This document shows, one piece after another, positions 1-45,118 of a stretch of DNA of 45,118 nt. Source of the stretch: a virus; IMG/VR virus record IMGVR_UViG_3300027896_000074, positions 1 through 45,118 of that record. One strand, written 5' to 3'. A model generated the notes under the pieces. The model searched no databases. It saw only the letters and a list, made by a program, of their open reading frames with translations, and had not been told where the DNA came from. Numbering within the stretch: position 1 is the stretch's first letter; each line of letters starts with the position of its first letter. The position numbers and the translations under genes are program-made.

Positions 1-126
1 TTACCGTCTGTCCTTTCGCTGGAGCAGTCGTGAACGTGATTGTTGCTGTAGATATTGTGTAATCATTTTCACCCCCGACTGTTTGAATAAATCCGTCTAG
101 ATAAACGCTAACGCTATTTGTTATGG
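1..126. repeat. Terminal direct repeat, left copy (assembly overlap of a circle)
   Basis: Bases 1-126 are identical to 44989-45114, after which the two copies diverge. The overlap closes a gene in frame, so it is best read as the join of a circular or circularly permuted molecule and not as a biological repeat. Confidence 0.85.
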
Positions 127-364
127 GAGTGTAAGTAAGCGTGAATGTTACGTTTGATCCGTTTACAGTTCCTGAAGGGACTTCAAAAACATTAGCAAAA
201 GAATTTTGTAATGTACCTGCCGTTGAGGGCATAGTCCAAGTCTTGCTATGATCCGAAGACTTTATTGTATCGCCTTCTAAAGTTCTAAGAGAAGAGGCCT
301 CGGCCGTAAAGACCGAGGCAAAGATAAGAATAAGAAAAGAAGTTAGAAGTTTTGTTAGATTCAT
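1..364 (-). CDS. Secreted fibre-like protein, 5' part (gene crosses the circle join)
   Basis: The reading frame starts with ATG at 364 and is still open at base 1. Joined across the terminal repeat it ends at 44969, giving 127 residues. Residues 1-24 look like a Sec signal peptide (hydrophobic LLTSFLILIFASVF, cleavage near AEA-SS). Residues about 58-125 match the beta-sandwich fibre repeat also present in the large fibre at 1352-2770, sharing VNGSNVTF, a Y/F-x-DG turn and a DYTI segment. After the signal peptide, the segment around LRTLEG resembles the start of the neighbouring mature protein (SRYLDG). It lies between two other signal-peptide fibre genes on the same strand. Exact function unknown; an exported tail-fibre or adhesin part is inferred. 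Confidence 0.75.
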   Translation of the reverse strand, partial: MNLTKLLTSFLILIFASVFTAEASSLRTLEGDTIKSSDHSKTWTMPSTAGTLQNSFANVFEVPSGTVNGSNVTFTLTYTPITNSVSVYLDGFIQTVGGENDYTISTATITFTTAPAKGQTV

Positions 365-383
365 TTTTTGATCCAATTAAATT

Positions 384-1301
384 TTATCTTCTGGAATCCT
401 CAACCCACAATCCTTGTGTGATATCGCAATGTAAGGTTATTGTGCTATCTTTTTCAGCAATCCAGTTACCATTCAATGATAGACCACTAGATGCAAGATT
501 GCTTCGATCTTGTAGAGTTACGGTGTTTGTTGCACTAGTTCCAATCAATTTTAATATTTGACCGTCAGCAGTACATGCTGTAACTGAAGGTGTTGCCGAT
601 ACTGTCACTGCTCCACCATTACCAACAATGAAAGCAATATTGTTATATGAAATCCCTGTAAGAGTAATTCCGCCTACTGCTGTAACTGATTGAGGAGCAA
701 CAGAAGTTCCATTCAATACTGGACCAACTGAAGGTGCTGCCGCCCATTTAAGACCATTAGTTTCTGAAGAGTCAGCAGTCAATATTTGACCATTGTTTCC
801 TGCACCACCTGTACTTACAGCAGAAAAAGTTCCTGATCCTGTTCCTACTAATATGTCACCTTTTGCAGAAAAACTTGATGGGTTAAGAGGTGTATAACCT
901 AATGCATTTTGTTTCCCATTAAAAGTAGTCCAATCACTTCCACTGAGTGCTCCGGTTACACCTGAAGATGCAACACCTAAACTAAGTTGTTGACCGCTAA
1001 GTGATAATCCTGAAGCTGTACCAAGTGTTACATCACCAGTGTTTGTACCACTCAACACTGATCCGCCACCGATAGCACCAACTGGGATATTGGAAAATGT
1101 GTTTGATGCTCCTGACATTGTTTTGTTAGTAAGAGTTCCACTTCCTGTTAAGGTTAGAAGTGTGTCAGTGATACCAGGAATTGTTAATGTGTAGGAACCA
1201 TTTGTAATGTACTGGCCATCAAGATATCTTGAGGCAGATGCATTTGCTGAGAAACTAATTCCCATCAATGCAAAAATAAAAAGAAAAACAAAAATTCTCA
1301 T
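384..1301 (-). CDS. Secreted tail-fibre-like protein with Sec signal peptide
   Basis: A 305-residue protein. Residues 1-23 form a clear Sec signal (hydrophobic IFVFLFIFALMGISFS, then ANASA). The body is low-complexity Gly/Ser/Thr beta-fibre sequence with a NGKQNALGYTPLN motif, common in phage tail fibres. The C-terminus (about 245-305) has a domain with GLSLNGNW and a final W, shared with the large fibre upstream (GLSLNGS, WFEEG). The start has a strong ribosome site (GGGAGG, 7 bases before ATG). It follows the large fibre gene in the same direction. A signal peptide on a fibre is unusual; normally fibres are assembled in the cytoplasm. Receptor-binding or surface role is inferred. Confidence 0.75.
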   Translation of the reverse strand: MRIFVFLFIFALMGISFSANASASRYLDGQYITNGSYTLTIPGITDTLLTLTGSGTLTNKTMSGASNTFSNIPVGAIGGGSVLSGTNTGDVTLGTASGLSLSGQQLSLGVASSGVTGALSGSDWTTFNGKQNALGYTPLNPSSFSAKGDILVGTGSGTFSAVSTGGAGNNGQILTADSSETNGLKWAAAPSVGPVLNGTSVAPQSVTAVGGITLTGISYNNIAFIVGNGGAVTVSATPSVTACTADGQILKLIGTSATNTVTLQDRSNLASSGLSLNGNWIAEKDSTITLHCDITQGLWVEDSRR

Positions 1302-1351
1302 CTATTCCTCCCTTGGAATTTCCGTGATCATTCACGTCCTTATATTTTATA

Positions 1352-2770
1352 TCAGACCCTTCCTTCTTCAAACCATGTGATCCCATCCCAAGTAATTTTT
1401 AATGATTCATTAGCAGTCAAGTTTACTGATCCATTTAATGAAAGACCATTACCATCATTCAATGTAATGTAGCTTGCATTAGAGACTCCTCGCAAAAGCA
1501 TTTCCTGACCTATGATAGTTCCCGGTGATACTTGAGGATTGCATGTCACTATTTGTGCGCCACCTGGAGATGTTACAAATTGAAGTTGTCTTTGATTATT
1601 ATTAGCAGTTATTCCCACAGTTGGAGATATTACAATTGGAGTACTGATAGAACCATATACAGTATAAGCTCCGCCACCGCCGCCTCCTCCGCCTCCAGAA
1701 CCTGTGCCGACTGTAGCAGGGTTAACAAAAAATGTTACATAAACAGTTTGAGAGGGCGCGGGTATGTATGCAGGCAAAAATTTTATACTCGCACCAGTTG
1801 GAGCAAATATTATTGACCAATGTGTTTCCTCTTCAATTTCTCCATCAACATAAACAAAAGTTGATCCCTTATCAGCAGGAGTACCAGTGATGATATTGAA
1901 AGTATCATTGATACCATCAACAACACCTATAGGAGTCTCTTGTAATCCTGTTAGCGGATTCTGACTTGAGTTGAAGTCGACAATGTAGATTACATATATA
2001 TCTTGTGCAAATGCAGGGGCCACAACAGTAGTAATTGTTTTTCCTACTATTGAATAATCAATAGACTGACGTTCTATATCGCCATCTATAAAAAGGAATA
2101 CACTCCCATTTGTGAGAGGCATTTCTGATAAAACAAATGTTACATTGCTACCGTTAACTGCTCCTGAAGGAATTTCTTTTTTAAAGAAAGGATACTTATT
2201 AGTATCAGCAATCCCAAATTCTCTAATTGATAAGTCTACTGAGCAAGTTGTACCTAATGTTGCATTTGCAGGAACTTGAATACCTGCAAGAATTATATCG
2301 CTTGTACCCTTTATAGGGTATGCAGGTGTTGCACTCGGAGTACCTGGAATTATTTTCAAAAGAAAATCATCATGCAAATTTAAATCAACAGTAGTAATCG
2401 GATCGCTAGGTTTTGGAACAGGAGTATCACCAACTGCTACATATTCTATTACCAATAAATCCCAACGTGGATATGTAGTATCTGCTGTAGGGATAGTGAA
2501 GTTTGGTGATCCTGTTTGATCAGCAAGTCCTATACCTGTTTGAGCACCTGAAGGATCATATGCAATACCGTTTCCTACAGTACCACCCAAGAGAGTTGCA
2601 CTCATAGTGATAGGAAAAGGATTAGGATAGCGAGTAGTATTCAATACACCTTCACCGAAAAAATCGAGGGCGTATTGATTCAAGGCATCAGACATTCCCT
2701 TGATAGTAAACTCTAAATCATATCTGCTTACTAACTTTCTAGATAATTGTAGCCACTGACGCTGCCTCAT
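1352..2770 (-). CDS. Large tail fibre / receptor-binding protein
   Basis: The ATG at 2770 is preferred (472 residues) because GGAG lies about ten bases upstream; an in-frame ATG at 2797 has no such site. The N-terminal ~190 residues probably attach to the baseplate. Two fibre repeats follow (about 195-265 and 270-350), the first with VNGSNVTF and IDGDIE, the second with VDGINDTF and VDGEIE. A run of about ten glycines (near 355-366) forms a hinge. The C-terminal domain (about 370-472) resembles those of the genes at 384-1301 and 23551-24330. There is no signal peptide, so this is the likeliest virion-bound fibre. The gene is separated from the baseplate genes by an HNH gene on the other strand. 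Confidence 0.75.
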   Translation of the reverse strand: MRQRQWLQLSRKLVSRYDLEFTIKGMSDALNQYALDFFGEGVLNTTRYPNPFPITMSATLLGGTVGNGIAYDPSGAQTGIGLADQTGSPNFTIPTADTTYPRWDLLVIEYVAVGDTPVPKPSDPITTVDLNLHDDFLLKIIPGTPSATPAYPIKGTSDIILAGIQVPANATLGTTCSVDLSIREFGIADTNKYPFFKKEIPSGAVNGSNVTFVLSEMPLTNGSVFLFIDGDIERQSIDYSIVGKTITTVVAPAFAQDIYVIYIVDFNSSQNPLTGLQETPIGVVDGINDTFNIITGTPADKGSTFVYVDGEIEEETHWSIIFAPTGASIKFLPAYIPAPSQTVYVTFFVNPATVGTGSGGGGGGGGGAYTVYGSISTPIVISPTVGITANNNQRQLQFVTSPGGAQIVTCNPQVSPGTIIGQEMLLRGVSNASYITLNDGNGLSLNGSVNLTANESLKITWDGITWFEEGRV

Positions 2771-2784
2771 GTTATAAACTCCAT

Positions 2785-3591
2785 ATGAACGAAACAATTA
2801 CTTATATGATATATAATTCTTCTGAAATTGAAAGATTCTGGAAAAATGTGATTAAAACTAGTGAATGTTGGAATTTTGCTAATCTTGATAGAAGTACTGG
2901 ATATGGAAGAATAGGAATCAAGAGAAATAATAAATGGAGACAAGAATATGCTCATCGTTTTTCCTATGAAATTCATAAAGAAAAAATTCCAAAGGGAATG
3001 CAAGTTGATCACTTGTGTAGAAATAGAGCTTGTGTAAATCCTAATCATCTTGAATTGGTTACTCAGAAAGAAAATCTTCTCAGGGGCGTAGGATTTCCTG
3101 CCCAAAATTTTAAAAAAACTCATTGTAAACGTGGGCATGAGTTTACTGAAGAAAATATTATAAAAACCAGGAATGGTAGATCTTGTAAAAAATGTCTGAT
3201 CTGGCTTAGAGAAGAGAAAAAGAAAGGCATCTCTCATAAGATTATTAAAAAAGAAAAAAATATTAAAAGTCCAATTGTAGAGAGAAGTGATTATGAAACT
3301 CATTGTTACAATGGACATGAGTATACTAAAGATAATCTTTATATTAATAAGAAAGGTTATAGAGAATGCAGAATTTGTACTAGAGAATATGTAAAGAAAT
3401 ATAGGATTAAGAGTGACCCCAATAGAGGCAATCTTTCGGGACATGAACTTAATGCTCTTAAAACTCATTGTAAAAATGGACATGAATATAATAAAAAAAA
3501 TACTTATACTCATAACGGAAGTCGTTTTTGTAAAACTTGTGCGAGAATAAATTCTGTAAAAAATTCTAAACTTAGAAAAATTCATAAATAA
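2785..3591 (+). CDS. HNH homing endonuclease with three zinc-finger-like repeats
   Basis: A 268-residue protein on the strand opposite to its neighbours. An HNH core lies at about residues 50-95: AHRFSYEIH, then VDHLCRNRACVNPNHLELV, giving the conserved D-H, the N and the final H plus zinc-binding Cys. Three similar modules follow (about residues 111-137, 172-198 and 229-255), each with the pattern THC-x2-GHE, an asparagine and a C-x2-C pair, probably zinc-binding DNA-recognition units. The gene sits between the gp48-like gene and the large fibre gene, where free-standing phage homing endonucleases often insert. Its start lies 15 bases from that of the divergent fibre gene. Confidence 0.85.
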   Translation: MNETITYMIYNSSEIERFWKNVIKTSECWNFANLDRSTGYGRIGIKRNNKWRQEYAHRFSYEIHKEKIPKGMQVDHLCRNRACVNPNHLELVTQKENLLRGVGFPAQNFKKTHCKRGHEFTEENIIKTRNGRSCKKCLIWLREEKKKGISHKIIKKEKNIKSPIVERSDYETHCYNGHEYTKDNLYINKKGYRECRICTREYVKKYRIKSDPNRGNLSGHELNALKTHCKNGHEYNKKNTYTHNGSRFCKTCARINSVKNSKLRKIHK

Positions 3592-3610
3592 TTATTCCAT
3601 ACTTAACAAC

Positions 3611-4357
3611 TCAAACTACTGGAGGTTGCATCGCATTATTAAATATCACATGCGTTGACCTTGCAGGTTCGAAAGCTGTTAATTGTTTATCTAATAAATC
3701 CAATGTTGCTGCATCCGCATTGCCATAAATTCTCACATCATATGTATATGCAGTTTCTTCTATTTCTATCATCTCTTGTAAAGTAAGTCCTGCTGCCGCG
3801 TAGTCTCTTGAGCATGACAGAGGAGTTTGTCCTACTCCTAATCCAGTGCCCATAAGTGGATCGATAGATGCAAGCCATGTATCCCAATCTAGTGAAGAGT
3901 AATCTAGTACCCAAGCTCCATACATATCTATAGTATTATGTGCTCCACAGTGAGGTAAAATTGAGAAAGCTAATCCTAATGGATCGAGTATCCCTGAGAC
4001 GATGCTCGTAATAGAGGGAGTGTTTATCCCACCTTTTGATCTTATCTTGGCCAAAAGATTTTGTTGTCGTTGCATATATGAGAGGGAACCATCTTGTACT
4101 TGCTTAAATAATTCCTTCTCCCACTTAGCAATACCCTCTTCAGTTAAGGTGACAATAAATTTATCACGATAAATATCTTGTAAATTTTCATATAGTGTTG
4201 CGAATACAGTTGAATGCGCACGTAATTCAGAGGAGCTATATGAACGCTTATTAACATCGGGGTTATCTGCGCGATCTTGTGCATATACGTCATCGGGAAG
4301 TTCCGCAAATATTAGATCGAGGAGTTGTTCAACATTTAAAAAAATAGGTGCAGTCAT
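3611..4357 (-). CDS. Mu gp48-like baseplate protein
   Basis: Start chosen at 4357 (248 residues, MTAPIFLN) because an AGGGAG ribosome site lies about ten bases upstream; the longer frame from 4381 would overlap the gp47 gene. Length, position directly after the gp47/J-like gene and the C-terminal layout (Cys-containing SRDY segment, then a beta-rich end with ARSTHVIFNN) fit the Mu gp48 / YmfQ (DUF2313) family. These proteins sit at the rim of the baseplate and link gp47 to the fibres. The call rests mainly on gene order, with moderate sequence support. Confidence 0.7.
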   Translation of the reverse strand: MTAPIFLNVEQLLDLIFAELPDDVYAQDRADNPDVNKRSYSSSELRAHSTVFATLYENLQDIYRDKFIVTLTEEGIAKWEKELFKQVQDGSLSYMQRQQNLLAKIRSKGGINTPSITSIVSGILDPLGLAFSILPHCGAHNTIDMYGAWVLDYSSLDWDTWLASIDPLMGTGLGVGQTPLSCSRDYAAAGLTLQEMIEIEETAYTYDVRIYGNADAATLDLLDKQLTAFEPARSTHVIFNNAMQPPVV

Positions 4358-4370
4358 TAAACTCTCCCTT

Positions 4371-5606
4371 TCAAATTCCACCGACTATCACTGTCACAGT
4401 TCCAGGAGCTGCCAGCTGATTAGATAGTATTGGTAGATTATAATTAGGTGAATTTAATTTTTGGCATTGTCTATCTGCTAGTATCGGAATTTTACCTATA
4501 GCATTTCCTGAGACTGGATCGAGTACAGCTGATAACCACACATCTAAATTTTCTTCAATATCACTTGCAGTTACAAAGCCATTTGTATATCCGGGGATAA
4601 CTCTACCACCTACTGGAAGTTTATATAAAACTCTATCTACTTCTCTTTGAATCAATTGTTGTACATTCAGATTCAATGGGTTGTTAACTGCATCCGAGGG
4701 AATACTTGTCAAAGTAAACCCTGTAGCAAGAATCACATTGACTGTTACATTCACATCTAATTCAACAGGTGGATATACAGCAGGACAGTCAGTTAATGGT
4801 ACATGTGAGTTATAATATGCTTGTACTGTAGCGATTGCTAACGAGCTAGGTATTCTTACTATTGCAGTTCCATTGGTAACAGCAGTATCAATATCAGTAG
4901 TCCCTGTGGTGATGTAGACGTCTACAGTTCCTAATCCTCTTCCGAATCTTCTGATGATTGCTGATCGAACACTTGAGCTTGCAGCGAAAGCAAAGTTAGG
5001 ATAATCAGTTTGATTACCGCCTGCTGGAGGATTTTGTTCATAACTTAAGAGTCGTGCGCGATAGCTATCGAATGTTTCGATGTCGGCACCGTCTGAAATA
5101 TTCGCAATAAGTGTTGCAGTAGTATTCACTCCAGTAGGAGGACTTACAACTTGCAAAGTATCAGGAGCAACAATGTTTCCAATTTGACCTGTGATGGTTG
5201 CTTGTACTTCTAAGTTCAATATCCCACTCGCGATAGTTCCACCCGATGTGTTTGTGTACAAGATATTAGTAGCAGGATATAAAAACGTTAACTCACCTAT
5301 ACTGATTACCGTCCCATTAACCCCGCTTATCTGTACATCTGTCCCAACCGCTGCTGTAGCAGGTGATTGAGTGATACCAAAATCAGCACCCTTCAATGTT
5401 AGTGCTTCATCTCTCATCGATGTGATGAAACTATCGTTATCAACTTTCGCTTGATCACCATATAGACCTGATACAATTCCTGAGAAAGTATTTCCTCTGA
5501 TAACAAAATCAGAGTTTGCGTCAGCAGTATTGATTGAAGGTTTGATTGATTTTAATATTTGGAAGTATGTCTTAGCTATTTGACTTGGTGTTTGAAAAAC
5601 GCTCAT
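4371..5606 (-). CDS. Baseplate protein J-like (Mu gp47)
   Basis: A 411-residue protein of the P2 J / Mu gp47 baseplate wedge family. The N-terminus (FQTPSQIAKTYFQILKSI), the middle segment with GADIETFDSYRARLL and NPPAGGNQTDYPNFA, and the following GRGLGTVDVYI are typical of this family. Its role is to form wedge plates around the central spike. It lies directly downstream of the gp46-like gene, 3 bases apart, and overlaps slightly with the frame upstream of the gp48 start. Confidence 0.9.
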   Translation of the reverse strand: MSVFQTPSQIAKTYFQILKSIKPSINTADANSDFVIRGNTFSGIVSGLYGDQAKVDNDSFITSMRDEALTLKGADFGITQSPATAAVGTDVQISGVNGTVISIGELTFLYPATNILYTNTSGGTIASGILNLEVQATITGQIGNIVAPDTLQVVSPPTGVNTTATLIANISDGADIETFDSYRARLLSYEQNPPAGGNQTDYPNFAFAASSSVRSAIIRRFGRGLGTVDVYITTGTTDIDTAVTNGTAIVRIPSSLAIATVQAYYNSHVPLTDCPAVYPPVELDVNVTVNVILATGFTLTSIPSDAVNNPLNLNVQQLIQREVDRVLYKLPVGGRVIPGYTNGFVTASDIEENLDVWLSAVLDPVSGNAIGKIPILADRQCQKLNSPNYNLPILSNQLAAPGTVTVIVGGI

Positions 5607-5609
5607 ATG

Positions 5610-5987
5610 TTAACCCACCGAAATAAAATTAAAGTTATTAGACACTTGAGTTGTATTAGGAACGATATCTATTTCATTCGATGATCCTGTCCTACTAGTA
5701 TCTATATTAGTAATTTGAACGGCCGTTGCTAACTTTGGATCAATCAATTGCTTATTAATTGCATCGGTTGCATATGCAGTGAAGTGTTGTTCTATAGATG
5801 AATCACGCTTTGCTTTATTCAGAGTATAGATAAGCGAACCTTGGTTTGCCGTACCATATAACCACTTACCTTTTGGTATCAAAAGTGCATAATAAGCGGC
5901 CTCTAAAACTCTATCGGATGCTACAGGTGAACCGTTGACGAATACATAATCTTTTTTAGTAGGATCCAATTGTAAATTTTGTGACAT
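5610..5987 (-). CDS. Mu gp46-like baseplate wedge protein
   Basis: A 125-residue protein. Length, the central GKWLYGTANQGSLIYTL segment and position between the spike and gp47 genes match Mu gp46, which has the role of P2 W or T4 gp25 (lysozyme-fold wedge protein). The ribosome site is GGAGAG, followed by ATG 8 bases later. Confidence 0.75.
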   Translation of the reverse strand: MSQNLQLDPTKKDYVFVNGSPVASDRVLEAAYYALLIPKGKWLYGTANQGSLIYTLNKAKRDSSIEQHFTAYATDAINKQLIDPKLATAVQITNIDTSRTGSSNEIDIVPNTTQVSNNFNFISVG

Positions 5988-6000
5988 CCCAACTCTCCTA

Positions 6001-6204
6001 TTAGCTTACTATCCCAGTGGCGCTATCAGTTCCCGCTCTAACATTTGAAACTGTTACAGTCGCATTGCTCTGTATGTACTCTACGATCGCAGCACCTAAT
6101 GCATCACAGAATATTTGTAACTCATGATCACTTGTGGGTACTCCATAGAGTCCTTGAATCTTAGATTTAATGATTGCAGATAAACCGCTATCAGTCATTG
6201 ACAT
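6001..6204 (-). CDS. Small conserved-position tail protein, unknown
   Basis: A 67-residue protein between the spike (gp45-like) and gp46-like genes. It is not recognised as a named family. The C-terminal repeat of beta-prone Val/Thr residues (ATVTVSNVRAGTDSATG) and its position suggest a small baseplate part or chaperone. Tight packing in the tail operon supports it as a real gene. Confidence 0.65.
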   Translation of the reverse strand: MSMTDSGLSAIIKSKIQGLYGVPTSDHELQIFCDALGAAIVEYIQSNATVTVSNVRAGTDSATGIVS

Positions 6205-6213
6205 AGTGACTCC

Positions 6214-6774
6214 TTATTTCTCTGTATAACACTTTGCACTAATGATTTTGCTATCATCTACAGGACTCGCTTTTAAATTAGTAAAGTCTGTTGCATTGGT
6301 TGGAACAGACGTGTCATAACCAAAATTTCCGACATGCACATGAGTAGCTATATATTCCAGCATTTGCGATAACAATGTTTGTACGATATCTCCTAACATC
6401 ATTGGGTTAGCTGAGGACTTAGAACCAAATTGCATTTTCGTTTGAGAGAGATAGATTATATGACCGTATTGATCATACAATATTGCTTCACCATCGTTAG
6501 TAGTTGGTTTATTTTCGTCGAAGTGTCCGGGCATAATTAAGTGAGTGGGATCACCTGCGACTGGTATTGTAAAGCATGGAGTATTTGCGGGCGCGCGCGA
6601 GGAAAAACCATATGGTTGGATATTTCTAGTATTAGGAATTGGTCCTTCAGTACTAAATCTTTTGATAGTTGATCGGGAACTACTTTCATTAGAAATATTC
6701 ATGGCCATAAAGATAGGGGCCATTGCTTCTCTAATTTCTCTTCTGATCAGTGTTCTTATTTCTCCCTCGTTCAT
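6214..6774 (-). CDS. Baseplate spike protein, Mu gp45 family
   Basis: A 186-residue protein of the gpV/gp45 spike family, which pierces the outer membrane. An N-terminal helix (IRTLIRREIREAM) precedes an OB-fold region with VAGDPTHLIMPG and GEAILYDQYGHIIYLS. The C-terminus holds a beta/helical part and a TDxHVH-like stretch (ATHVHVG) that could bind metal at the tip. It overlaps the hub gene by 4 bases, as in Mu. Confidence 0.85.
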   Translation of the reverse strand: MNEGEIRTLIRREIREAMAPIFMAMNISNESSSRSTIKRFSTEGPIPNTRNIQPYGFSSRAPANTPCFTIPVAGDPTHLIMPGHFDENKPTTNDGEAILYDQYGHIIYLSQTKMQFGSKSSANPMMLGDIVQTLLSQMLEYIATHVHVGNFGYDTSVPTNATDFTNLKASPVDDSKIISAKCYTEK

Positions 6775-7934
6775 CCTGCAAAACTCCTCGGTAGTGCATC
6801 ACCATTGGCAGTGATACTACCTATCTTACACAATCGAAGACGAGTTAGCATTCCATGCTGTAGAGTCAATTCATAAGTACATCCGTAGATAAGCATATCT
6901 TCATTGACGTCATCTGCTTCTATTTGAACGGTATAAATTTGATCGATATTGTAGGGAATACCATTACTATTGAAATGTCCTTTTACTACGATATCGATAT
7001 CGAGTAGTCTCATGTTTTCACGGGCGATATCTCTTAGCGCCAGTTCATCACCAATATTGCGAGGGATAGCAGACTGATTACCAATATGAGTGATTGTATT
7101 GACAGTTTCATTACCTGATCCATAACTGAAGTGTTCGTATACTGATCTTCCAACTTTTGCATCACTTAATGATTGAATATCATATACATTGTTGTATTTG
7201 GTATAGGGTGCTGACCAAACTTGGTCCATAGTTTGTAATTGATATACAATTTGCCTTATCGCTTGATTAACATTTCTCTTCACTCGTGCTTCTAAAACAT
7301 TATTCTGTGAGCTTCCTCGAACTAGAGTTAAGACTCCAGAACTATTTTGAGTGAAGTTTGGTTTACCAATTTTTAATCTACCATCAGGTAATGTCCATGC
7401 AATACAGTTTGCAAGATCAAGATAACGTTGCAGAGAATTTATTTTTGTTTCACCAGGATTAGTTTGAAATAAGAAGTTTCCATTAGGAAGTTGTTGAGGA
7501 ACTATCCCTTGAGGCATACGAGTGTTTGCTACCATTAAGGTGGCAATCGTAAGCAAACTTGCACTCTGAGTATTCTTTATACTATTTAAACTATCTACAG
7601 AGGCATTATCTACAAGCTGCCCTAATGTATCTCTACCTGTTAATACAAAGTCTACAGAGGTGGGTTGTACATGAGTGTCAGTTTCATCAATGAATCCTGT
7701 GGCAATTTGTTGTTTGAATCCATTTTTATCCACAAGATATAAACTGACTGTATCACCTGATCTAATTGAGGCCCGCAAAGAATCATCAACTCCAGGTGCA
7801 GTAAATCTAAATGCACTTGCAGAAGTGATAATGTTTCGATCAAACATATATGAGGAGAATGTATTCAAAGCAGTACCAGATAAACTGCTTGATATTGGTT
7901 TTATAAAGTTTAGTTCAATGGGTGCTTGTCTCAT
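6771..7934 (-). CDS. Baseplate hub protein, Mu gpP (gp44) family
   Basis: A 387-residue hub protein of the gpP / T4 gp27 / gpD superfamily. The pattern FRFTAPGVDDSLRASIRSGDTVSLYLV (first beta domain, in two overlapping parts) and the later FVLTGRDTLGQLVDNA are typical of Mu P. It forms the ring that carries the spike and links to the tail tube. It sits between the gpN-like and gp45-like genes, in Mu order. Confidence 0.88.
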   Translation of the reverse strand: MRQAPIELNFIKPISSSLSGTALNTFSSYMFDRNIITSASAFRFTAPGVDDSLRASIRSGDTVSLYLVDKNGFKQQIATGFIDETDTHVQPTSVDFVLTGRDTLGQLVDNASVDSLNSIKNTQSASLLTIATLMVANTRMPQGIVPQQLPNGNFLFQTNPGETKINSLQRYLDLANCIAWTLPDGRLKIGKPNFTQNSSGVLTLVRGSSQNNVLEARVKRNVNQAIRQIVYQLQTMDQVWSAPYTKYNNVYDIQSLSDAKVGRSVYEHFSYGSGNETVNTITHIGNQSAIPRNIGDELALRDIARENMRLLDIDIVVKGHFNSNGIPYNIDQIYTVQIEADDVNEDMLIYGCTYELTLQHGMLTRLRLCKIGSITANGDALPRSFAG

Positions 7935-7935
7935 A

Positions 7936-9228
7936 CTACACCGCCGGTACTATGACTTGCATTCCCTTAGGGATGTAGTTCACAGAGGGTAGATATGGAT
8001 TGAGTGCTTCGATGTCATTTTGTCTATCAGGAGTTAGATTATTCTTTTGAGCAATAATTCGTAAGCTCATAGGATAAGGGACTGTATAAGTGATTATCTG
8101 TGACTGAGATACAGCTATACAACCTTCAGTCGCTTGTTGAATAGCAATTGCGAGTGTTCGATATTCTAATACTATTCCGTAACCATCATTCCCTAATAGT
8201 TCATTTATTTCATTAATGGCATCGGTGATTGCTTGTCTAATTTGATTAGCGGCAAACACTGCTTGCTGAGGAGTAATTTGATTAGCATTTATAAAATTTG
8301 CTATCTGTTCATTAATCAATGTCTGTGTTACAGCATCGAATCCTACTTGTAGCAGAGGAGGAAGTTGAGCAGTACTTGTACCACCTGCTGATACTAATGA
8401 TTGAGCACCATTCATCGCTGTAATTATTGTTCCTGCATTGAGCGAAGTAGTACCTCCTGTTATCCCAACTGATTGACTTGCGAGTGCAGTACCCACTGCG
8501 TGAGAGGAGAATGTTGCAGTTAACTTTCCTACTAATGCAGTGTAGTTTCCTACTATTGAAGATAACCTTGCCTTTAAAGAAGTGAGTATCGCTCCTGGTA
8601 GACTTAATAAAGCAGTCACTGAAGTAAGCGCATTATTGATAATCGATTGTACGTTTGTGATTGTTTGCAGTGCTGATCTTAGAAATGAGTCAGGGGTTAA
8701 CTTGGTTATCTGAGTATTTATTTCTCCAGTATTATCTTCAACGAATACAACTTTGATTGTAATCGCATTCCATTCATCGTAACGATGTACAAACTCATAG
8801 TCTCTGAAATGTACATGTATCGATCCTCTACCTCCTATACTGCTTAAAGCAGGATGCAGTAGATCACCTGGCCCTGGATCATTTATTACATTTCTAATAA
8901 AGTCTGCGACTTTTATCTGATAGTTAGCGCCGAAGAATTTTATATTTAAAGTGTATGTTTCTCCTTTGCGACCTAGATCTTCTACTTTTTGACCATCGAT
9001 GTATGGATATTCATATACTGCTAATCGTCTTCCTCCGCTATCTGATATCTGATCGATAGCAGTTTTTTGTGAAGGATCTTCACCTTTTGAACTTTCAAAA
9101 AATAGAATCGTTTGAACACCTAGACTGTTTGTATAAATTCCACGTACTAGATTCCACTTACCTTTTGAAGGTGCTCCAAACGGATTAGAGAATGCGGAAA
9201 TGTCTGAGAGAATATCACCTAGTGCCAT
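7936..9228 (-). CDS. Mu gpN-like tail/DNA circularisation protein with C-terminal LysM
   Basis: A 430-residue protein. The N-terminal ~170 residues (GKWNLVRGIYTNSLG, GGRRLAVYEYPY, VHFRDYEFVHR) fit the Mu gpN / DNA_circ_N family, which caps the tube at the baseplate. The last ~50 residues have a LysM-like layout (ITYTVPYPMSLRIIAQ, DIEALNPYL, YIPKGMQVIVP), expected to contact the hub or peptidoglycan. Its ATG overlaps the tape-measure stop as TAATG, which implies translational coupling. Confidence 0.85.
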   Translation of the reverse strand: MALGDILSDISAFSNPFGAPSKGKWNLVRGIYTNSLGVQTILFFESSKGEDPSQKTAIDQISDSGGRRLAVYEYPYIDGQKVEDLGRKGETYTLNIKFFGANYQIKVADFIRNVINDPGPGDLLHPALSSIGGRGSIHVHFRDYEFVHRYDEWNAITIKVVFVEDNTGEINTQITKLTPDSFLRSALQTITNVQSIINNALTSVTALLSLPGAILTSLKARLSSIVGNYTALVGKLTATFSSHAVGTALASQSVGITGGTTSLNAGTIITAMNGAQSLVSAGGTSTAQLPPLLQVGFDAVTQTLINEQIANFINANQITPQQAVFAANQIRQAITDAINEINELLGNDGYGIVLEYRTLAIAIQQATEGCIAVSQSQIITYTVPYPMSLRIIAQKNNLTPDRQNDIEALNPYLPSVNYIPKGMQVIVPAV

Positions 9229-11111
9229 TATCTTCTACCCTCCCCTCTATTACCTACTACACTCGATTTATTAATGAGGACTGGTTTATCATTTTTATTA
9301 ATTGTTTGATGAGCACTTATCATGCCCTCGTGAGTACCTTGCTTGATTGCTTCTCTTAAAAATTCAGGACTTAATCTTTCTTTAAGTTCTTTATCTGTTG
9401 CAATTTCTCCACCCTTTTTTAAATTCTTTTGAATACCCATTTGTTCTGCTTGGTGAGTGAGGTCGTATAACCAATCAGCAGGTTTTGTAATAACATTCAT
9501 TGCACTTTTTGGTAGGATATCTTCCATATAACTACCTGCTGTACCCCCGACTACTCCTCCTGCAATGATTGCTAATGCAGAAACTCCCATACTAATTCCG
9601 CCAGCGGCCGTCGCGATTGTTGCAGCAGAAGTGGCAAGATCACCAACTCCGCTACCACTAGCAGAAGCATTACCTATCTCTGTGGCGTTTACTACAAACA
9701 CAGGTTGCACTCCCATTCCCCTGAGAGTTTGAGATATTCCAATATCTTTTGCTAATCCAACTGCTTCAGTCGCAGCGCCTCCTCCCATTTTTGATAGAAG
9801 ACGATTGAAACTCCCTCCTGCAATTGCACCTACAAGCGCAGTACCACCGATTCCTTTCGCAAGAGTTTCTTTGTTATCCCAAAGTTTTTTTCCAAGATCT
9901 TCTACGTCTTCACCTAGACCGCCGAAGTTCCCTTTGATAGCGTCGTTTGCTAAGTGAGATACCGACTCTCCTATCTGACTTCCTGTATACTTTATCTTCT
10001 CTTTCATCTTATCGATGCTAGTAGCAAGATTATCTGAGGCCTGATCAAATTGATTTTTTGTATCGTTAGTACTTCTGATTACATTTTTAAATTCAGACAT
10101 GTCTTTGAACTGTGCTACAAAGCGTTTCATATCTTCGCCTGCTGCACCTCTAATGCCTGTAGCGGACTCCATTGTTTGAGCTGAGTAAGCGCCGAACCTA
10201 CTCATATCAATCTTACCCAACTCTCCTGCTTGTAACTTACCACCTTTAAAAATTTGCCTTCCAAAGACTGCATTTAAGCGTTGAGTCCCTCCTATCTCAG
10301 AGGCCTGTTCAAATAATTGTCTAAGGATATCCTGTCCGGCAGCACCTGACTTTGATGCAGTAGCAGCAAGTCCTCCTAACTCTCTAGTACTTAATTTGAA
10401 CTTCTGAGCATAAGGGGAGAGTTGTTCTATAGCAGTCCCCGCCTCTCCAGCAGTCTTATAAGCACCTTGCACTCTTGTTGATTGAAGAGCATCAAGTGTC
10501 TGTTTGAAACTGTTAGCAGTTATCTTTTGACCCTGACTCTTTAATATTTCGACTACAACATCGGCGAGTGATCCTGTTTCTTCACCTGTAGCGACCTTTA
10601 CTTGAGCGAGCATTTCTCCGATAGCGGAGAGTTGCTCAGGACCTTTCACACCACCTTTCGCTGCCGCGACTTCTACACCTGGAAGTATGTCTTCTATCTT
10701 TTGACCTGTAAGTGAAACTCTCTTCCCAACATTTGTTTTGAAAGCATCTAATTGTTTGTTGGTTAAGTGTAAGCGTGTATTCAATCGATCGAATGCTCGC
10801 TCCATATCAAACACTTGCTTTATACCTTCACCTAGTCCACGAGCAAAACTCATCCCACCCATGACTGAAGTGATATCGAAAGCAGTTTTAAGATCTTCCT
10901 TTAAGCGATGACCTAAATCTTTAAAGAAATTTTTGATGCGAGTAGTACCATTTTCTACAGTTGATTCAAGTTTATCGATAGATTTAACAGCATCTTTTCC
11001 TAGAGAGCTATCTATATCAGATGCGAGTTTTTTGGAGCCGTCGGATAGATCCTTCATTCCAGTTAGAACGTTTTTGGGATCAAAATTTATTTTAATTGAT
11101 TCATTGGCCAT
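9228..11111 (-). CDS. Tape measure protein
   Basis: A 627-residue, helix-rich, Lys/Gly/Ala-rich protein directly after the tail chaperone frameshift gene. A segment at about 80-400 resembles the TP901-type tape-measure core (NVGKRVSLTGQ, LAATASKSGAAGQDILRQL). Two hydrophobic Gly/Ala-rich stretches follow at about 415-440 and 495-525. At about 1.5 angstrom per residue the tail would be near 90-95 nm, short for a myovirus. The start overlaps the frameshifted chaperone end by 11 bases. Confidence 0.85.
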   Translation of the reverse strand: MANESIKINFDPKNVLTGMKDLSDGSKKLASDIDSSLGKDAVKSIDKLESTVENGTTRIKNFFKDLGHRLKEDLKTAFDITSVMGGMSFARGLGEGIKQVFDMERAFDRLNTRLHLTNKQLDAFKTNVGKRVSLTGQKIEDILPGVEVAAAKGGVKGPEQLSAIGEMLAQVKVATGEETGSLADVVVEILKSQGQKITANSFKQTLDALQSTRVQGAYKTAGEAGTAIEQLSPYAQKFKLSTRELGGLAATASKSGAAGQDILRQLFEQASEIGGTQRLNAVFGRQIFKGGKLQAGELGKIDMSRFGAYSAQTMESATGIRGAAGEDMKRFVAQFKDMSEFKNVIRSTNDTKNQFDQASDNLATSIDKMKEKIKYTGSQIGESVSHLANDAIKGNFGGLGEDVEDLGKKLWDNKETLAKGIGGTALVGAIAGGSFNRLLSKMGGGAATEAVGLAKDIGISQTLRGMGVQPVFVVNATEIGNASASGSGVGDLATSAATIATAAGGISMGVSALAIIAGGVVGGTAGSYMEDILPKSAMNVITKPADWLYDLTHQAEQMGIQKNLKKGGEIATDKELKERLSPEFLREAIKQGTHEGMISAHQTINKNDKPVLINKSSVVGNRGEGRR

Positions 11112-11708
11112 GTCGTAACTCCTCCGCCTTCCTGGTCTCCCTCTCTTCTGCCTCAGCTACTTTAATGGCGGCAAACCATATCAGTTGACCGGATGTGAGG
11201 AGCGGGAATCCTGTCTCTGGATCATATCCACAAATGCTGTACAAATTGTCCTTAGCTGCGGTAAGGAACAATCTTTCGACGTAATTATGTTTTTTTTTAG
11301 AGCATCGACTAATTGTCGGAATTGTTCTTGAGAGATTGCCTCTAGAGAAGGATTAACACTATCAGTGACTCTTATATATTCTTCGTAGAGATAATTCACT
11401 TCATCTACAGTGAGCATCGATAACAACTTATCACTGAGAAGAGGACCACCGCCTTTTACAATAGTTGATGCTAGCTTTAAAGTTGAACGTTGAATCAATA
11501 CGTTTTTATCAACTTCGTCACCTTGCTTTGCTACTGTGCTCATGTACGCATCTTTTCTAATCAAGTTCATTTCATCGATAGAAAGAACACGGACAGGAAT
11601 AACAAGCTCACGCATTCTAATTTCGTGAATGTCTCTTACCCCTGCCCTCATCTTCGCAAGCAATTCTTCGACTGTAATAATTTGATTCGGTTCCGTTTTA
11701 CTTCGCAT
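11101..11708 (-). CDS. Tail assembly chaperone, -1 frameshift fusion product
   Basis: A classic slippery heptamer A_AAA_AAC lies at 11295-11289 (minus strand, within nine A). A -1 slip there moves the ribosome into a frame that stays open to a stop at 11101-11103. The fusion is 140 zero-frame residues plus 62 new ones. The new part reads protein-like: LTAAKDNLYSICGYDP, then TSGQLIWFAAIKVAEAEE. It overlaps the tape-measure start by 11 bases. This matches the G/GT and Mu gp41/gp42 chaperone pairs that load the tape measure. The frame is seen directly; slippage itself is inferred. Confidence 0.85.
11181..11708 (-). CDS. Tail assembly chaperone, short product
   Basis: A 175-residue zero-frame product, the G-like partner of the frameshift fusion. 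It is helical and acidic in the middle, with no named catalytic motif. Its place between the tube and tape-measure genes is the standard one for tail chaperones. The last 35 codons after the slip site are used in two frames. Confidence 0.8.
   Translation of the reverse strand: MRSKTEPNQIITVEELLAKMRAGVRDIHEIRMRELVIPVRVLSIDEMNLIRKDAYMSTVAKQGDEVDKNVLIQRSTLKLASTIVKGGGPLLSDKLLSMLTVDEVNYLYEEYIRVTDSVNPSLEAISQEQFRQLVDALKKNIITSKDCSLPQLRTICTAFVDMIQRQDSRSSHPVN
11289..11298 (-). promoter_or_regulatory. Programmed -1 frameshift site
   Basis: Nine consecutive A followed by C on the minus strand contain A_AAA_AAC in the zero frame at 11295-11289. The codons read are AAA AAA AAC. The homopolymer makes it strong; I did not identify a definite stimulatory stem downstream. 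Confidence 0.8.
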
Positions 11709-11712
11709 TTAA

Positions 11713-12144
11713 TTATCCATTAGAACTTAATAAGCTACTGCTAAATAGTGATGAATTTCCTACTTGATCGATTATGTCTAATGCTAGGAAGTTGAAAGTT
11801 TTTTTACCTTCAGTTCCTACACCTGGAGCTGATTGATCAACATCTACAAAAGCAAGTCCTGTAGAAGAATATCTGTCAGCACCGTGTGCGAATGTTAATG
11901 CTACATCTTGTGTTTCATAATCAATTGATTCGAGTTTAGGAGTACCAAGCGTAGATTGTACTGCTACAGAAAATGAAATATTGATGTCTAAGTTACCTTT
12001 GACAGTTCCCTTGTAACGATTATTTTTCGTCATTGTAGGGACATACTTTCTGTTAGCAACTTGTTTCACTGTGATGTTTTCAACATCGATTAGTTCAACA
12101 CCGTTGATCGAAACAAAACCACGATCTATATAAAGAACACCCAT
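11713..12144 (-). CDS. Tail tube protein (Mu gpM-like)
   Basis: A 143-residue protein directly after the sheath gene. The start (LYIDRGFVSINGVELIDVENITVKQ, shown here only as a pattern of beta strands with an NGVEL turn) and the later NNRYKGTVKGNLDINISF fit Mu-like tube proteins (gpM / DUF2597-type). The protein would stack as hexamers inside the contractile sheath. Confidence 0.82.
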   Translation of the reverse strand: MGVLYIDRGFVSINGVELIDVENITVKQVANRKYVPTMTKNNRYKGTVKGNLDINISFSVAVQSTLGTPKLESIDYETQDVALTFAHGADRYSSTGLAFVDVDQSAPGVGTEGKKTFNFLALDIIDQVGNSSLFSSSLLSSNG

Positions 12145-12193
12145 ATAAATTCCTCCCCAGAAATTTACAAATTAATTTTCTGCCTATCTTTTT

Positions 12194-13621
12194 TTACAAA
12201 GTAAAGTCTCCAAAGTTTGCACCACTTACTGCTTCTATATTTCCAGCAATCACCATCAATCCTGGAATAACATTTACTGGCACTTTAAAATCAAAGCGTC
12301 CTCGACTTGTACTCGATGGTTGTACTAAAAATAAAGGAGCATTTGTTTTCACGCCTTGAAATGCATTCAAGTCTTCATAGCTTTGTGCTTCTCTTAAAAT
12401 TTCATCTTTCAATAAATCAGCTAATGCTTTTGATGCTTTTGATCCGCCTGGATTATTATTGAATGGAGGATTTTGAGTAATGCCGTAGACATCTTCTCTG
12501 AAGTCATAAAGCAATACTAAATCTTGCCAATCAAAATATGCCGTCACAGTGGTGACGTTATCAGCTAATAGATTGTATGTAGTTCGAGTTCTAATGAATG
12601 CTACTGTCCCACCTGCTTGCGTATACAAAGGTGATAACCCTGCTACTAATGCAGCTTCAGAAGCACCACTTGGATTAATATCAATTCTATCTGCAAGTAT
12701 TCGTGGAGGTACTAATCCACCTACTACTACACCTTGTAATGGATTATATGGGAAAGCTGATTGCATCATTACGGCCGCACATGCAGCAGCAACAATTTCA
12801 GGTTGTTGAGATACTACATTCTGAATTGTTAATGCTATCAATGTCCCTGTAGCTGTAGCACTTGCACTTATTGTAATTGTGGTAGCATTGATTGTTTCTA
12901 CAGTCGCACCTGAAGGAATGCCTATACCGGATATTGTTGCACCTTCATAAATTCCTGCAACACTTGATACAGCAGTTAGAATATTACTTCCGGTAGTTGT
13001 TGTGGCCGTTACACCTGTCACCGCTGCGGTGTTTGTATCAGGTAGTGAGTGAGATATTATTTGCTTATTATTAATTGCATATAACTCTTGAGTCGTTAAT
13101 GCTTCGATTGATCCTAGAGATATGAATGATCCGAATTGACCTTGTAAGTCTCTATCAATTCCTGATATCAATTGTGCTAATGCCAGTAATGTATTTCTAT
13201 TAGTAGCATCACCAGTAGGATAACAACTAACAAACATGTCTGTTCTAAGGAATTTGACTGCATTGATTGCCTCACCATTAGGACCAAAATGCAACTCTCC
13301 ATGTGGAAGAATAACTATTCTAAATGCTGGGAAATTTCTTGCTTCTGATACAGAAGAGTTTGCATTTACAAATGCATATGTCATTGCACTTATCTGTGAT
13401 CCTACTCCTGCAAGCGCGTCTACTTCAGCTTGTGCTGCGACTGGATCACCCACATTCGTTACAGTGTAAACTGTATAATCTAGTGCAGTCCCACCTGTAA
13501 CTGCCCTATGACCAAATAGAGTCGTGTACTTTCTACCTGTAGCGACAGGTTGTGCTCCAAATGTTATCTCAATTGGGACACTAGGCGTTAACCTATCATT
13601 AATGTTTGTTAAATTTCCCAT
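12194..13621 (-). CDS. Contractile tail sheath protein (Mu gpL-like)
   Basis: Start set at 13621 (MGNLTNIN, 475 residues) because GGGAGG lies about seven bases upstream; the frame is open to 13648. The N-terminus (PSVPIEITFGAQP, GRKYTTLFGHR) and C-terminal part (VTAYFDWQDLVLLYDFRED, then LADLLKDEILREAQSYED) are typical of Mu-like sheath proteins. An inserted Ig-like, Thr-rich domain (about 205-275, with SGIGIPSGATVETIN) probably decorates the outer tail surface. Together with the tube gene it identifies a myovirus. Confidence 0.9.
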   Translation of the reverse strand: MGNLTNINDRLTPSVPIEITFGAQPVATGRKYTTLFGHRAVTGGTALDYTVYTVTNVGDPVAAQAEVDALAGVGSQISAMTYAFVNANSSVSEARNFPAFRIVILPHGELHFGPNGEAINAVKFLRTDMFVSCYPTGDATNRNTLLALAQLISGIDRDLQGQFGSFISLGSIEALTTQELYAINNKQIISHSLPDTNTAAVTGVTATTTTGSNILTAVSSVAGIYEGATISGIGIPSGATVETINATTITISASATATGTLIALTIQNVVSQQPEIVAAACAAVMMQSAFPYNPLQGVVVGGLVPPRILADRIDINPSGASEAALVAGLSPLYTQAGGTVAFIRTRTTYNLLADNVTTVTAYFDWQDLVLLYDFREDVYGITQNPPFNNNPGGSKASKALADLLKDEILREAQSYEDLNAFQGVKTNAPLFLVQPSSTSRGRFDFKVPVNVIPGLMVIAGNIEAVSGANFGDFTL

Positions 13622-13644
13622 TATATTTTCCTCCCTTTTATTTA

Positions 13645-14385
13645 TCAATTCACATGTATTTCGTCTTCTACTTCCGTTTGCACTGGATTGATTTTATTAT
13701 TTGCATCAATACCTTGATAAACTCCTAAGTGACCGTCGGCAGCTGCACCACCAATCCAGTAGAGATCACTTAAAGAAACTTCGAATGGTTTACCTTTTGT
13801 TCTATATTCATATTCCAATGCTCGATACCATGCTCTTAGATCAATTCTATATTGCACATTTAAGATTGTAACTGGGATTAGTTCGTCGCCTAGAATTCCC
13901 TCAGTGTTAGGTATCCAACTCAAAGTCTTACCGTACTCATTTAGTCCGTAGACTTTGCAATCTCTTTGTACGAAGTAAATTTCATCAAGCATTTGTTGGA
14001 CGTAATCACTTGCGAAAAAGTTTTCAATGATACCTTTGAATGCTACTTCAGTTCTTCGATAGTCACCTCGACGAGCACTTGGTGGCCAGAAAATTTGAAA
14101 CCCTATTGTTCCACGTAGAAATGCTTGATCAGAATCTTTTGTTTCTGATTCTGATTCAAATATATTAATCGCTGGTAATTGTCTGATAGACCAATCAAAG
14201 CGAGCGTAGTCTGCCCAACGTTGTTGATCGTTTTCTTTTGTATATGGACCAAATATAGATATCATTCCTGGGATCTTGGAGAGTTGGAGTAAGGTTTTAG
14301 GTACTAGATCTTCTCCAGGACCAGTGAGGAATAACTCATCTAGTTTTGATTGTTTGATTACATTCCCAAATTTTGATCCACTCAT
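13645..14385 (-). CDS. Tail terminator / neck protein candidate
   Basis: A 246-residue protein between the gpG-like and sheath genes, where Mu has gp37 (tail terminator). It is larger than Mu gp37. The central part (FDWSIRQLPAINIFES, GFQIFWPPSARRGDYRR) resembles terminator-like proteins that bind the end of the tube. The name rests on position more than on motif. The preceding gene's stop and this gene's start share a base. Confidence 0.6.
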   Translation of the reverse strand: MSGSKFGNVIKQSKLDELFLTGPGEDLVPKTLLQLSKIPGMISIFGPYTKENDQQRWADYARFDWSIRQLPAINIFESESETKDSDQAFLRGTIGFQIFWPPSARRGDYRRTEVAFKGIIENFFASDYVQQMLDEIYFVQRDCKVYGLNEYGKTLSWIPNTEGILGDELIPVTILNVQYRIDLRAWYRALEYEYRTKGKPFEVSLSDLYWIGGAAADGHLGVYQGIDANNKINPVQTEVEDEIHVN

Positions 14386-14972
14386 TAGATCTCCTTAAAG
14401 ATGATTTTGGAGATCACTGCTGCAAAACGTTTCATTACATAATTTTGTAGCTTGTTTTTCCATTCATCTCTAATGATTAGGAATTCTCTTTTTGGAATTT
14501 TCTTTTTGGGATCACCTTTGTTATGGATAGCTGCATATGAAAGATCAGTACCCCAGATGATATTGTTACCTTCGACTTTATAAATGTTACCGCCCTGACT
14601 CTTTTTATTACTTCCAGAGAAGTTTGGAGTGGTAGCAGTCTTCATTAGAAGTCCAGTACGTCTCAGTATTTTCCTGTAAGGAGGACTATCACTATCCTTG
14701 CGTGCTTTCTTTTCATGAGCGAGGAGTTCGGCGTCACTCATGTTTGCTATAGATTTTTGCATCTTTTTAGAGAGTGACATTCTGATAGTCGATGCTTTTA
14801 AAGGGGTCCATCCTGGACCTTCTTTTGCAAAATTATCCGCTATGGCCTGACCGATTATTGCAGCGATTGCCTTCTCCTGCGGTATTTGATTAAATTGTTG
14901 TTTGATTGCAGGATCCTCAAATTTTAAAATTAATTTTTCAAAGTATGACATATCAATTTTAAATGATGGCAT
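14385..14972 (-). CDS. Virion morphogenesis protein (Mu gpG-like)
   Basis: A 195-residue protein with the family hallmark of the phage virion morphogenesis / gpG group: an N-terminal helix (SYFEKLILKFED), then EGPGWTPLKASTIRM at about residues 51-65. The later lysine-rich region ends with an IHNKGDPKKKIPKREFL motif, also typical. These proteins help join head to tail or complete the tail end. It is coupled at both ends by one-base overlaps. Confidence 0.85.
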   Translation of the reverse strand: MPSFKIDMSYFEKLILKFEDPAIKQQFNQIPQEKAIAAIIGQAIADNFAKEGPGWTPLKASTIRMSLSKKMQKSIANMSDAELLAHEKKARKDSDSPPYRKILRRTGLLMKTATTPNFSGSNKKSQGGNIYKVEGNNIIWGTDLSYAAIHNKGDPKKKIPKREFLIIRDEWKNKLQNYVMKRFAAVISKIIFKEI

Positions 14973-15577
14973 TACAATCCCCCTAGTCCTCGTGTGCGTG
15001 TATAAGACCTAGCAGGGTTATTTATTTCATCTAATGCATATGAGACAGGATCAAGATGACTTGCATCGGTATTGATAATCATCCCACGATAACCATCGTC
15101 AGCTTCTTTATTTGTTGGGGCCAGCAATACATCGTCTAATGGAGGGGAGACTTTAAAGCGGTCTATCTTCTCATTTTCACCTATCTGATCACGACCAAGT
15201 AAGCGCATGATATATGTCGAATATTCTTTTTGAAGATTAGACATATAGTCTTCTGCGTTAACATGCGTACCACGTCCGAAGTCTGTTTGAAGTATGTGCA
15301 CGACACACATATAATCAACTGCGACACGTAGCGCACGTTTAGAGTGATCAGGTAGATCACAATACTGACCTGTTCGTTTTGATTGAAAAGGGATTGAGTA
15401 TCGTGATCGTAGATCCTGTTCGACTTTCGTTTCAGCATCAACAATGAGTTGAGACAAGAGAATGTCAGGCAACTCTCCATCTAGTAATTCAGGAGAAGAT
15501 TGAAACTGCACTTTATTTGCCAATCTAATTTTGACGCTATCGAAGGTCGTATAAATTGGTTGATAAAGTGCAGTCAT
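14972..15577 (-). CDS. Head-tail connector, Mu gp36 (DUF1320)-like
   Basis: A 201-residue helical protein with VKIRLANKVQFQ near the start and IVDAETKVEQDLRSRYSIPF at about 45-65, a pattern typical of gp36-like connectors that begin a helix bundle at the portal. Position between the capsid and gpG genes agrees. The C-terminal ~50 residues are less ordered. Confidence 0.75.
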   Translation of the reverse strand: MTALYQPIYTTFDSVKIRLANKVQFQSSPELLDGELPDILLSQLIVDAETKVEQDLRSRYSIPFQSKRTGQYCDLPDHSKRALRVAVDYMCVVHILQTDFGRGTHVNAEDYMSNLQKEYSTYIMRLLGRDQIGENEKIDRFKVSPPLDDVLLAPTNKEADDGYRGMIINTDASHLDPVSYALDEINNPARSYTRTRGLGGL

Positions 15578-15580
15578 AAC

Positions 15581-15910
15581 TTATTTCCTCTTCGGAGCAG
15601 ACTTAGTAAGTGTTTTTTTGACTTCTGCTTTTTGATCTTCAGGTTGTTGCGTATTGTCAGTTATATTTTTTATACCTAATTGCGATGCTTCATATGCAGT
15701 TAGTTCATTAATATCATGCGGCAAATTTTCTAATGCTTCTGCCTCTTCTAATTTCATTGCACGGCGATTGATAATAAATTTATGACCGTTATGCACTTCG
15801 TTAGCAATTAGAAGTTGTTCTGCAAGTTTGTCGTCAACTTCGACAATAGTGCCTGGTCCCCACTGACCAACATGCTTTAAAATTTTTAGCTTAACCAATT
15901 GAGACTCCAT
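15581..15910 (-). CDS. Small head-completion protein candidate, unknown
   Basis: A 109-residue protein between the major capsid and connector genes. The N-terminal half (LVKLKILKHVGQWGPGTIVE) reads as a small SH3-like beta domain. The end is Lys-rich and disordered (KKTLTKSAPKRK). No named family recognised; a role in head completion is inferred from position. Confidence 0.65.
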   Translation of the reverse strand: MESQLVKLKILKHVGQWGPGTIVEVDDKLAEQLLIANEVHNGHKFIINRRAMKLEEAEALENLPHDINELTAYEASQLGIKNITDNTQQPEDQKAEVKKTLTKSAPKRK

Positions 15911-15914
15911 TTAT

Positions 15915-15950
15915 AAAAAAAGGTGGATGAAAATTCATTTCTCACCCACC
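15915..15950 (-). terminator. Intrinsic terminator after the major capsid gene
   Basis: On the minus strand a stem of GGTGGGTGA pairing with TCATCCACC (15950-15922, one G-U pair) is followed by seven T. It lies between the capsid stop and the next gene, so it likely lowers downstream expression and raises the capsid ratio. Confidence 0.8.
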
Positions 15951-15958
15951 CAAAACTA

Positions 15959-17035
15959 TTAGATAACTTCCGCTGTCAAAACATCGAATGCTCTTTTTAA
16001 TCTAGGTCCACCGTAGAAACCACCGAGGACATCAATATATGGGTTGCCTAATCTGTCTTCGATGTGTTCGTCTACTAGAATGAATTTACCAGGTGCTGGT
16101 GCATCAACGCTTCCATTTGCTAATGAAAGTGTCATAACGATATCACCAACTTTATTCATATCTGGTAATTTACATTCAAAGAAAACTGCACCATCTGGAA
16201 TGAAATATACTGCATCACTAACACCAATCAATCCAGTTGTTGGATCGATTGTTTCACTTTGATACCATCCTTTATAAACTTCTACAGGTGGCATACCTGG
16301 AATTAAAAATCCTAATACTTCATTGATATTGTGCATCTTGTAAGTTTCAGATGCGAATCTATTTTGGATCAATGATTGTACTGCTGGATTGTCTAAGAAA
16401 ATTCTTTCAGTTGATGGATTCATAACGATCTTAGTGATCTTATATTTTCTGAAAGGAGCATATCCGCCCATGATCCAATAACGTAAGTCTTGAATAGGTG
16501 TTGCAGATGGATTTGAATTCAAAACACCTGCTGTAACAATACCCCATGGAATTGTTGGAGTTACATTGTGATTAGCTGGTTTTCCAAAGTCTACAGTCTT
16601 TCCGTCGTAGATGTACGTCCCACTGAAAATAGATTGCCATCTTAATAGCTCCATACGAGCTTCGATTCTATTATTAAGCACAAGTGCATTCTCATTCAAG
16701 TGCTGACGGATACCACGTTTTGATTGGTCATTAAGTCCCAATTCTCTTAGACGTAATATATCGGCTTCATTAAAACGAATGAATTCTTTGTATGCTCCTG
16801 GAGAATACTGTTGGGTTCTAAATTGACGACGTGGTGCAGACTGTGGATCAGTACCGAGTGTATGCTCAGCTACTAAACCTCCGCGTGCTTCCAAAACATC
16901 AACGAAGACACTTGTTGAAGGAACTTCTAAGGATGGCATATATTGCGCACCCAAATACTCTGTTGGGTCAGTTTCAATTTCTCTGATAACTTCTTGTAAG
17001 ATCCGTGTGTGCTCGGCAGCAAAAACTTTACTCAT
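15959..17035 (-). CDS. Major capsid protein (lambda gpE family)
   Basis: A 358-residue protein of the phage major capsid protein E family. The length, the FIRFNEADILRLRELG segment near 80, and the WGIVTAGVL and VYKGWYQ regions fit. It has a strong ribosome site (GGGAGAA before ATG). It is preceded by a small decoration protein, as in lambda D-E. HK97-fold shell subunit. Confidence 0.9.
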   Translation of the reverse strand: MSKVFAAEHTRILQEVIREIETDPTEYLGAQYMPSLEVPSTSVFVDVLEARGGLVAEHTLGTDPQSAPRRQFRTQQYSPGAYKEFIRFNEADILRLRELGLNDQSKRGIRQHLNENALVLNNRIEARMELLRWQSIFSGTYIYDGKTVDFGKPANHNVTPTIPWGIVTAGVLNSNPSATPIQDLRYWIMGGYAPFRKYKITKIVMNPSTERIFLDNPAVQSLIQNRFASETYKMHNINEVLGFLIPGMPPVEVYKGWYQSETIDPTTGLIGVSDAVYFIPDGAVFFECKLPDMNKVGDIVMTLSLANGSVDAPAPGKFILVDEHIEDRLGNPYIDVLGGFYGGPRLKRAFDVLTAEVI

Positions 17036-17059
17036 TTTTATTTCTCCCTTTTGTGTTTA

Positions 17060-17485
17060 TTAAGCGTAAATACTTAGAAGGTTGACTCCGTGTTCGACTG
17101 TCAAACTTGCGTGCAAATTTGTAATCGCTCCTGAATCAAGACCAATAAGTAAATCGTTAAAGAGAATTCCACGTGTGATGAGTGCTGCTTCGCTACCGTT
17201 ACCGTATTGATCAGTGATAACGTCTTCTGACAATACTGCTTTCGCTACTTGTGATCCGTCTGAGCTACCTACTAGATATGGTTTCCAAAATCCTGCGTCT
17301 GCTCCACTAGTCGCGTAGCCTAAAACTGTTCCTGCGTAATATGTAACAGTTAGACCAGCACCTGCTGGCTTCATACGTCCGCCCATGAATACAGTTTGAT
17401 CAGATCTTTTTGCAATAATTTGTTTAAAGTTTGCACGGTAATCTGTACCGATGAACATTGCGTCCCGTAACTCTTGTGTTGCCAT
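17060..17485 (-). CDS. Head decoration protein (lambda gpD-like)
   Basis: A 141-residue protein directly before the capsid gene. The segment AAGAGL-type Gly/Ala-rich beta region (GGRMKPAGAGLTVTYYAG) and the later AVLSEDVITD and LFNDLLIGLD motifs are typical of gpD-like trimeric decoration proteins that lock the expanded capsid. Confidence 0.8.
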   Translation of the reverse strand: MATQELRDAMFIGTDYRANFKQIIAKRSDQTVFMGGRMKPAGAGLTVTYYAGTVLGYATSGADAGFWKPYLVGSSDGSQVAKAVLSEDVITDQYGNGSEAALITRGILFNDLLIGLDSGAITNLHASLTVEHGVNLLSIYA

Positions 17486-17528
17486 AGAATCCTCCCTAGA
17501 TTTTTCTGACTATTTTTAAATTCTTTAA

Positions 17529-18506
17529 TTACTTCGTTGCTGGTATCTCCCCTTCCTTCGTCTTATCTTTTTTTCCAAAATCACCTTCTACTTCACCTGA
17601 TAACTTGCTATGTGACTCAGCTTCTTTTCCAAACTCTTCTCCCTCTTCTTTCTCTACATTGATCAATTCTTCAACTGATCCAGAAATTCTTGCGAGTTGA
17701 GTATTCAGTTCATCAATTTGTTGTTGAAGATAGTCCATTGATTTTTTATAATCTTCAGACTTCACATCACCAATTTCCATATGCTTCACTGAGGATTCAT
17801 CACTTGCTGATTCCATTGATCCGTGATGACCTAAATATTTATGAGCTTCCATGCAATGCTTAACCATTTCTACATGGTGTTCTTTTGCTTTTTCGATATC
17901 ACCTGATTCAAGATGTTTCTTCATCGTGTGATGGTGTTCTAAATGTTTTGCGTGCCATGCACTTAGATGTTTCAATTGTTGTTCATCGCCACCTTCACCT
18001 GGTACTGCATGAGGATCACGTCCTGGATGTACTTCTTCTGCCATTTGTTTTGTGTCACCGTGTTCTTTGTCTTCATCGGATTCATCACCAAATGCTAATT
18101 TTTTTCCAAGACGTTTGAAGTCTCCCATTACTTCTGATTTTAATTTTCTCAAATTCTTTTGATTCATTGCTTTCGCAATAGTAGAAAAATCCATTGAGTC
18201 TATTGATCCACGTTGACCAGGAATTACTTTTGATTCCATTGCATCAATAGTAGAGATAACTGTCTCTAGTGAATTTGCATCTAATGCAGCTAACTTCTTT
18301 ACGTCCATCTTTTTATATTCAGCTGGAGTTAACTTACCTGACCTCATTAGAGAAGTTAATCGATGAGTTACATCACCTTCTTTACAAGTGTTTTTGATTC
18401 GATTGTTTGCTGAAACAATTTTTCCACTCATTGCAGAAATATTTTCTTTAATGGCCATCAGCTTTGCAAGTCTATTGGCCTTAGCTTGTAAGAGTTTCTT
18501 GTTCAT
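17529..18506 (-). CDS. Nested scaffold protein from internal start
   Basis: In frame with the protease gene, an ATG at 18506 (MNKKLLQAKA, 325 residues) has a GGAG ribosome site with 8 bases of spacing. The product would be the helical scaffold without the protease domain. The layout repeats Mu gpI/gpZ and lambda C/Nu3. Translation from it is inferred from the ribosome site and the family. Confidence 0.65.
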   Translation of the reverse strand: MNKKLLQAKANRLAKLMAIKENISAMSGKIVSANNRIKNTCKEGDVTHRLTSLMRSGKLTPAEYKKMDVKKLAALDANSLETVISTIDAMESKVIPGQRGSIDSMDFSTIAKAMNQKNLRKLKSEVMGDFKRLGKKLAFGDESDEDKEHGDTKQMAEEVHPGRDPHAVPGEGGDEQQLKHLSAWHAKHLEHHHTMKKHLESGDIEKAKEHHVEMVKHCMEAHKYLGHHGSMESASDESSVKHMEIGDVKSEDYKKSMDYLQQQIDELNTQLARISGSVEELINVEKEEGEEFGKEAESHSKLSGEVEGDFGKKDKTKEGEIPATK

Positions 18507-19070
18507 TTGAGATTCTCCAATTGTGTTTCTTTTATATTTTGATAGCAACATCGCCCCTGGTGCAGCAGGTGCTATTACTGTGCTTACTTCTTCGAGGGTA
18601 TTTGTGTCTTCATCGATACCAATGCTGAGGTAATAGATACGACCGTCACTGACTCGATCGATTGTTTCTTTTCCAAGGAATGTAATTTCAGAAACAATAC
18701 ATGCAACGTCATTACCAACGCCTGGGATGTCTCTCTTATCAAAAGTTAATAGATGTGAAAGTCTTCCGATGATTCGATTGTTAGAGTCATTCTCATGTTG
18801 ATCTAAGATCGGTGGGAATGCTCCGACTGGCATTTTGTCAATGCCACCATAACCGGCAGCAAGCTCATTAATCTTTTTATTATGATTTTTGATAATCGTT
18901 TTGATTCGATCTTCGTCAAAAGATATTTCACCATCTGCTGACATGAAAGTAATCTTCTCTCCGTTAGGACCTGAGTGAACTAGCAAAGCGAGCTTTACTA
19001 ACTTACCTTCAATAGATGAATCATTTTTGTCAGACGATATATGTCCGCTTGGTGTTGCAAGTTTTTTCAA
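17529..19070 (-). CDS. Prohead protease with fused scaffold region (Mu gpI-like)
   Basis: A 513-residue protein. The N-terminal ~185 residues look like a Mu gpI-type prohead serine protease: LDQHENDSN (about 92-100) would hold the catalytic His and YYLSIGID (about 146-153) the catalytic Ser, matching the S-x-G signature of prohead proteases. The rest is helical, charged scaffold sequence. It includes a histidine-rich section (about 365-410, with EHHHTMKKH and KEHHVEMVKHC) and an acidic, coiled-coil end (LQQQIDELNTQLARI). An internal start at 18506 probably yields scaffold alone. It lies between the gpF and decoration genes, as in Mu. Confidence 0.8.
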   Translation of the reverse strand: MKKLATPSGHISSDKNDSSIEGKLVKLALLVHSGPNGEKITFMSADGEISFDEDRIKTIIKNHNKKINELAAGYGGIDKMPVGAFPPILDQHENDSNNRIIGRLSHLLTFDKRDIPGVGNDVACIVSEITFLGKETIDRVSDGRIYYLSIGIDEDTNTLEEVSTVIAPAAPGAMLLSKYKRNTIGESQMNKKLLQAKANRLAKLMAIKENISAMSGKIVSANNRIKNTCKEGDVTHRLTSLMRSGKLTPAEYKKMDVKKLAALDANSLETVISTIDAMESKVIPGQRGSIDSMDFSTIAKAMNQKNLRKLKSEVMGDFKRLGKKLAFGDESDEDKEHGDTKQMAEEVHPGRDPHAVPGEGGDEQQLKHLSAWHAKHLEHHHTMKKHLESGDIEKAKEHHVEMVKHCMEAHKYLGHHGSMESASDESSVKHMEIGDVKSEDYKKSMDYLQQQIDELNTQLARISGSVEELINVEKEEGEEFGKEAESHSKLSGEVEGDFGKKDKTKEGEIPATK

Positions 19071-19092
19071 AAATTCCCCCCTATTTAAAATC

Positions 19093-19983
19093 CTATCTCC
19101 AGCCTTGCGGTAGGTCTACAATTTTCTTGGTGCGCGGATCTCTACGTGAATCATTCAATAGTTCATTATTTTCATCTGTGTTGGCCAGTGCAATTAAATG
19201 GGAGCGGCAGTTGAAATGACACGGTGGGCTATTCCTATCAATGCTATACTCTCCAGTCATATCCCACGTAAAGATTAGTCCGTGTCTTGATTTACAAATA
19301 TCTGTCCTAGATCTATCGGGTACTGAATCGAATATGAATCCGATTATTTCTGAATCATTTTTAAAGAATGCGACTTGAGTTTTGGCAAAGTACTTAGTAG
19401 TTTCAGTTCGAAAGATTAGTTCGACTCTAGGTTTAGATGCTTGCCATACATGCATCATTTTATTTTTTGCTTGCTCAGTAGTTATTTCATTGTCACGGAT
19501 GCGAGGGATTAGTTCTTTGAATTTTCTTCTGAGCTTCTGAAGATATGACTTTCTCAATCGATCAACTATCGCTTTTGAACGTTTCATTATTGCTGGCCAG
19601 AAACGTTTATCTCGAAATAATTTTTCTAATCCTCTTAAATCTTGAGGTATATTCTTTGGTAAGGCCTCTGGTAATTTGGATGCCAGCCTTTTGTTGGAGG
19701 CCTTGTTCTTTTTGTCTTTATTAATGAGTTTCTTTTCTTCTTGAGAAGTCTTAAAGGATTCAGCAATCACATTGTGATAGAACTTATTAGCGATAGGATA
19801 TAGTTCCGTGAGGGAAGGATCTTTTAGTCTACCTGTTTCGAACTCATGATCAGTAATAGATTGAACTGCTTTTTTTAAGACTGCTTCCATGTCAGAGACA
19901 AAGCGATTGATTACTTTGTCTTTCCTGAAAAACTTTTTATTAATAAAGTTTTGTCGATCCTTTGAGACTTTAAATTTAATCAT
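19093..19983 (-). CDS. Minor head protein (Mu gpF / SPP1 gp7 family)
   Basis: A 296-residue protein. The C-terminal half has the family signature: FRTETTKYFAKTQ (about 196-208), then DICKSRHGLIF with two conserved residues, and PPCHFNCRSHLIAL (about 254-267), a Cys/His set that may bind metal. This family enters the prohead near the portal. Its start overlaps the portal stop by 4 bases. Confidence 0.88.
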   Translation of the reverse strand: MIKFKVSKDRQNFINKKFFRKDKVINRFVSDMEAVLKKAVQSITDHEFETGRLKDPSLTELYPIANKFYHNVIAESFKTSQEEKKLINKDKKNKASNKRLASKLPEALPKNIPQDLRGLEKLFRDKRFWPAIMKRSKAIVDRLRKSYLQKLRRKFKELIPRIRDNEITTEQAKNKMMHVWQASKPRVELIFRTETTKYFAKTQVAFFKNDSEIIGFIFDSVPDRSRTDICKSRHGLIFTWDMTGEYSIDRNSPPCHFNCRSHLIALANTDENNELLNDSRRDPRTKKIVDLPQGWR

Positions 19984-21953
19984 ATTCTATAGTTTGGTGG
20001 CAGTTGATCTTCAGTATCAGAAGATGGTTGCTTATTAGGCTCGCTCCCTTCTGCACTTTCTGGATCAGTCTTTACGTTATTGCCTTTTGAAGGTGCTTTA
20101 CTAACTTTTCCCTTTGGAATTTTGTTAGCAACAGACTTCGGAGGAATAGCGTTAGGGACAGGTTTGTTAGTAGGTTGGGTAGGTGTTTGGGTAGCAGGTA
20201 CAAAACTTTCATCACCAAGGATAGCGTTTGCTTGGTCTTCAGTCATACTGAATGAAGACATAATGATTGCTACTGCACTACTACGAGGTATCTCTTTTAA
20301 AGCTGCCTTCTCAATTACTTCGATTAATGAACTGACTTGAGCACCGTTTAGAGCATTTTCTGAGGGAGTAATAGTACCAATGTTTTCTTGAACTGATTGG
20401 TCAGGAGAGTTGGGAGTGGAGACATTGATAGGTTCATTATTATCTGTGTCAGCATCTTCCCCTAGAGTATTCTCTTCTGAAAAATTTTGATCGTTTTTGG
20501 TCTTAAGCATTCCCATTTTTTCACGGACGTAGTCAAAGTCTTGCTGAGAATTAGGGGCCATATAACCAGTTTCAGTTAGATTACGGTAGATGTTTGATAA
20601 CTTCTCCATTACTTCAGGATCATATTCTTCTAAAAGAAACTCACCACATCCATGCTTCTCCCAATAATGCTTAGGGAAGTTATATGCGATGATCTTTTTA
20701 ATGAATTGATCAAGAATACTTTGCTTGTAAACTTTGAGCTTGCCGTCGATCGTTTGTTGAAAAATCTTGTGATGCTCATTACCAAGTGCGAATGATCCTG
20801 CACCGTCACCTGCACTCATCACGAGTGGAGGGATTAGTAGTGAACGCATCAAAGCTCGATTGAAGTAATCGATACCATCTTTATAGATATTCATGTCCCC
20901 TTGGACTTGAATAGCCTCGACGTCGTAAATTTCACCTTTGCGACCTGGTAGCACGATGAATGAAGAGTTATGGATCTTGGAAAAGATATTAGACATTGCT
21001 AAGTCAGCACGTCCTAATCCTTGATCAACTCTCCCGTCCGCAGTAGTTTGAGTCATTAGAGTTTCATTTGGTGCAGCATATCCCACTACTAATGGCGTCC
21101 CTTTTCTATCTGCAGCTACTAACCACATATGAAGAAATGCATCCTTCATAACCCAGTTTTTATATGCACGACGCAAAATAGATCGACCATATGGATTAGC
21201 AAATTTTCCTGTACTACTTGAGCGTAGCAAAATCATCTTATGCTTTGGTATCTTTACGGTGAGATAGGTGAGATCGGCAGCTATTCGAACAGGATAGGGA
21301 TAGTCTCCAATGCTTGCATATAGATCAGGTCTAAAACCATCTAGCTCTTGATTGACGACACCCATGTATGAATTGAAAAATGTATTATGGAATCTTTGGT
21401 ATTGATACACTCCGTCGTGTAACACTTCACCATGTCTATTCACTGCGAAGACAATTGTAAGTGGTGGATATGTTACAAGTTTTCTAGGAATGAAAGCAGG
21501 AGCACCGTCGAAACTATTGTTATAATCCCATATCTGTTCGGTAGCAGAAAACCCTGCCCACTCTGCTGAAAACATTTCATCAAGGTTTTCATGCCAGCTA
21601 CCTTCCATCTGCCCTAGCGCACGACGTACAAATTCTTGTATCTCTTTCACAGGATGTTTGTATTCACCGAATCGAGCAATCAATGCTAAGTTAAGAAAGT
21701 CTATCCCTGCTCCAACTGTTTCATCGGTGTCAATGATTCGCTTATAAGTTTCGACACTCACAGTCGAAGGGTTAGCGATAAATCGACTCAGTGAGCCGTA
21801 GAGCTGGGGCACAACAGTGCCCTCTTGCGTCTGTTCTAACTCTAATCTAGTCAGCTCATCGTACCGATTTCTAAGTTCTGTCTTTATATTGGGCGGGACG
21901 TCATCTAAGAAATCTAAGAGTGAAGATGATTGTGTACTAGGTAGTGTTGACAT
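19980..21953 (-). CDS. Portal protein, Mu gp29 (DUF935)-like
   Basis: A 657-residue protein. The core (TYKRIIDTDETVGAGIDFLN, ILRRAYKNWVMKDAFLHMW, and the later KVYKQSILDQFIKKII) fits the Mu-like portal family; about 130 C-terminal residues are a low-complexity Pro/Asn tail. It makes the DNA gate of the head and docks the terminase. GGGAG lies about 8 bases before ATG. Immediately upstream an HNH gene on the other strand separates it from the earlier head genes, and the region before that contains a start that mimics its own (MATLPS versus MSTLPS). Confidence 0.88.
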   Translation of the reverse strand: MSTLPSTQSSSLLDFLDDVPPNIKTELRNRYDELTRLELEQTQEGTVVPQLYGSLSRFIANPSTVSVETYKRIIDTDETVGAGIDFLNLALIARFGEYKHPVKEIQEFVRRALGQMEGSWHENLDEMFSAEWAGFSATEQIWDYNNSFDGAPAFIPRKLVTYPPLTIVFAVNRHGEVLHDGVYQYQRFHNTFFNSYMGVVNQELDGFRPDLYASIGDYPYPVRIAADLTYLTVKIPKHKMILLRSSSTGKFANPYGRSILRRAYKNWVMKDAFLHMWLVAADRKGTPLVVGYAAPNETLMTQTTADGRVDQGLGRADLAMSNIFSKIHNSSFIVLPGRKGEIYDVEAIQVQGDMNIYKDGIDYFNRALMRSLLIPPLVMSAGDGAGSFALGNEHHKIFQQTIDGKLKVYKQSILDQFIKKIIAYNFPKHYWEKHGCGEFLLEEYDPEVMEKLSNIYRNLTETGYMAPNSQQDFDYVREKMGMLKTKNDQNFSEENTLGEDADTDNNEPINVSTPNSPDQSVQENIGTITPSENALNGAQVSSLIEVIEKAALKEIPRSSAVAIIMSSFSMTEDQANAILGDESFVPATQTPTQPTNKPVPNAIPPKSVANKIPKGKVSKAPSKGNNVKTDPESAEGSEPNKQPSSDTEDQLPPNYRI

Positions 21954-21982
21954 TAATATGCTCCCGTATTACTGTGTATCAA

Positions 21983-22771
21983 ATGAAAAAAACAACTATT
22001 GAATTTTTGCTTAAATATCTTGAATTTGTGCCGAAAGAAGGAAGATTTATTCGTAATGATGGTCCGTTCAAAGGTAAGATTGCTGGTAGTTATATGAAGA
22101 ATGGATACAGAGAAGTTTCCATTGTTTTGAATAGGAAGAGATATAGGGCGTATGAACATCAACTTGTTTGGTATCTCTTTCACAAGAGTCTTCCAAAATA
22201 CATTAATCATATTAATGAAAAATTTGATGACAATAGGATAGATAATCTCACAGAGGCCTACCCTCTTGTTGAAACAAACGGTCAACCAATTAATGAAGAT
22301 ATTTTGATCAAGTATATTCTTACTAAAATCGAATATGTCCCTGCTGAAAATTTTTTTATATGGAAAGAGAATAGACAGAAAAAAACAAAAGGAAATAGGG
22401 CAGGAGATATGAGTAATGCTGGATACTGGAGAATTAAATTTAGATTCAACAGAGTGCATCACCATGTTTTTGAACACCGTCTTATTTGGTATATTAATCA
22501 TGGATATACTCCGAATGAAATAGACCATATAAATGGGATTAGAGATGACAATAGAATAGAGAATTTAAGAAATACCAATCGAACTGGTAATGCTAGGAAT
22601 TTAAAAGTGCATCGTGATGGTAAATTATGGGGAGTTTCATGGGAGAATAATAAATGGCGTGCCCGTTTTCGACATGGGAAGAAACTTATCCATGTAGGTA
22701 TTTTTGATTCAAAATTCAAAGCATATAGAGCGGTAATAAAAAAAGCAAAAGAACTTAATATATCAATTTGA
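21983..22771 (+). CDS. HNH homing endonuclease with tandem HNH-like units and AP2-like end
   Basis: Start chosen at 21983 (MKKTTIEF, 262 residues); the frame is open further upstream into the portal start. It has two copies of the same unit. The second (EHRLIWYINHGYTPNEIDH then NGIRDDNRIENL) has the intact D-H, N and R residues. The first (EHQLVWYLFHKSLPKYINH, DDNRIDNL) has N-H in place of D-H, so it may be inactive. The last ~55 residues (GVSWENNKWRARFRHGKK, then HVGIFDSKFKAYRA) form an AP2-like DNA-binding domain. Opposite strand and position in a structural cluster are typical of a mobile homing gene. Confidence 0.85.
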   Translation: MKKTTIEFLLKYLEFVPKEGRFIRNDGPFKGKIAGSYMKNGYREVSIVLNRKRYRAYEHQLVWYLFHKSLPKYINHINEKFDDNRIDNLTEAYPLVETNGQPINEDILIKYILTKIEYVPAENFFIWKENRQKKTKGNRAGDMSNAGYWRIKFRFNRVHHHVFEHRLIWYINHGYTPNEIDHINGIRDDNRIENLRNTNRTGNARNLKVHRDGKLWGVSWENNKWRARFRHGKKLIHVGIFDSKFKAYRAVIKKAKELNISI

Positions 22772-22800
22772 AACGTAGCATTGCTTGGTAGCGTTGCCAT
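22772..22800 (-). pseudogene. Orphan start of a portal-like gene left beside the HNH insertion
   Basis: Reading minus from 22800, GGAGATACTCACC precedes ATG and the peptide starts MATLPSNAT; the portal starts MSTLPSTQS. The reading then enters the antisense of the HNH gene and ends at 22498. This looks like the original portal start, displaced by the insertion, with the portal now using a second start. It could also be chance; see the findings. Confidence 0.45.
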
Positions 22801-22842
22801 GGTGAGTATCTCCTAAGTATATATTCATCATGGTAGCAAAAG

Positions 22843-22871
22843 AAAAAGGGAGTGCCTAGCATTGCACTCCC
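22843..22871 (-). terminator. Intrinsic terminator after the 22956 gene
   Basis: GGGAGTGC (22871-22864, minus) pairs perfectly with GCACTCCC (22855-22848), followed by five T. It would stop transcription of the terminase and early head genes just before the portal group. Confidence 0.85.
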
Positions 22872-22955
22872 GAACAGGCAAAGGATTGAGTATCAAGAAT
22901 AACCCAACGTTAAGGAATTGGATTATCACTGTTAAAGATTTTTAATCAGTTTGTA

Positions 22956-23537
22956 TTAAGGGACGATTGTACCAGTAGCGTCTACCCAGTTCGCACCTTG
23001 CCACCATAGTGGTTTTGGAGTTACCAATGAAGTATCAAAGAAGCATTGATATAAAACTGGTGCTACTGGTCTAGTAGCTCCGCCCATAGGGGTAGAACCT
23101 ACTACACCCAATGATGATACAACGGCAGCACCTTCAGTTAATTTAGTAGTGATTACACCTGTTAATCGATCTACGTTGAATGTTTTTACAAAAGCATTAT
23201 CTGTGAAGTACAACCCATTAGGATCAACTTTAAAGATATACTCAGCAACATCACTTTTGGAATTGTATAAACCAATGCGCATTGGTTTTATACGAGCATA
23301 CCCAAAATCAGCTGGGGCCATAGTATCGCCTTGAAGATTCTGTCCGTATAAAACGACTCCTTCTGAAGTTGTAGTTGTAGTGTCTCCATCAGAACCTAAT
23401 GATCCAAGACGAAATACAGCATTTGGAAGTCTGTTCCATATTTGAGTTCTACCATATGGATCTACTGTTCCAAATTGAAGATTCGCGCTGTTAACAAGTA
23501 CTTGCAAACTAGTATCATTAAAATTTGTTCCAGTCAT
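22956..23537 (-). CDS. Head-associated beta-rich protein, unknown
   Basis: A 193-residue protein with a Gly/Thr-rich beta pattern and a final WWQGANWVDATG motif, resembling the ends of fibre or decoration proteins. It lies next to the candidate head fibre and before the portal gene. No named family recognised; a surface role on the head is inferred only from composition and place. Confidence 0.65.
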   Translation of the reverse strand: MTGTNFNDTSLQVLVNSANLQFGTVDPYGRTQIWNRLPNAVFRLGSLGSDGDTTTTTSEGVVLYGQNLQGDTMAPADFGYARIKPMRIGLYNSKSDVAEYIFKVDPNGLYFTDNAFVKTFNVDRLTGVITTKLTEGAAVVSSLGVVGSTPMGGATRPVAPVLYQCFFDTSLVTPKPLWWQGANWVDATGTIVP

Positions 23538-23550
23538 TATTTCTCCCCTA

Positions 23551-24330
23551 TTATTTAGTAAACCAAGTTACTCCATTTGTGTATATTTTTGAAACTCCAT
23601 AGTTTGCTGAGATAGCAACACTTGCAGCACCGTCAATAGTATTTGGACCTGTAGCTGCGATTGTAATATTGTTAGTAGCTGCTGCTCCGCTTTCATCTTT
23701 AATTTCAAATTCTTGAATAGTCCCAGTAGGAAGTGTGAATGAACTTGCTAGTGGTAAAGTAACTGTTCTAACTGCACTTGTGTCTGTTACAGCTATTAAA
23801 TAATCAGTGGCAGCTAGTGTGGTACTGATTGCAGTCGCTCTTCTATTTTTAATTTGTAACTTACTATTACCATCTACTTTTTGAATCCCTTGTATGATTG
23901 AGTCTGTAGCAAGTACTGCACCTACTGTAGGTGTATAGCTTGTTAAGATTTTTCCAATCACTGCTGGATTAGAAAGTGTTGTAGTCGCAGCGCCTGGACC
24001 GGATGCAGATGCTTCTCCTGTTAATGAAGTGATGGCACTTTTTAAAGCGAATGGGATAACGTTACCTGAAGAATCTAGTGATACTAGTGAATAGACAGGT
24101 ATGCGATGACCATCGATTGTATGAGCGAGTGGAGGACCTTTTCTATCTGTGACTTGTGAAACATTTCCTTCATCTATTGTTAATGGGGACGATCCGGTAT
24201 TCCCGCTAGCATCTGGAAGGAATATTGCTAGTGCTGGGATGACGTGACTGTTTTCATCGGTCATTGTTGCAGGACCGTATTCGTTTAGAGAAGGGGAGAG
24301 TTGGGGAGAGACGATTGAAATTGTAGTCAT
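23551..24330 (-). CDS. Head-fibre candidate with fibre-type C-terminal domain
   Basis: Start set at 24330 (MTTISIVS, 259 residues) because AAGGAG lies about 9 bases upstream; the open frame goes back to 24363. The N-terminal third has TDENSHVIPALAIFLPD, then a low-complexity Thr/Ala/Gly stretch. The C-terminal ~75 residues (EFEIKDESGAAATNNIT, then GVTWFTK) match the kind of terminal domain found in the tail fibres of this genome. Being encoded between terminase and portal, it may decorate the head and bind the host or a surface. This is inference from position and similarity. Confidence 0.6.
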   Translation of the reverse strand: MTTISIVSPQLSPSLNEYGPATMTDENSHVIPALAIFLPDASGNTGSSPLTIDEGNVSQVTDRKGPPLAHTIDGHRIPVYSLVSLDSSGNVIPFALKSAITSLTGEASASGPGAATTTLSNPAVIGKILTSYTPTVGAVLATDSIIQGIQKVDGNSKLQIKNRRATAISTTLAATDYLIAVTDTSAVRTVTLPLASSFTLPTGTIQEFEIKDESGAAATNNITIAATGPNTIDGAASVAISANYGVSKIYTNGVTWFTK

Positions 24331-24353
24331 TTTATAAACTCCTTTTAATTTTA

Positions 24354-24385
24354 AAGGGTACAAATAAGTCCTTTTTTGTACCCTT
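24354..24385 (-). promoter_or_regulatory. 11-bp inverted repeat in the leader of the head-fibre gene
   Basis: AAGGGTACAAA (24354-24364) is perfectly repeated in inverse at 24375-24385 with a 10-base loop. On the minus transcript it lies about 25-55 bases before the ATG at 24330, and close to its ribosome site. There is no T-run after it, so a control or RNA-stabilising hairpin is more likely than a terminator. Confidence 0.5.
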
Positions 24386-24390
24386 GTATT

Positions 24391-24831
24391 TTATGGTAAT
24401 ATCAGTTCACTTTCATGTATAGAAGTTGGAAAACCTCTTCCTAAGATATCTATTTCTTTAAGCAAGTAATATGTTTCTAATTTATTTGAAGTAACTCTGG
24501 TTATCTCCACTCGAACAGTCTGAGCATAACCTATGGCCATGATCGTAGTACCACGCTCAGGGGTTACTCCTACGGGAGCGATTACTCCAGGAATTGTTAC
24601 AGTGAAGATTGAGTTAGGATATGATCCAACTACAGCGCCAATATAACCGATAGTATCTTCACTAGTAGTATCTGCATTGGGATAGAAGAACTTGACTACG
24701 TCGCCTGTGTTAACTAATACAGGTACTCGTGATCTTTCTGCATTGTATGCAGTATCTTTCATTATTTGATGAGTGAGTACGACATCGTCTCCTGCGACGA
24801 TAACCTGTACCCTTGCTGATTGGACTGTCAT
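24391..24831 (-). CDS. Head-cluster protein, unknown
   Basis: A 146-residue protein of mixed beta content (TVQSARVQVIVAGDD, then VVKFFYPNADTT, then VTIPGV) downstream of the terminase group. No family recognised. Its start overlaps the previous stop by 4 bases (translational coupling). Confidence 0.65.
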   Translation of the reverse strand: MTVQSARVQVIVAGDDVVLTHQIMKDTAYNAERSRVPVLVNTGDVVKFFYPNADTTSEDTIGYIGAVVGSYPNSIFTVTIPGVIAPVGVTPERGTTIMAIGYAQTVRVEITRVTSNKLETYYLLKEIDILGRGFPTSIHESELILP

Positions 24832-25445
24832 ATTTTCTTCTCCATATATTTATCATGTGCTGATTGAATTCCCTCTATAGGGTCAGGTTTAGGTCTAGGA
24901 TTATTGATTGAGTTAGGTGAGTCTTTTATACCCAAGTCTCTCTTAAGCTCTCTCTTGAGTCGAGCGGGGTCAGTGGAGTGGACATCAAATGCAGCGGTAT
25001 CGCCAGCATGTGGTTCGTGCATCTGATTATTAGTCAGATGTTTGCTTGCATCTTTTGCTTTTCTTTTTGCTTCTGAGGCGATGGCATTAATAGAGAATCC
25101 AACAATACCTGTTCCTTCAAAGCCGTTACCCTTATTTATTTGAGCAACATACTTGCCCATAGTAGGTAACTCGCTTATCTCTATCACTCTCCATTTGATA
25201 CCGTCTTCATCACCTGATTGAACAACTTTCTCTAATCTTTTTTTTGCAAGATGTTTCTCTACTCTTTCATTGAATGATTCAGGACCATCTATTTTCTTTT
25301 CGCTCATACGTTTTCCATGCATGGAATCGTATATGCTTTGTACTATCTTCCAAAACTTATCACCATCTTCAGATAGATCAGGATAAGTTTTACGTGCGGA
25401 CTTCTTTGCTTCATTCCATTTTGTTTCGTCTACATTGCCGGGCAT
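24828..25445 (-). CDS. Fusion-type phage protein, unknown
   Basis: A 205-residue protein. The first ~48 residues (WNEAKKSARKTYPDLSE, then FWKIVQSIYDSM) look like a known kind of small phage protein, unnamed here. Residues from 47 on (MSEKKIDGPESFNERVEKH) begin like the whole neighbour at 25447-25704 (MSEEKITGPESFNKAVEKK). So the gene looks like two former genes fused. The ribosome site is GGGAGAGTTG, followed by ATATG. Confidence 0.65.
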   Translation of the reverse strand: MPGNVDETKWNEAKKSARKTYPDLSEDGDKFWKIVQSIYDSMHGKRMSEKKIDGPESFNERVEKHLAKKRLEKVVQSGDEDGIKWRVIEISELPTMGKYVAQINKGNGFEGTGIVGFSINAIASEAKRKAKDASKHLTNNQMHEPHAGDTAAFDVHSTDPARLKRELKRDLGIKDSPNSINNPRPKPDPIEGIQSAHDKYMEKKI

Positions 25446-25446
25446 A

Positions 25447-25704
25447 TCAACTCTCCCTTATAACTACAACATACTTACCTGAAATATAATCGGCCTTAGC
25501 ATCACGTCCCTCTAATTCTTCAGTGTGATAATGAATCCATTTATTTGCATCATTCTTATTTTTAAAAGATTCAGCATTATTAATTGATTGAGTCCATCTA
25601 CTACTTGGATCAAGATAAAATGTCCTTCCTGCTAAATGCTTACTCATCTTCTTTTCAACTGCTTTATTAAACGACTCTGGTCCTGTAATTTTTTCTTCTG
25701 ACAT
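25447..25704 (-). CDS. Small protein related to part of its neighbour
   Basis: An 85-residue protein. Its start (MSEEKITGPESFNKAVEK) matches an internal segment of the 205-residue protein next to it, pointing to duplication. Function unknown. Packed 1 base from the next gene. Confidence 0.65.
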   Translation of the reverse strand: MSEEKITGPESFNKAVEKKMSKHLAGRTFYLDPSSRWTQSINNAESFKNKNDANKWIHYHTEELEGRDAKADYISGKYVVVIRES

Positions 25705-25706
25705 TT

Positions 25707-26432
25707 TTATCTTCCTTTTTTTAATCTTGTTTCAACTTCCTGATCAATCCCAATCCTACCCCTTATCTTTTTCGCAAGAGACTGAGCAGGAAATGCTTTT
25801 CTATTATCTTTAATCTCTGCTGCCCATCTTCTCTTTTTCACCTCAGATGATTCATCTGCTGACTTATCTTCGCCTAGACTTGATCCAGGGAATTGATCTT
25901 CATACTTTTTGATTCCACCTTCCATTCTCTGCTCTCCTCTATCTATCTGATCCAACTCCTCTTGATCACTTGCTTTACCCGCTGCCGCTAATGTAAAACT
26001 CTTATCAGCACGAGGGACGTAATCATCGTGAGCATCTTGATATGGATTGGCGTCCTTTTTGTAATCAACTCCTGGGATAGAGTCACGAGTAGCATCACTT
26101 GGTGGGCTGAAGTCATCTGTAAATACATCAAGATGCTTAGTCATTCTAGTACTTGTACCATCACTGCGTGCAATGCGTTGAGCTGATTTGAGTGCATCTT
26201 GAAAATTTGAGAATTCATTGTGACCTGACATGTAACCTTGAGGATGTTTCGTTCTAACCATTAAGATTTTGTAGACCCAATCATCTAGTTTATATATCTC
26301 AACTCTCCCCCACGGAGCTATTGAAGTTCCGACTAACTCATTACCCGACATTCTCTTGAAAGTTCTGTATTCAATTTCATGTGTAGGATTCTCAAATGTC
26401 TTAATATTTGAGTCTGAAAAACCTTCTGACAT
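25707..26432 (-). CDS. Hypothetical protein of the terminase-head junction
   Basis: A 241-residue protein. The N-terminal half forms a beta/alpha unit (WGRVEIYKLDDWVYKIL, then FSNFQDALKSAQRIA) resembling the 85- and 205-residue neighbours in layout. The C-terminal half is charged and disordered (KSADESSEVKKRRWAAEI). No family recognised. A candidate promoter lies just upstream in the end of terL. Confidence 0.6.
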   Translation of the reverse strand: MSEGFSDSNIKTFENPTHEIEYRTFKRMSGNELVGTSIAPWGRVEIYKLDDWVYKILMVRTKHPQGYMSGHNEFSNFQDALKSAQRIARSDGTSTRMTKHLDVFTDDFSPPSDATRDSIPGVDYKKDANPYQDAHDDYVPRADKSFTLAAAGKASDQEELDQIDRGEQRMEGGIKKYEDQFPGSSLGEDKSADESSEVKKRRWAAEIKDNRKAFPAQSLAKKIRGRIGIDQEVETRLKKGR

Positions 26433-26453
26433 ATCTCACTCCCTGATAAAATA

Positions 26454-26482
26454 ATAGTACATAGCGGAAAGCGTTTGATCAA
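26454..26482 (-). promoter_or_regulatory. Candidate sigma70-type promoter
   Basis: Minus-strand TTGATC (26482-26477) and TACTAT (26459-26454) with a 17-base spacer, ending about 20 bases before the 26432 gene. Four of six bases match at each box. Only a candidate. Confidence 0.4.
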
Positions 26483-27897
26483 TTGAATATCACACCGCTA
26501 CCATGTCCAGATATTGGTTGAGTGAAAGGCATTGCTTTACGTAACTCCATAAGAGCGTAAGCAAATGCATCGACTATATCATCGTGAGGTGCATAGGGGA
26601 ATGAGCATAACTCATTAATAAAGTCGTTAACCCATGGCGCTATAGAAGGATCAGGTAAGTAGACATTACCAGCTTCGACATCGGGCGATACCGCATTTGC
26701 TCGAAACACTTTATCTTTTGTAGGGGTAACTAATACTAATCCTGAAATACTCTTTTTAAGAGTGTCTACAATAGGTGAACCGTTTGCTTTATCTTCTACA
26801 ATTTTCTTATGAGCATTCTTCCATTTTGCTGATAGAGCTACTACTGCCTGACATGCTGAAGGGAATGACATTCTATCTCTTACCATATCTAGTACATACT
26901 TCTCTGATCCAACTCTCCCCATGACCATTCCTACAGTATAGTCAGATGTATCTTTCTCCTTTACAGCAAAGTCCCAGGCCATAACTGTTTGATGCATATT
27001 TGCTGGTAATTCTCTATAGAACTTAAACCATGACCTTTTGAATAGAGCACCTTCAGCAGGAGCAGGGGATTGCATATATTGTCCTGAAAAAGTTTTATTA
27101 TCAGATGCTTTGATTGCCATGAGTTGATTGTAATCATGTTTGAGAGGCCATAACGGAGAGTTGTTTTCATCAAGTGCGGGGAGTGAAAGGTGAGTCCACT
27201 TTTCTCCTGTACCTCCACCCAAGCAATAACCTGTCATATCCATTTCATGTAAGCGTTGCATGATTATAATGATAGGGGTTTTCTTAGGATTATTGAGACG
27301 TGAGAGAATTGTATTATTGAGACGCTCGTTTGTTTTGCGACGAATTTCATCACTATATGCTTCAGAGGGTTTTTGCGGATCATCTATAACAATGCATCCT
27401 CCAAACGAATCATCTGTGACTCCAGCACCAAAACCTGTGATAGATCCGGCAGTACCCGTCGCATATAATCCTCCTCCTTGAGTTGTATACCACTTTGCTT
27501 TTGAATCACTATCCGTCTTGGTATCAAATGACCAGTATGATTGATACCAATCTGATTTAATGTCTTCACGTATCTGAGAAGAGTTATCTAGTGCAAGCAT
27601 GTCTGAATAGGAGAGATGAATGAATTTCGAGTGAGGTACTTTTGCTAAACACCACTCGATGAAACATTTGACTGCAAGCTCAGTCTTACTATAGCGTGGA
27701 GCTATATTAATAATGAGTCGAGTTATCTCTTGATTGAATACTCGCTCTAAGTATTCACAAATTACAGTATGGTGATGATTAACAATGAAGTCTTTCCCTG
27801 TCTTCTGTTTGAACGACCACTTAACATATTCCAAGAGAGAATCTTCAAGATTACGCTTAGCAAGTTCTTTCTTTATCAATTCTTCTGGAATAAACAT
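26479..27897 (-). CDS. terL: Terminase large subunit
   Basis: The ATG at 27897 gives 472 residues; a TTG six bases earlier is possible. It is the ATP-driven DNA packaging motor and nuclease. A Walker A-like motif (APRYSKTEL, about 66-74), a Walker B (GGCIVIDDPQKP, about 165-176) and a motif-III-like region (PIIIIMQRLHEMD) are visible. The C-terminal nuclease domain begins with MAWDFAVKEKDTSDY (about 300-315), holding the first catalytic Asp, and ends with DDIVDAFAYAL. The layout fits Terminase_6 / Mu-P22-type motors. The small subunit gene is directly upstream. Confidence 0.93.
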   Translation of the reverse strand: MFIPEELIKKELAKRNLEDSLLEYVKWSFKQKTGKDFIVNHHHTVICEYLERVFNQEITRLIINIAPRYSKTELAVKCFIEWCLAKVPHSKFIHLSYSDMLALDNSSQIREDIKSDWYQSYWSFDTKTDSDSKAKWYTTQGGGLYATGTAGSITGFGAGVTDDSFGGCIVIDDPQKPSEAYSDEIRRKTNERLNNTILSRLNNPKKTPIIIIMQRLHEMDMTGYCLGGGTGEKWTHLSLPALDENNSPLWPLKHDYNQLMAIKASDNKTFSGQYMQSPAPAEGALFKRSWFKFYRELPANMHQTVMAWDFAVKEKDTSDYTVGMVMGRVGSEKYVLDMVRDRMSFPSACQAVVALSAKWKNAHKKIVEDKANGSPIVDTLKKSISGLVLVTPTKDKVFRANAVSPDVEAGNVYLPDPSIAPWVNDFINELCSFPYAPHDDIVDAFAYALMELRKAMPFTQPISGHGSGVIFN

Positions 27898-27906
27898 AAT
27901 CAAAGT

Positions 27907-28434
27907 TTACTCGCTAATCTTTGCTTTCTCTTGTAGTTCTAATAAATTCTTTAATTCTTGAGTGGATAATTTTTTTAAGTCTATATTGTTTGTAACAGCT
28001 ACTTGAGTAGAACCAGAATGCTCTAACATCATTTTCTCTGAATATTCATCACGGAATCTAGTCTTCAAAAAGAAAATGAGCAAAGCAGTATCAGAACGTT
28101 TTGGATCAAATGTAATGCGACCATCTTGATTCTTTATTATCTCTCCACGTATCTTTGCATTTGCTAGCATCTCAAAGTATTTTTTTGCGGCCTCTGTTCC
28201 TCTTGCTTTTGCTTCTTTGAATTCTGGAAACTGATCTACCCATTCGTATAAAGTTTTTCTACCGTGATTAATGTCTGCTCCGAAAGAAGAAAAACTATAG
28301 CCTTTTGCCATATGCGTAACTAGCATTTCGCAGTATTCTTTTTTATATCGTGTGATCGACCCGCCGCCCAAACCGTTAGGATTGAGCTTGGGATTGAGTG
28401 CTACTCTTGCTTTAATATGTTTCGGGGTAGTCAT
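27907..28434 (-). CDS. terS: Terminase small subunit
   Basis: A 175-residue protein upstream of terL. An HTH lies at about 45-70 (FSSFGADINHGRKTLYEWVDQF), followed by FKEAKARGTEAAKKYFEML, both typical of small terminase proteins that recognise the pac or cos site. The rest is the oligomerising helical part. Ribosome site GAGGTG. Confidence 0.85.
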   Translation of the reverse strand: MTTPKHIKARVALNPKLNPNGLGGGSITRYKKEYCEMLVTHMAKGYSFSSFGADINHGRKTLYEWVDQFPEFKEAKARGTEAAKKYFEMLANAKIRGEIIKNQDGRITFDPKRSDTALLIFFLKTRFRDEYSEKMMLEHSGSTQVAVTNNIDLKKLSTQELKNLLELQEKAKISE

Positions 28435-28565
28435 GATTCACACCTCATTTTTAAAGAATGTTTAAAATGTTTATTCCAAATTACTTGATGGTGAGGCCTT
28501 CCAAAGCGGAGAACAACTTTAACGTATTGAGGCCATATCATTTCTAATGACTTTGATTTTAACAT
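28431..28565 (-). CDS. Tiny coupled ORF before terS, 44 aa
   Basis: Starts at 28565, overlapping the stop of the glycosyltransferase gene, and ends overlapping the terS start as ATGA. The peptide (44 residues) includes VKVVLRFGRPHHQVIW. Overlap with both neighbours supports a true coding unit, but the peptide is short and matches no family known to me. Confidence 0.45.
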   Translation of the reverse strand: MLKSKSLEMIWPQYVKVVLRFGRPHHQVIWNKHFKHSLKMRCES

Positions 28566-29224
28566 TTTTTTTGCTCGTCATTATTGCAATAAAGCTCAGT
28601 CTGATTTCCTCCTTTCATTTTGGAAACTGTTGACACTTTATTTATAAGAAAAGCATTTAATAATATAGTACACCACTTGTCGTGCAACACTTGTAAGCAC
28701 AAGTCAACATCTTCATTATATTTAAGTCTCCATCTGTAAGGAATGTCATTTTTTATTAACATGCCTGAATATACATGAGTATTAATGAAAAATGGTTTTC
28801 GCAATGTAGGATCGACAAAATATCTATAGTTGAATCCTGAGACTGCAACATTTGTAAACTTATCTGTAAACTCTTGGAGAGTTGATAGTGCTAATATTGC
28901 ACTGTCCTTAACTCTTTTCCCTTTATTGAATCTAACAAATCCATAAATGTTATCATCAAAAAGAAAATGTTTTTCAAATCCATTTTTGATTGAATCTTCC
29001 CAACACCAATTACGTGCTGGATATGATCCGAGACCTAAGTTAGAAAAAGGTAATTTCGCTACATGTTTTTTATCAATATGTTTACAATAACTATCATATT
29101 CTTGTGGTTCAACTGCAATTTTAAAATCAATGTTTTCGTTGATGAATGCTTTTGCAGTCAAAGGATTCTCCCATCTCCCTTTTGAGATAATATAGATCGG
29201 GTATTTTAAAGTCTGCAAGTCCAT
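28559..29224 (-). CDS. TET-associated-type glycosyltransferase
   Basis: A 221-residue protein of the GT-A fold. The N-terminal YPIYIISKGRWENPLTAK (8-25) and VEPQEYDSY (about 38-46) are typical of phage TET-associated glycosyltransferases, which add sugars to hydroxymethylated pyrimidines. FDDNIYGF (about 89-96) would be the DxD-like metal site and YNEDVDLCLQVL (about 168-179) a conserved end motif. It overlaps the ParB-like gene by 19 bases. No TET/JBP oxygenase or hydroxymethylase gene is visible here, so the substrate may be made by the host or another route; see the findings. Confidence 0.8.
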   Translation of the reverse strand: MDLQTLKYPIYIISKGRWENPLTAKAFINENIDFKIAVEPQEYDSYCKHIDKKHVAKLPFSNLGLGSYPARNWCWEDSIKNGFEKHFLFDDNIYGFVRFNKGKRVKDSAILALSTLQEFTDKFTNVAVSGFNYRYFVDPTLRKPFFINTHVYSGMLIKNDIPYRWRLKYNEDVDLCLQVLHDKWCTILLNAFLINKVSTVSKMKGGNQTELYCNNDEQKKC

Positions 29225-29817
29225 TGTCCATTAAATTTATTAGTTACAGGTATGTTATTGTCATTACAGTAATTCTGTCTTTGTAACTCAGTTTCAAAAA
29301 TAATAATTAATTTCACATCTTTATCTTTAGGTTCAAACTCAGGTGATCCCACCCACGCAGCATTCTCATCTCCTCGATTTATTTCATTAATTAATTTATC
29401 TTGATCAATGATTTTTAAATTAAAATCTAACAATTCGAAGTCTTCATAGTCTAATTCTTCCAACACTAACTCAGACTTCTCTATGTCAGAGATAAATCCA
29501 CTCTTATCAAATTCAGCATATCTTGCTATCTCATTGTCTGCTATACGATCCCTTAACTCTTCCGCTTCATCCTTATAATTCTGGTAATCAACTGCGCCTG
29601 ACTCCCACCCTAGTAGTTTGAGTGCTTCGTAGCGAGCGTGTCCTTTGGTTATATAACCACTTTGATTACTGACTACGATCGGACTACGTTGACCATTCTG
29701 AGAAATGATCTTAGCTAATACTTTTATCTGAGCATCTGAGTGTTTGTTACGATTATCAGGATGTGGTCGTAACTCTGATAGCTTGACTAGTTTTGTATGA
29801 GCGCATTCTATTCGCAT
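29206..29817 (-). CDS. ParB/Srx-domain protein
   Basis: Start set at 29817 (203 residues, MRIECAHTK) with AAGGAAG just upstream. The ParB-like nuclease domain spans about 1-95: KLSELRPHPDNRNKH, then IVVSNQSGYITKGHARYEALK, which holds the family G-H-x-R motif. The C-terminal ~60 residues (KLIIIFETELQRQNYCN) form a small separate domain. In phages such ParB proteins often accompany DNA-modifying enzymes, and here a glycosyltransferase gene follows with overlap. Its role as a modification-linked nuclease or specificity factor is inferred. Confidence 0.82.
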   Translation of the reverse strand: MRIECAHTKLVKLSELRPHPDNRNKHSDAQIKVLAKIISQNGQRSPIVVSNQSGYITKGHARYEALKLLGWESGAVDYQNYKDEAEELRDRIADNEIARYAEFDKSGFISDIEKSELVLEELDYEDFELLDFNLKIIDQDKLINEINRGDENAAWVGSPEFEPKDKDVKLIIIFETELQRQNYCNDNNIPVTNKFNGQWTCRL

Positions 29818-29828
29818 GTTTACTTCCT

Positions 29829-30242
29829 TCAAACATCGATAAAAATTTTCTCTATCTTGATTGGTCTATCCATTTCAATTTTCACACCATTAGGTGACAT
29901 ATGATTATCATCTAGAAATACTTGGCATAAAGTATGTGAGGCAAGAATTGGTGACCGTTTATCAATTTGCTTTGTTGCAATTTCCGCTGCATTGTCGCCA
30001 TGACCCCATGTGTTTATCCATAACCAGTATCTCTTTTTAGTAGTCTCTGCTTTAGGTTTAGGAGCATCGAATGAGCATTTCTTGTGAATGTCACGCCATG
30101 TTTTCCAGTGAGCATCTTCCTTGAATTTTATCTTTAAGCACTTACCACCATCGGTTATATATTTGCCTGAGACAGTCACTAGCTCATCTTTATAGTAGAA
30201 AGTCGTATCAATATTAATCTTGTGATAATCTTCCATTAACAT
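29829..30242 (-). CDS. Hypothetical protein in the ParB-glycosyltransferase operon
   Basis: A 137-residue protein not recognised. A beta-rich first half (DTTFYYKDELVTVSGKYI) precedes a segment WLWINTWGHGDNAAEIA. Its start overlaps the upstream gene's stop. It may act with the modification genes, from context only. Confidence 0.6.
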   Translation of the reverse strand: MLMEDYHKINIDTTFYYKDELVTVSGKYITDGGKCLKIKFKEDAHWKTWRDIHKKCSFDAPKPKAETTKKRYWLWINTWGHGDNAAEIATKQIDKRSPILASHTLCQVFLDDNHMSPNGVKIEMDRPIKIEKIFIDV

Positions 30243-30538
30243 TCTGATACCCTCTTATCCTTTAAATATTTATATATCCTTATTATCGAATGACATTGGT
30301 ACTCAGTGATTGGGTTTGGTTGGCAATAAACTTTTTTTAAAAAGTCATGTTGATCTTTATATTTTTTGACGATGATTGCACATCTAAAACGTAAGGCGTC
30401 AATGTCTGCTAACTGTTCTACCGTTTGATCTTTATCAATTTCTACATCTCTTACTTTGCTATTCCCACATGTATAGGTTGTTTTTTCTTTTACCCATTTC
30501 ATTTTTTTAAATAGAGTATCCCCATTTCCTATGTCCAT
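30236..30538 (-). CDS. Hypothetical protein, first in the ParB operon
   Basis: ATG at 30538 gives 100 residues with an AGAGG site six bases away; in-frame ATGs at 30556 and 30544 are alternatives. Basic, with a Cys pair (TYTCGNSKVRD ... RFRCAII). Not recognised. Upstream is the divergent promoter region with the cysteine peptidase gene. Confidence 0.6.
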   Translation of the reverse strand: MDIGNGDTLFKKMKWVKEKTTYTCGNSKVRDVEIDKDQTVEQLADIDALRFRCAIIVKKYKDQHDFLKKVYCQPNPITEYQCHSIIRIYKYLKDKRVSEC

Positions 30539-30593
30539 ATGCATCCTCTGATTCATCGTATCAGTTTCGTTTTAGTTTGTATTGAATGGACGC

Positions 30594-30622
30594 TTGCCAT
30601 GCTCATGGGGTAATCCTAAAAT
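30594..30622 (+). promoter_or_regulatory. Sigma70-type promoter of the cysteine peptidase gene
   Basis: TTGCCA (30594-30599), 17 bases, then TAAAAT (30617-30622). It lies about 50 bases before the ATG of the peptidase gene and gives that gene separate transcription from the surrounding minus-strand operons. Confidence 0.6.
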
Positions 30623-30673
30623 TAGTTCACTATTTAATAACAATAGTTGATTTAATAAGGAGTGTATACGAAT

Positions 30674-31726
30674 ATGAGAACTAATCTATTTCCTGGTACC
30701 TTGATCGCAATTTGTTTTATGTTGTTCTTGACAGGATGTGTTGACTCTCCAGTCAGTGAAGATCAGCATCCTGTCTCCCAAGTTATTAAGCGTTCATTTT
30801 TATCTGAGGCCTATATAAAACAAATGTTTGCGCTATCCCATAGTCACAAGATCACTGACTCAGAACAACTTTCATCTAGAGCGATGGAGAGAAAGAAGCA
30901 CCTTATTCCTACAAGTAAATTCTTCTCTGCAAAACAATTAGCAAAAAGAAAGCAATCACATATGCTCGCATACAAGGGAAAGGGATCAGTTGATTTACGT
31001 CAATACGATTCACCAGTTGAGAATCAATGGGATGGTACTTGCACTGCTCATGGGTTAAGGAATGTGATTGATAATGCTGGTCGTGTGCAAGTGTCTACTC
31101 GTCACGTATGGGATAAGTATCAAGTCTATTCATGTGAAGATGCAATCAACGCATGGTCAGGTGGTACTTGTGTTACCAACGTTTCTTCATGGCCTCACGA
31201 TAGTGTAACTCCTACTAGTGCAAAATATTTAGAACCTCTTAACTGTAATACCTTTTTGCGAGCATCAACTTATATTGACGATGATCTAGATAAAATGAGA
31301 GAAGCACTTGATAACAATCATCCAGTGTATCTAGGGATCACAGTTACAAATAGTATGATGAATTGTGATGCGATGTTAGTACCAACTTCAAAAGCAACAA
31401 CAGGTGGTCATGCACTTGCGATTGTAGGTTATAAAGATGATCCAGCAATCAAGGGTGGCGGTTACTTCATTATAAAAAATAGTTGGGGGACTGATTGCGG
31501 TGACAAGGGTTATCAATACGTTCCATTTTATTACTGCACTAGAAAAGATATGTACTGTGTTTTTTGGACTATTGATAAAGTTGAAACTAATAGTACCACA
31601 CCTGTGGTAACTCCGACTCCTTCTGATGTATCTACATGTTTAGAATGGGAAAGAATTTGGTACAAACCTTGGGATAAAAAATGTGTTAAGTGGAGTACTG
31701 AAATAAATGTTTTGAATAAAGATTAA
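30674..31726 (+). CDS. Papain-like (C1) cysteine peptidase, lipoprotein
   Basis: ATG at 30674 (350 residues) with GGAG 11 bases upstream. Residues 1-22 are a lipoprotein signal with a lipobox LTGC (Cys22). The catalytic region follows: SVDLRQYDSPVENQ, with Gln118 and GTC (Cys123), then TTGGHALAIVGY (His246) and IIKNSWGTDCGDKGY (Asn269). All four catalytic positions of the papain family are present; the Gln-to-Cys gap is one residue shorter than in papain. Extra Cys pairs suggest disulphides in the periplasm or on the surface. It is a lone plus-strand gene with its own promoter, like a phage moron. Role in host-surface change or exclusion of other phages is inferred. Confidence 0.87.
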   Translation: MRTNLFPGTLIAICFMLFLTGCVDSPVSEDQHPVSQVIKRSFLSEAYIKQMFALSHSHKITDSEQLSSRAMERKKHLIPTSKFFSAKQLAKRKQSHMLAYKGKGSVDLRQYDSPVENQWDGTCTAHGLRNVIDNAGRVQVSTRHVWDKYQVYSCEDAINAWSGGTCVTNVSSWPHDSVTPTSAKYLEPLNCNTFLRASTYIDDDLDKMREALDNNHPVYLGITVTNSMMNCDAMLVPTSKATTGGHALAIVGYKDDPAIKGGGYFIIKNSWGTDCGDKGYQYVPFYYCTRKDMYCVFWTIDKVETNSTTPVVTPTPSDVSTCLEWERIWYKPWDKKCVKWSTEINVLNKD

Positions 31727-31944
31727 TCTAAGTCCGCGAGCAATTGAACAACTCCATGATTATTTAGTTCACCTATCTTTTTTATTTCAAAACTATATAT
31801 CTCATTACAAAACGGGCAAAAGATTGCATCCTTCATTTTATTTTCTTGGAAGGCAATATTTCTTTTCAGCATCTCATCGTTACTAATTTTGCCTTGGCAA
31901 CCCTCGTGGGTTACTTGCATGTTCATCACTTTCATTTCGGCCAT
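31723..31944 (-). CDS. Small zinc-site protein
   Basis: ATG at 31944 (73 residues) with GAGG upstream. It has GCQ and CPFCNEIYSF, so one CxxC pair. It meets the peptidase gene tail to tail with a 4-base overlap. Unknown function. Confidence 0.6.
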   Translation of the reverse strand: MAEMKVMNMQVTHEGCQGKISNDEMLKRNIAFQENKMKDAIFCPFCNEIYSFEIKKIGELNNHGVVQLLADLD

Positions 31945-32155
31945 AAAATTTTTCCTCATGAATAACCTCCGCTTTTTCTAGGATATACTTCAAACTATTA
32001 TCTCTTAATTTTAGTCTGAAAATAATTTCATTAACCAGTGTTTTTATTCCAGTATCAGAAATTAAATTCAATTGAAGTCGTCCAGCTTCGCGAAGATTTT
32101 GGGTTAATATTTCTTCAAGATCTTTTACTTGTATATATTTCAATCGCGTATGCAT
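31883..32155 (-). CDS. Small helical protein, unknown
   Basis: ATG at 32155 (90 residues) overlaps the stop of the previous gene as TAATG. Its end overlaps the 31944 gene start by 62 bases, more than usual, so one of the two starts may be wrong. No family recognised. Confidence 0.5.
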   Translation of the reverse strand: MHTRLKYIQVKDLEEILTQNLREAGRLQLNLISDTGIKTLVNEIIFRLKLRDNSLKYILEKAEVIHEEKFYGRNESDEHASNPRGLPRQN

Positions 32156-32388
32156 TAGTAATATCCTTCCTCGTGGGAAAAATCGTATCTCCAATTATTC
32201 TTTTTGCAATTGTCGCAAGTCCTGTTGTAGTTGATTGATAAAAATTCCTCATCACACTTCAGGCATTTTCTTCTTTTAATAGTTCCGTCGATAAGTCCTT
32301 TCATACATTTGTTGCAGATGTCTTCTTTTGATGTGAACACTCGATAAGTCTTTGTAGTAAAACAAACTTTGCAAGTAATTCTTTCCAA
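32155..32388 (-). CDS. Zinc-ribbon protein
   Basis: A 77-residue protein with four C-x2-C pairs: CKVC, CNKC, CLKC and CDNC. That is two zinc-ribbon units, as in HNH-like or RNA-binding small phage proteins. The specific role is unknown. Confidence 0.65.
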   Translation of the reverse strand: MERITCKVCFTTKTYRVFTSKEDICNKCMKGLIDGTIKRRKCLKCDEEFLSINYNRTCDNCKKNNWRYDFSHEEGYY

Positions 32389-32392
32389 GAAT

Positions 32393-32743
32393 TTATTCCT
32401 TTTTTAATGACTCTTCTCTTGATGACTCTTCTAATAGTTCTAATAAATATTTTACTGAAGCGATAGATGTTGCCTCAGATATTTTTTCTACTCCGTGAAA
32501 ATCATTTATTACTTGTAATAACTTATCAACTAAAACGAATGAAACTTTTAATAGTTCACTTTCTCTTCTATACTTTGCCACTGCTTCATCAACTTCTTCT
32601 TTTGAATTTGCATCAGCTATTTCTTTAAATGAAACTTTTAATAGTTCACTTTCTTTTTTATACTCTGCTATTTCTTTATCAGCTATTTCTCTAAAGACTA
32701 CATCCCTATGAAACATTCTAATTGATTTATTTTTTGCTATCAT
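32393..32743 (-). CDS. Helical protein with a 30-residue internal duplication
   Basis: A 116-residue coiled-coil-like protein. ESELLKVSF occurs twice, 30 residues apart, and a 27-base segment is exact in both copies. Ribosome site GGAG six bases before ATG. Function unknown. Confidence 0.6.
   Translation of the reverse strand: MIAKNKSIRMFHRDVVFREIADKEIAEYKKESELLKVSFKEIADANSKEEVDEAVAKYRRESELLKVSFVLVDKLLQVINDFHGVEKISEATSIASVKYLLELLEESSREESLKKE
32538..32654. repeat. Two 27-bp exact direct repeats, 90 bp apart
   Basis: 32538-32564 and 32628-32654 are identical and in frame with the minus gene that contains them, so the gene duplicated a 30-residue unit. Confidence 0.8.
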
Positions 32744-33026
32744 CTTTTACTCCATCAGTTGATTCATAATTTCTAAGTATAACTGTTATCTTTTGAAAAA
32801 AATCCATGTAAACTTCTTCTCTGGGATTATTTGTGAGCTTAGAAATCTGATCACATACTTCTGCAATGAAAGCTGCGGAAGCAGTAGTTATTATTGAAGC
32901 AGATAGTTGTTTATTTTTTTCAACATCTTTTGATACAAAATTCTTTACCACACAAAATAATTGACATGCTAATTCATATGATTTTTTTTCACTATCACTA
33001 TTAATTTCTTTTTTATCTACTTTCAT
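32727..33026 (-). CDS. Hypothetical helical protein
   Basis: A 99-residue acidic/basic helical protein (ASIITTASAAFIAEVCDQI in the middle). Its start shares ATGA with the preceding stop; its end overlaps the next gene by 17 bases. Not recognised. Confidence 0.6.
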   Translation of the reverse strand: MKVDKKEINSDSEKKSYELACQLFCVVKNFVSKDVEKNKQLSASIITTASAAFIAEVCDQISKLTNNPREEVYMDFFQKITVILRNYESTDGVKDDSKK

Positions 33027-33187
33027 TCGAATACCTTATTAATTAATTGTAGTAATTCTTTTTTCACCTTCTCTAATTCAATCATGTGCATCTCATGAAT
33101 TTTTAATGCTACATCTGGAGTCACGGGTTGATCACGGAATGCTGAGATAACTTTTTCAATGAACTTGTCGCTATCTGAATTAGACAT
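33023..33187 (-). CDS. Small helical protein, 54 aa
   Basis: A short gene starting MSNSDSDKF and ending INKVFE, with ATGA overlap to the next gene. It fits the spacing of this operon. Charged helical sequence (IELEKVKKELLQL). Function unknown. Confidence 0.55.
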   Translation of the reverse strand: MSNSDSDKFIEKVISAFRDQPVTPDVALKIHEMHMIELEKVKKELLQLINKVFE

Positions 33188-33200
33188 TTTATTCTCCAAT

Positions 33201-33902
33201 TTATTTTTTAGATTCTTTATTACTTTCTAACCATCCGAGTTGACTATCATTAAAATTATTTCTTAACCATGCTATCGCATCTACTTGTTGATTTTCTGAC
33301 CAACTTTGAATTTCTGTGGACTGAGAAAATTTCAACTCTGATTTTATATGATCGAGTTTTTCTTTATCCTCTAAGTTGTCAGTCAATTTTTTTATTAGAT
33401 TAATTATTTCAATGAAGTTGTTGGTCTTGAGGTTTTCTTTTGCAGGTAGAGAGTCGGGAGATTTTGGAGAAGGAGAAGAGTATGGAGAGTCGTTACGACT
33501 TTGTTTAGGTGGATAAGATGCAGCATTGCCGTCGTCGTCATCCTCTGCACATATACCTAATAGTGATTGGAGAGAATATCTTCTGGCATATGTCATTGCA
33601 CTTCCCCAACCTTGAGGATCTTTCTTGATTGCATCTACAGGGTAATAACTTTTGATCCACTCACCTGATAAATGCATGAGTTGAGATACTAAGATCATCT
33701 TACCATCTTCGATCTTGGTACATTGAACTACAGACAATCCATTGTCGCTGAGTGGCTCCCTTGCGCACTTCCATATAGCACTTAAGTCTGAGTACTTGCT
33801 TCTAAAGAAAGGATTCTCACTATCTCTAAGGGCACCTTGCATCTTCCCTTGAGCTTTTGAAAGTGCTTCTGCTAGCTTTGCGATTGTCTCACTCTGATTC
33901 AT
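33201..33902 (-). CDS. ERF-family single-strand annealing protein
   Basis: Start at 33902 (MNQSETIAK, 233 residues) with AGAGG six bases away. The N-terminal ~135 residues match ERF/Sak recombinases: FFRSKYSDLSAIWK, VVQCTKIEDGKMILVS, and GWGSAMTYARRYSLQSLLGICAEDDDDGNA, the family's hallmark ARRYsL...G...EDDDG motif. A disordered Pro/Ser linker leads to a helical tail. It pairs homologous single strands in phage recombination; the SSB and RusA proteins here would be its partners. Confidence 0.9.
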   Translation of the reverse strand: MNQSETIAKLAEALSKAQGKMQGALRDSENPFFRSKYSDLSAIWKCAREPLSDNGLSVVQCTKIEDGKMILVSQLMHLSGEWIKSYYPVDAIKKDPQGWGSAMTYARRYSLQSLLGICAEDDDDGNAASYPPKQSRNDSPYSSPSPKSPDSLPAKENLKTNNFIEIINLIKKLTDNLEDKEKLDHIKSELKFSQSTEIQSWSENQQVDAIAWLRNNFNDSQLGWLESNKESKK

Positions 33903-33912
33903 TTCATTCCTC

Positions 33913-34134
33913 TTAGTCTTCAATACTTGTTAGTCTAGTCTTGCTTTCAAATTTTAGATCTTTCCTGTTCTTTAAATGTTTAGTTATCTCTGCCTCAGTC
34001 GCAGACATTAAGATATAAAAACCACGTGAAAGATTACCGCATCCTAATTCAACAAGCTGGAGCTTCCATCTCTCTTTTGTAGACATTGACACTTGTACTC
34101 GTTTATCGGGTTGCGCTGGCTTAAATAACAACAT
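33913..34134 (-). CDS. Ribbon-helix-helix-like small protein
   Basis: A 73-residue protein with KRVQVSMSTKERWKLQL, then a helix ending SRGFYILMS; a ribbon-helix-helix DNA binder is plausible but not certain. First gene of the minus early-type operon, so it may regulate the divergent region in front of it. Confidence 0.5.
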   Translation of the reverse strand: MLLFKPAQPDKRVQVSMSTKERWKLQLVELGCGNLSRGFYILMSATEAEITKHLKNRKDLKFESKTRLTSIED

Positions 34135-34218
34135 GTTATACTCCTTCTAAATAACATTTTAAATAGTTTTCTAAATACTATCTCGCTTAAATATTCAAAC
34201 ATTTTATATTAGCATCAG

Positions 34219-34236
34219 AAAAGTGTACACACTTTT
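34219..34236. promoter_or_regulatory. Palindromic operator candidate
   Basis: AAAAGTGT-AC-ACACTTTT, an 8-base perfect inverted repeat with a 2-base centre, in the gap between the divergent minus operon and the replication genes. No bound regulator can be named. Confidence 0.5.
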
Positions 34237-34333
34237 TTTGTTTACTTGGGTAAAAAAGTGATATTTAATAGACAAGAATTGTTTAGATGGATTATGACAC
34301 AGCGTAGTAATCTGGGAAGCTGTGCGTTTAGAC

Positions 34334-34430
34334 AAAAAAATACCCCTTCTGGAGAGGGGTATTAACACGCCTATGAACTTTTCAAGACGACTCATAGGCG
34401 ATAACATCAATGTTTTGAATAAGGAAAACA
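34334..34430 (-). ncRNA. Candidate OOP-like antisense RNA
   Basis: On the minus strand CGCCTATGA pairs with TCATAGGCG (34400-34368, 15-base loop). A second stem then has AATACCCC and GGGGTATT (34363-34339) followed by a T tract, a complete intrinsic terminator. No minus-strand gene ends here; the nearest is the plus-strand initiator at 34431. So a short RNA transcribed leftward from near the initiator's start, and complementary to its leader, is possible. The promoter is weak or unclear. Confidence 0.5.
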
Positions 34431-35411
34431 ATGACTGATTCAGATAATACACTATTTACGCACGAAACAATAATAAATTTTCTACAGAGTAATAAATTTT
34501 CTTTTAGAATAAATCGGGCATTACTGTATGGGTTGGGTACTGATAGTTATGCAGTATTTGTAATTCTGTGTTCTTTCAATCCGAGCCATCCTAGTATCGC
34601 TACTATCGTCAAGATATCCCGGCTTTCTGAAAGAAATGTAAAATATAAAATAAAGATTCTAACAAAAGAATTAAAACTTTTCTCTTACATAAGAGGCAAC
34701 TCTAGAAACCTTTGCAATACATATACTCGCAATTATAAAAACATTGCAGAGTTCGTATTCAAACATGATGCAGAAGTAAGATCAGTTATTTCAAATTCTG
34801 ACTCAATTGATGCACCAGATGCACCCCAACTAGTGCACCAGATGCACCAGTTGAAGCCATTAACTAGTGCACCAGATGCACTAGTGCATACCATGCACCA
34901 GTTAGAACATCCAACTAGTGCACCAGATGCACCCCAACTAGTGCACCAGATGCACACCAAAGTACAAGATAGAAAGTACAAGATAGAAGAAGAGGAAGTA
35001 TCTGTAGCAGATGCGTATATCATCAAGAAACCAAAACCAATAGCAGATGAGATAAAACAAGCATGGAATAACGCTTGTAGTAACAATCCTAAAACCCTCC
35101 CCCCTATTAGATCAATGACCGTCAATCGACTTAAAAGCATTGCCAAGTTAACGGAAATAGGGCTAGAGACGATTCAAGATTGGAATGAGTACATCTGTAT
35201 GGTTTTTTCTTCAAAGTATCTCACAGGTCAAATTAAGCAATGGTCTGCTGACTTCGATTGGGTTATCGAAAAAGACCATGCTATAAAAATTTTAGAAGGC
35301 AAATATAACGACAAAAAATCTAGGCCAAATGACTTCGATGTTGGTAAGAATGATCTTATCGATGAACTGTTCAAACCAAATGGAGCTAACATTTTTGCAG
35401 GAAGGTTTTGA
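34431..35411 (+). CDS. Replication initiator-like protein with internal iterons
   Basis: A 326-residue protein. The N-terminal ~110 residues contain a winged-helix-like unit (SIATIVKISRLSERNVKYKIKIL), as in phage replication O-like proteins. A repeated APDAPQLVHQMH segment follows (about 125-180), made by iterons in the DNA. The C-terminal ~100 residues (IQDWNEYICMVFSSKYLTGQ) resemble the end domains of replication proteins of this kind. Next come a helicase-loader candidate and SSB. The initiator role is inferred from the repeats and order. Confidence 0.7.
   Translation: MTDSDNTLFTHETIINFLQSNKFSFRINRALLYGLGTDSYAVFVILCSFNPSHPSIATIVKISRLSERNVKYKIKILTKELKLFSYIRGNSRNLCNTYTRNYKNIAEFVFKHDAEVRSVISNSDSIDAPDAPQLVHQMHQLKPLTSAPDALVHTMHQLEHPTSAPDAPQLVHQMHTKVQDRKYKIEEEEVSVADAYIIKKPKPIADEIKQAWNNACSNNPKTLPPIRSMTVNRLKSIAKLTEIGLETIQDWNEYICMVFSSKYLTGQIKQWSADFDWVIEKDHAIKILEGKYNDKKSRPNDFDVGKNDLIDELFKPNGANIFAGRF
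34809..34987. repeat. Iteron-like repeats: candidate replication origin
   Basis: Five copies of about 20 bases, consensus ACTAGTGCACCAGATGCACC, start at 34829, 34863, 34880, 34914 and 34937, plus a partial copy at 34809. Right after them AAGTACAAGATAGA occurs twice in tandem (34960-34987) in an A/G-rich stretch. The layout matches iterons plus a melting region inside a phage O-type gene. Confidence 0.7.
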
Positions 35412-35413
35412 AT

Positions 35414-35962
35414 ATGTCAGTAGCAAGATTGACCTCAGCATTACAGATGTTTGCAGAATTATATAATAAAGAATTGAATCAAGCACAAAAAAAATTCTAT
35501 ATAGATTTTTTATCAGTATTACCATTTGACATAGTGCAGCGCATATTCCTAACTGCCATCGAAACAAAGAAATTCTTCCCAAGTATTTCTGAACTAAAAG
35601 AAATATTCGACTCCTTCACCCAACCCCCTGGAGATAAAAAAGACTTAGCAATGGAGATGGTGGGTATGATTGTTCCTGCAATGAAACGTTTTAGTGGGAA
35701 CTTTCCAGTAGAAGCACGTGAAGAGATAGGAGAATTATGTTGGTTAGTAGTTGAGCGTTGCGGAGGTTGGAAATGCTTATGTGATACTCAGGAAGCTAAT
35801 CTTGAGACTTTACGTGCTCAACTTCGTCATATGTGTGAATCAATACTCGCCTCTAGAAATAATTTAAAGTCATCTGCATCCATGTTAGACTTTCAGAAAA
35901 AAGGTACGATGCAGCTTAAAGAAATAATGAGTACGCAGTTTTTAATAGAAGAAAGGAACTAG
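35414..35962 (+). CDS. Helicase-loader candidate
   Basis: ATG at 35414 (182 residues) with GAAGG eight bases away. Helical throughout: LYNKELNQAQKKFYIDFL, then FLTAIETKKFFPSISELKEI. The FPSI-type motif is common in phage helicase-loader or DnaB-partner proteins that follow the initiator (compare SPP1 gp39 or the lambda P place). It directly follows the initiator gene and precedes the SSB gene. No helicase gene is visible, so host DnaB is the probable partner. Confidence 0.55.
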   Translation: MSVARLTSALQMFAELYNKELNQAQKKFYIDFLSVLPFDIVQRIFLTAIETKKFFPSISELKEIFDSFTQPPGDKKDLAMEMVGMIVPAMKRFSGNFPVEAREEIGELCWLVVERCGGWKCLCDTQEANLETLRAQLRHMCESILASRNNLKSSASMLDFQKKGTMQLKEIMSTQFLIEERN

Positions 35963-35984
35963 CAATCTTTAATAGGAGGATTTA

Positions 35985-36224
35985 ATGGGAAAAATTGATA
36001 GATATAAAGTATACGATGTGAAACACATATCAGATTTTATTGCCTGCTTGACGGCCAATATAGAAGATGCTTATCGTACAGCAGGAATAAAAGACTATAT
36101 TAGTAAAGAGTGTTTCGATAAGGCATTTGAATTAGCAAAGATAACTTGGAGTAATAAAGATGGAAATGTGGGTAATGAATTCCATTGGGATACTCGTAAT
36201 TATTCAAGTATGGTGAGACTATGA
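35985..36224 (+). CDS. Small protein, unknown
   Basis: A 79-residue protein with AGGAGG before its ATG. Coupled to SSB with a 4-base overlap, so part of the replication operon. No family recognised. Confidence 0.6.
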   Translation: MGKIDRYKVYDVKHISDFIACLTANIEDAYRTAGIKDYISKECFDKAFELAKITWSNKDGNVGNEFHWDTRNYSSMVRL

Positions 36225-36652
36225 ATGAAGTACCTGATAATGAATTAAATAAGTTCCCTACCAAAGGGATTATCAGGAATGAATTGATATTGCGAACTGC
36301 TGCAAATGGTAACTCATACGTTGTTATCAATTTAAAGATGAAGCCTTACACATCAAAGAAGACTGGAGAGTTGGCGTACACTTACATAGGAGTATTCCTG
36401 TGGGGTAAGGAAGCTGAGAAGGCAGTAGAAACTTTAAATGTTGGTGATGAAATATTTGCTTTATGTGAGATAAGAAATAGTTTTAATAAGAAAGATAACA
36501 CTTCAAAAGATACATACACTGCTGAGACATTTAAAAATTTAGGTCCTAAGAAGTTAGATCAGGCGATAGTGAAAGTGAAAGAAGCAATAAGTAAACCAGA
36601 ATGGGACACTCGTTATATGCCACCTACTCAGTATGATGAGTTACCTTTTTAG
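36221..36652 (+). CDS. ssb: Single-stranded DNA-binding protein
   Basis: A 143-residue OB-fold protein. KGIIRNELILRTAANGNSYV (in the first 35 residues) and FLWGKEAEKAVETLNVGDE fit the SSB core. The last residues are DELPF, an acidic tail end of the bacterial type (usually DDIPF), which recruits partners. Located with the initiator and loader genes. Confidence 0.85.
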   Translation: MNEVPDNELNKFPTKGIIRNELILRTAANGNSYVVINLKMKPYTSKKTGELAYTYIGVFLWGKEAEKAVETLNVGDEIFALCEIRNSFNKKDNTSKDTYTAETFKNLGPKKLDQAIVKVKEAISKPEWDTRYMPPTQYDELPF

Positions 36653-36675
36653 CATCAACTCTCCAAAGGGATCCC

Positions 36676-36825
36676 ATGAAAGATTTTTTATTAATATTAC
36701 TCATGTCATCTATCGGCATCCTCATTGCCTTCTTAATTATTTGGTTTGAGGATAGGAAGCTGAAAAAAGAAATTGAAGAGTATAATAAGAGACTTGAATC
36801 TTTAAGACCACGATCTTATAAATAG
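36676..36825 (+). CDS. Small membrane protein, 49 aa
   Basis: MKDFLLILLMSSIG then LIAFLIIWF makes one long membrane helix, followed by a charged Lys/Glu/Arg tail. A small late or early membrane protein; no family recognised. Confidence 0.5.
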   Translation: MKDFLLILLMSSIGILIAFLIIWFEDRKLKKEIEEYNKRLESLRPRSYK

Positions 36826-36839
36826 CAAGACTTAATCAT

Positions 36840-36931
36840 TGCAACGCTCCCTAGAAGTAGACTACAACTATGCGGTCTATTTCTAGTTAGCGAAGCATTA
36901 CTAAATTCTATAACAGGGAATGCCCCTATAG
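36840..36931. other. Long imperfect hairpins between convergent genes
   Basis: The first hairpin has CTAGAAGTAGAC (36851-36862) and GTCTATTTCTAG (36875-36886). Outer arms (TGC-aa-CGCT and AGCG-aa-GCA) extend pairing to 36840-36897 with symmetric internal loops. A smaller hairpin follows at 36908-36931 (CTATA ... TATAG). No T-tract follows on either strand, so a structured RNA or site is more likely than an ordinary terminator. Confidence 0.5.
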
Positions 36932-36938
36932 GACCACC

Positions 36939-37154
36939 CTACCAGCGTTCAAAACCTTTTATATAGTAATCAATTTTCTTCTGAAGAGTTTCAGATATCA
37001 TCCCTGACTCAATTGTTTTGAATATCAAGTATGCTTCACCTGACAATTCAGAACCATATAACCCATCAAGATTGCGTAATTTCTTTACTATACTTGTGAG
37101 TCCTTCTTTTTCTAGTAATTCAGTTATCTCAAATATTTCTTTAATCGCTATCAT
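36939..37154 (-). CDS. Immunity-like protein following the toxin-like gene
   Basis: A 71-residue helical, acidic protein (LLEKEGLTSIVKKLRNLDGL, then SGEAYLIFKTIESG). The start lies 9 bases after the toxin-like gene's stop and its ribosome site overlaps that stop. Size, acidity and place directly after the toxin are those of an immunity protein, and the YG-x5-GE pattern reminds me of small immunity proteins in polymorphic-toxin loci. Inference only. Confidence 0.5.
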   Translation of the reverse strand: MIAIKEIFEITELLEKEGLTSIVKKLRNLDGLYGSELSGEAYLIFKTIESGMISETLQKKIDYYIKGFERW

Positions 37155-37163
37155 AAATAATCC

Positions 37164-38180
37164 TTATAGAGAGACATGACTTATTGTTTCTATTATATCA
37201 GGATCTCCAATTACAACTTCAGGTGCTCCACCTTTTCTTCCAGCAAGAGCATCGGCCTCTCTAGTTATGAATTCATGTCTACCTGGTTTAATTTTTGCAC
37301 GTTGAACCCAATCGATATCACTTAGTTGAGTGTTTGCTGGTAGTCCATATCTCTCAATAAAATCAGGATCTATTCTTGGTTTAGAACCCCCAATGATTGG
37401 ATTTTCTACTGCCCAAAATTGAGCATCCTTTCCTGTTGTTTGTATTCCATGTTTCCCTATCTTATACAGAGTCCCTCCATTAGCTGCATATAATTTTGCT
37501 GAAACTATTCCTTCTGATACATTTTGAACGGCCGTACCGTAAGGGGTTTTGACTTCCATAGTCCGAAATACTAACTGTGTTACTTTACTTGGAAAAGAAT
37601 AAGAACTTGAGCCGATTACACCTTCAGTAGCGAGTGAGATAAACCATCCTGGTATTTCATCGCGAATACCTTGAGGGAGCTTGTCATAAATTTTCATTGC
37701 TTGATCAAGATCATATTCTGCAAAAGCACAAAACATTTGGGAGTACTTACCCGCTGCGGTACAAATTCCTATAGAATGAGCTATATCTGAAACTATTGAA
37801 GGAAGATTTGATGAAAACTTTTGTTCCTCTTCTCTTTGAAAGGCCTCTCTCTCTTTTTCTTCTTTCAATTCTTGAGCTATTCGGGCAGTGGCCTCTCTAG
37901 TTTTTGCCTTTACTAACTCCATACATAAGTCGATGCATTCATCACACTCTTTGTTACACTGTATTGCTTCGGCCATACAAATGTTTGCACCATGTATATC
38001 TCCTGCATCGCAACAAGCGAGTGCTCTTGCTTTGCAAGCTGTGACTGTTCGATTGTGAATCGCTTCGCAACCTCTAACACATTCTTTTCCAATGGCCATA
38101 ATCCATGGTGGCGTTTCGTCTGCTGAATAGACTGAGAAATTTAGTAATAGAAATCCCATTACTACTAAAAGTAATTTCAT
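37164..38180 (-). CDS. Secreted Cys-rich protein with polymorphic-toxin-like end
   Basis: A 338-residue protein. Residues 1-20 are a Sec signal (cleavage near VYSA-DE). Ten Cys in residues 34-86 have a nearly symmetric spacing (C-x3-C, CC, C-x3-C-x2-C-x3-C), probably disulphide-linked helices. A coiled coil (88-122) and a middle domain follow. The end (about 228-338) has LYKIGKHGI, QFWAVENP, ERYGLP, EFITREA and GGAPEVVI. I recognise this pattern from the C-terminal toxin tips of Rhs and other polymorphic toxins, possibly ADP-ribosyltransferases. The family name is not certain. Ribosome site AAGGAG. Confidence 0.65.
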   Translation of the reverse strand: MKLLLVVMGFLLLNFSVYSADETPPWIMAIGKECVRGCEAIHNRTVTACKARALACCDAGDIHGANICMAEAIQCNKECDECIDLCMELVKAKTREATARIAQELKEEKEREAFQREEEQKFSSNLPSIVSDIAHSIGICTAAGKYSQMFCAFAEYDLDQAMKIYDKLPQGIRDEIPGWFISLATEGVIGSSSYSFPSKVTQLVFRTMEVKTPYGTAVQNVSEGIVSAKLYAANGGTLYKIGKHGIQTTGKDAQFWAVENPIIGGSKPRIDPDFIERYGLPANTQLSDIDWVQRAKIKPGRHEFITREADALAGRKGGAPEVVIGDPDIIETISHVSL

Positions 38181-38281
38181 AAAGTAACTCCTTGAAAAGT
38201 TTTTAACTGCGTTATGCAGAAGATTATATTACTATATAATGCTCTGTATTATATAATTTAATTTTGAAAGTAATGAGGAGG

Positions 38282-38671
38282 TTACTTCACGATAATTTGA
38301 TCATCGACCATTGCAATCATGAATCCATTTTTAGAGAATACCTTTATATCTTCTCTTATCATTCTCATAATTAGTTTTTGTTTAATGCTATCTTGATGTT
38401 GCTTTTCGTCTGATATCTTTTGGCGGTAATACGCGATACTTTTTTCAAATGATTCAATATTATTATCCATTGCAATAATTGCTTTTGCACATTCATCAAC
38501 ATTCCCTTCTGCGCATCCTGTTATAATGCCCTCCAGAAAAGCTGTAACGGACTTAAGTTGTTTATTTATTTCTTCTTTATCTACTCCTTGTTTTAAAGAC
38601 ATTTCATATAATAATGCTGCTTGTGCTCGCAAGTTCATTATATCTTCGTATAAATTAATTTCCTTTCTCAT
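38282..38671 (-). CDS. Gp157-like helical protein
   Basis: ATG at 38671 (129 residues) with GGAGAGTTG right in front. A helical coiled-coil (KSIAYYRQKISDEKQHQ) leads to KQKLIMRMIREDIKVF and a short beta end, the layout of the siphovirus Gp157 family found in replication and resistance regions of phages. Moderate call. Confidence 0.55.
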   Translation of the reverse strand: MRKEINLYEDIMNLRAQAALLYEMSLKQGVDKEEINKQLKSVTAFLEGIITGCAEGNVDECAKAIIAMDNNIESFEKSIAYYRQKISDEKQHQDSIKQKLIMRMIREDIKVFSKNGFMIAMVDDQIIVK

Positions 38672-38727
38672 CAACTCTCCAAAGTGATATTGTTTAGTTA
38701 CCTCTTAAAATTGTTCAGTAGCTATCG

Positions 38728-38754
38728 GCATCCCCTACGCACAATAGGGGATGC
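38728..38754. promoter_or_regulatory. 10-bp perfect inverted repeat between divergent genes
   Basis: GCATCCCCTA (38728-38737), a 7-base loop, then TAGGGGATGC (38745-38754), 12 bases before the RusA start and between two divergent genes. No T tract follows. An operator or a translation-blocking hairpin is likely. Confidence 0.5.
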
Positions 38755-38766
38755 TTTAAAGTAAAT

Positions 38767-39129
38767 ATGGAATATGAAGTCATTAACATCAAAGATATTC
38801 ATTTAGTCTCAATCAATCAAAAGTACATACCAGTACGTGGTCGATTAGTCTTATCAGCTAACTACAGACATTTCAAAACGCTCCTCACTGACCTATGCAA
38901 ACCCATTAAGATCGAACCGCCTTATGCAGTGAAGATTTATCTTATAACACATTTGGATATAGATAATGTAATCAAATGTATCCTAGATGCAATTGAGGCG
39001 AAAGGCGTGCTGACCAATGATAAAAAGGTCTACAATCTTTTTGTATATAAAAAAGAAGTAAAGAGGAATGTACCGAGTAGTTTGAGAGTAGTAGTCGACG
39101 ACTCTCCAATAGACTTTCCAGAGTGGTAG
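38767..39129 (+). CDS. rusA: RusA-family Holliday junction resolvase
   Basis: A 120-residue protein. The RusA signature is clear: DIDNVIKCILDA (Asp64, Asp66, Asn67, Lys70, Asp74) and LTNDKKV with a further Asp (Asp85). It would cut branched DNA before packaging. The ATG has no good ribosome site, and a strong hairpin sits just before it, suggesting control of translation. Confidence 0.88.
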   Translation: MEYEVINIKDIHLVSINQKYIPVRGRLVLSANYRHFKTLLTDLCKPIKIEPPYAVKIYLITHLDIDNVIKCILDAIEAKGVLTNDKKVYNLFVYKKEVKRNVPSSLRVVVDDSPIDFPEW

Positions 39130-39138
39130 AAATAAGGC

Positions 39139-39371
39139 CTGTGGGGAAAATTATTACACCCTGAAGGAGATCCGCCCACAGACCCTTTACTTTTCTTCAA
39201 GAAAGGAGTTTATGAAATTCTTTCTATCGCGATTCATTATTGACTCAAATGCTAATTGAAACAACACTTTTCTTTTCAGCTCGGAAAACGCATGAAACGA
39301 TGAGTCTATATTCCTGCATGAAAAAAGATTTTTTGTGCAGTAGACTTCCGTATATTGAAATTTAAATTTCA
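39139..39371. other. Palindrome-rich gap between rusA and the lysis genes
   Basis: Three elements lie here. CTGTGGG and CCCACAG pair at 39139-39145/39175-39181. CTGCA and TGCAG enclose A6/T6 around 39315-39340. TGAAATTTAAATTTCA (39356-39371) is a 16-base perfect palindrome. No convincing gene lies in the gap (a 15-residue ORF at about 39210 has a good ribosome site but is too short to call). Confidence 0.45.
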
Positions 39372-39387
39372 GTATCTGTGACAAACC

Positions 39388-39498
39388 CTATTTCTTTTTG
39401 AAGAGACTTTTAATTTGACCGCAGTAGTCAATCAGTTTGATCATTATAAAGAATACAGTCATAAAGAATAATGCCCTCAATCGTGCGACTCTCCTCAT
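39388..39498 (-). CDS. 36-residue membrane protein of the lysis cassette
   Basis: Starts at 39498, overlapping the transglycosylase stop as ATGA. MRRVARLR is a basic start, then ALFFMTVFFIMIKLIDYC is one membrane helix and KSLFKKK is a basic end. It could be a small holin or lysis regulator; no family known. Confidence 0.5.
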   Translation of the reverse strand: MRRVARLRALFFMTVFFIMIKLIDYCGQIKSLFKKK

Positions 39499-39983
39499 GA
39501 CTTATCCCCTGTAACTAATACTAAATTCTTTTTGAAGTTATTCACTGCTGTAGCATTTACATAGTGACCATCAACCTTTCTCACTGATCCCGCATTGTAT
39601 GCAGCATAAATATCCAATGGATCTTTAAGCCCTTGCTTAACTATGAGCGACTTAAGATAAGCTACACTCCACTTAAGATTTTCTTCAGGATCGATCAAAT
39701 ATGTACACCATCCTTTGAATCCAAGTGAGTATGCAGTAGCACCCATTATCTGACAGAGGCCCCAAGATGTCATTTGCATTGACTTCATAGTGACTGAATC
39801 ACAATAACAGTCACTGGAGAGTTGAGGGATGTTATACAACCAACAGTAGTTAACTTCATATTTGATCTTATATGGGTTGTAACTACTCTCAGTTAGCACC
39901 ACTGCATGTAATAGCATTAGATCAAAGTTATATTCCTTTGCGGTCGTCGCAATAATATTATCGTATTTCTTTGGTAATTCCAT
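39495..39983 (-). CDS. Lytic transglycosylase (SLT), endolysin
   Basis: A 162-residue SLT-domain protein. The catalytic Glu32 is in LTESSYNPY, followed by TSWGLCQIM (72-80) and YAAYNAGS near 125-133, the family motifs. It would cut peptidoglycan at lysis. No signal peptide, so a holin is needed. Ribosome site AGGAGAGTTG. Confidence 0.88.
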   Translation of the reverse strand: MELPKKYDNIIATTAKEYNFDLMLLHAVVLTESSYNPYKIKYEVNYCWLYNIPQLSSDCYCDSVTMKSMQMTSWGLCQIMGATAYSLGFKGWCTYLIDPEENLKWSVAYLKSLIVKQGLKDPLDIYAAYNAGSVRKVDGHYVNATAVNNFKKNLVLVTGDKS

Positions 39984-39992
39984 ACAACTCTC

Positions 39993-40283
39993 CTATAGTT
40001 TATCTATACCTCTACTCAATAGCTCTTGATAAGCTGCCCTATAATTTTTCAGTTCATCTACAAGTACTCTCTTCTCTATCTTCTCAATCCTCACACTTTC
40101 TTTAGTCTTCTCAAGATGAGCGGTATGTCTACGATTGCGAAGTCTGATAACCAGCTCACCTTCAATAGCATGTAAGAATCTAAAATACTCCTCCTTTAAG
40201 ACTTCGTTATTTCTAGCATAAATAAAATAGAGTACTGACTTGATGATCGTTGGAAGCACTAGCGACAAAATTCGTTGAAACAT
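39993..40283 (-). CDS. Lysis-cassette membrane protein with coiled coil
   Basis: A 96-residue protein. SLVLPTIIKSVLYFIY (about 7-22) is a membrane helix; residues 40-90 form a basic coiled coil. It lies directly before the transglycosylase. Holin or inner-membrane spanin-like, by place and shape only. Confidence 0.55.
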   Translation of the reverse strand: MFQRILSLVLPTIIKSVLYFIYARNNEVLKEEYFRFLHAIEGELVIRLRNRRHTAHLEKTKESVRIEKIEKRVLVDELKNYRAAYQELLSRGIDKL

Positions 40284-40394
40284 AGAACCCCCTAGTTAGT
40301 ATTAGTTTAATCAGAAAAAAGAGTTTGTTTAGTACATACCGTAATTTTAAATAAAACTAGATATTTAATAGTGATTACAATGGGTTATATACTA

Positions 40395-40423
40395 TTGACT
40401 TACAAGATTGCTTGTAGTATAAT
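40395..40423 (+). promoter_or_regulatory. Strong sigma70-type promoter with operator in the spacer
   Basis: TTGACT (40395-40400), 17 bases, TATAAT (40418-40423). The spacer holds a perfect inverted repeat TACAAG-ATTG-CTTGTA (40401-40416), so a bound repressor would block RNA polymerase directly. It drives the small-gene run from 40454. Confidence 0.8.
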
Positions 40424-40453
40424 GCTAAGTATAAAACAAACGAGGAGGTCAAC

Positions 40454-40669
40454 ATGAGAATGCTTAATAGACTTATCCGAGTAGAAGTTGAGATAGCGAA
40501 AGAGATATTAAAGAGAAAGATTGAGAAGATTAATATCGACTGTTTATTTCAGATTTATAGAACTGATAGTACTGAGGAATCGATGATTGGTTTTTTTAAT
40601 GATGTTGAGAAGGAAGCGAGAAGACAGTACGTAGAGAAAGTAAGAGAGATCAGACTTAAATATTCCTAA
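40454..40669 (+). CDS. Small helical protein, unknown
   Basis: A 71-residue, highly charged helical protein with a GAGGAGG ribosome site. First gene behind the strong promoter at 40395. No family recognised. Confidence 0.6.
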   Translation: MRMLNRLIRVEVEIAKEILKRKIEKINIDCLFQIYRTDSTEESMIGFFNDVEKEARRQYVEKVREIRLKYS

Positions 40670-40697
40670 GTGTTTGGAAGAGTGTAGGGAGGTACGT

Positions 40698-40964
40698 ATG
40701 AGAATTTTTAGAATGATAATCAGATTCTTTGTAAGTATACGAGTTAAGTTTTTATTACTTGTTGAAGAGACTAGATTAAATGCTCAGTTAGAATCAATCA
40801 GAAAACTTGAGAATAGTCTGATTAGAAGTGCTGAAGGTGTCTATAACGAAGAGGGTGAAGAAATTTGGAAAGAGTTTGTTATAAGACATTGTGGTCGAGA
40901 TGTTGTGCAAGCATGGCAAGATCACTTTAATGAGATGGAGAGAATTAGAAAATTACTTGTCTAA
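40698..40964 (+). CDS. Small protein with membrane-like start
   Basis: ATG at 40698 (88 residues) with GGGAGG close upstream. A basic, hydrophobic start (FRMIIRFFVSIRVKFLLLV) precedes a charged helical region. No family recognised. Ends before an intrinsic terminator. Confidence 0.6.
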   Translation: MRIFRMIIRFFVSIRVKFLLLVEETRLNAQLESIRKLENSLIRSAEGVYNEEGEEIWKEFVIRHCGRDVVQAWQDHFNEMERIRKLLV

Positions 40965-40977
40965 GTAGATAACATTG

Positions 40978-41005
40978 GAGGGGAGAGTTGACTCCCCTCT
41001 TTTTA
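40978..41005 (+). terminator. Intrinsic terminator
   Basis: GAGGGGAG (40978-40985) pairs with CTCCCCTC (40992-40999) around a six-base loop, followed by TTTTT. It ends the two-gene unit from the strong promoter. Confidence 0.85.
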
Positions 41006-41029
41006 TTAATAACAAAGGAAGTAGTACGT

Positions 41030-41221
41030 ATGAATAAAGTAACTTCACTAAGAATTGATCCAGAGTTGATTAGAAGAGTAAAGATTTTATGTGTGATGAA
41101 GGGGGTGACTATGGTGGCATTTATTAAAGAGGCCATTGAAAATCATCTATCAATGGCAATAAAGGAAGAGGGAAGTCTCTTCAATAGAAAAAAGAATGCG
41201 AATGAACCGATTAAAAAATAA
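41030..41221 (+). CDS. Ribbon-helix-helix regulator
   Basis: ATG at 41030 (63 residues). KVTSLRIDPELIRRVKILC and TMVAFIKEAIENHL fit the Arc/MetJ/CopG fold, a strand then two helices. A DNA-binding regulator that could act on the operators found here; its target is unknown. Confidence 0.7.
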   Translation: MNKVTSLRIDPELIRRVKILCVMKGVTMVAFIKEAIENHLSMAIKEEGSLFNRKKNANEPIKK

Positions 41222-41236
41222 ATAAGGGGGTATGTT

Positions 41237-41389
41237 ATGATAGCAATGTTTTATGTGTGGCAGGCAGTTATATTCAATGTAGCAATAAATTTAGGACCAT
41301 TCTTTATTGTTTGCTTTGGATTGAGTGCTGCATGGTTAGTGTGGTTTTTTGTAAAGACTAGTCTGAGAAAAGAAGACTTAGACGAGTGA
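41237..41389 (+). CDS. Small two-helix membrane protein, 50 aa
   Basis: MIAMFYVWQAVIFNVAIN and FFIVCFGLSAAWLVWFF are two membrane helices; the end is charged (RKEDLDE). GGGGG lies seven to eleven bases upstream of ATG. Function unknown. Confidence 0.5.
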   Translation: MIAMFYVWQAVIFNVAINLGPFFIVCFGLSAAWLVWFFVKTSLRKEDLDE

Positions 41390-41397
41390 GGAATAAA

Positions 41398-41598
41398 ATG
41401 AAAAAAAATATGTATAGATGCTCTTGTTGTAATGAAGTTAAAAATGAAAGTAACGCTGTTTACAAAATGTGGGATACAAAAAAGAAACCTGAGAATTGTA
41501 CGATCGTAGTTATTTGTCGCAGATGTAACTTCGCTATGATAAAAGCTAAGTGTGATAGGGTTGAAAAATTTACTCGCACATTGCAGAAGTTGAAATAG
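41398..41598 (+). CDS. Small zinc-ribbon protein
   Basis: ATG at 41398 (66 residues). CSCC and CRRC give two C-x2-C pairs, one zinc ribbon. GAGG ribosome site. Unknown role. Confidence 0.6.
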   Translation: MKKNMYRCSCCNEVKNESNAVYKMWDTKKKPENCTIVVICRRCNFAMIKAKCDRVEKFTRTLQKLK

Positions 41599-41600
41599 AA

Positions 41601-41664
41601 TGAGACCCTTTAATTGGGACTCATAAAGAATAAGTCCACAGGGGAGTTATACTCCCCTTTTTTT
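41601..41664 (+). terminator. Tandem hairpins with intrinsic terminator
   Basis: TGAGACCC and GGGACTCA (41601-41622) make one stem with a mismatch. AGGGGAGT (41640-41647) and ACTCCCCT (41651-41658) with six T make a clear terminator. Confidence 0.8.
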
Positions 41665-41675
41665 ATGGAGGAGAA

Positions 41676-41912
41676 ATGTATAAGTCATATTGGGAGAAAT
41701 ATTTCAGAGATAACTCTGAAGTGCTTATTGTTTATTTAATGGAGCGTCTAGGTATAAATCATATAGACTTCAATGCAGATGATTTAGATTGTCATGATTA
41801 TACTGATAAGAGAGTGTTCATTGGTAAGATAAATGATATGGAGAGTGATCAAGCATATAGATTGAGCATACTGCATAAAGATACTAATGTTATTGGCGGG
41901 GATATTGATTAA
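41676..41912 (+). CDS. Small acidic protein, unknown
   Basis: A 78-residue acidic protein (DFNADDLDCHDYTD in the middle), with GAGGAG before ATG. Meets the next minus gene end to end. No family recognised; low charge balance recalls DNA mimics, but this is not shown. Confidence 0.55.
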   Translation: MYKSYWEKYFRDNSEVLIVYLMERLGINHIDFNADDLDCHDYTDKRVFIGKINDMESDQAYRLSILHKDTNVIGGDID

Positions 41913-42199
41913 AGTCTTCTAAGTAGACCTACAAAATAGAGTGACAATGAAATGATATCAGTCACTGATAAATGTGTTATCTCATCTGGAATATCTTTCA
42001 ACTCAGCTATTACACTTAGCAATTCTTTTTCAAAATCAGGTGATGCAAGGAATGCAGCAAGATCACTGACTTTAAATTTACCATCTTTCTTTGCTTGAGC
42101 GATGCATGGTGCGATTACATCAATCACTAGTTGAGCAACATCTTTAATCACTTGGACATTAGCAGATGCTTTTTGTTCTGATTTTTTTACTTCACACAT
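41909..42199 (-). CDS. Hypothetical helical protein
   Basis: A 96-residue protein (VQVIKDVAQLVIDVIAPCI near the start; VTDIISLSLYFVGLLRRL at the end). No family recognised. GGGAGAA ribosome site. In the late-gene direction. Confidence 0.6.
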   Translation of the reverse strand: MCEVKKSEQKASANVQVIKDVAQLVIDVIAPCIAQAKKDGKFKVSDLAAFLASPDFEKELLSVIAELKDIPDEITHLSVTDIISLSLYFVGLLRRL

Positions 42200-42221
42200 T
42201 TGAATTCTCCCTGTTATACGA

Positions 42222-42449
42222 TTACTTAATCTTTAAAAAATAAAGTACGAAAGGGATACATGAGACGATTAGTCCTGCGATCCCTCCCCATACGCCTGCT
42301 TTAATTTTGAGAATGATTACCTCTTCGGATAGCTTGTCTAACTTATCTGCGATAATCTTGTGATCACTGTCATTCTTTACTAATAACATCTCTTGGAAGT
42401 GATCACTTTTCTTTAGAGTATCTAATATTAATGCTTTCCACTCTTCCAT
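42222..42449 (-). CDS. XhlA-like holin/hemolysin candidate
   Basis: ATG at 42449 (75 residues) overlaps the preceding stop as TAATG. A coiled-coil first part (KIIADKLDKLSEEVIILKI) and WGGIAGLIVSCIPFVLYFL as one C-terminal membrane helix give the XhlA shape. XhlA-like proteins help lysis. Good candidate for the missing holin. Confidence 0.65.
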   Translation of the reverse strand: MEEWKALILDTLKKSDHFQEMLLVKNDSDHKIIADKLDKLSEEVIILKIKAGVWGGIAGLIVSCIPFVLYFLKIK

Positions 42450-42697
42450 TATCGCTCTACCTTTTTCCACAGAGGACCATCATTCCAGTACGAGTTTTTC
42501 GCTTCTGGTTTTATTTGTTTGAACTTACTTAACTCTTCGTATTTATTTATCCATGTGGAAAGTGTGCGTCTTGATATACCGATAAACTCCGACATCTCAT
42601 TGTGATCTTCAGAGACAGATGCTGCAATGATTGTTAGTTGAATCTTTATAGCATCTATTCTTTTGTATTTGGAGCTATCAGATATTTCAATGATCAT
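42449..42697 (-). CDS. Helix-turn-helix protein
   Basis: An 82-residue protein. EFIGISRRTLSTWINKYEEL (about 37-56) is a transposase-like or Fis-like HTH. Possible transcriptional regulator of the fibre-lysis end. Overlap with the next gene is 1 base. Confidence 0.65.
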   Translation of the reverse strand: MIIEISDSSKYKRIDAIKIQLTIIAASVSEDHNEMSEFIGISRRTLSTWINKYEELSKFKQIKPEAKNSYWNDGPLWKKVER

Positions 42698-42706
42698 ATA
42701 AACCTA

Positions 42707-44920
42707 TTAATCTATACTGTTTACTTGAATCCAAGTTTCTGAAGCACCAGTATAAATACTCCTCGAAGAACCTATATCTGACCAAATTTGAACAGTGAAT
42801 GTATCTCCCGCATTTCCTGAAACATTAGCAATAACTGGATATATATTTGGATAAGCACCACTCGTAACAAAGTCTCTAGTATAACCAAGTATTGTTCCAG
42901 AGTTCGCAACACTTCCAGTATGAACTTCCATTGCCAAATTTTGACCGCCACTTGTGGCCGTTGTTTGTACCCATGAACTAGCAGCTATTTGAAACTTACC
43001 AGTTCTTGGTAGAGTTATTACTCCAGTGGAAGTGTTATAAATCCCGTGACTATCCCATTGTTTTGTTGGGGTTACCATTATGATTGAAGATGAAGATAAT
43101 GACTGTCCTGAATTTCCTGCATATCTACAACTTACTTTTTCATTTGCAGTAACAACAGCAGGACCTGACAATCGATTTACGTAAATATAATTGTCTTCAC
43201 CTATACCAGATAATGTCCTGTTCCCAGTAGCGGAACTTGCATATATCTGTATGTAGTCTCCAGCATTTAATTGAATTCCTGTATTCAATACTGCAACGTA
43301 TCTCTGATTAGTAGCAGTCGCTGGTCTGAATGTAAGTCCTCTAATATTTGTATAGACTCCATTCTTGTACAGATCTACTTCTAAAGAATCCTGCGTGGTA
43401 GCAGAGTCGGCGACTATTTGAGAATTTATACTATAGAATCCACTTGTAGGTGCTACATACTTCCAACTTCCACCCGTTGTAACTGCTGCGGATTGATCAA
43501 AAACTTTTGTATCAAAATTGATTAAAACTCCGCCACCAGATAATGTGGGAGTCGCTGTTGAATAATAATTAGAAGCAATAACTTTAGTATCAGTGTCACT
43601 AGACATTGCAGAGTTTGAAGACCAACCTACGATTGGAACAGATGCAAAAAATGAAATATAATTTCCTGCACCTGATACAGAAGAACCCGTTGCTGGTGCT
43701 ATAGGATTACTTGCAGTAACAACTCCAAAGTAAAGTGCGTTCTGAGTTGTTTGACCACTAGCTAATATTGGATTACTTGGGGAAGTCACATTGTATGAAT
43801 ATGATCCAACTTGAACGTTCATTCCAGATGCGACTGCTGGAATTTTTGTAATATCAGTTGATACGTTTGCATTGCCTCCTGCATATCCTAAAGTGAATGA
43901 TGCAACACTCCCTGTTGTAGTACCTGTTTCAAAAGATCCCATTACTTCTAACTTGTCACCAACTCTCCTGGAATAAAAATATACATTCGATGGTGTACCG
44001 AATCCTGTGAATGTTGGAGTATAAGCAACCCAGTCAGTCATCGCTGGACCACTCACTTGTACTTGAGGACCTACTGAGAAGTTATCTACATAAAATGAAT
44101 ACGCTCCCGCAGTAGCATTTATATTTATTAGAGCTAATTGATATTGAGTACTATTAGATGTTGTTTGAAATGTTATCTGTGTGGCCTTACCAATCCCAGT
44201 TCTTTGAACAGTGTTATAAGCACCTGCTGGCATAATCCATTGAGCATTTGTTACATCGTAAACCCATACTGCAAATGTATTTGTGCTTGTACCTGAGAAG
44301 TCAAAAGTCCCACTCATTGCTTGATAAGAAAAACTCACGGTCATCATTTTTGCTTGATCAGCAGAGTCTATATAGAAAGCATTAGAGACTAATAAGTCAC
44401 CTTGAGTTGATGCTGTAGATGACACTAGATTGCCGGAATATGACTTCTGAAGAGGTGTAGTTGTTGTTGCTGTAAGTGATAGGTTAGCATTCGCCGATGT
44501 CCCACCTGAGCTAGAACTGAATGCACTCCCTGCTGTAGCAACACCTGTAGGAAGAAAGTAACCATTCGCTGTAGAGAATGCTACGTGAGCAAGAGACCAA
44601 CCTGTTGTTGATCCTAACTCGAAGTCACCGTTACCAGTGTTAGCTGATCCGCCTGAAGTACTTGCAGTATATGCGGTTAAGTAATTTACTGATCCGCTAC
44701 CTCCGCCTCCTATCTGTCCGGCAGTGATTGCGCTGGAGAGTTGTTTGTTGATACCGTTTGCGGATACATAAATTTTTGTATCATTGATTAATTGTGAGAC
44801 TGTACCGCCTGCACCTGTTATGTCGCTAAGAGTCTTAACGTCTTCGTTTTGAATCTTTCGACTAGCGAATGCAGATGTAGTGAGTAATGTTAGGATCAGT
44901 ACGTAAAGAATGTTTTTCAT
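42707..44920 (-). CDS. Large secreted fibre-like protein with jelly-roll domains
   Basis: A 737-residue protein. Residues 1-19 are a Sec signal (ILYVLILTLLTTSAFA). A carbohydrate-binding-like region (about 115-285, with FELGSTTGWSLAHVAF) follows. Two beta jelly-roll, C1q-like units (near 470-595 and 610-737) have GGSWKYVAPTSGFYSINSQI and GKFQIAASSWVQTTAT as their starts. It is similar in type to phage receptor-binding proteins. It lies on the minus strand next to the 127-residue secreted protein. The reason for the signal peptide is unknown. Confidence 0.75.
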   Translation of the reverse strand: MKNILYVLILTLLTTSAFASRKIQNEDVKTLSDITGAGGTVSQLINDTKIYVSANGINKQLSSAITAGQIGGGGSGSVNYLTAYTASTSGGSANTGNGDFELGSTTGWSLAHVAFSTANGYFLPTGVATAGSAFSSSSGGTSANANLSLTATTTTPLQKSYSGNLVSSTASTQGDLLVSNAFYIDSADQAKMMTVSFSYQAMSGTFDFSGTSTNTFAVWVYDVTNAQWIMPAGAYNTVQRTGIGKATQITFQTTSNSTQYQLALININATAGAYSFYVDNFSVGPQVQVSGPAMTDWVAYTPTFTGFGTPSNVYFYSRRVGDKLEVMGSFETGTTTGSVASFTLGYAGGNANVSTDITKIPAVASGMNVQVGSYSYNVTSPSNPILASGQTTQNALYFGVVTASNPIAPATGSSVSGAGNYISFFASVPIVGWSSNSAMSSDTDTKVIASNYYSTATPTLSGGGVLINFDTKVFDQSAAVTTGGSWKYVAPTSGFYSINSQIVADSATTQDSLEVDLYKNGVYTNIRGLTFRPATATNQRYVAVLNTGIQLNAGDYIQIYASSATGNRTLSGIGEDNYIYVNRLSGPAVVTANEKVSCRYAGNSGQSLSSSSIIMVTPTKQWDSHGIYNTSTGVITLPRTGKFQIAASSWVQTTATSGGQNLAMEVHTGSVANSGTILGYTRDFVTSGAYPNIYPVIANVSGNAGDTFTVQIWSDIGSSRSIYTGASETWIQVNSID

Positions 44921-44968
44921 ATTAATATCTCTCCCTTATATATTCTGTACTTTTTTTTATGCCCTCGT

Positions 44969-45118
44969 CTATTTTATATACGATACAGTTACCGTCTGTC
45001 CTTTCGCTGGAGCAGTCGTGAACGTGATTGTTGCTGTAGATATTGTGTAATCATTTTCACCCCCGACTGTTTGAATAAATCCGTCTAGATAAACGCTAAC
45101 GCTATTTGTTATGGAGAT
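44969..45118 (-). CDS. Secreted fibre-like protein, 3' part (closes the gene at base 1)
   Basis: The same reading frame as at 1-364: after base 1 the codons continue TVSYIK and stop (TAG at 44971-44969). Positions 44989-45114 repeat the window's start; 45115-45118 differ and are probably end error. Confidence 0.7.
   Translation of the reverse strand: MSITNSVSVYLDGFIQTVGGENDYTISTATITFTTAPAKGQTVTVSYIK
44989..45114. repeat. Terminal direct repeat, right copy
   Basis: Identical to bases 1-126; marks the closure of the circle. Confidence 0.85.

Follow-up and report, generated by a model that had tools for sequence, protein, structure and literature searches.

We found that the window, by which we mean the whole stretch of DNA analyzed here (45,118 bases, an entire IMG/VR record of a contractile-tailed phage), carries a gene for a papain-like (C1) peptidase, and both sequence and predicted structure support reading its product as an exported lipoprotein that has the papain fold and retains its active site, with activity suggested by fold and motifs. 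Phylogenetically, the peptidase belongs to a clade of exported C1 proteins that, among the sequences compared here, comprises Bdellovibrionota chromosomal copies and five unrelated phage contigs. We consider it reasonably probable that it is an envelope-anchored zymogen of the cathepsin type, captured by phages long ago from this Bdellovibrionota clade and used for accessory proteolysis at the cell surface.

The peptidase gene and its predicted product

The gene and its surroundings contained the following features (window coordinates, strand, basis of the assignment):

30594..30622 (+): promoter-like site TTGCCA-17-TAAAAT, 10/12 (P ~0.04 in the intergenic region; not above chance region-wide)
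30657..30662 (+): ribosome-binding site AAGGAG, 11 nt 5' of the ATG (sequence)
30674..31726 (+): C1 (papain-like) peptidase lipoprotein gene, 350 aa (ORF, Pfam, PDB sequence match, predicted model)
30674..30736 (+): predicted signal peptide, residues 1-21, hydrophobic core, then lipobox LTGC (sequence)
30737..30739 (+): Cys22, predicted lipidation site, +2 residue Val (sequence)
30809..30973 (+): candidate pro-region, residues 46-100, starting near the family motif FLSxxxI (structural alignment with cathepsin propeptides)
30974..31588 (+): catalytic domain, residues 101-305 (predicted model, structure alignment)
31025..31027 (+): Gln118, oxyanion-hole glutamine (sequence, alignment)
31040..31042 (+): Cys123, nucleophile (sequence, alignment)
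31409..31411 (+): His246 (sequence, alignment)
31478..31480 (+): Asn269, within a KNSWG motif (sequence, alignment)
31589..31723 (+): C-terminal tail, residues 306-350, with the Cys/Trp motif CLEWERIWYKPWDKKCVKW, common only to the window, L002 and L003 (motif search)
31723..31959 (-): convergent small gene, a neighbor and not part of the peptidase gene, its stop overlapping the peptidase stop by 4 bases (ORF list)

The reading frame was intact from its ATG to the stop at 31726, and an alternative GTG start at 30662 would lengthen the protein by 4 residues. A sequence-only reading of this DNA had placed a lipobox LTGC at Cys22, put Gln118, Cys123, His246 and Asn269 in papain-like motifs, and set the gene on the strand opposite to its neighbors; counting from the ATG at 30674 recovered every one of these positions exactly, and both flanking genes (30236-30556 and 31723-31959) lie on the minus strand, leaving the peptidase alone on the plus strand. 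A signal peptide followed by LTGC with Cys22 is the mark of a bacterial lipoprotein, the lipidation itself being predicted, and by the E. coli rule Val at +2 would probably sort the protein to the outer membrane.

The Pfam family Peptidase_C1 (PF00112) matched the protein at 2.7e-11 (44.4 bits against a curated cut-off of 20.7), the best solved relative by single sequence was xylellain (3ois, 2.8e-10), and a family-profile search of solved structures returned procerain, Der f 1 and cathepsins at about 1e-16 to 1e-21. An AlphaFold2 model built from 21 window and locus sequences reached a mean pLDDT of 79, rising above 90 over most of the catalytic part, and took the place of a first model from 5 sequences (mean pLDDT 54). 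Upon comparing the predicted structure with cathepsins, as the earlier reading had proposed, we obtained Z values of about 20-21 both to cathepsins and, in VIA-align, to the pro-forms of cathepsins L1, H and K, the latter over peptidase residues 46-307. Because the match to the pro-forms spans these residues, the stretch N-terminal to the catalytic domain is paired with the cathepsin propeptides; as the pro-region motifs ERFNIN and GNFD were absent from all 22 relatives in a regex search, the candidate pro-region is drawn from structure together with the shared FLSxxEI helix. Q118, C123, H246 and N269, in C1 order, were invariant across the 22 aligned relatives, so the loss of the active site that had been raised as an objection was seen in none of them. 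Profile score, the conserved Gln-Cys-His-Asn order and the papain fold of the predicted model together place the protein in PF00112.

Four further cysteines (C231, C275, C288 and C295) were nearly invariant among the aligned relatives; C231 and C275 were lost together in L012, and C288 and C295 lie near each other in the sequence. The pairs C231/C275 and C288/C295 are predicted to form two disulfides, as expected of an exported protein. That the peptidase instead works in the cytoplasm or in the virion, as for most phage C1 proteins, is highly improbable: it shares its fold with the xylellain-like phage group, yet the clear signal peptide and lipobox, the conserved disulfide-type cysteines and its placement in a separate clade all argue against such a location.

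Relatives, origin and genomic setting

Full-length relatives were present in the phage contigs L002, L003 (192 kb) and L005, and a wider profile added L076. In bacteria, two peptide patterns run once across whole genomes yielded a single locus, in an Oligoflexia MAG, and on this one scan a restriction of the clade to Bdellovibrionota and their phages is only tentative. Matches at E <= 1e-15 occurred in 20 of 369 genomes of the same phylum (labeled Bdellovibrionota by the tree tool), most of them clearly of the exported type, and the chromosomal copies that we inspected were single genes amid housekeeping genes. In a tree of 40 sequences the exported proteins formed a clade (100/97), apart from the signal-less xylellain-like C1 proteins of phages; four plasmid or phage matches from other groups, when scored, were closer to a xylellain-like model than to that of the exported proteins. 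The earlier statement that C1 peptidases are rare in phages proved too strong, since 39 IMG/VR contigs carried one in a single scan and several are annotated among phage proteins, most of them without a signal peptide.

Within the exported clade, the sequences mark the window, L002 and L003 as a lipoprotein lineage carried by phages, to which no host copy comes close. A lipobox combined with a Cys/Trp tail (of the type C-x-W-W-KKC-W) was common to these three and to no other ORF in the compared loci, the identity among their peptidases was only about 34-39%, and the best tree joined them at 66/94, which is not strong. L005 and L076 lack the lipobox, indicating that the family can do without the anchor. 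The phage copies clustered in the tree (0/500 shuffles) and a common origin of the five was not rejected (p-AU 0.59), so that several independent captures are not required. A recent capture was rejected on composition, as the peptidase is fully ameliorated and uses codons as the phage does (GC3 0.276 vs 0.272; codon-fit rank 26/34), and it is likewise opposed by the low identity both within the lineage and to the nearest chromosomal copies (36-46%); near-identical host genes, which had been suggested as a sign of recent capture without function, were not found. We infer that transfer ran from Bdellovibrionota chromosomes to phages: rather than being a phage invention, the peptidase would have been taken long ago from the exported C1 clade of these chromosomes, and its lipoprotein form with the Cys/Trp tail would now circulate among unrelated phages.

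An old captured host gene might also persist as inert cargo under weak selection, and its absence from all related phages searched, along with the lack of a known partner in the window, fits such a fate. We nevertheless regard this as very improbable, because an intact frame, catalytic residues that stay invariant while the phage copies are about 35% identical to one another, and a common phage-specific tail need long purifying selection.

The window encodes a large terminase, a Mu-like portal, capsid E, a protein with a weak tail-sheath match, baseplate J and a DNA-circularisation-type tail protein, and 12 contigs carry its capsid gene at 47-83% identity. Compared with related phages, the head and tail blocks were conserved, and the region of 27.9-42.7 kb, in which the peptidase lies, shared almost nothing. 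A family-profile search of 9 of the 12 capsid-sharing records (three of 44-49 kb; the records may be incomplete) detected no peptidase. From its sequence context, the peptidase is thus most likely an accessory, moron-like gene. The sequence-only reading had gone further and pointed to a moron with a promoter of its own and a 17-base spacer. The accessory position, the isolation on one strand and the absence from nine relatives bear out the first part; the promoter, real as a match, is marginal and suggestive only, and no terminator-like fold or site was found 3' of the gene. A match as good as TTGCCA-17-TAAAAT arose in 3.8% of shuffles of the 117-base intergenic region (P 0.038), and promoter-like sites between 29.0 and 33.0 kb were below expectation (14 observed vs 19.1 in shuffles). 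We consider the label moron-like fair, and a moron with its own promoter only a tentative reading.

Elsewhere in the window, two plus-strand genes interrupt the minus-strand late operon, namely 2785-3591, an HNH homing-type endonuclease, and 21944-22771, which resembles it by eye. The minus-strand gene 37164-38180 encodes an exported protein of 338 aa with a Cys-rich N-terminal half and without a Pfam, PHROG or PADLOC match. Clear Sec signal peptides also occurred on tail-fiber-like proteins of the tail operon (384-1301 and 42707-44920, both minus) and on such proteins in L142 (14964-17575), L144 (1-979), L146 (1355-4910) and L002 (7586-8887). A Sec signal is odd for virion proteins; these show 35-40% identity over about 150 aa with Bdellovibrionota fiber proteins and are reminiscent of the exported MAT fibers of Bdellovibrio (PMC10769870). 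A low-complexity Gln-Ser-His repeat ORF in the related phage L144 (5182-5667) is probably no gene but a repeat in the DNA. The large terminase (26479-27903) differs from that of L120 (G370) despite 84% capsid identity, indicating that phages of this group exchange their packaging genes.

Placing the host by core genes failed, as the terminase showed about 43% identity to Bdellovibrionota proteins and 40-43% to those of other phages, i.e., no closer, and as sheath, portal and capsid had no match in the 369 Bdellovibrionota genomes; nor did the core genes reveal a Bdellovibrionota prophage of this kind. The host of the window phage probably, not certainly, belongs to Bdellovibrionota. To our knowledge, phages of this phylum have hardly been sampled.

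Proposed role of the peptidase

Sec export, lipidation by Lgt and Lsp, and the activation of papain-type zymogens are established, and on these grounds we infer the lipidation, activity, maturation, location, timing and role of the peptidase as follows. Sec would export the protein, which would be lipidated at Cys22 and probably reside in the outer membrane (+2 Val), with the pro-region (about residues 46-100) shielding the active site. The Gln-Cys-His-Asn domain (residues 101-305, with two predicted disulfides) would turn active outside the cytoplasm, probably upon removal of the pro-region, and as the latter sits between anchor and enzyme, its removal may also detach the enzyme from the lipid anchor. 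An infected (or lysogenic) cell would in this way gain additional proteolytic capacity on or close to its surface.

As to what this proteolysis serves, we tentatively favor a contribution to the host's extracellular protein digestion, a reading that stands little apart from surface remodeling or exclusion. It is suggested by the kinship with exported Bdellovibrionota peptidases and by the 192-kb contig L003, in which the gene of an exported trypsin-like serine protease (14260-15138, plus strand) lies 3-4 kb from that of the C1 lipoprotein. The best known Bdellovibrionota members secrete many proteases (PMC7174725). The same kinship makes the host predation proposed in the sequence-only reading less arbitrary. 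In a bolder and quite unlikely version, the phages of Bdellovibrio-like predators share a mobile cathepsin zymogen tethered to the outer membrane, and its self-cleavage frees the protease into the prey-derived niche, where it would raise the amino-acid supply or open the bdelloplast for phage exit; if true, a self-releasing cathepsin zymogen would be a viral enhancer of bacterial predation.

Surface remodeling, with superinfection exclusion or receptor shaving, would have the lipoprotein on an infected or lysogenic cell cleave the surface proteins that phages use. The peptidase is a lipoprotein and forms an isolated unit in an accessory region, and phage lipoproteins with such a role are known (PMC9586334, PMC3952083). 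Nevertheless, the scanned window proteins included no integrase or clear lysogeny cassette, and two phage relatives (L005 and L076) lack the anchor. The known superinfection-exclusion lipoproteins of phages are, moreover, binders and not proteases, which counts against this possibility; we hold it to be only slightly less probable than added digestion. A role as a defense system was rejected, as no PADLOC defense-system model matched.

A late exported protease might instead act in lysis or escape, breaking envelope or prey-ghost proteins to aid release. In L002 and L076 the peptidase lies directly 3' of tail genes, beside small proteins with one TM and a common lipoprotein family, and an M15-like ORF, recognized by its motif by eye only, lies upstream in L076. 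However, neither Pfam nor PHROG supports the M15 assignment, in the window the late operon runs on the other strand and 8 kb separate the peptidase from the SLT endolysin (39495-39983), and in L005 and L003 the gene sits among early or metabolic genes, making a lysis function unlikely. The adjoining lipoprotein family has no database match (L002 11503-12180 and L076 3607-4248; 25% identity, E 3e-12); a scan for further copies returned only these two, from otherwise unrelated phages, and the idea that every phage copy sits in a conserved lysis cassette was rejected since the neighbor is common to L002 and L076 only.

Comparison with known systems

The window peptidase shares with the C1A enzymes (papain and cathepsins L, H, K and S; PF00112) the order of Gln, Cys, His and Asn, the two-domain fold and a pro-region that aligned to pro-cathepsins, whereas its active site reads QWDGTCT and not QxxxCGSCW, it lacks ERFNIN and GNFD, and it adds a lipid anchor and a Cys/Trp tail. 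The active site is of the same prokaryotic type as that of xylellain from Xylella (3ois) and of the xylellain-like phage C1 proteins (L077-L100, FLC9 gp163 and the Sycamore cysteine protease), which by contrast have no signal peptides and form a separate clade (100/97). The exported chromosomal C1 proteins of Bdellovibrionota (L006 and L047-L062) are members of the same clade as the window peptidase, with signal peptides, four conserved non-nucleophile cysteines and the pro-region motif FLSxxEI; they differ by their 36-46% identity and a mostly missing lipobox, and several end in a beta-rich domain (with a weak pYEATS match in L012) rather than in the Cys/Trp tail.

In the literature searched, we found no phage-borne, lipid-anchored, exported protease of the papain type. 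The presence of the same tail in three unrelated phages suggests that the peptidase gene has been retained for some function. By analogy only, it resembles the superinfection-exclusion lipoproteins T5 Llp and TP-J34 Ltp, likewise phage-encoded and displayed by the infected cell. Such phage lipoproteins block entry by binding, whereas the window peptidase appears from its sequence to be an enzyme. Its link to Bdellovibrionota makes the gene a concrete, testable candidate for how a phage could alter a predatory bacterium, in its envelope or in its digestion.
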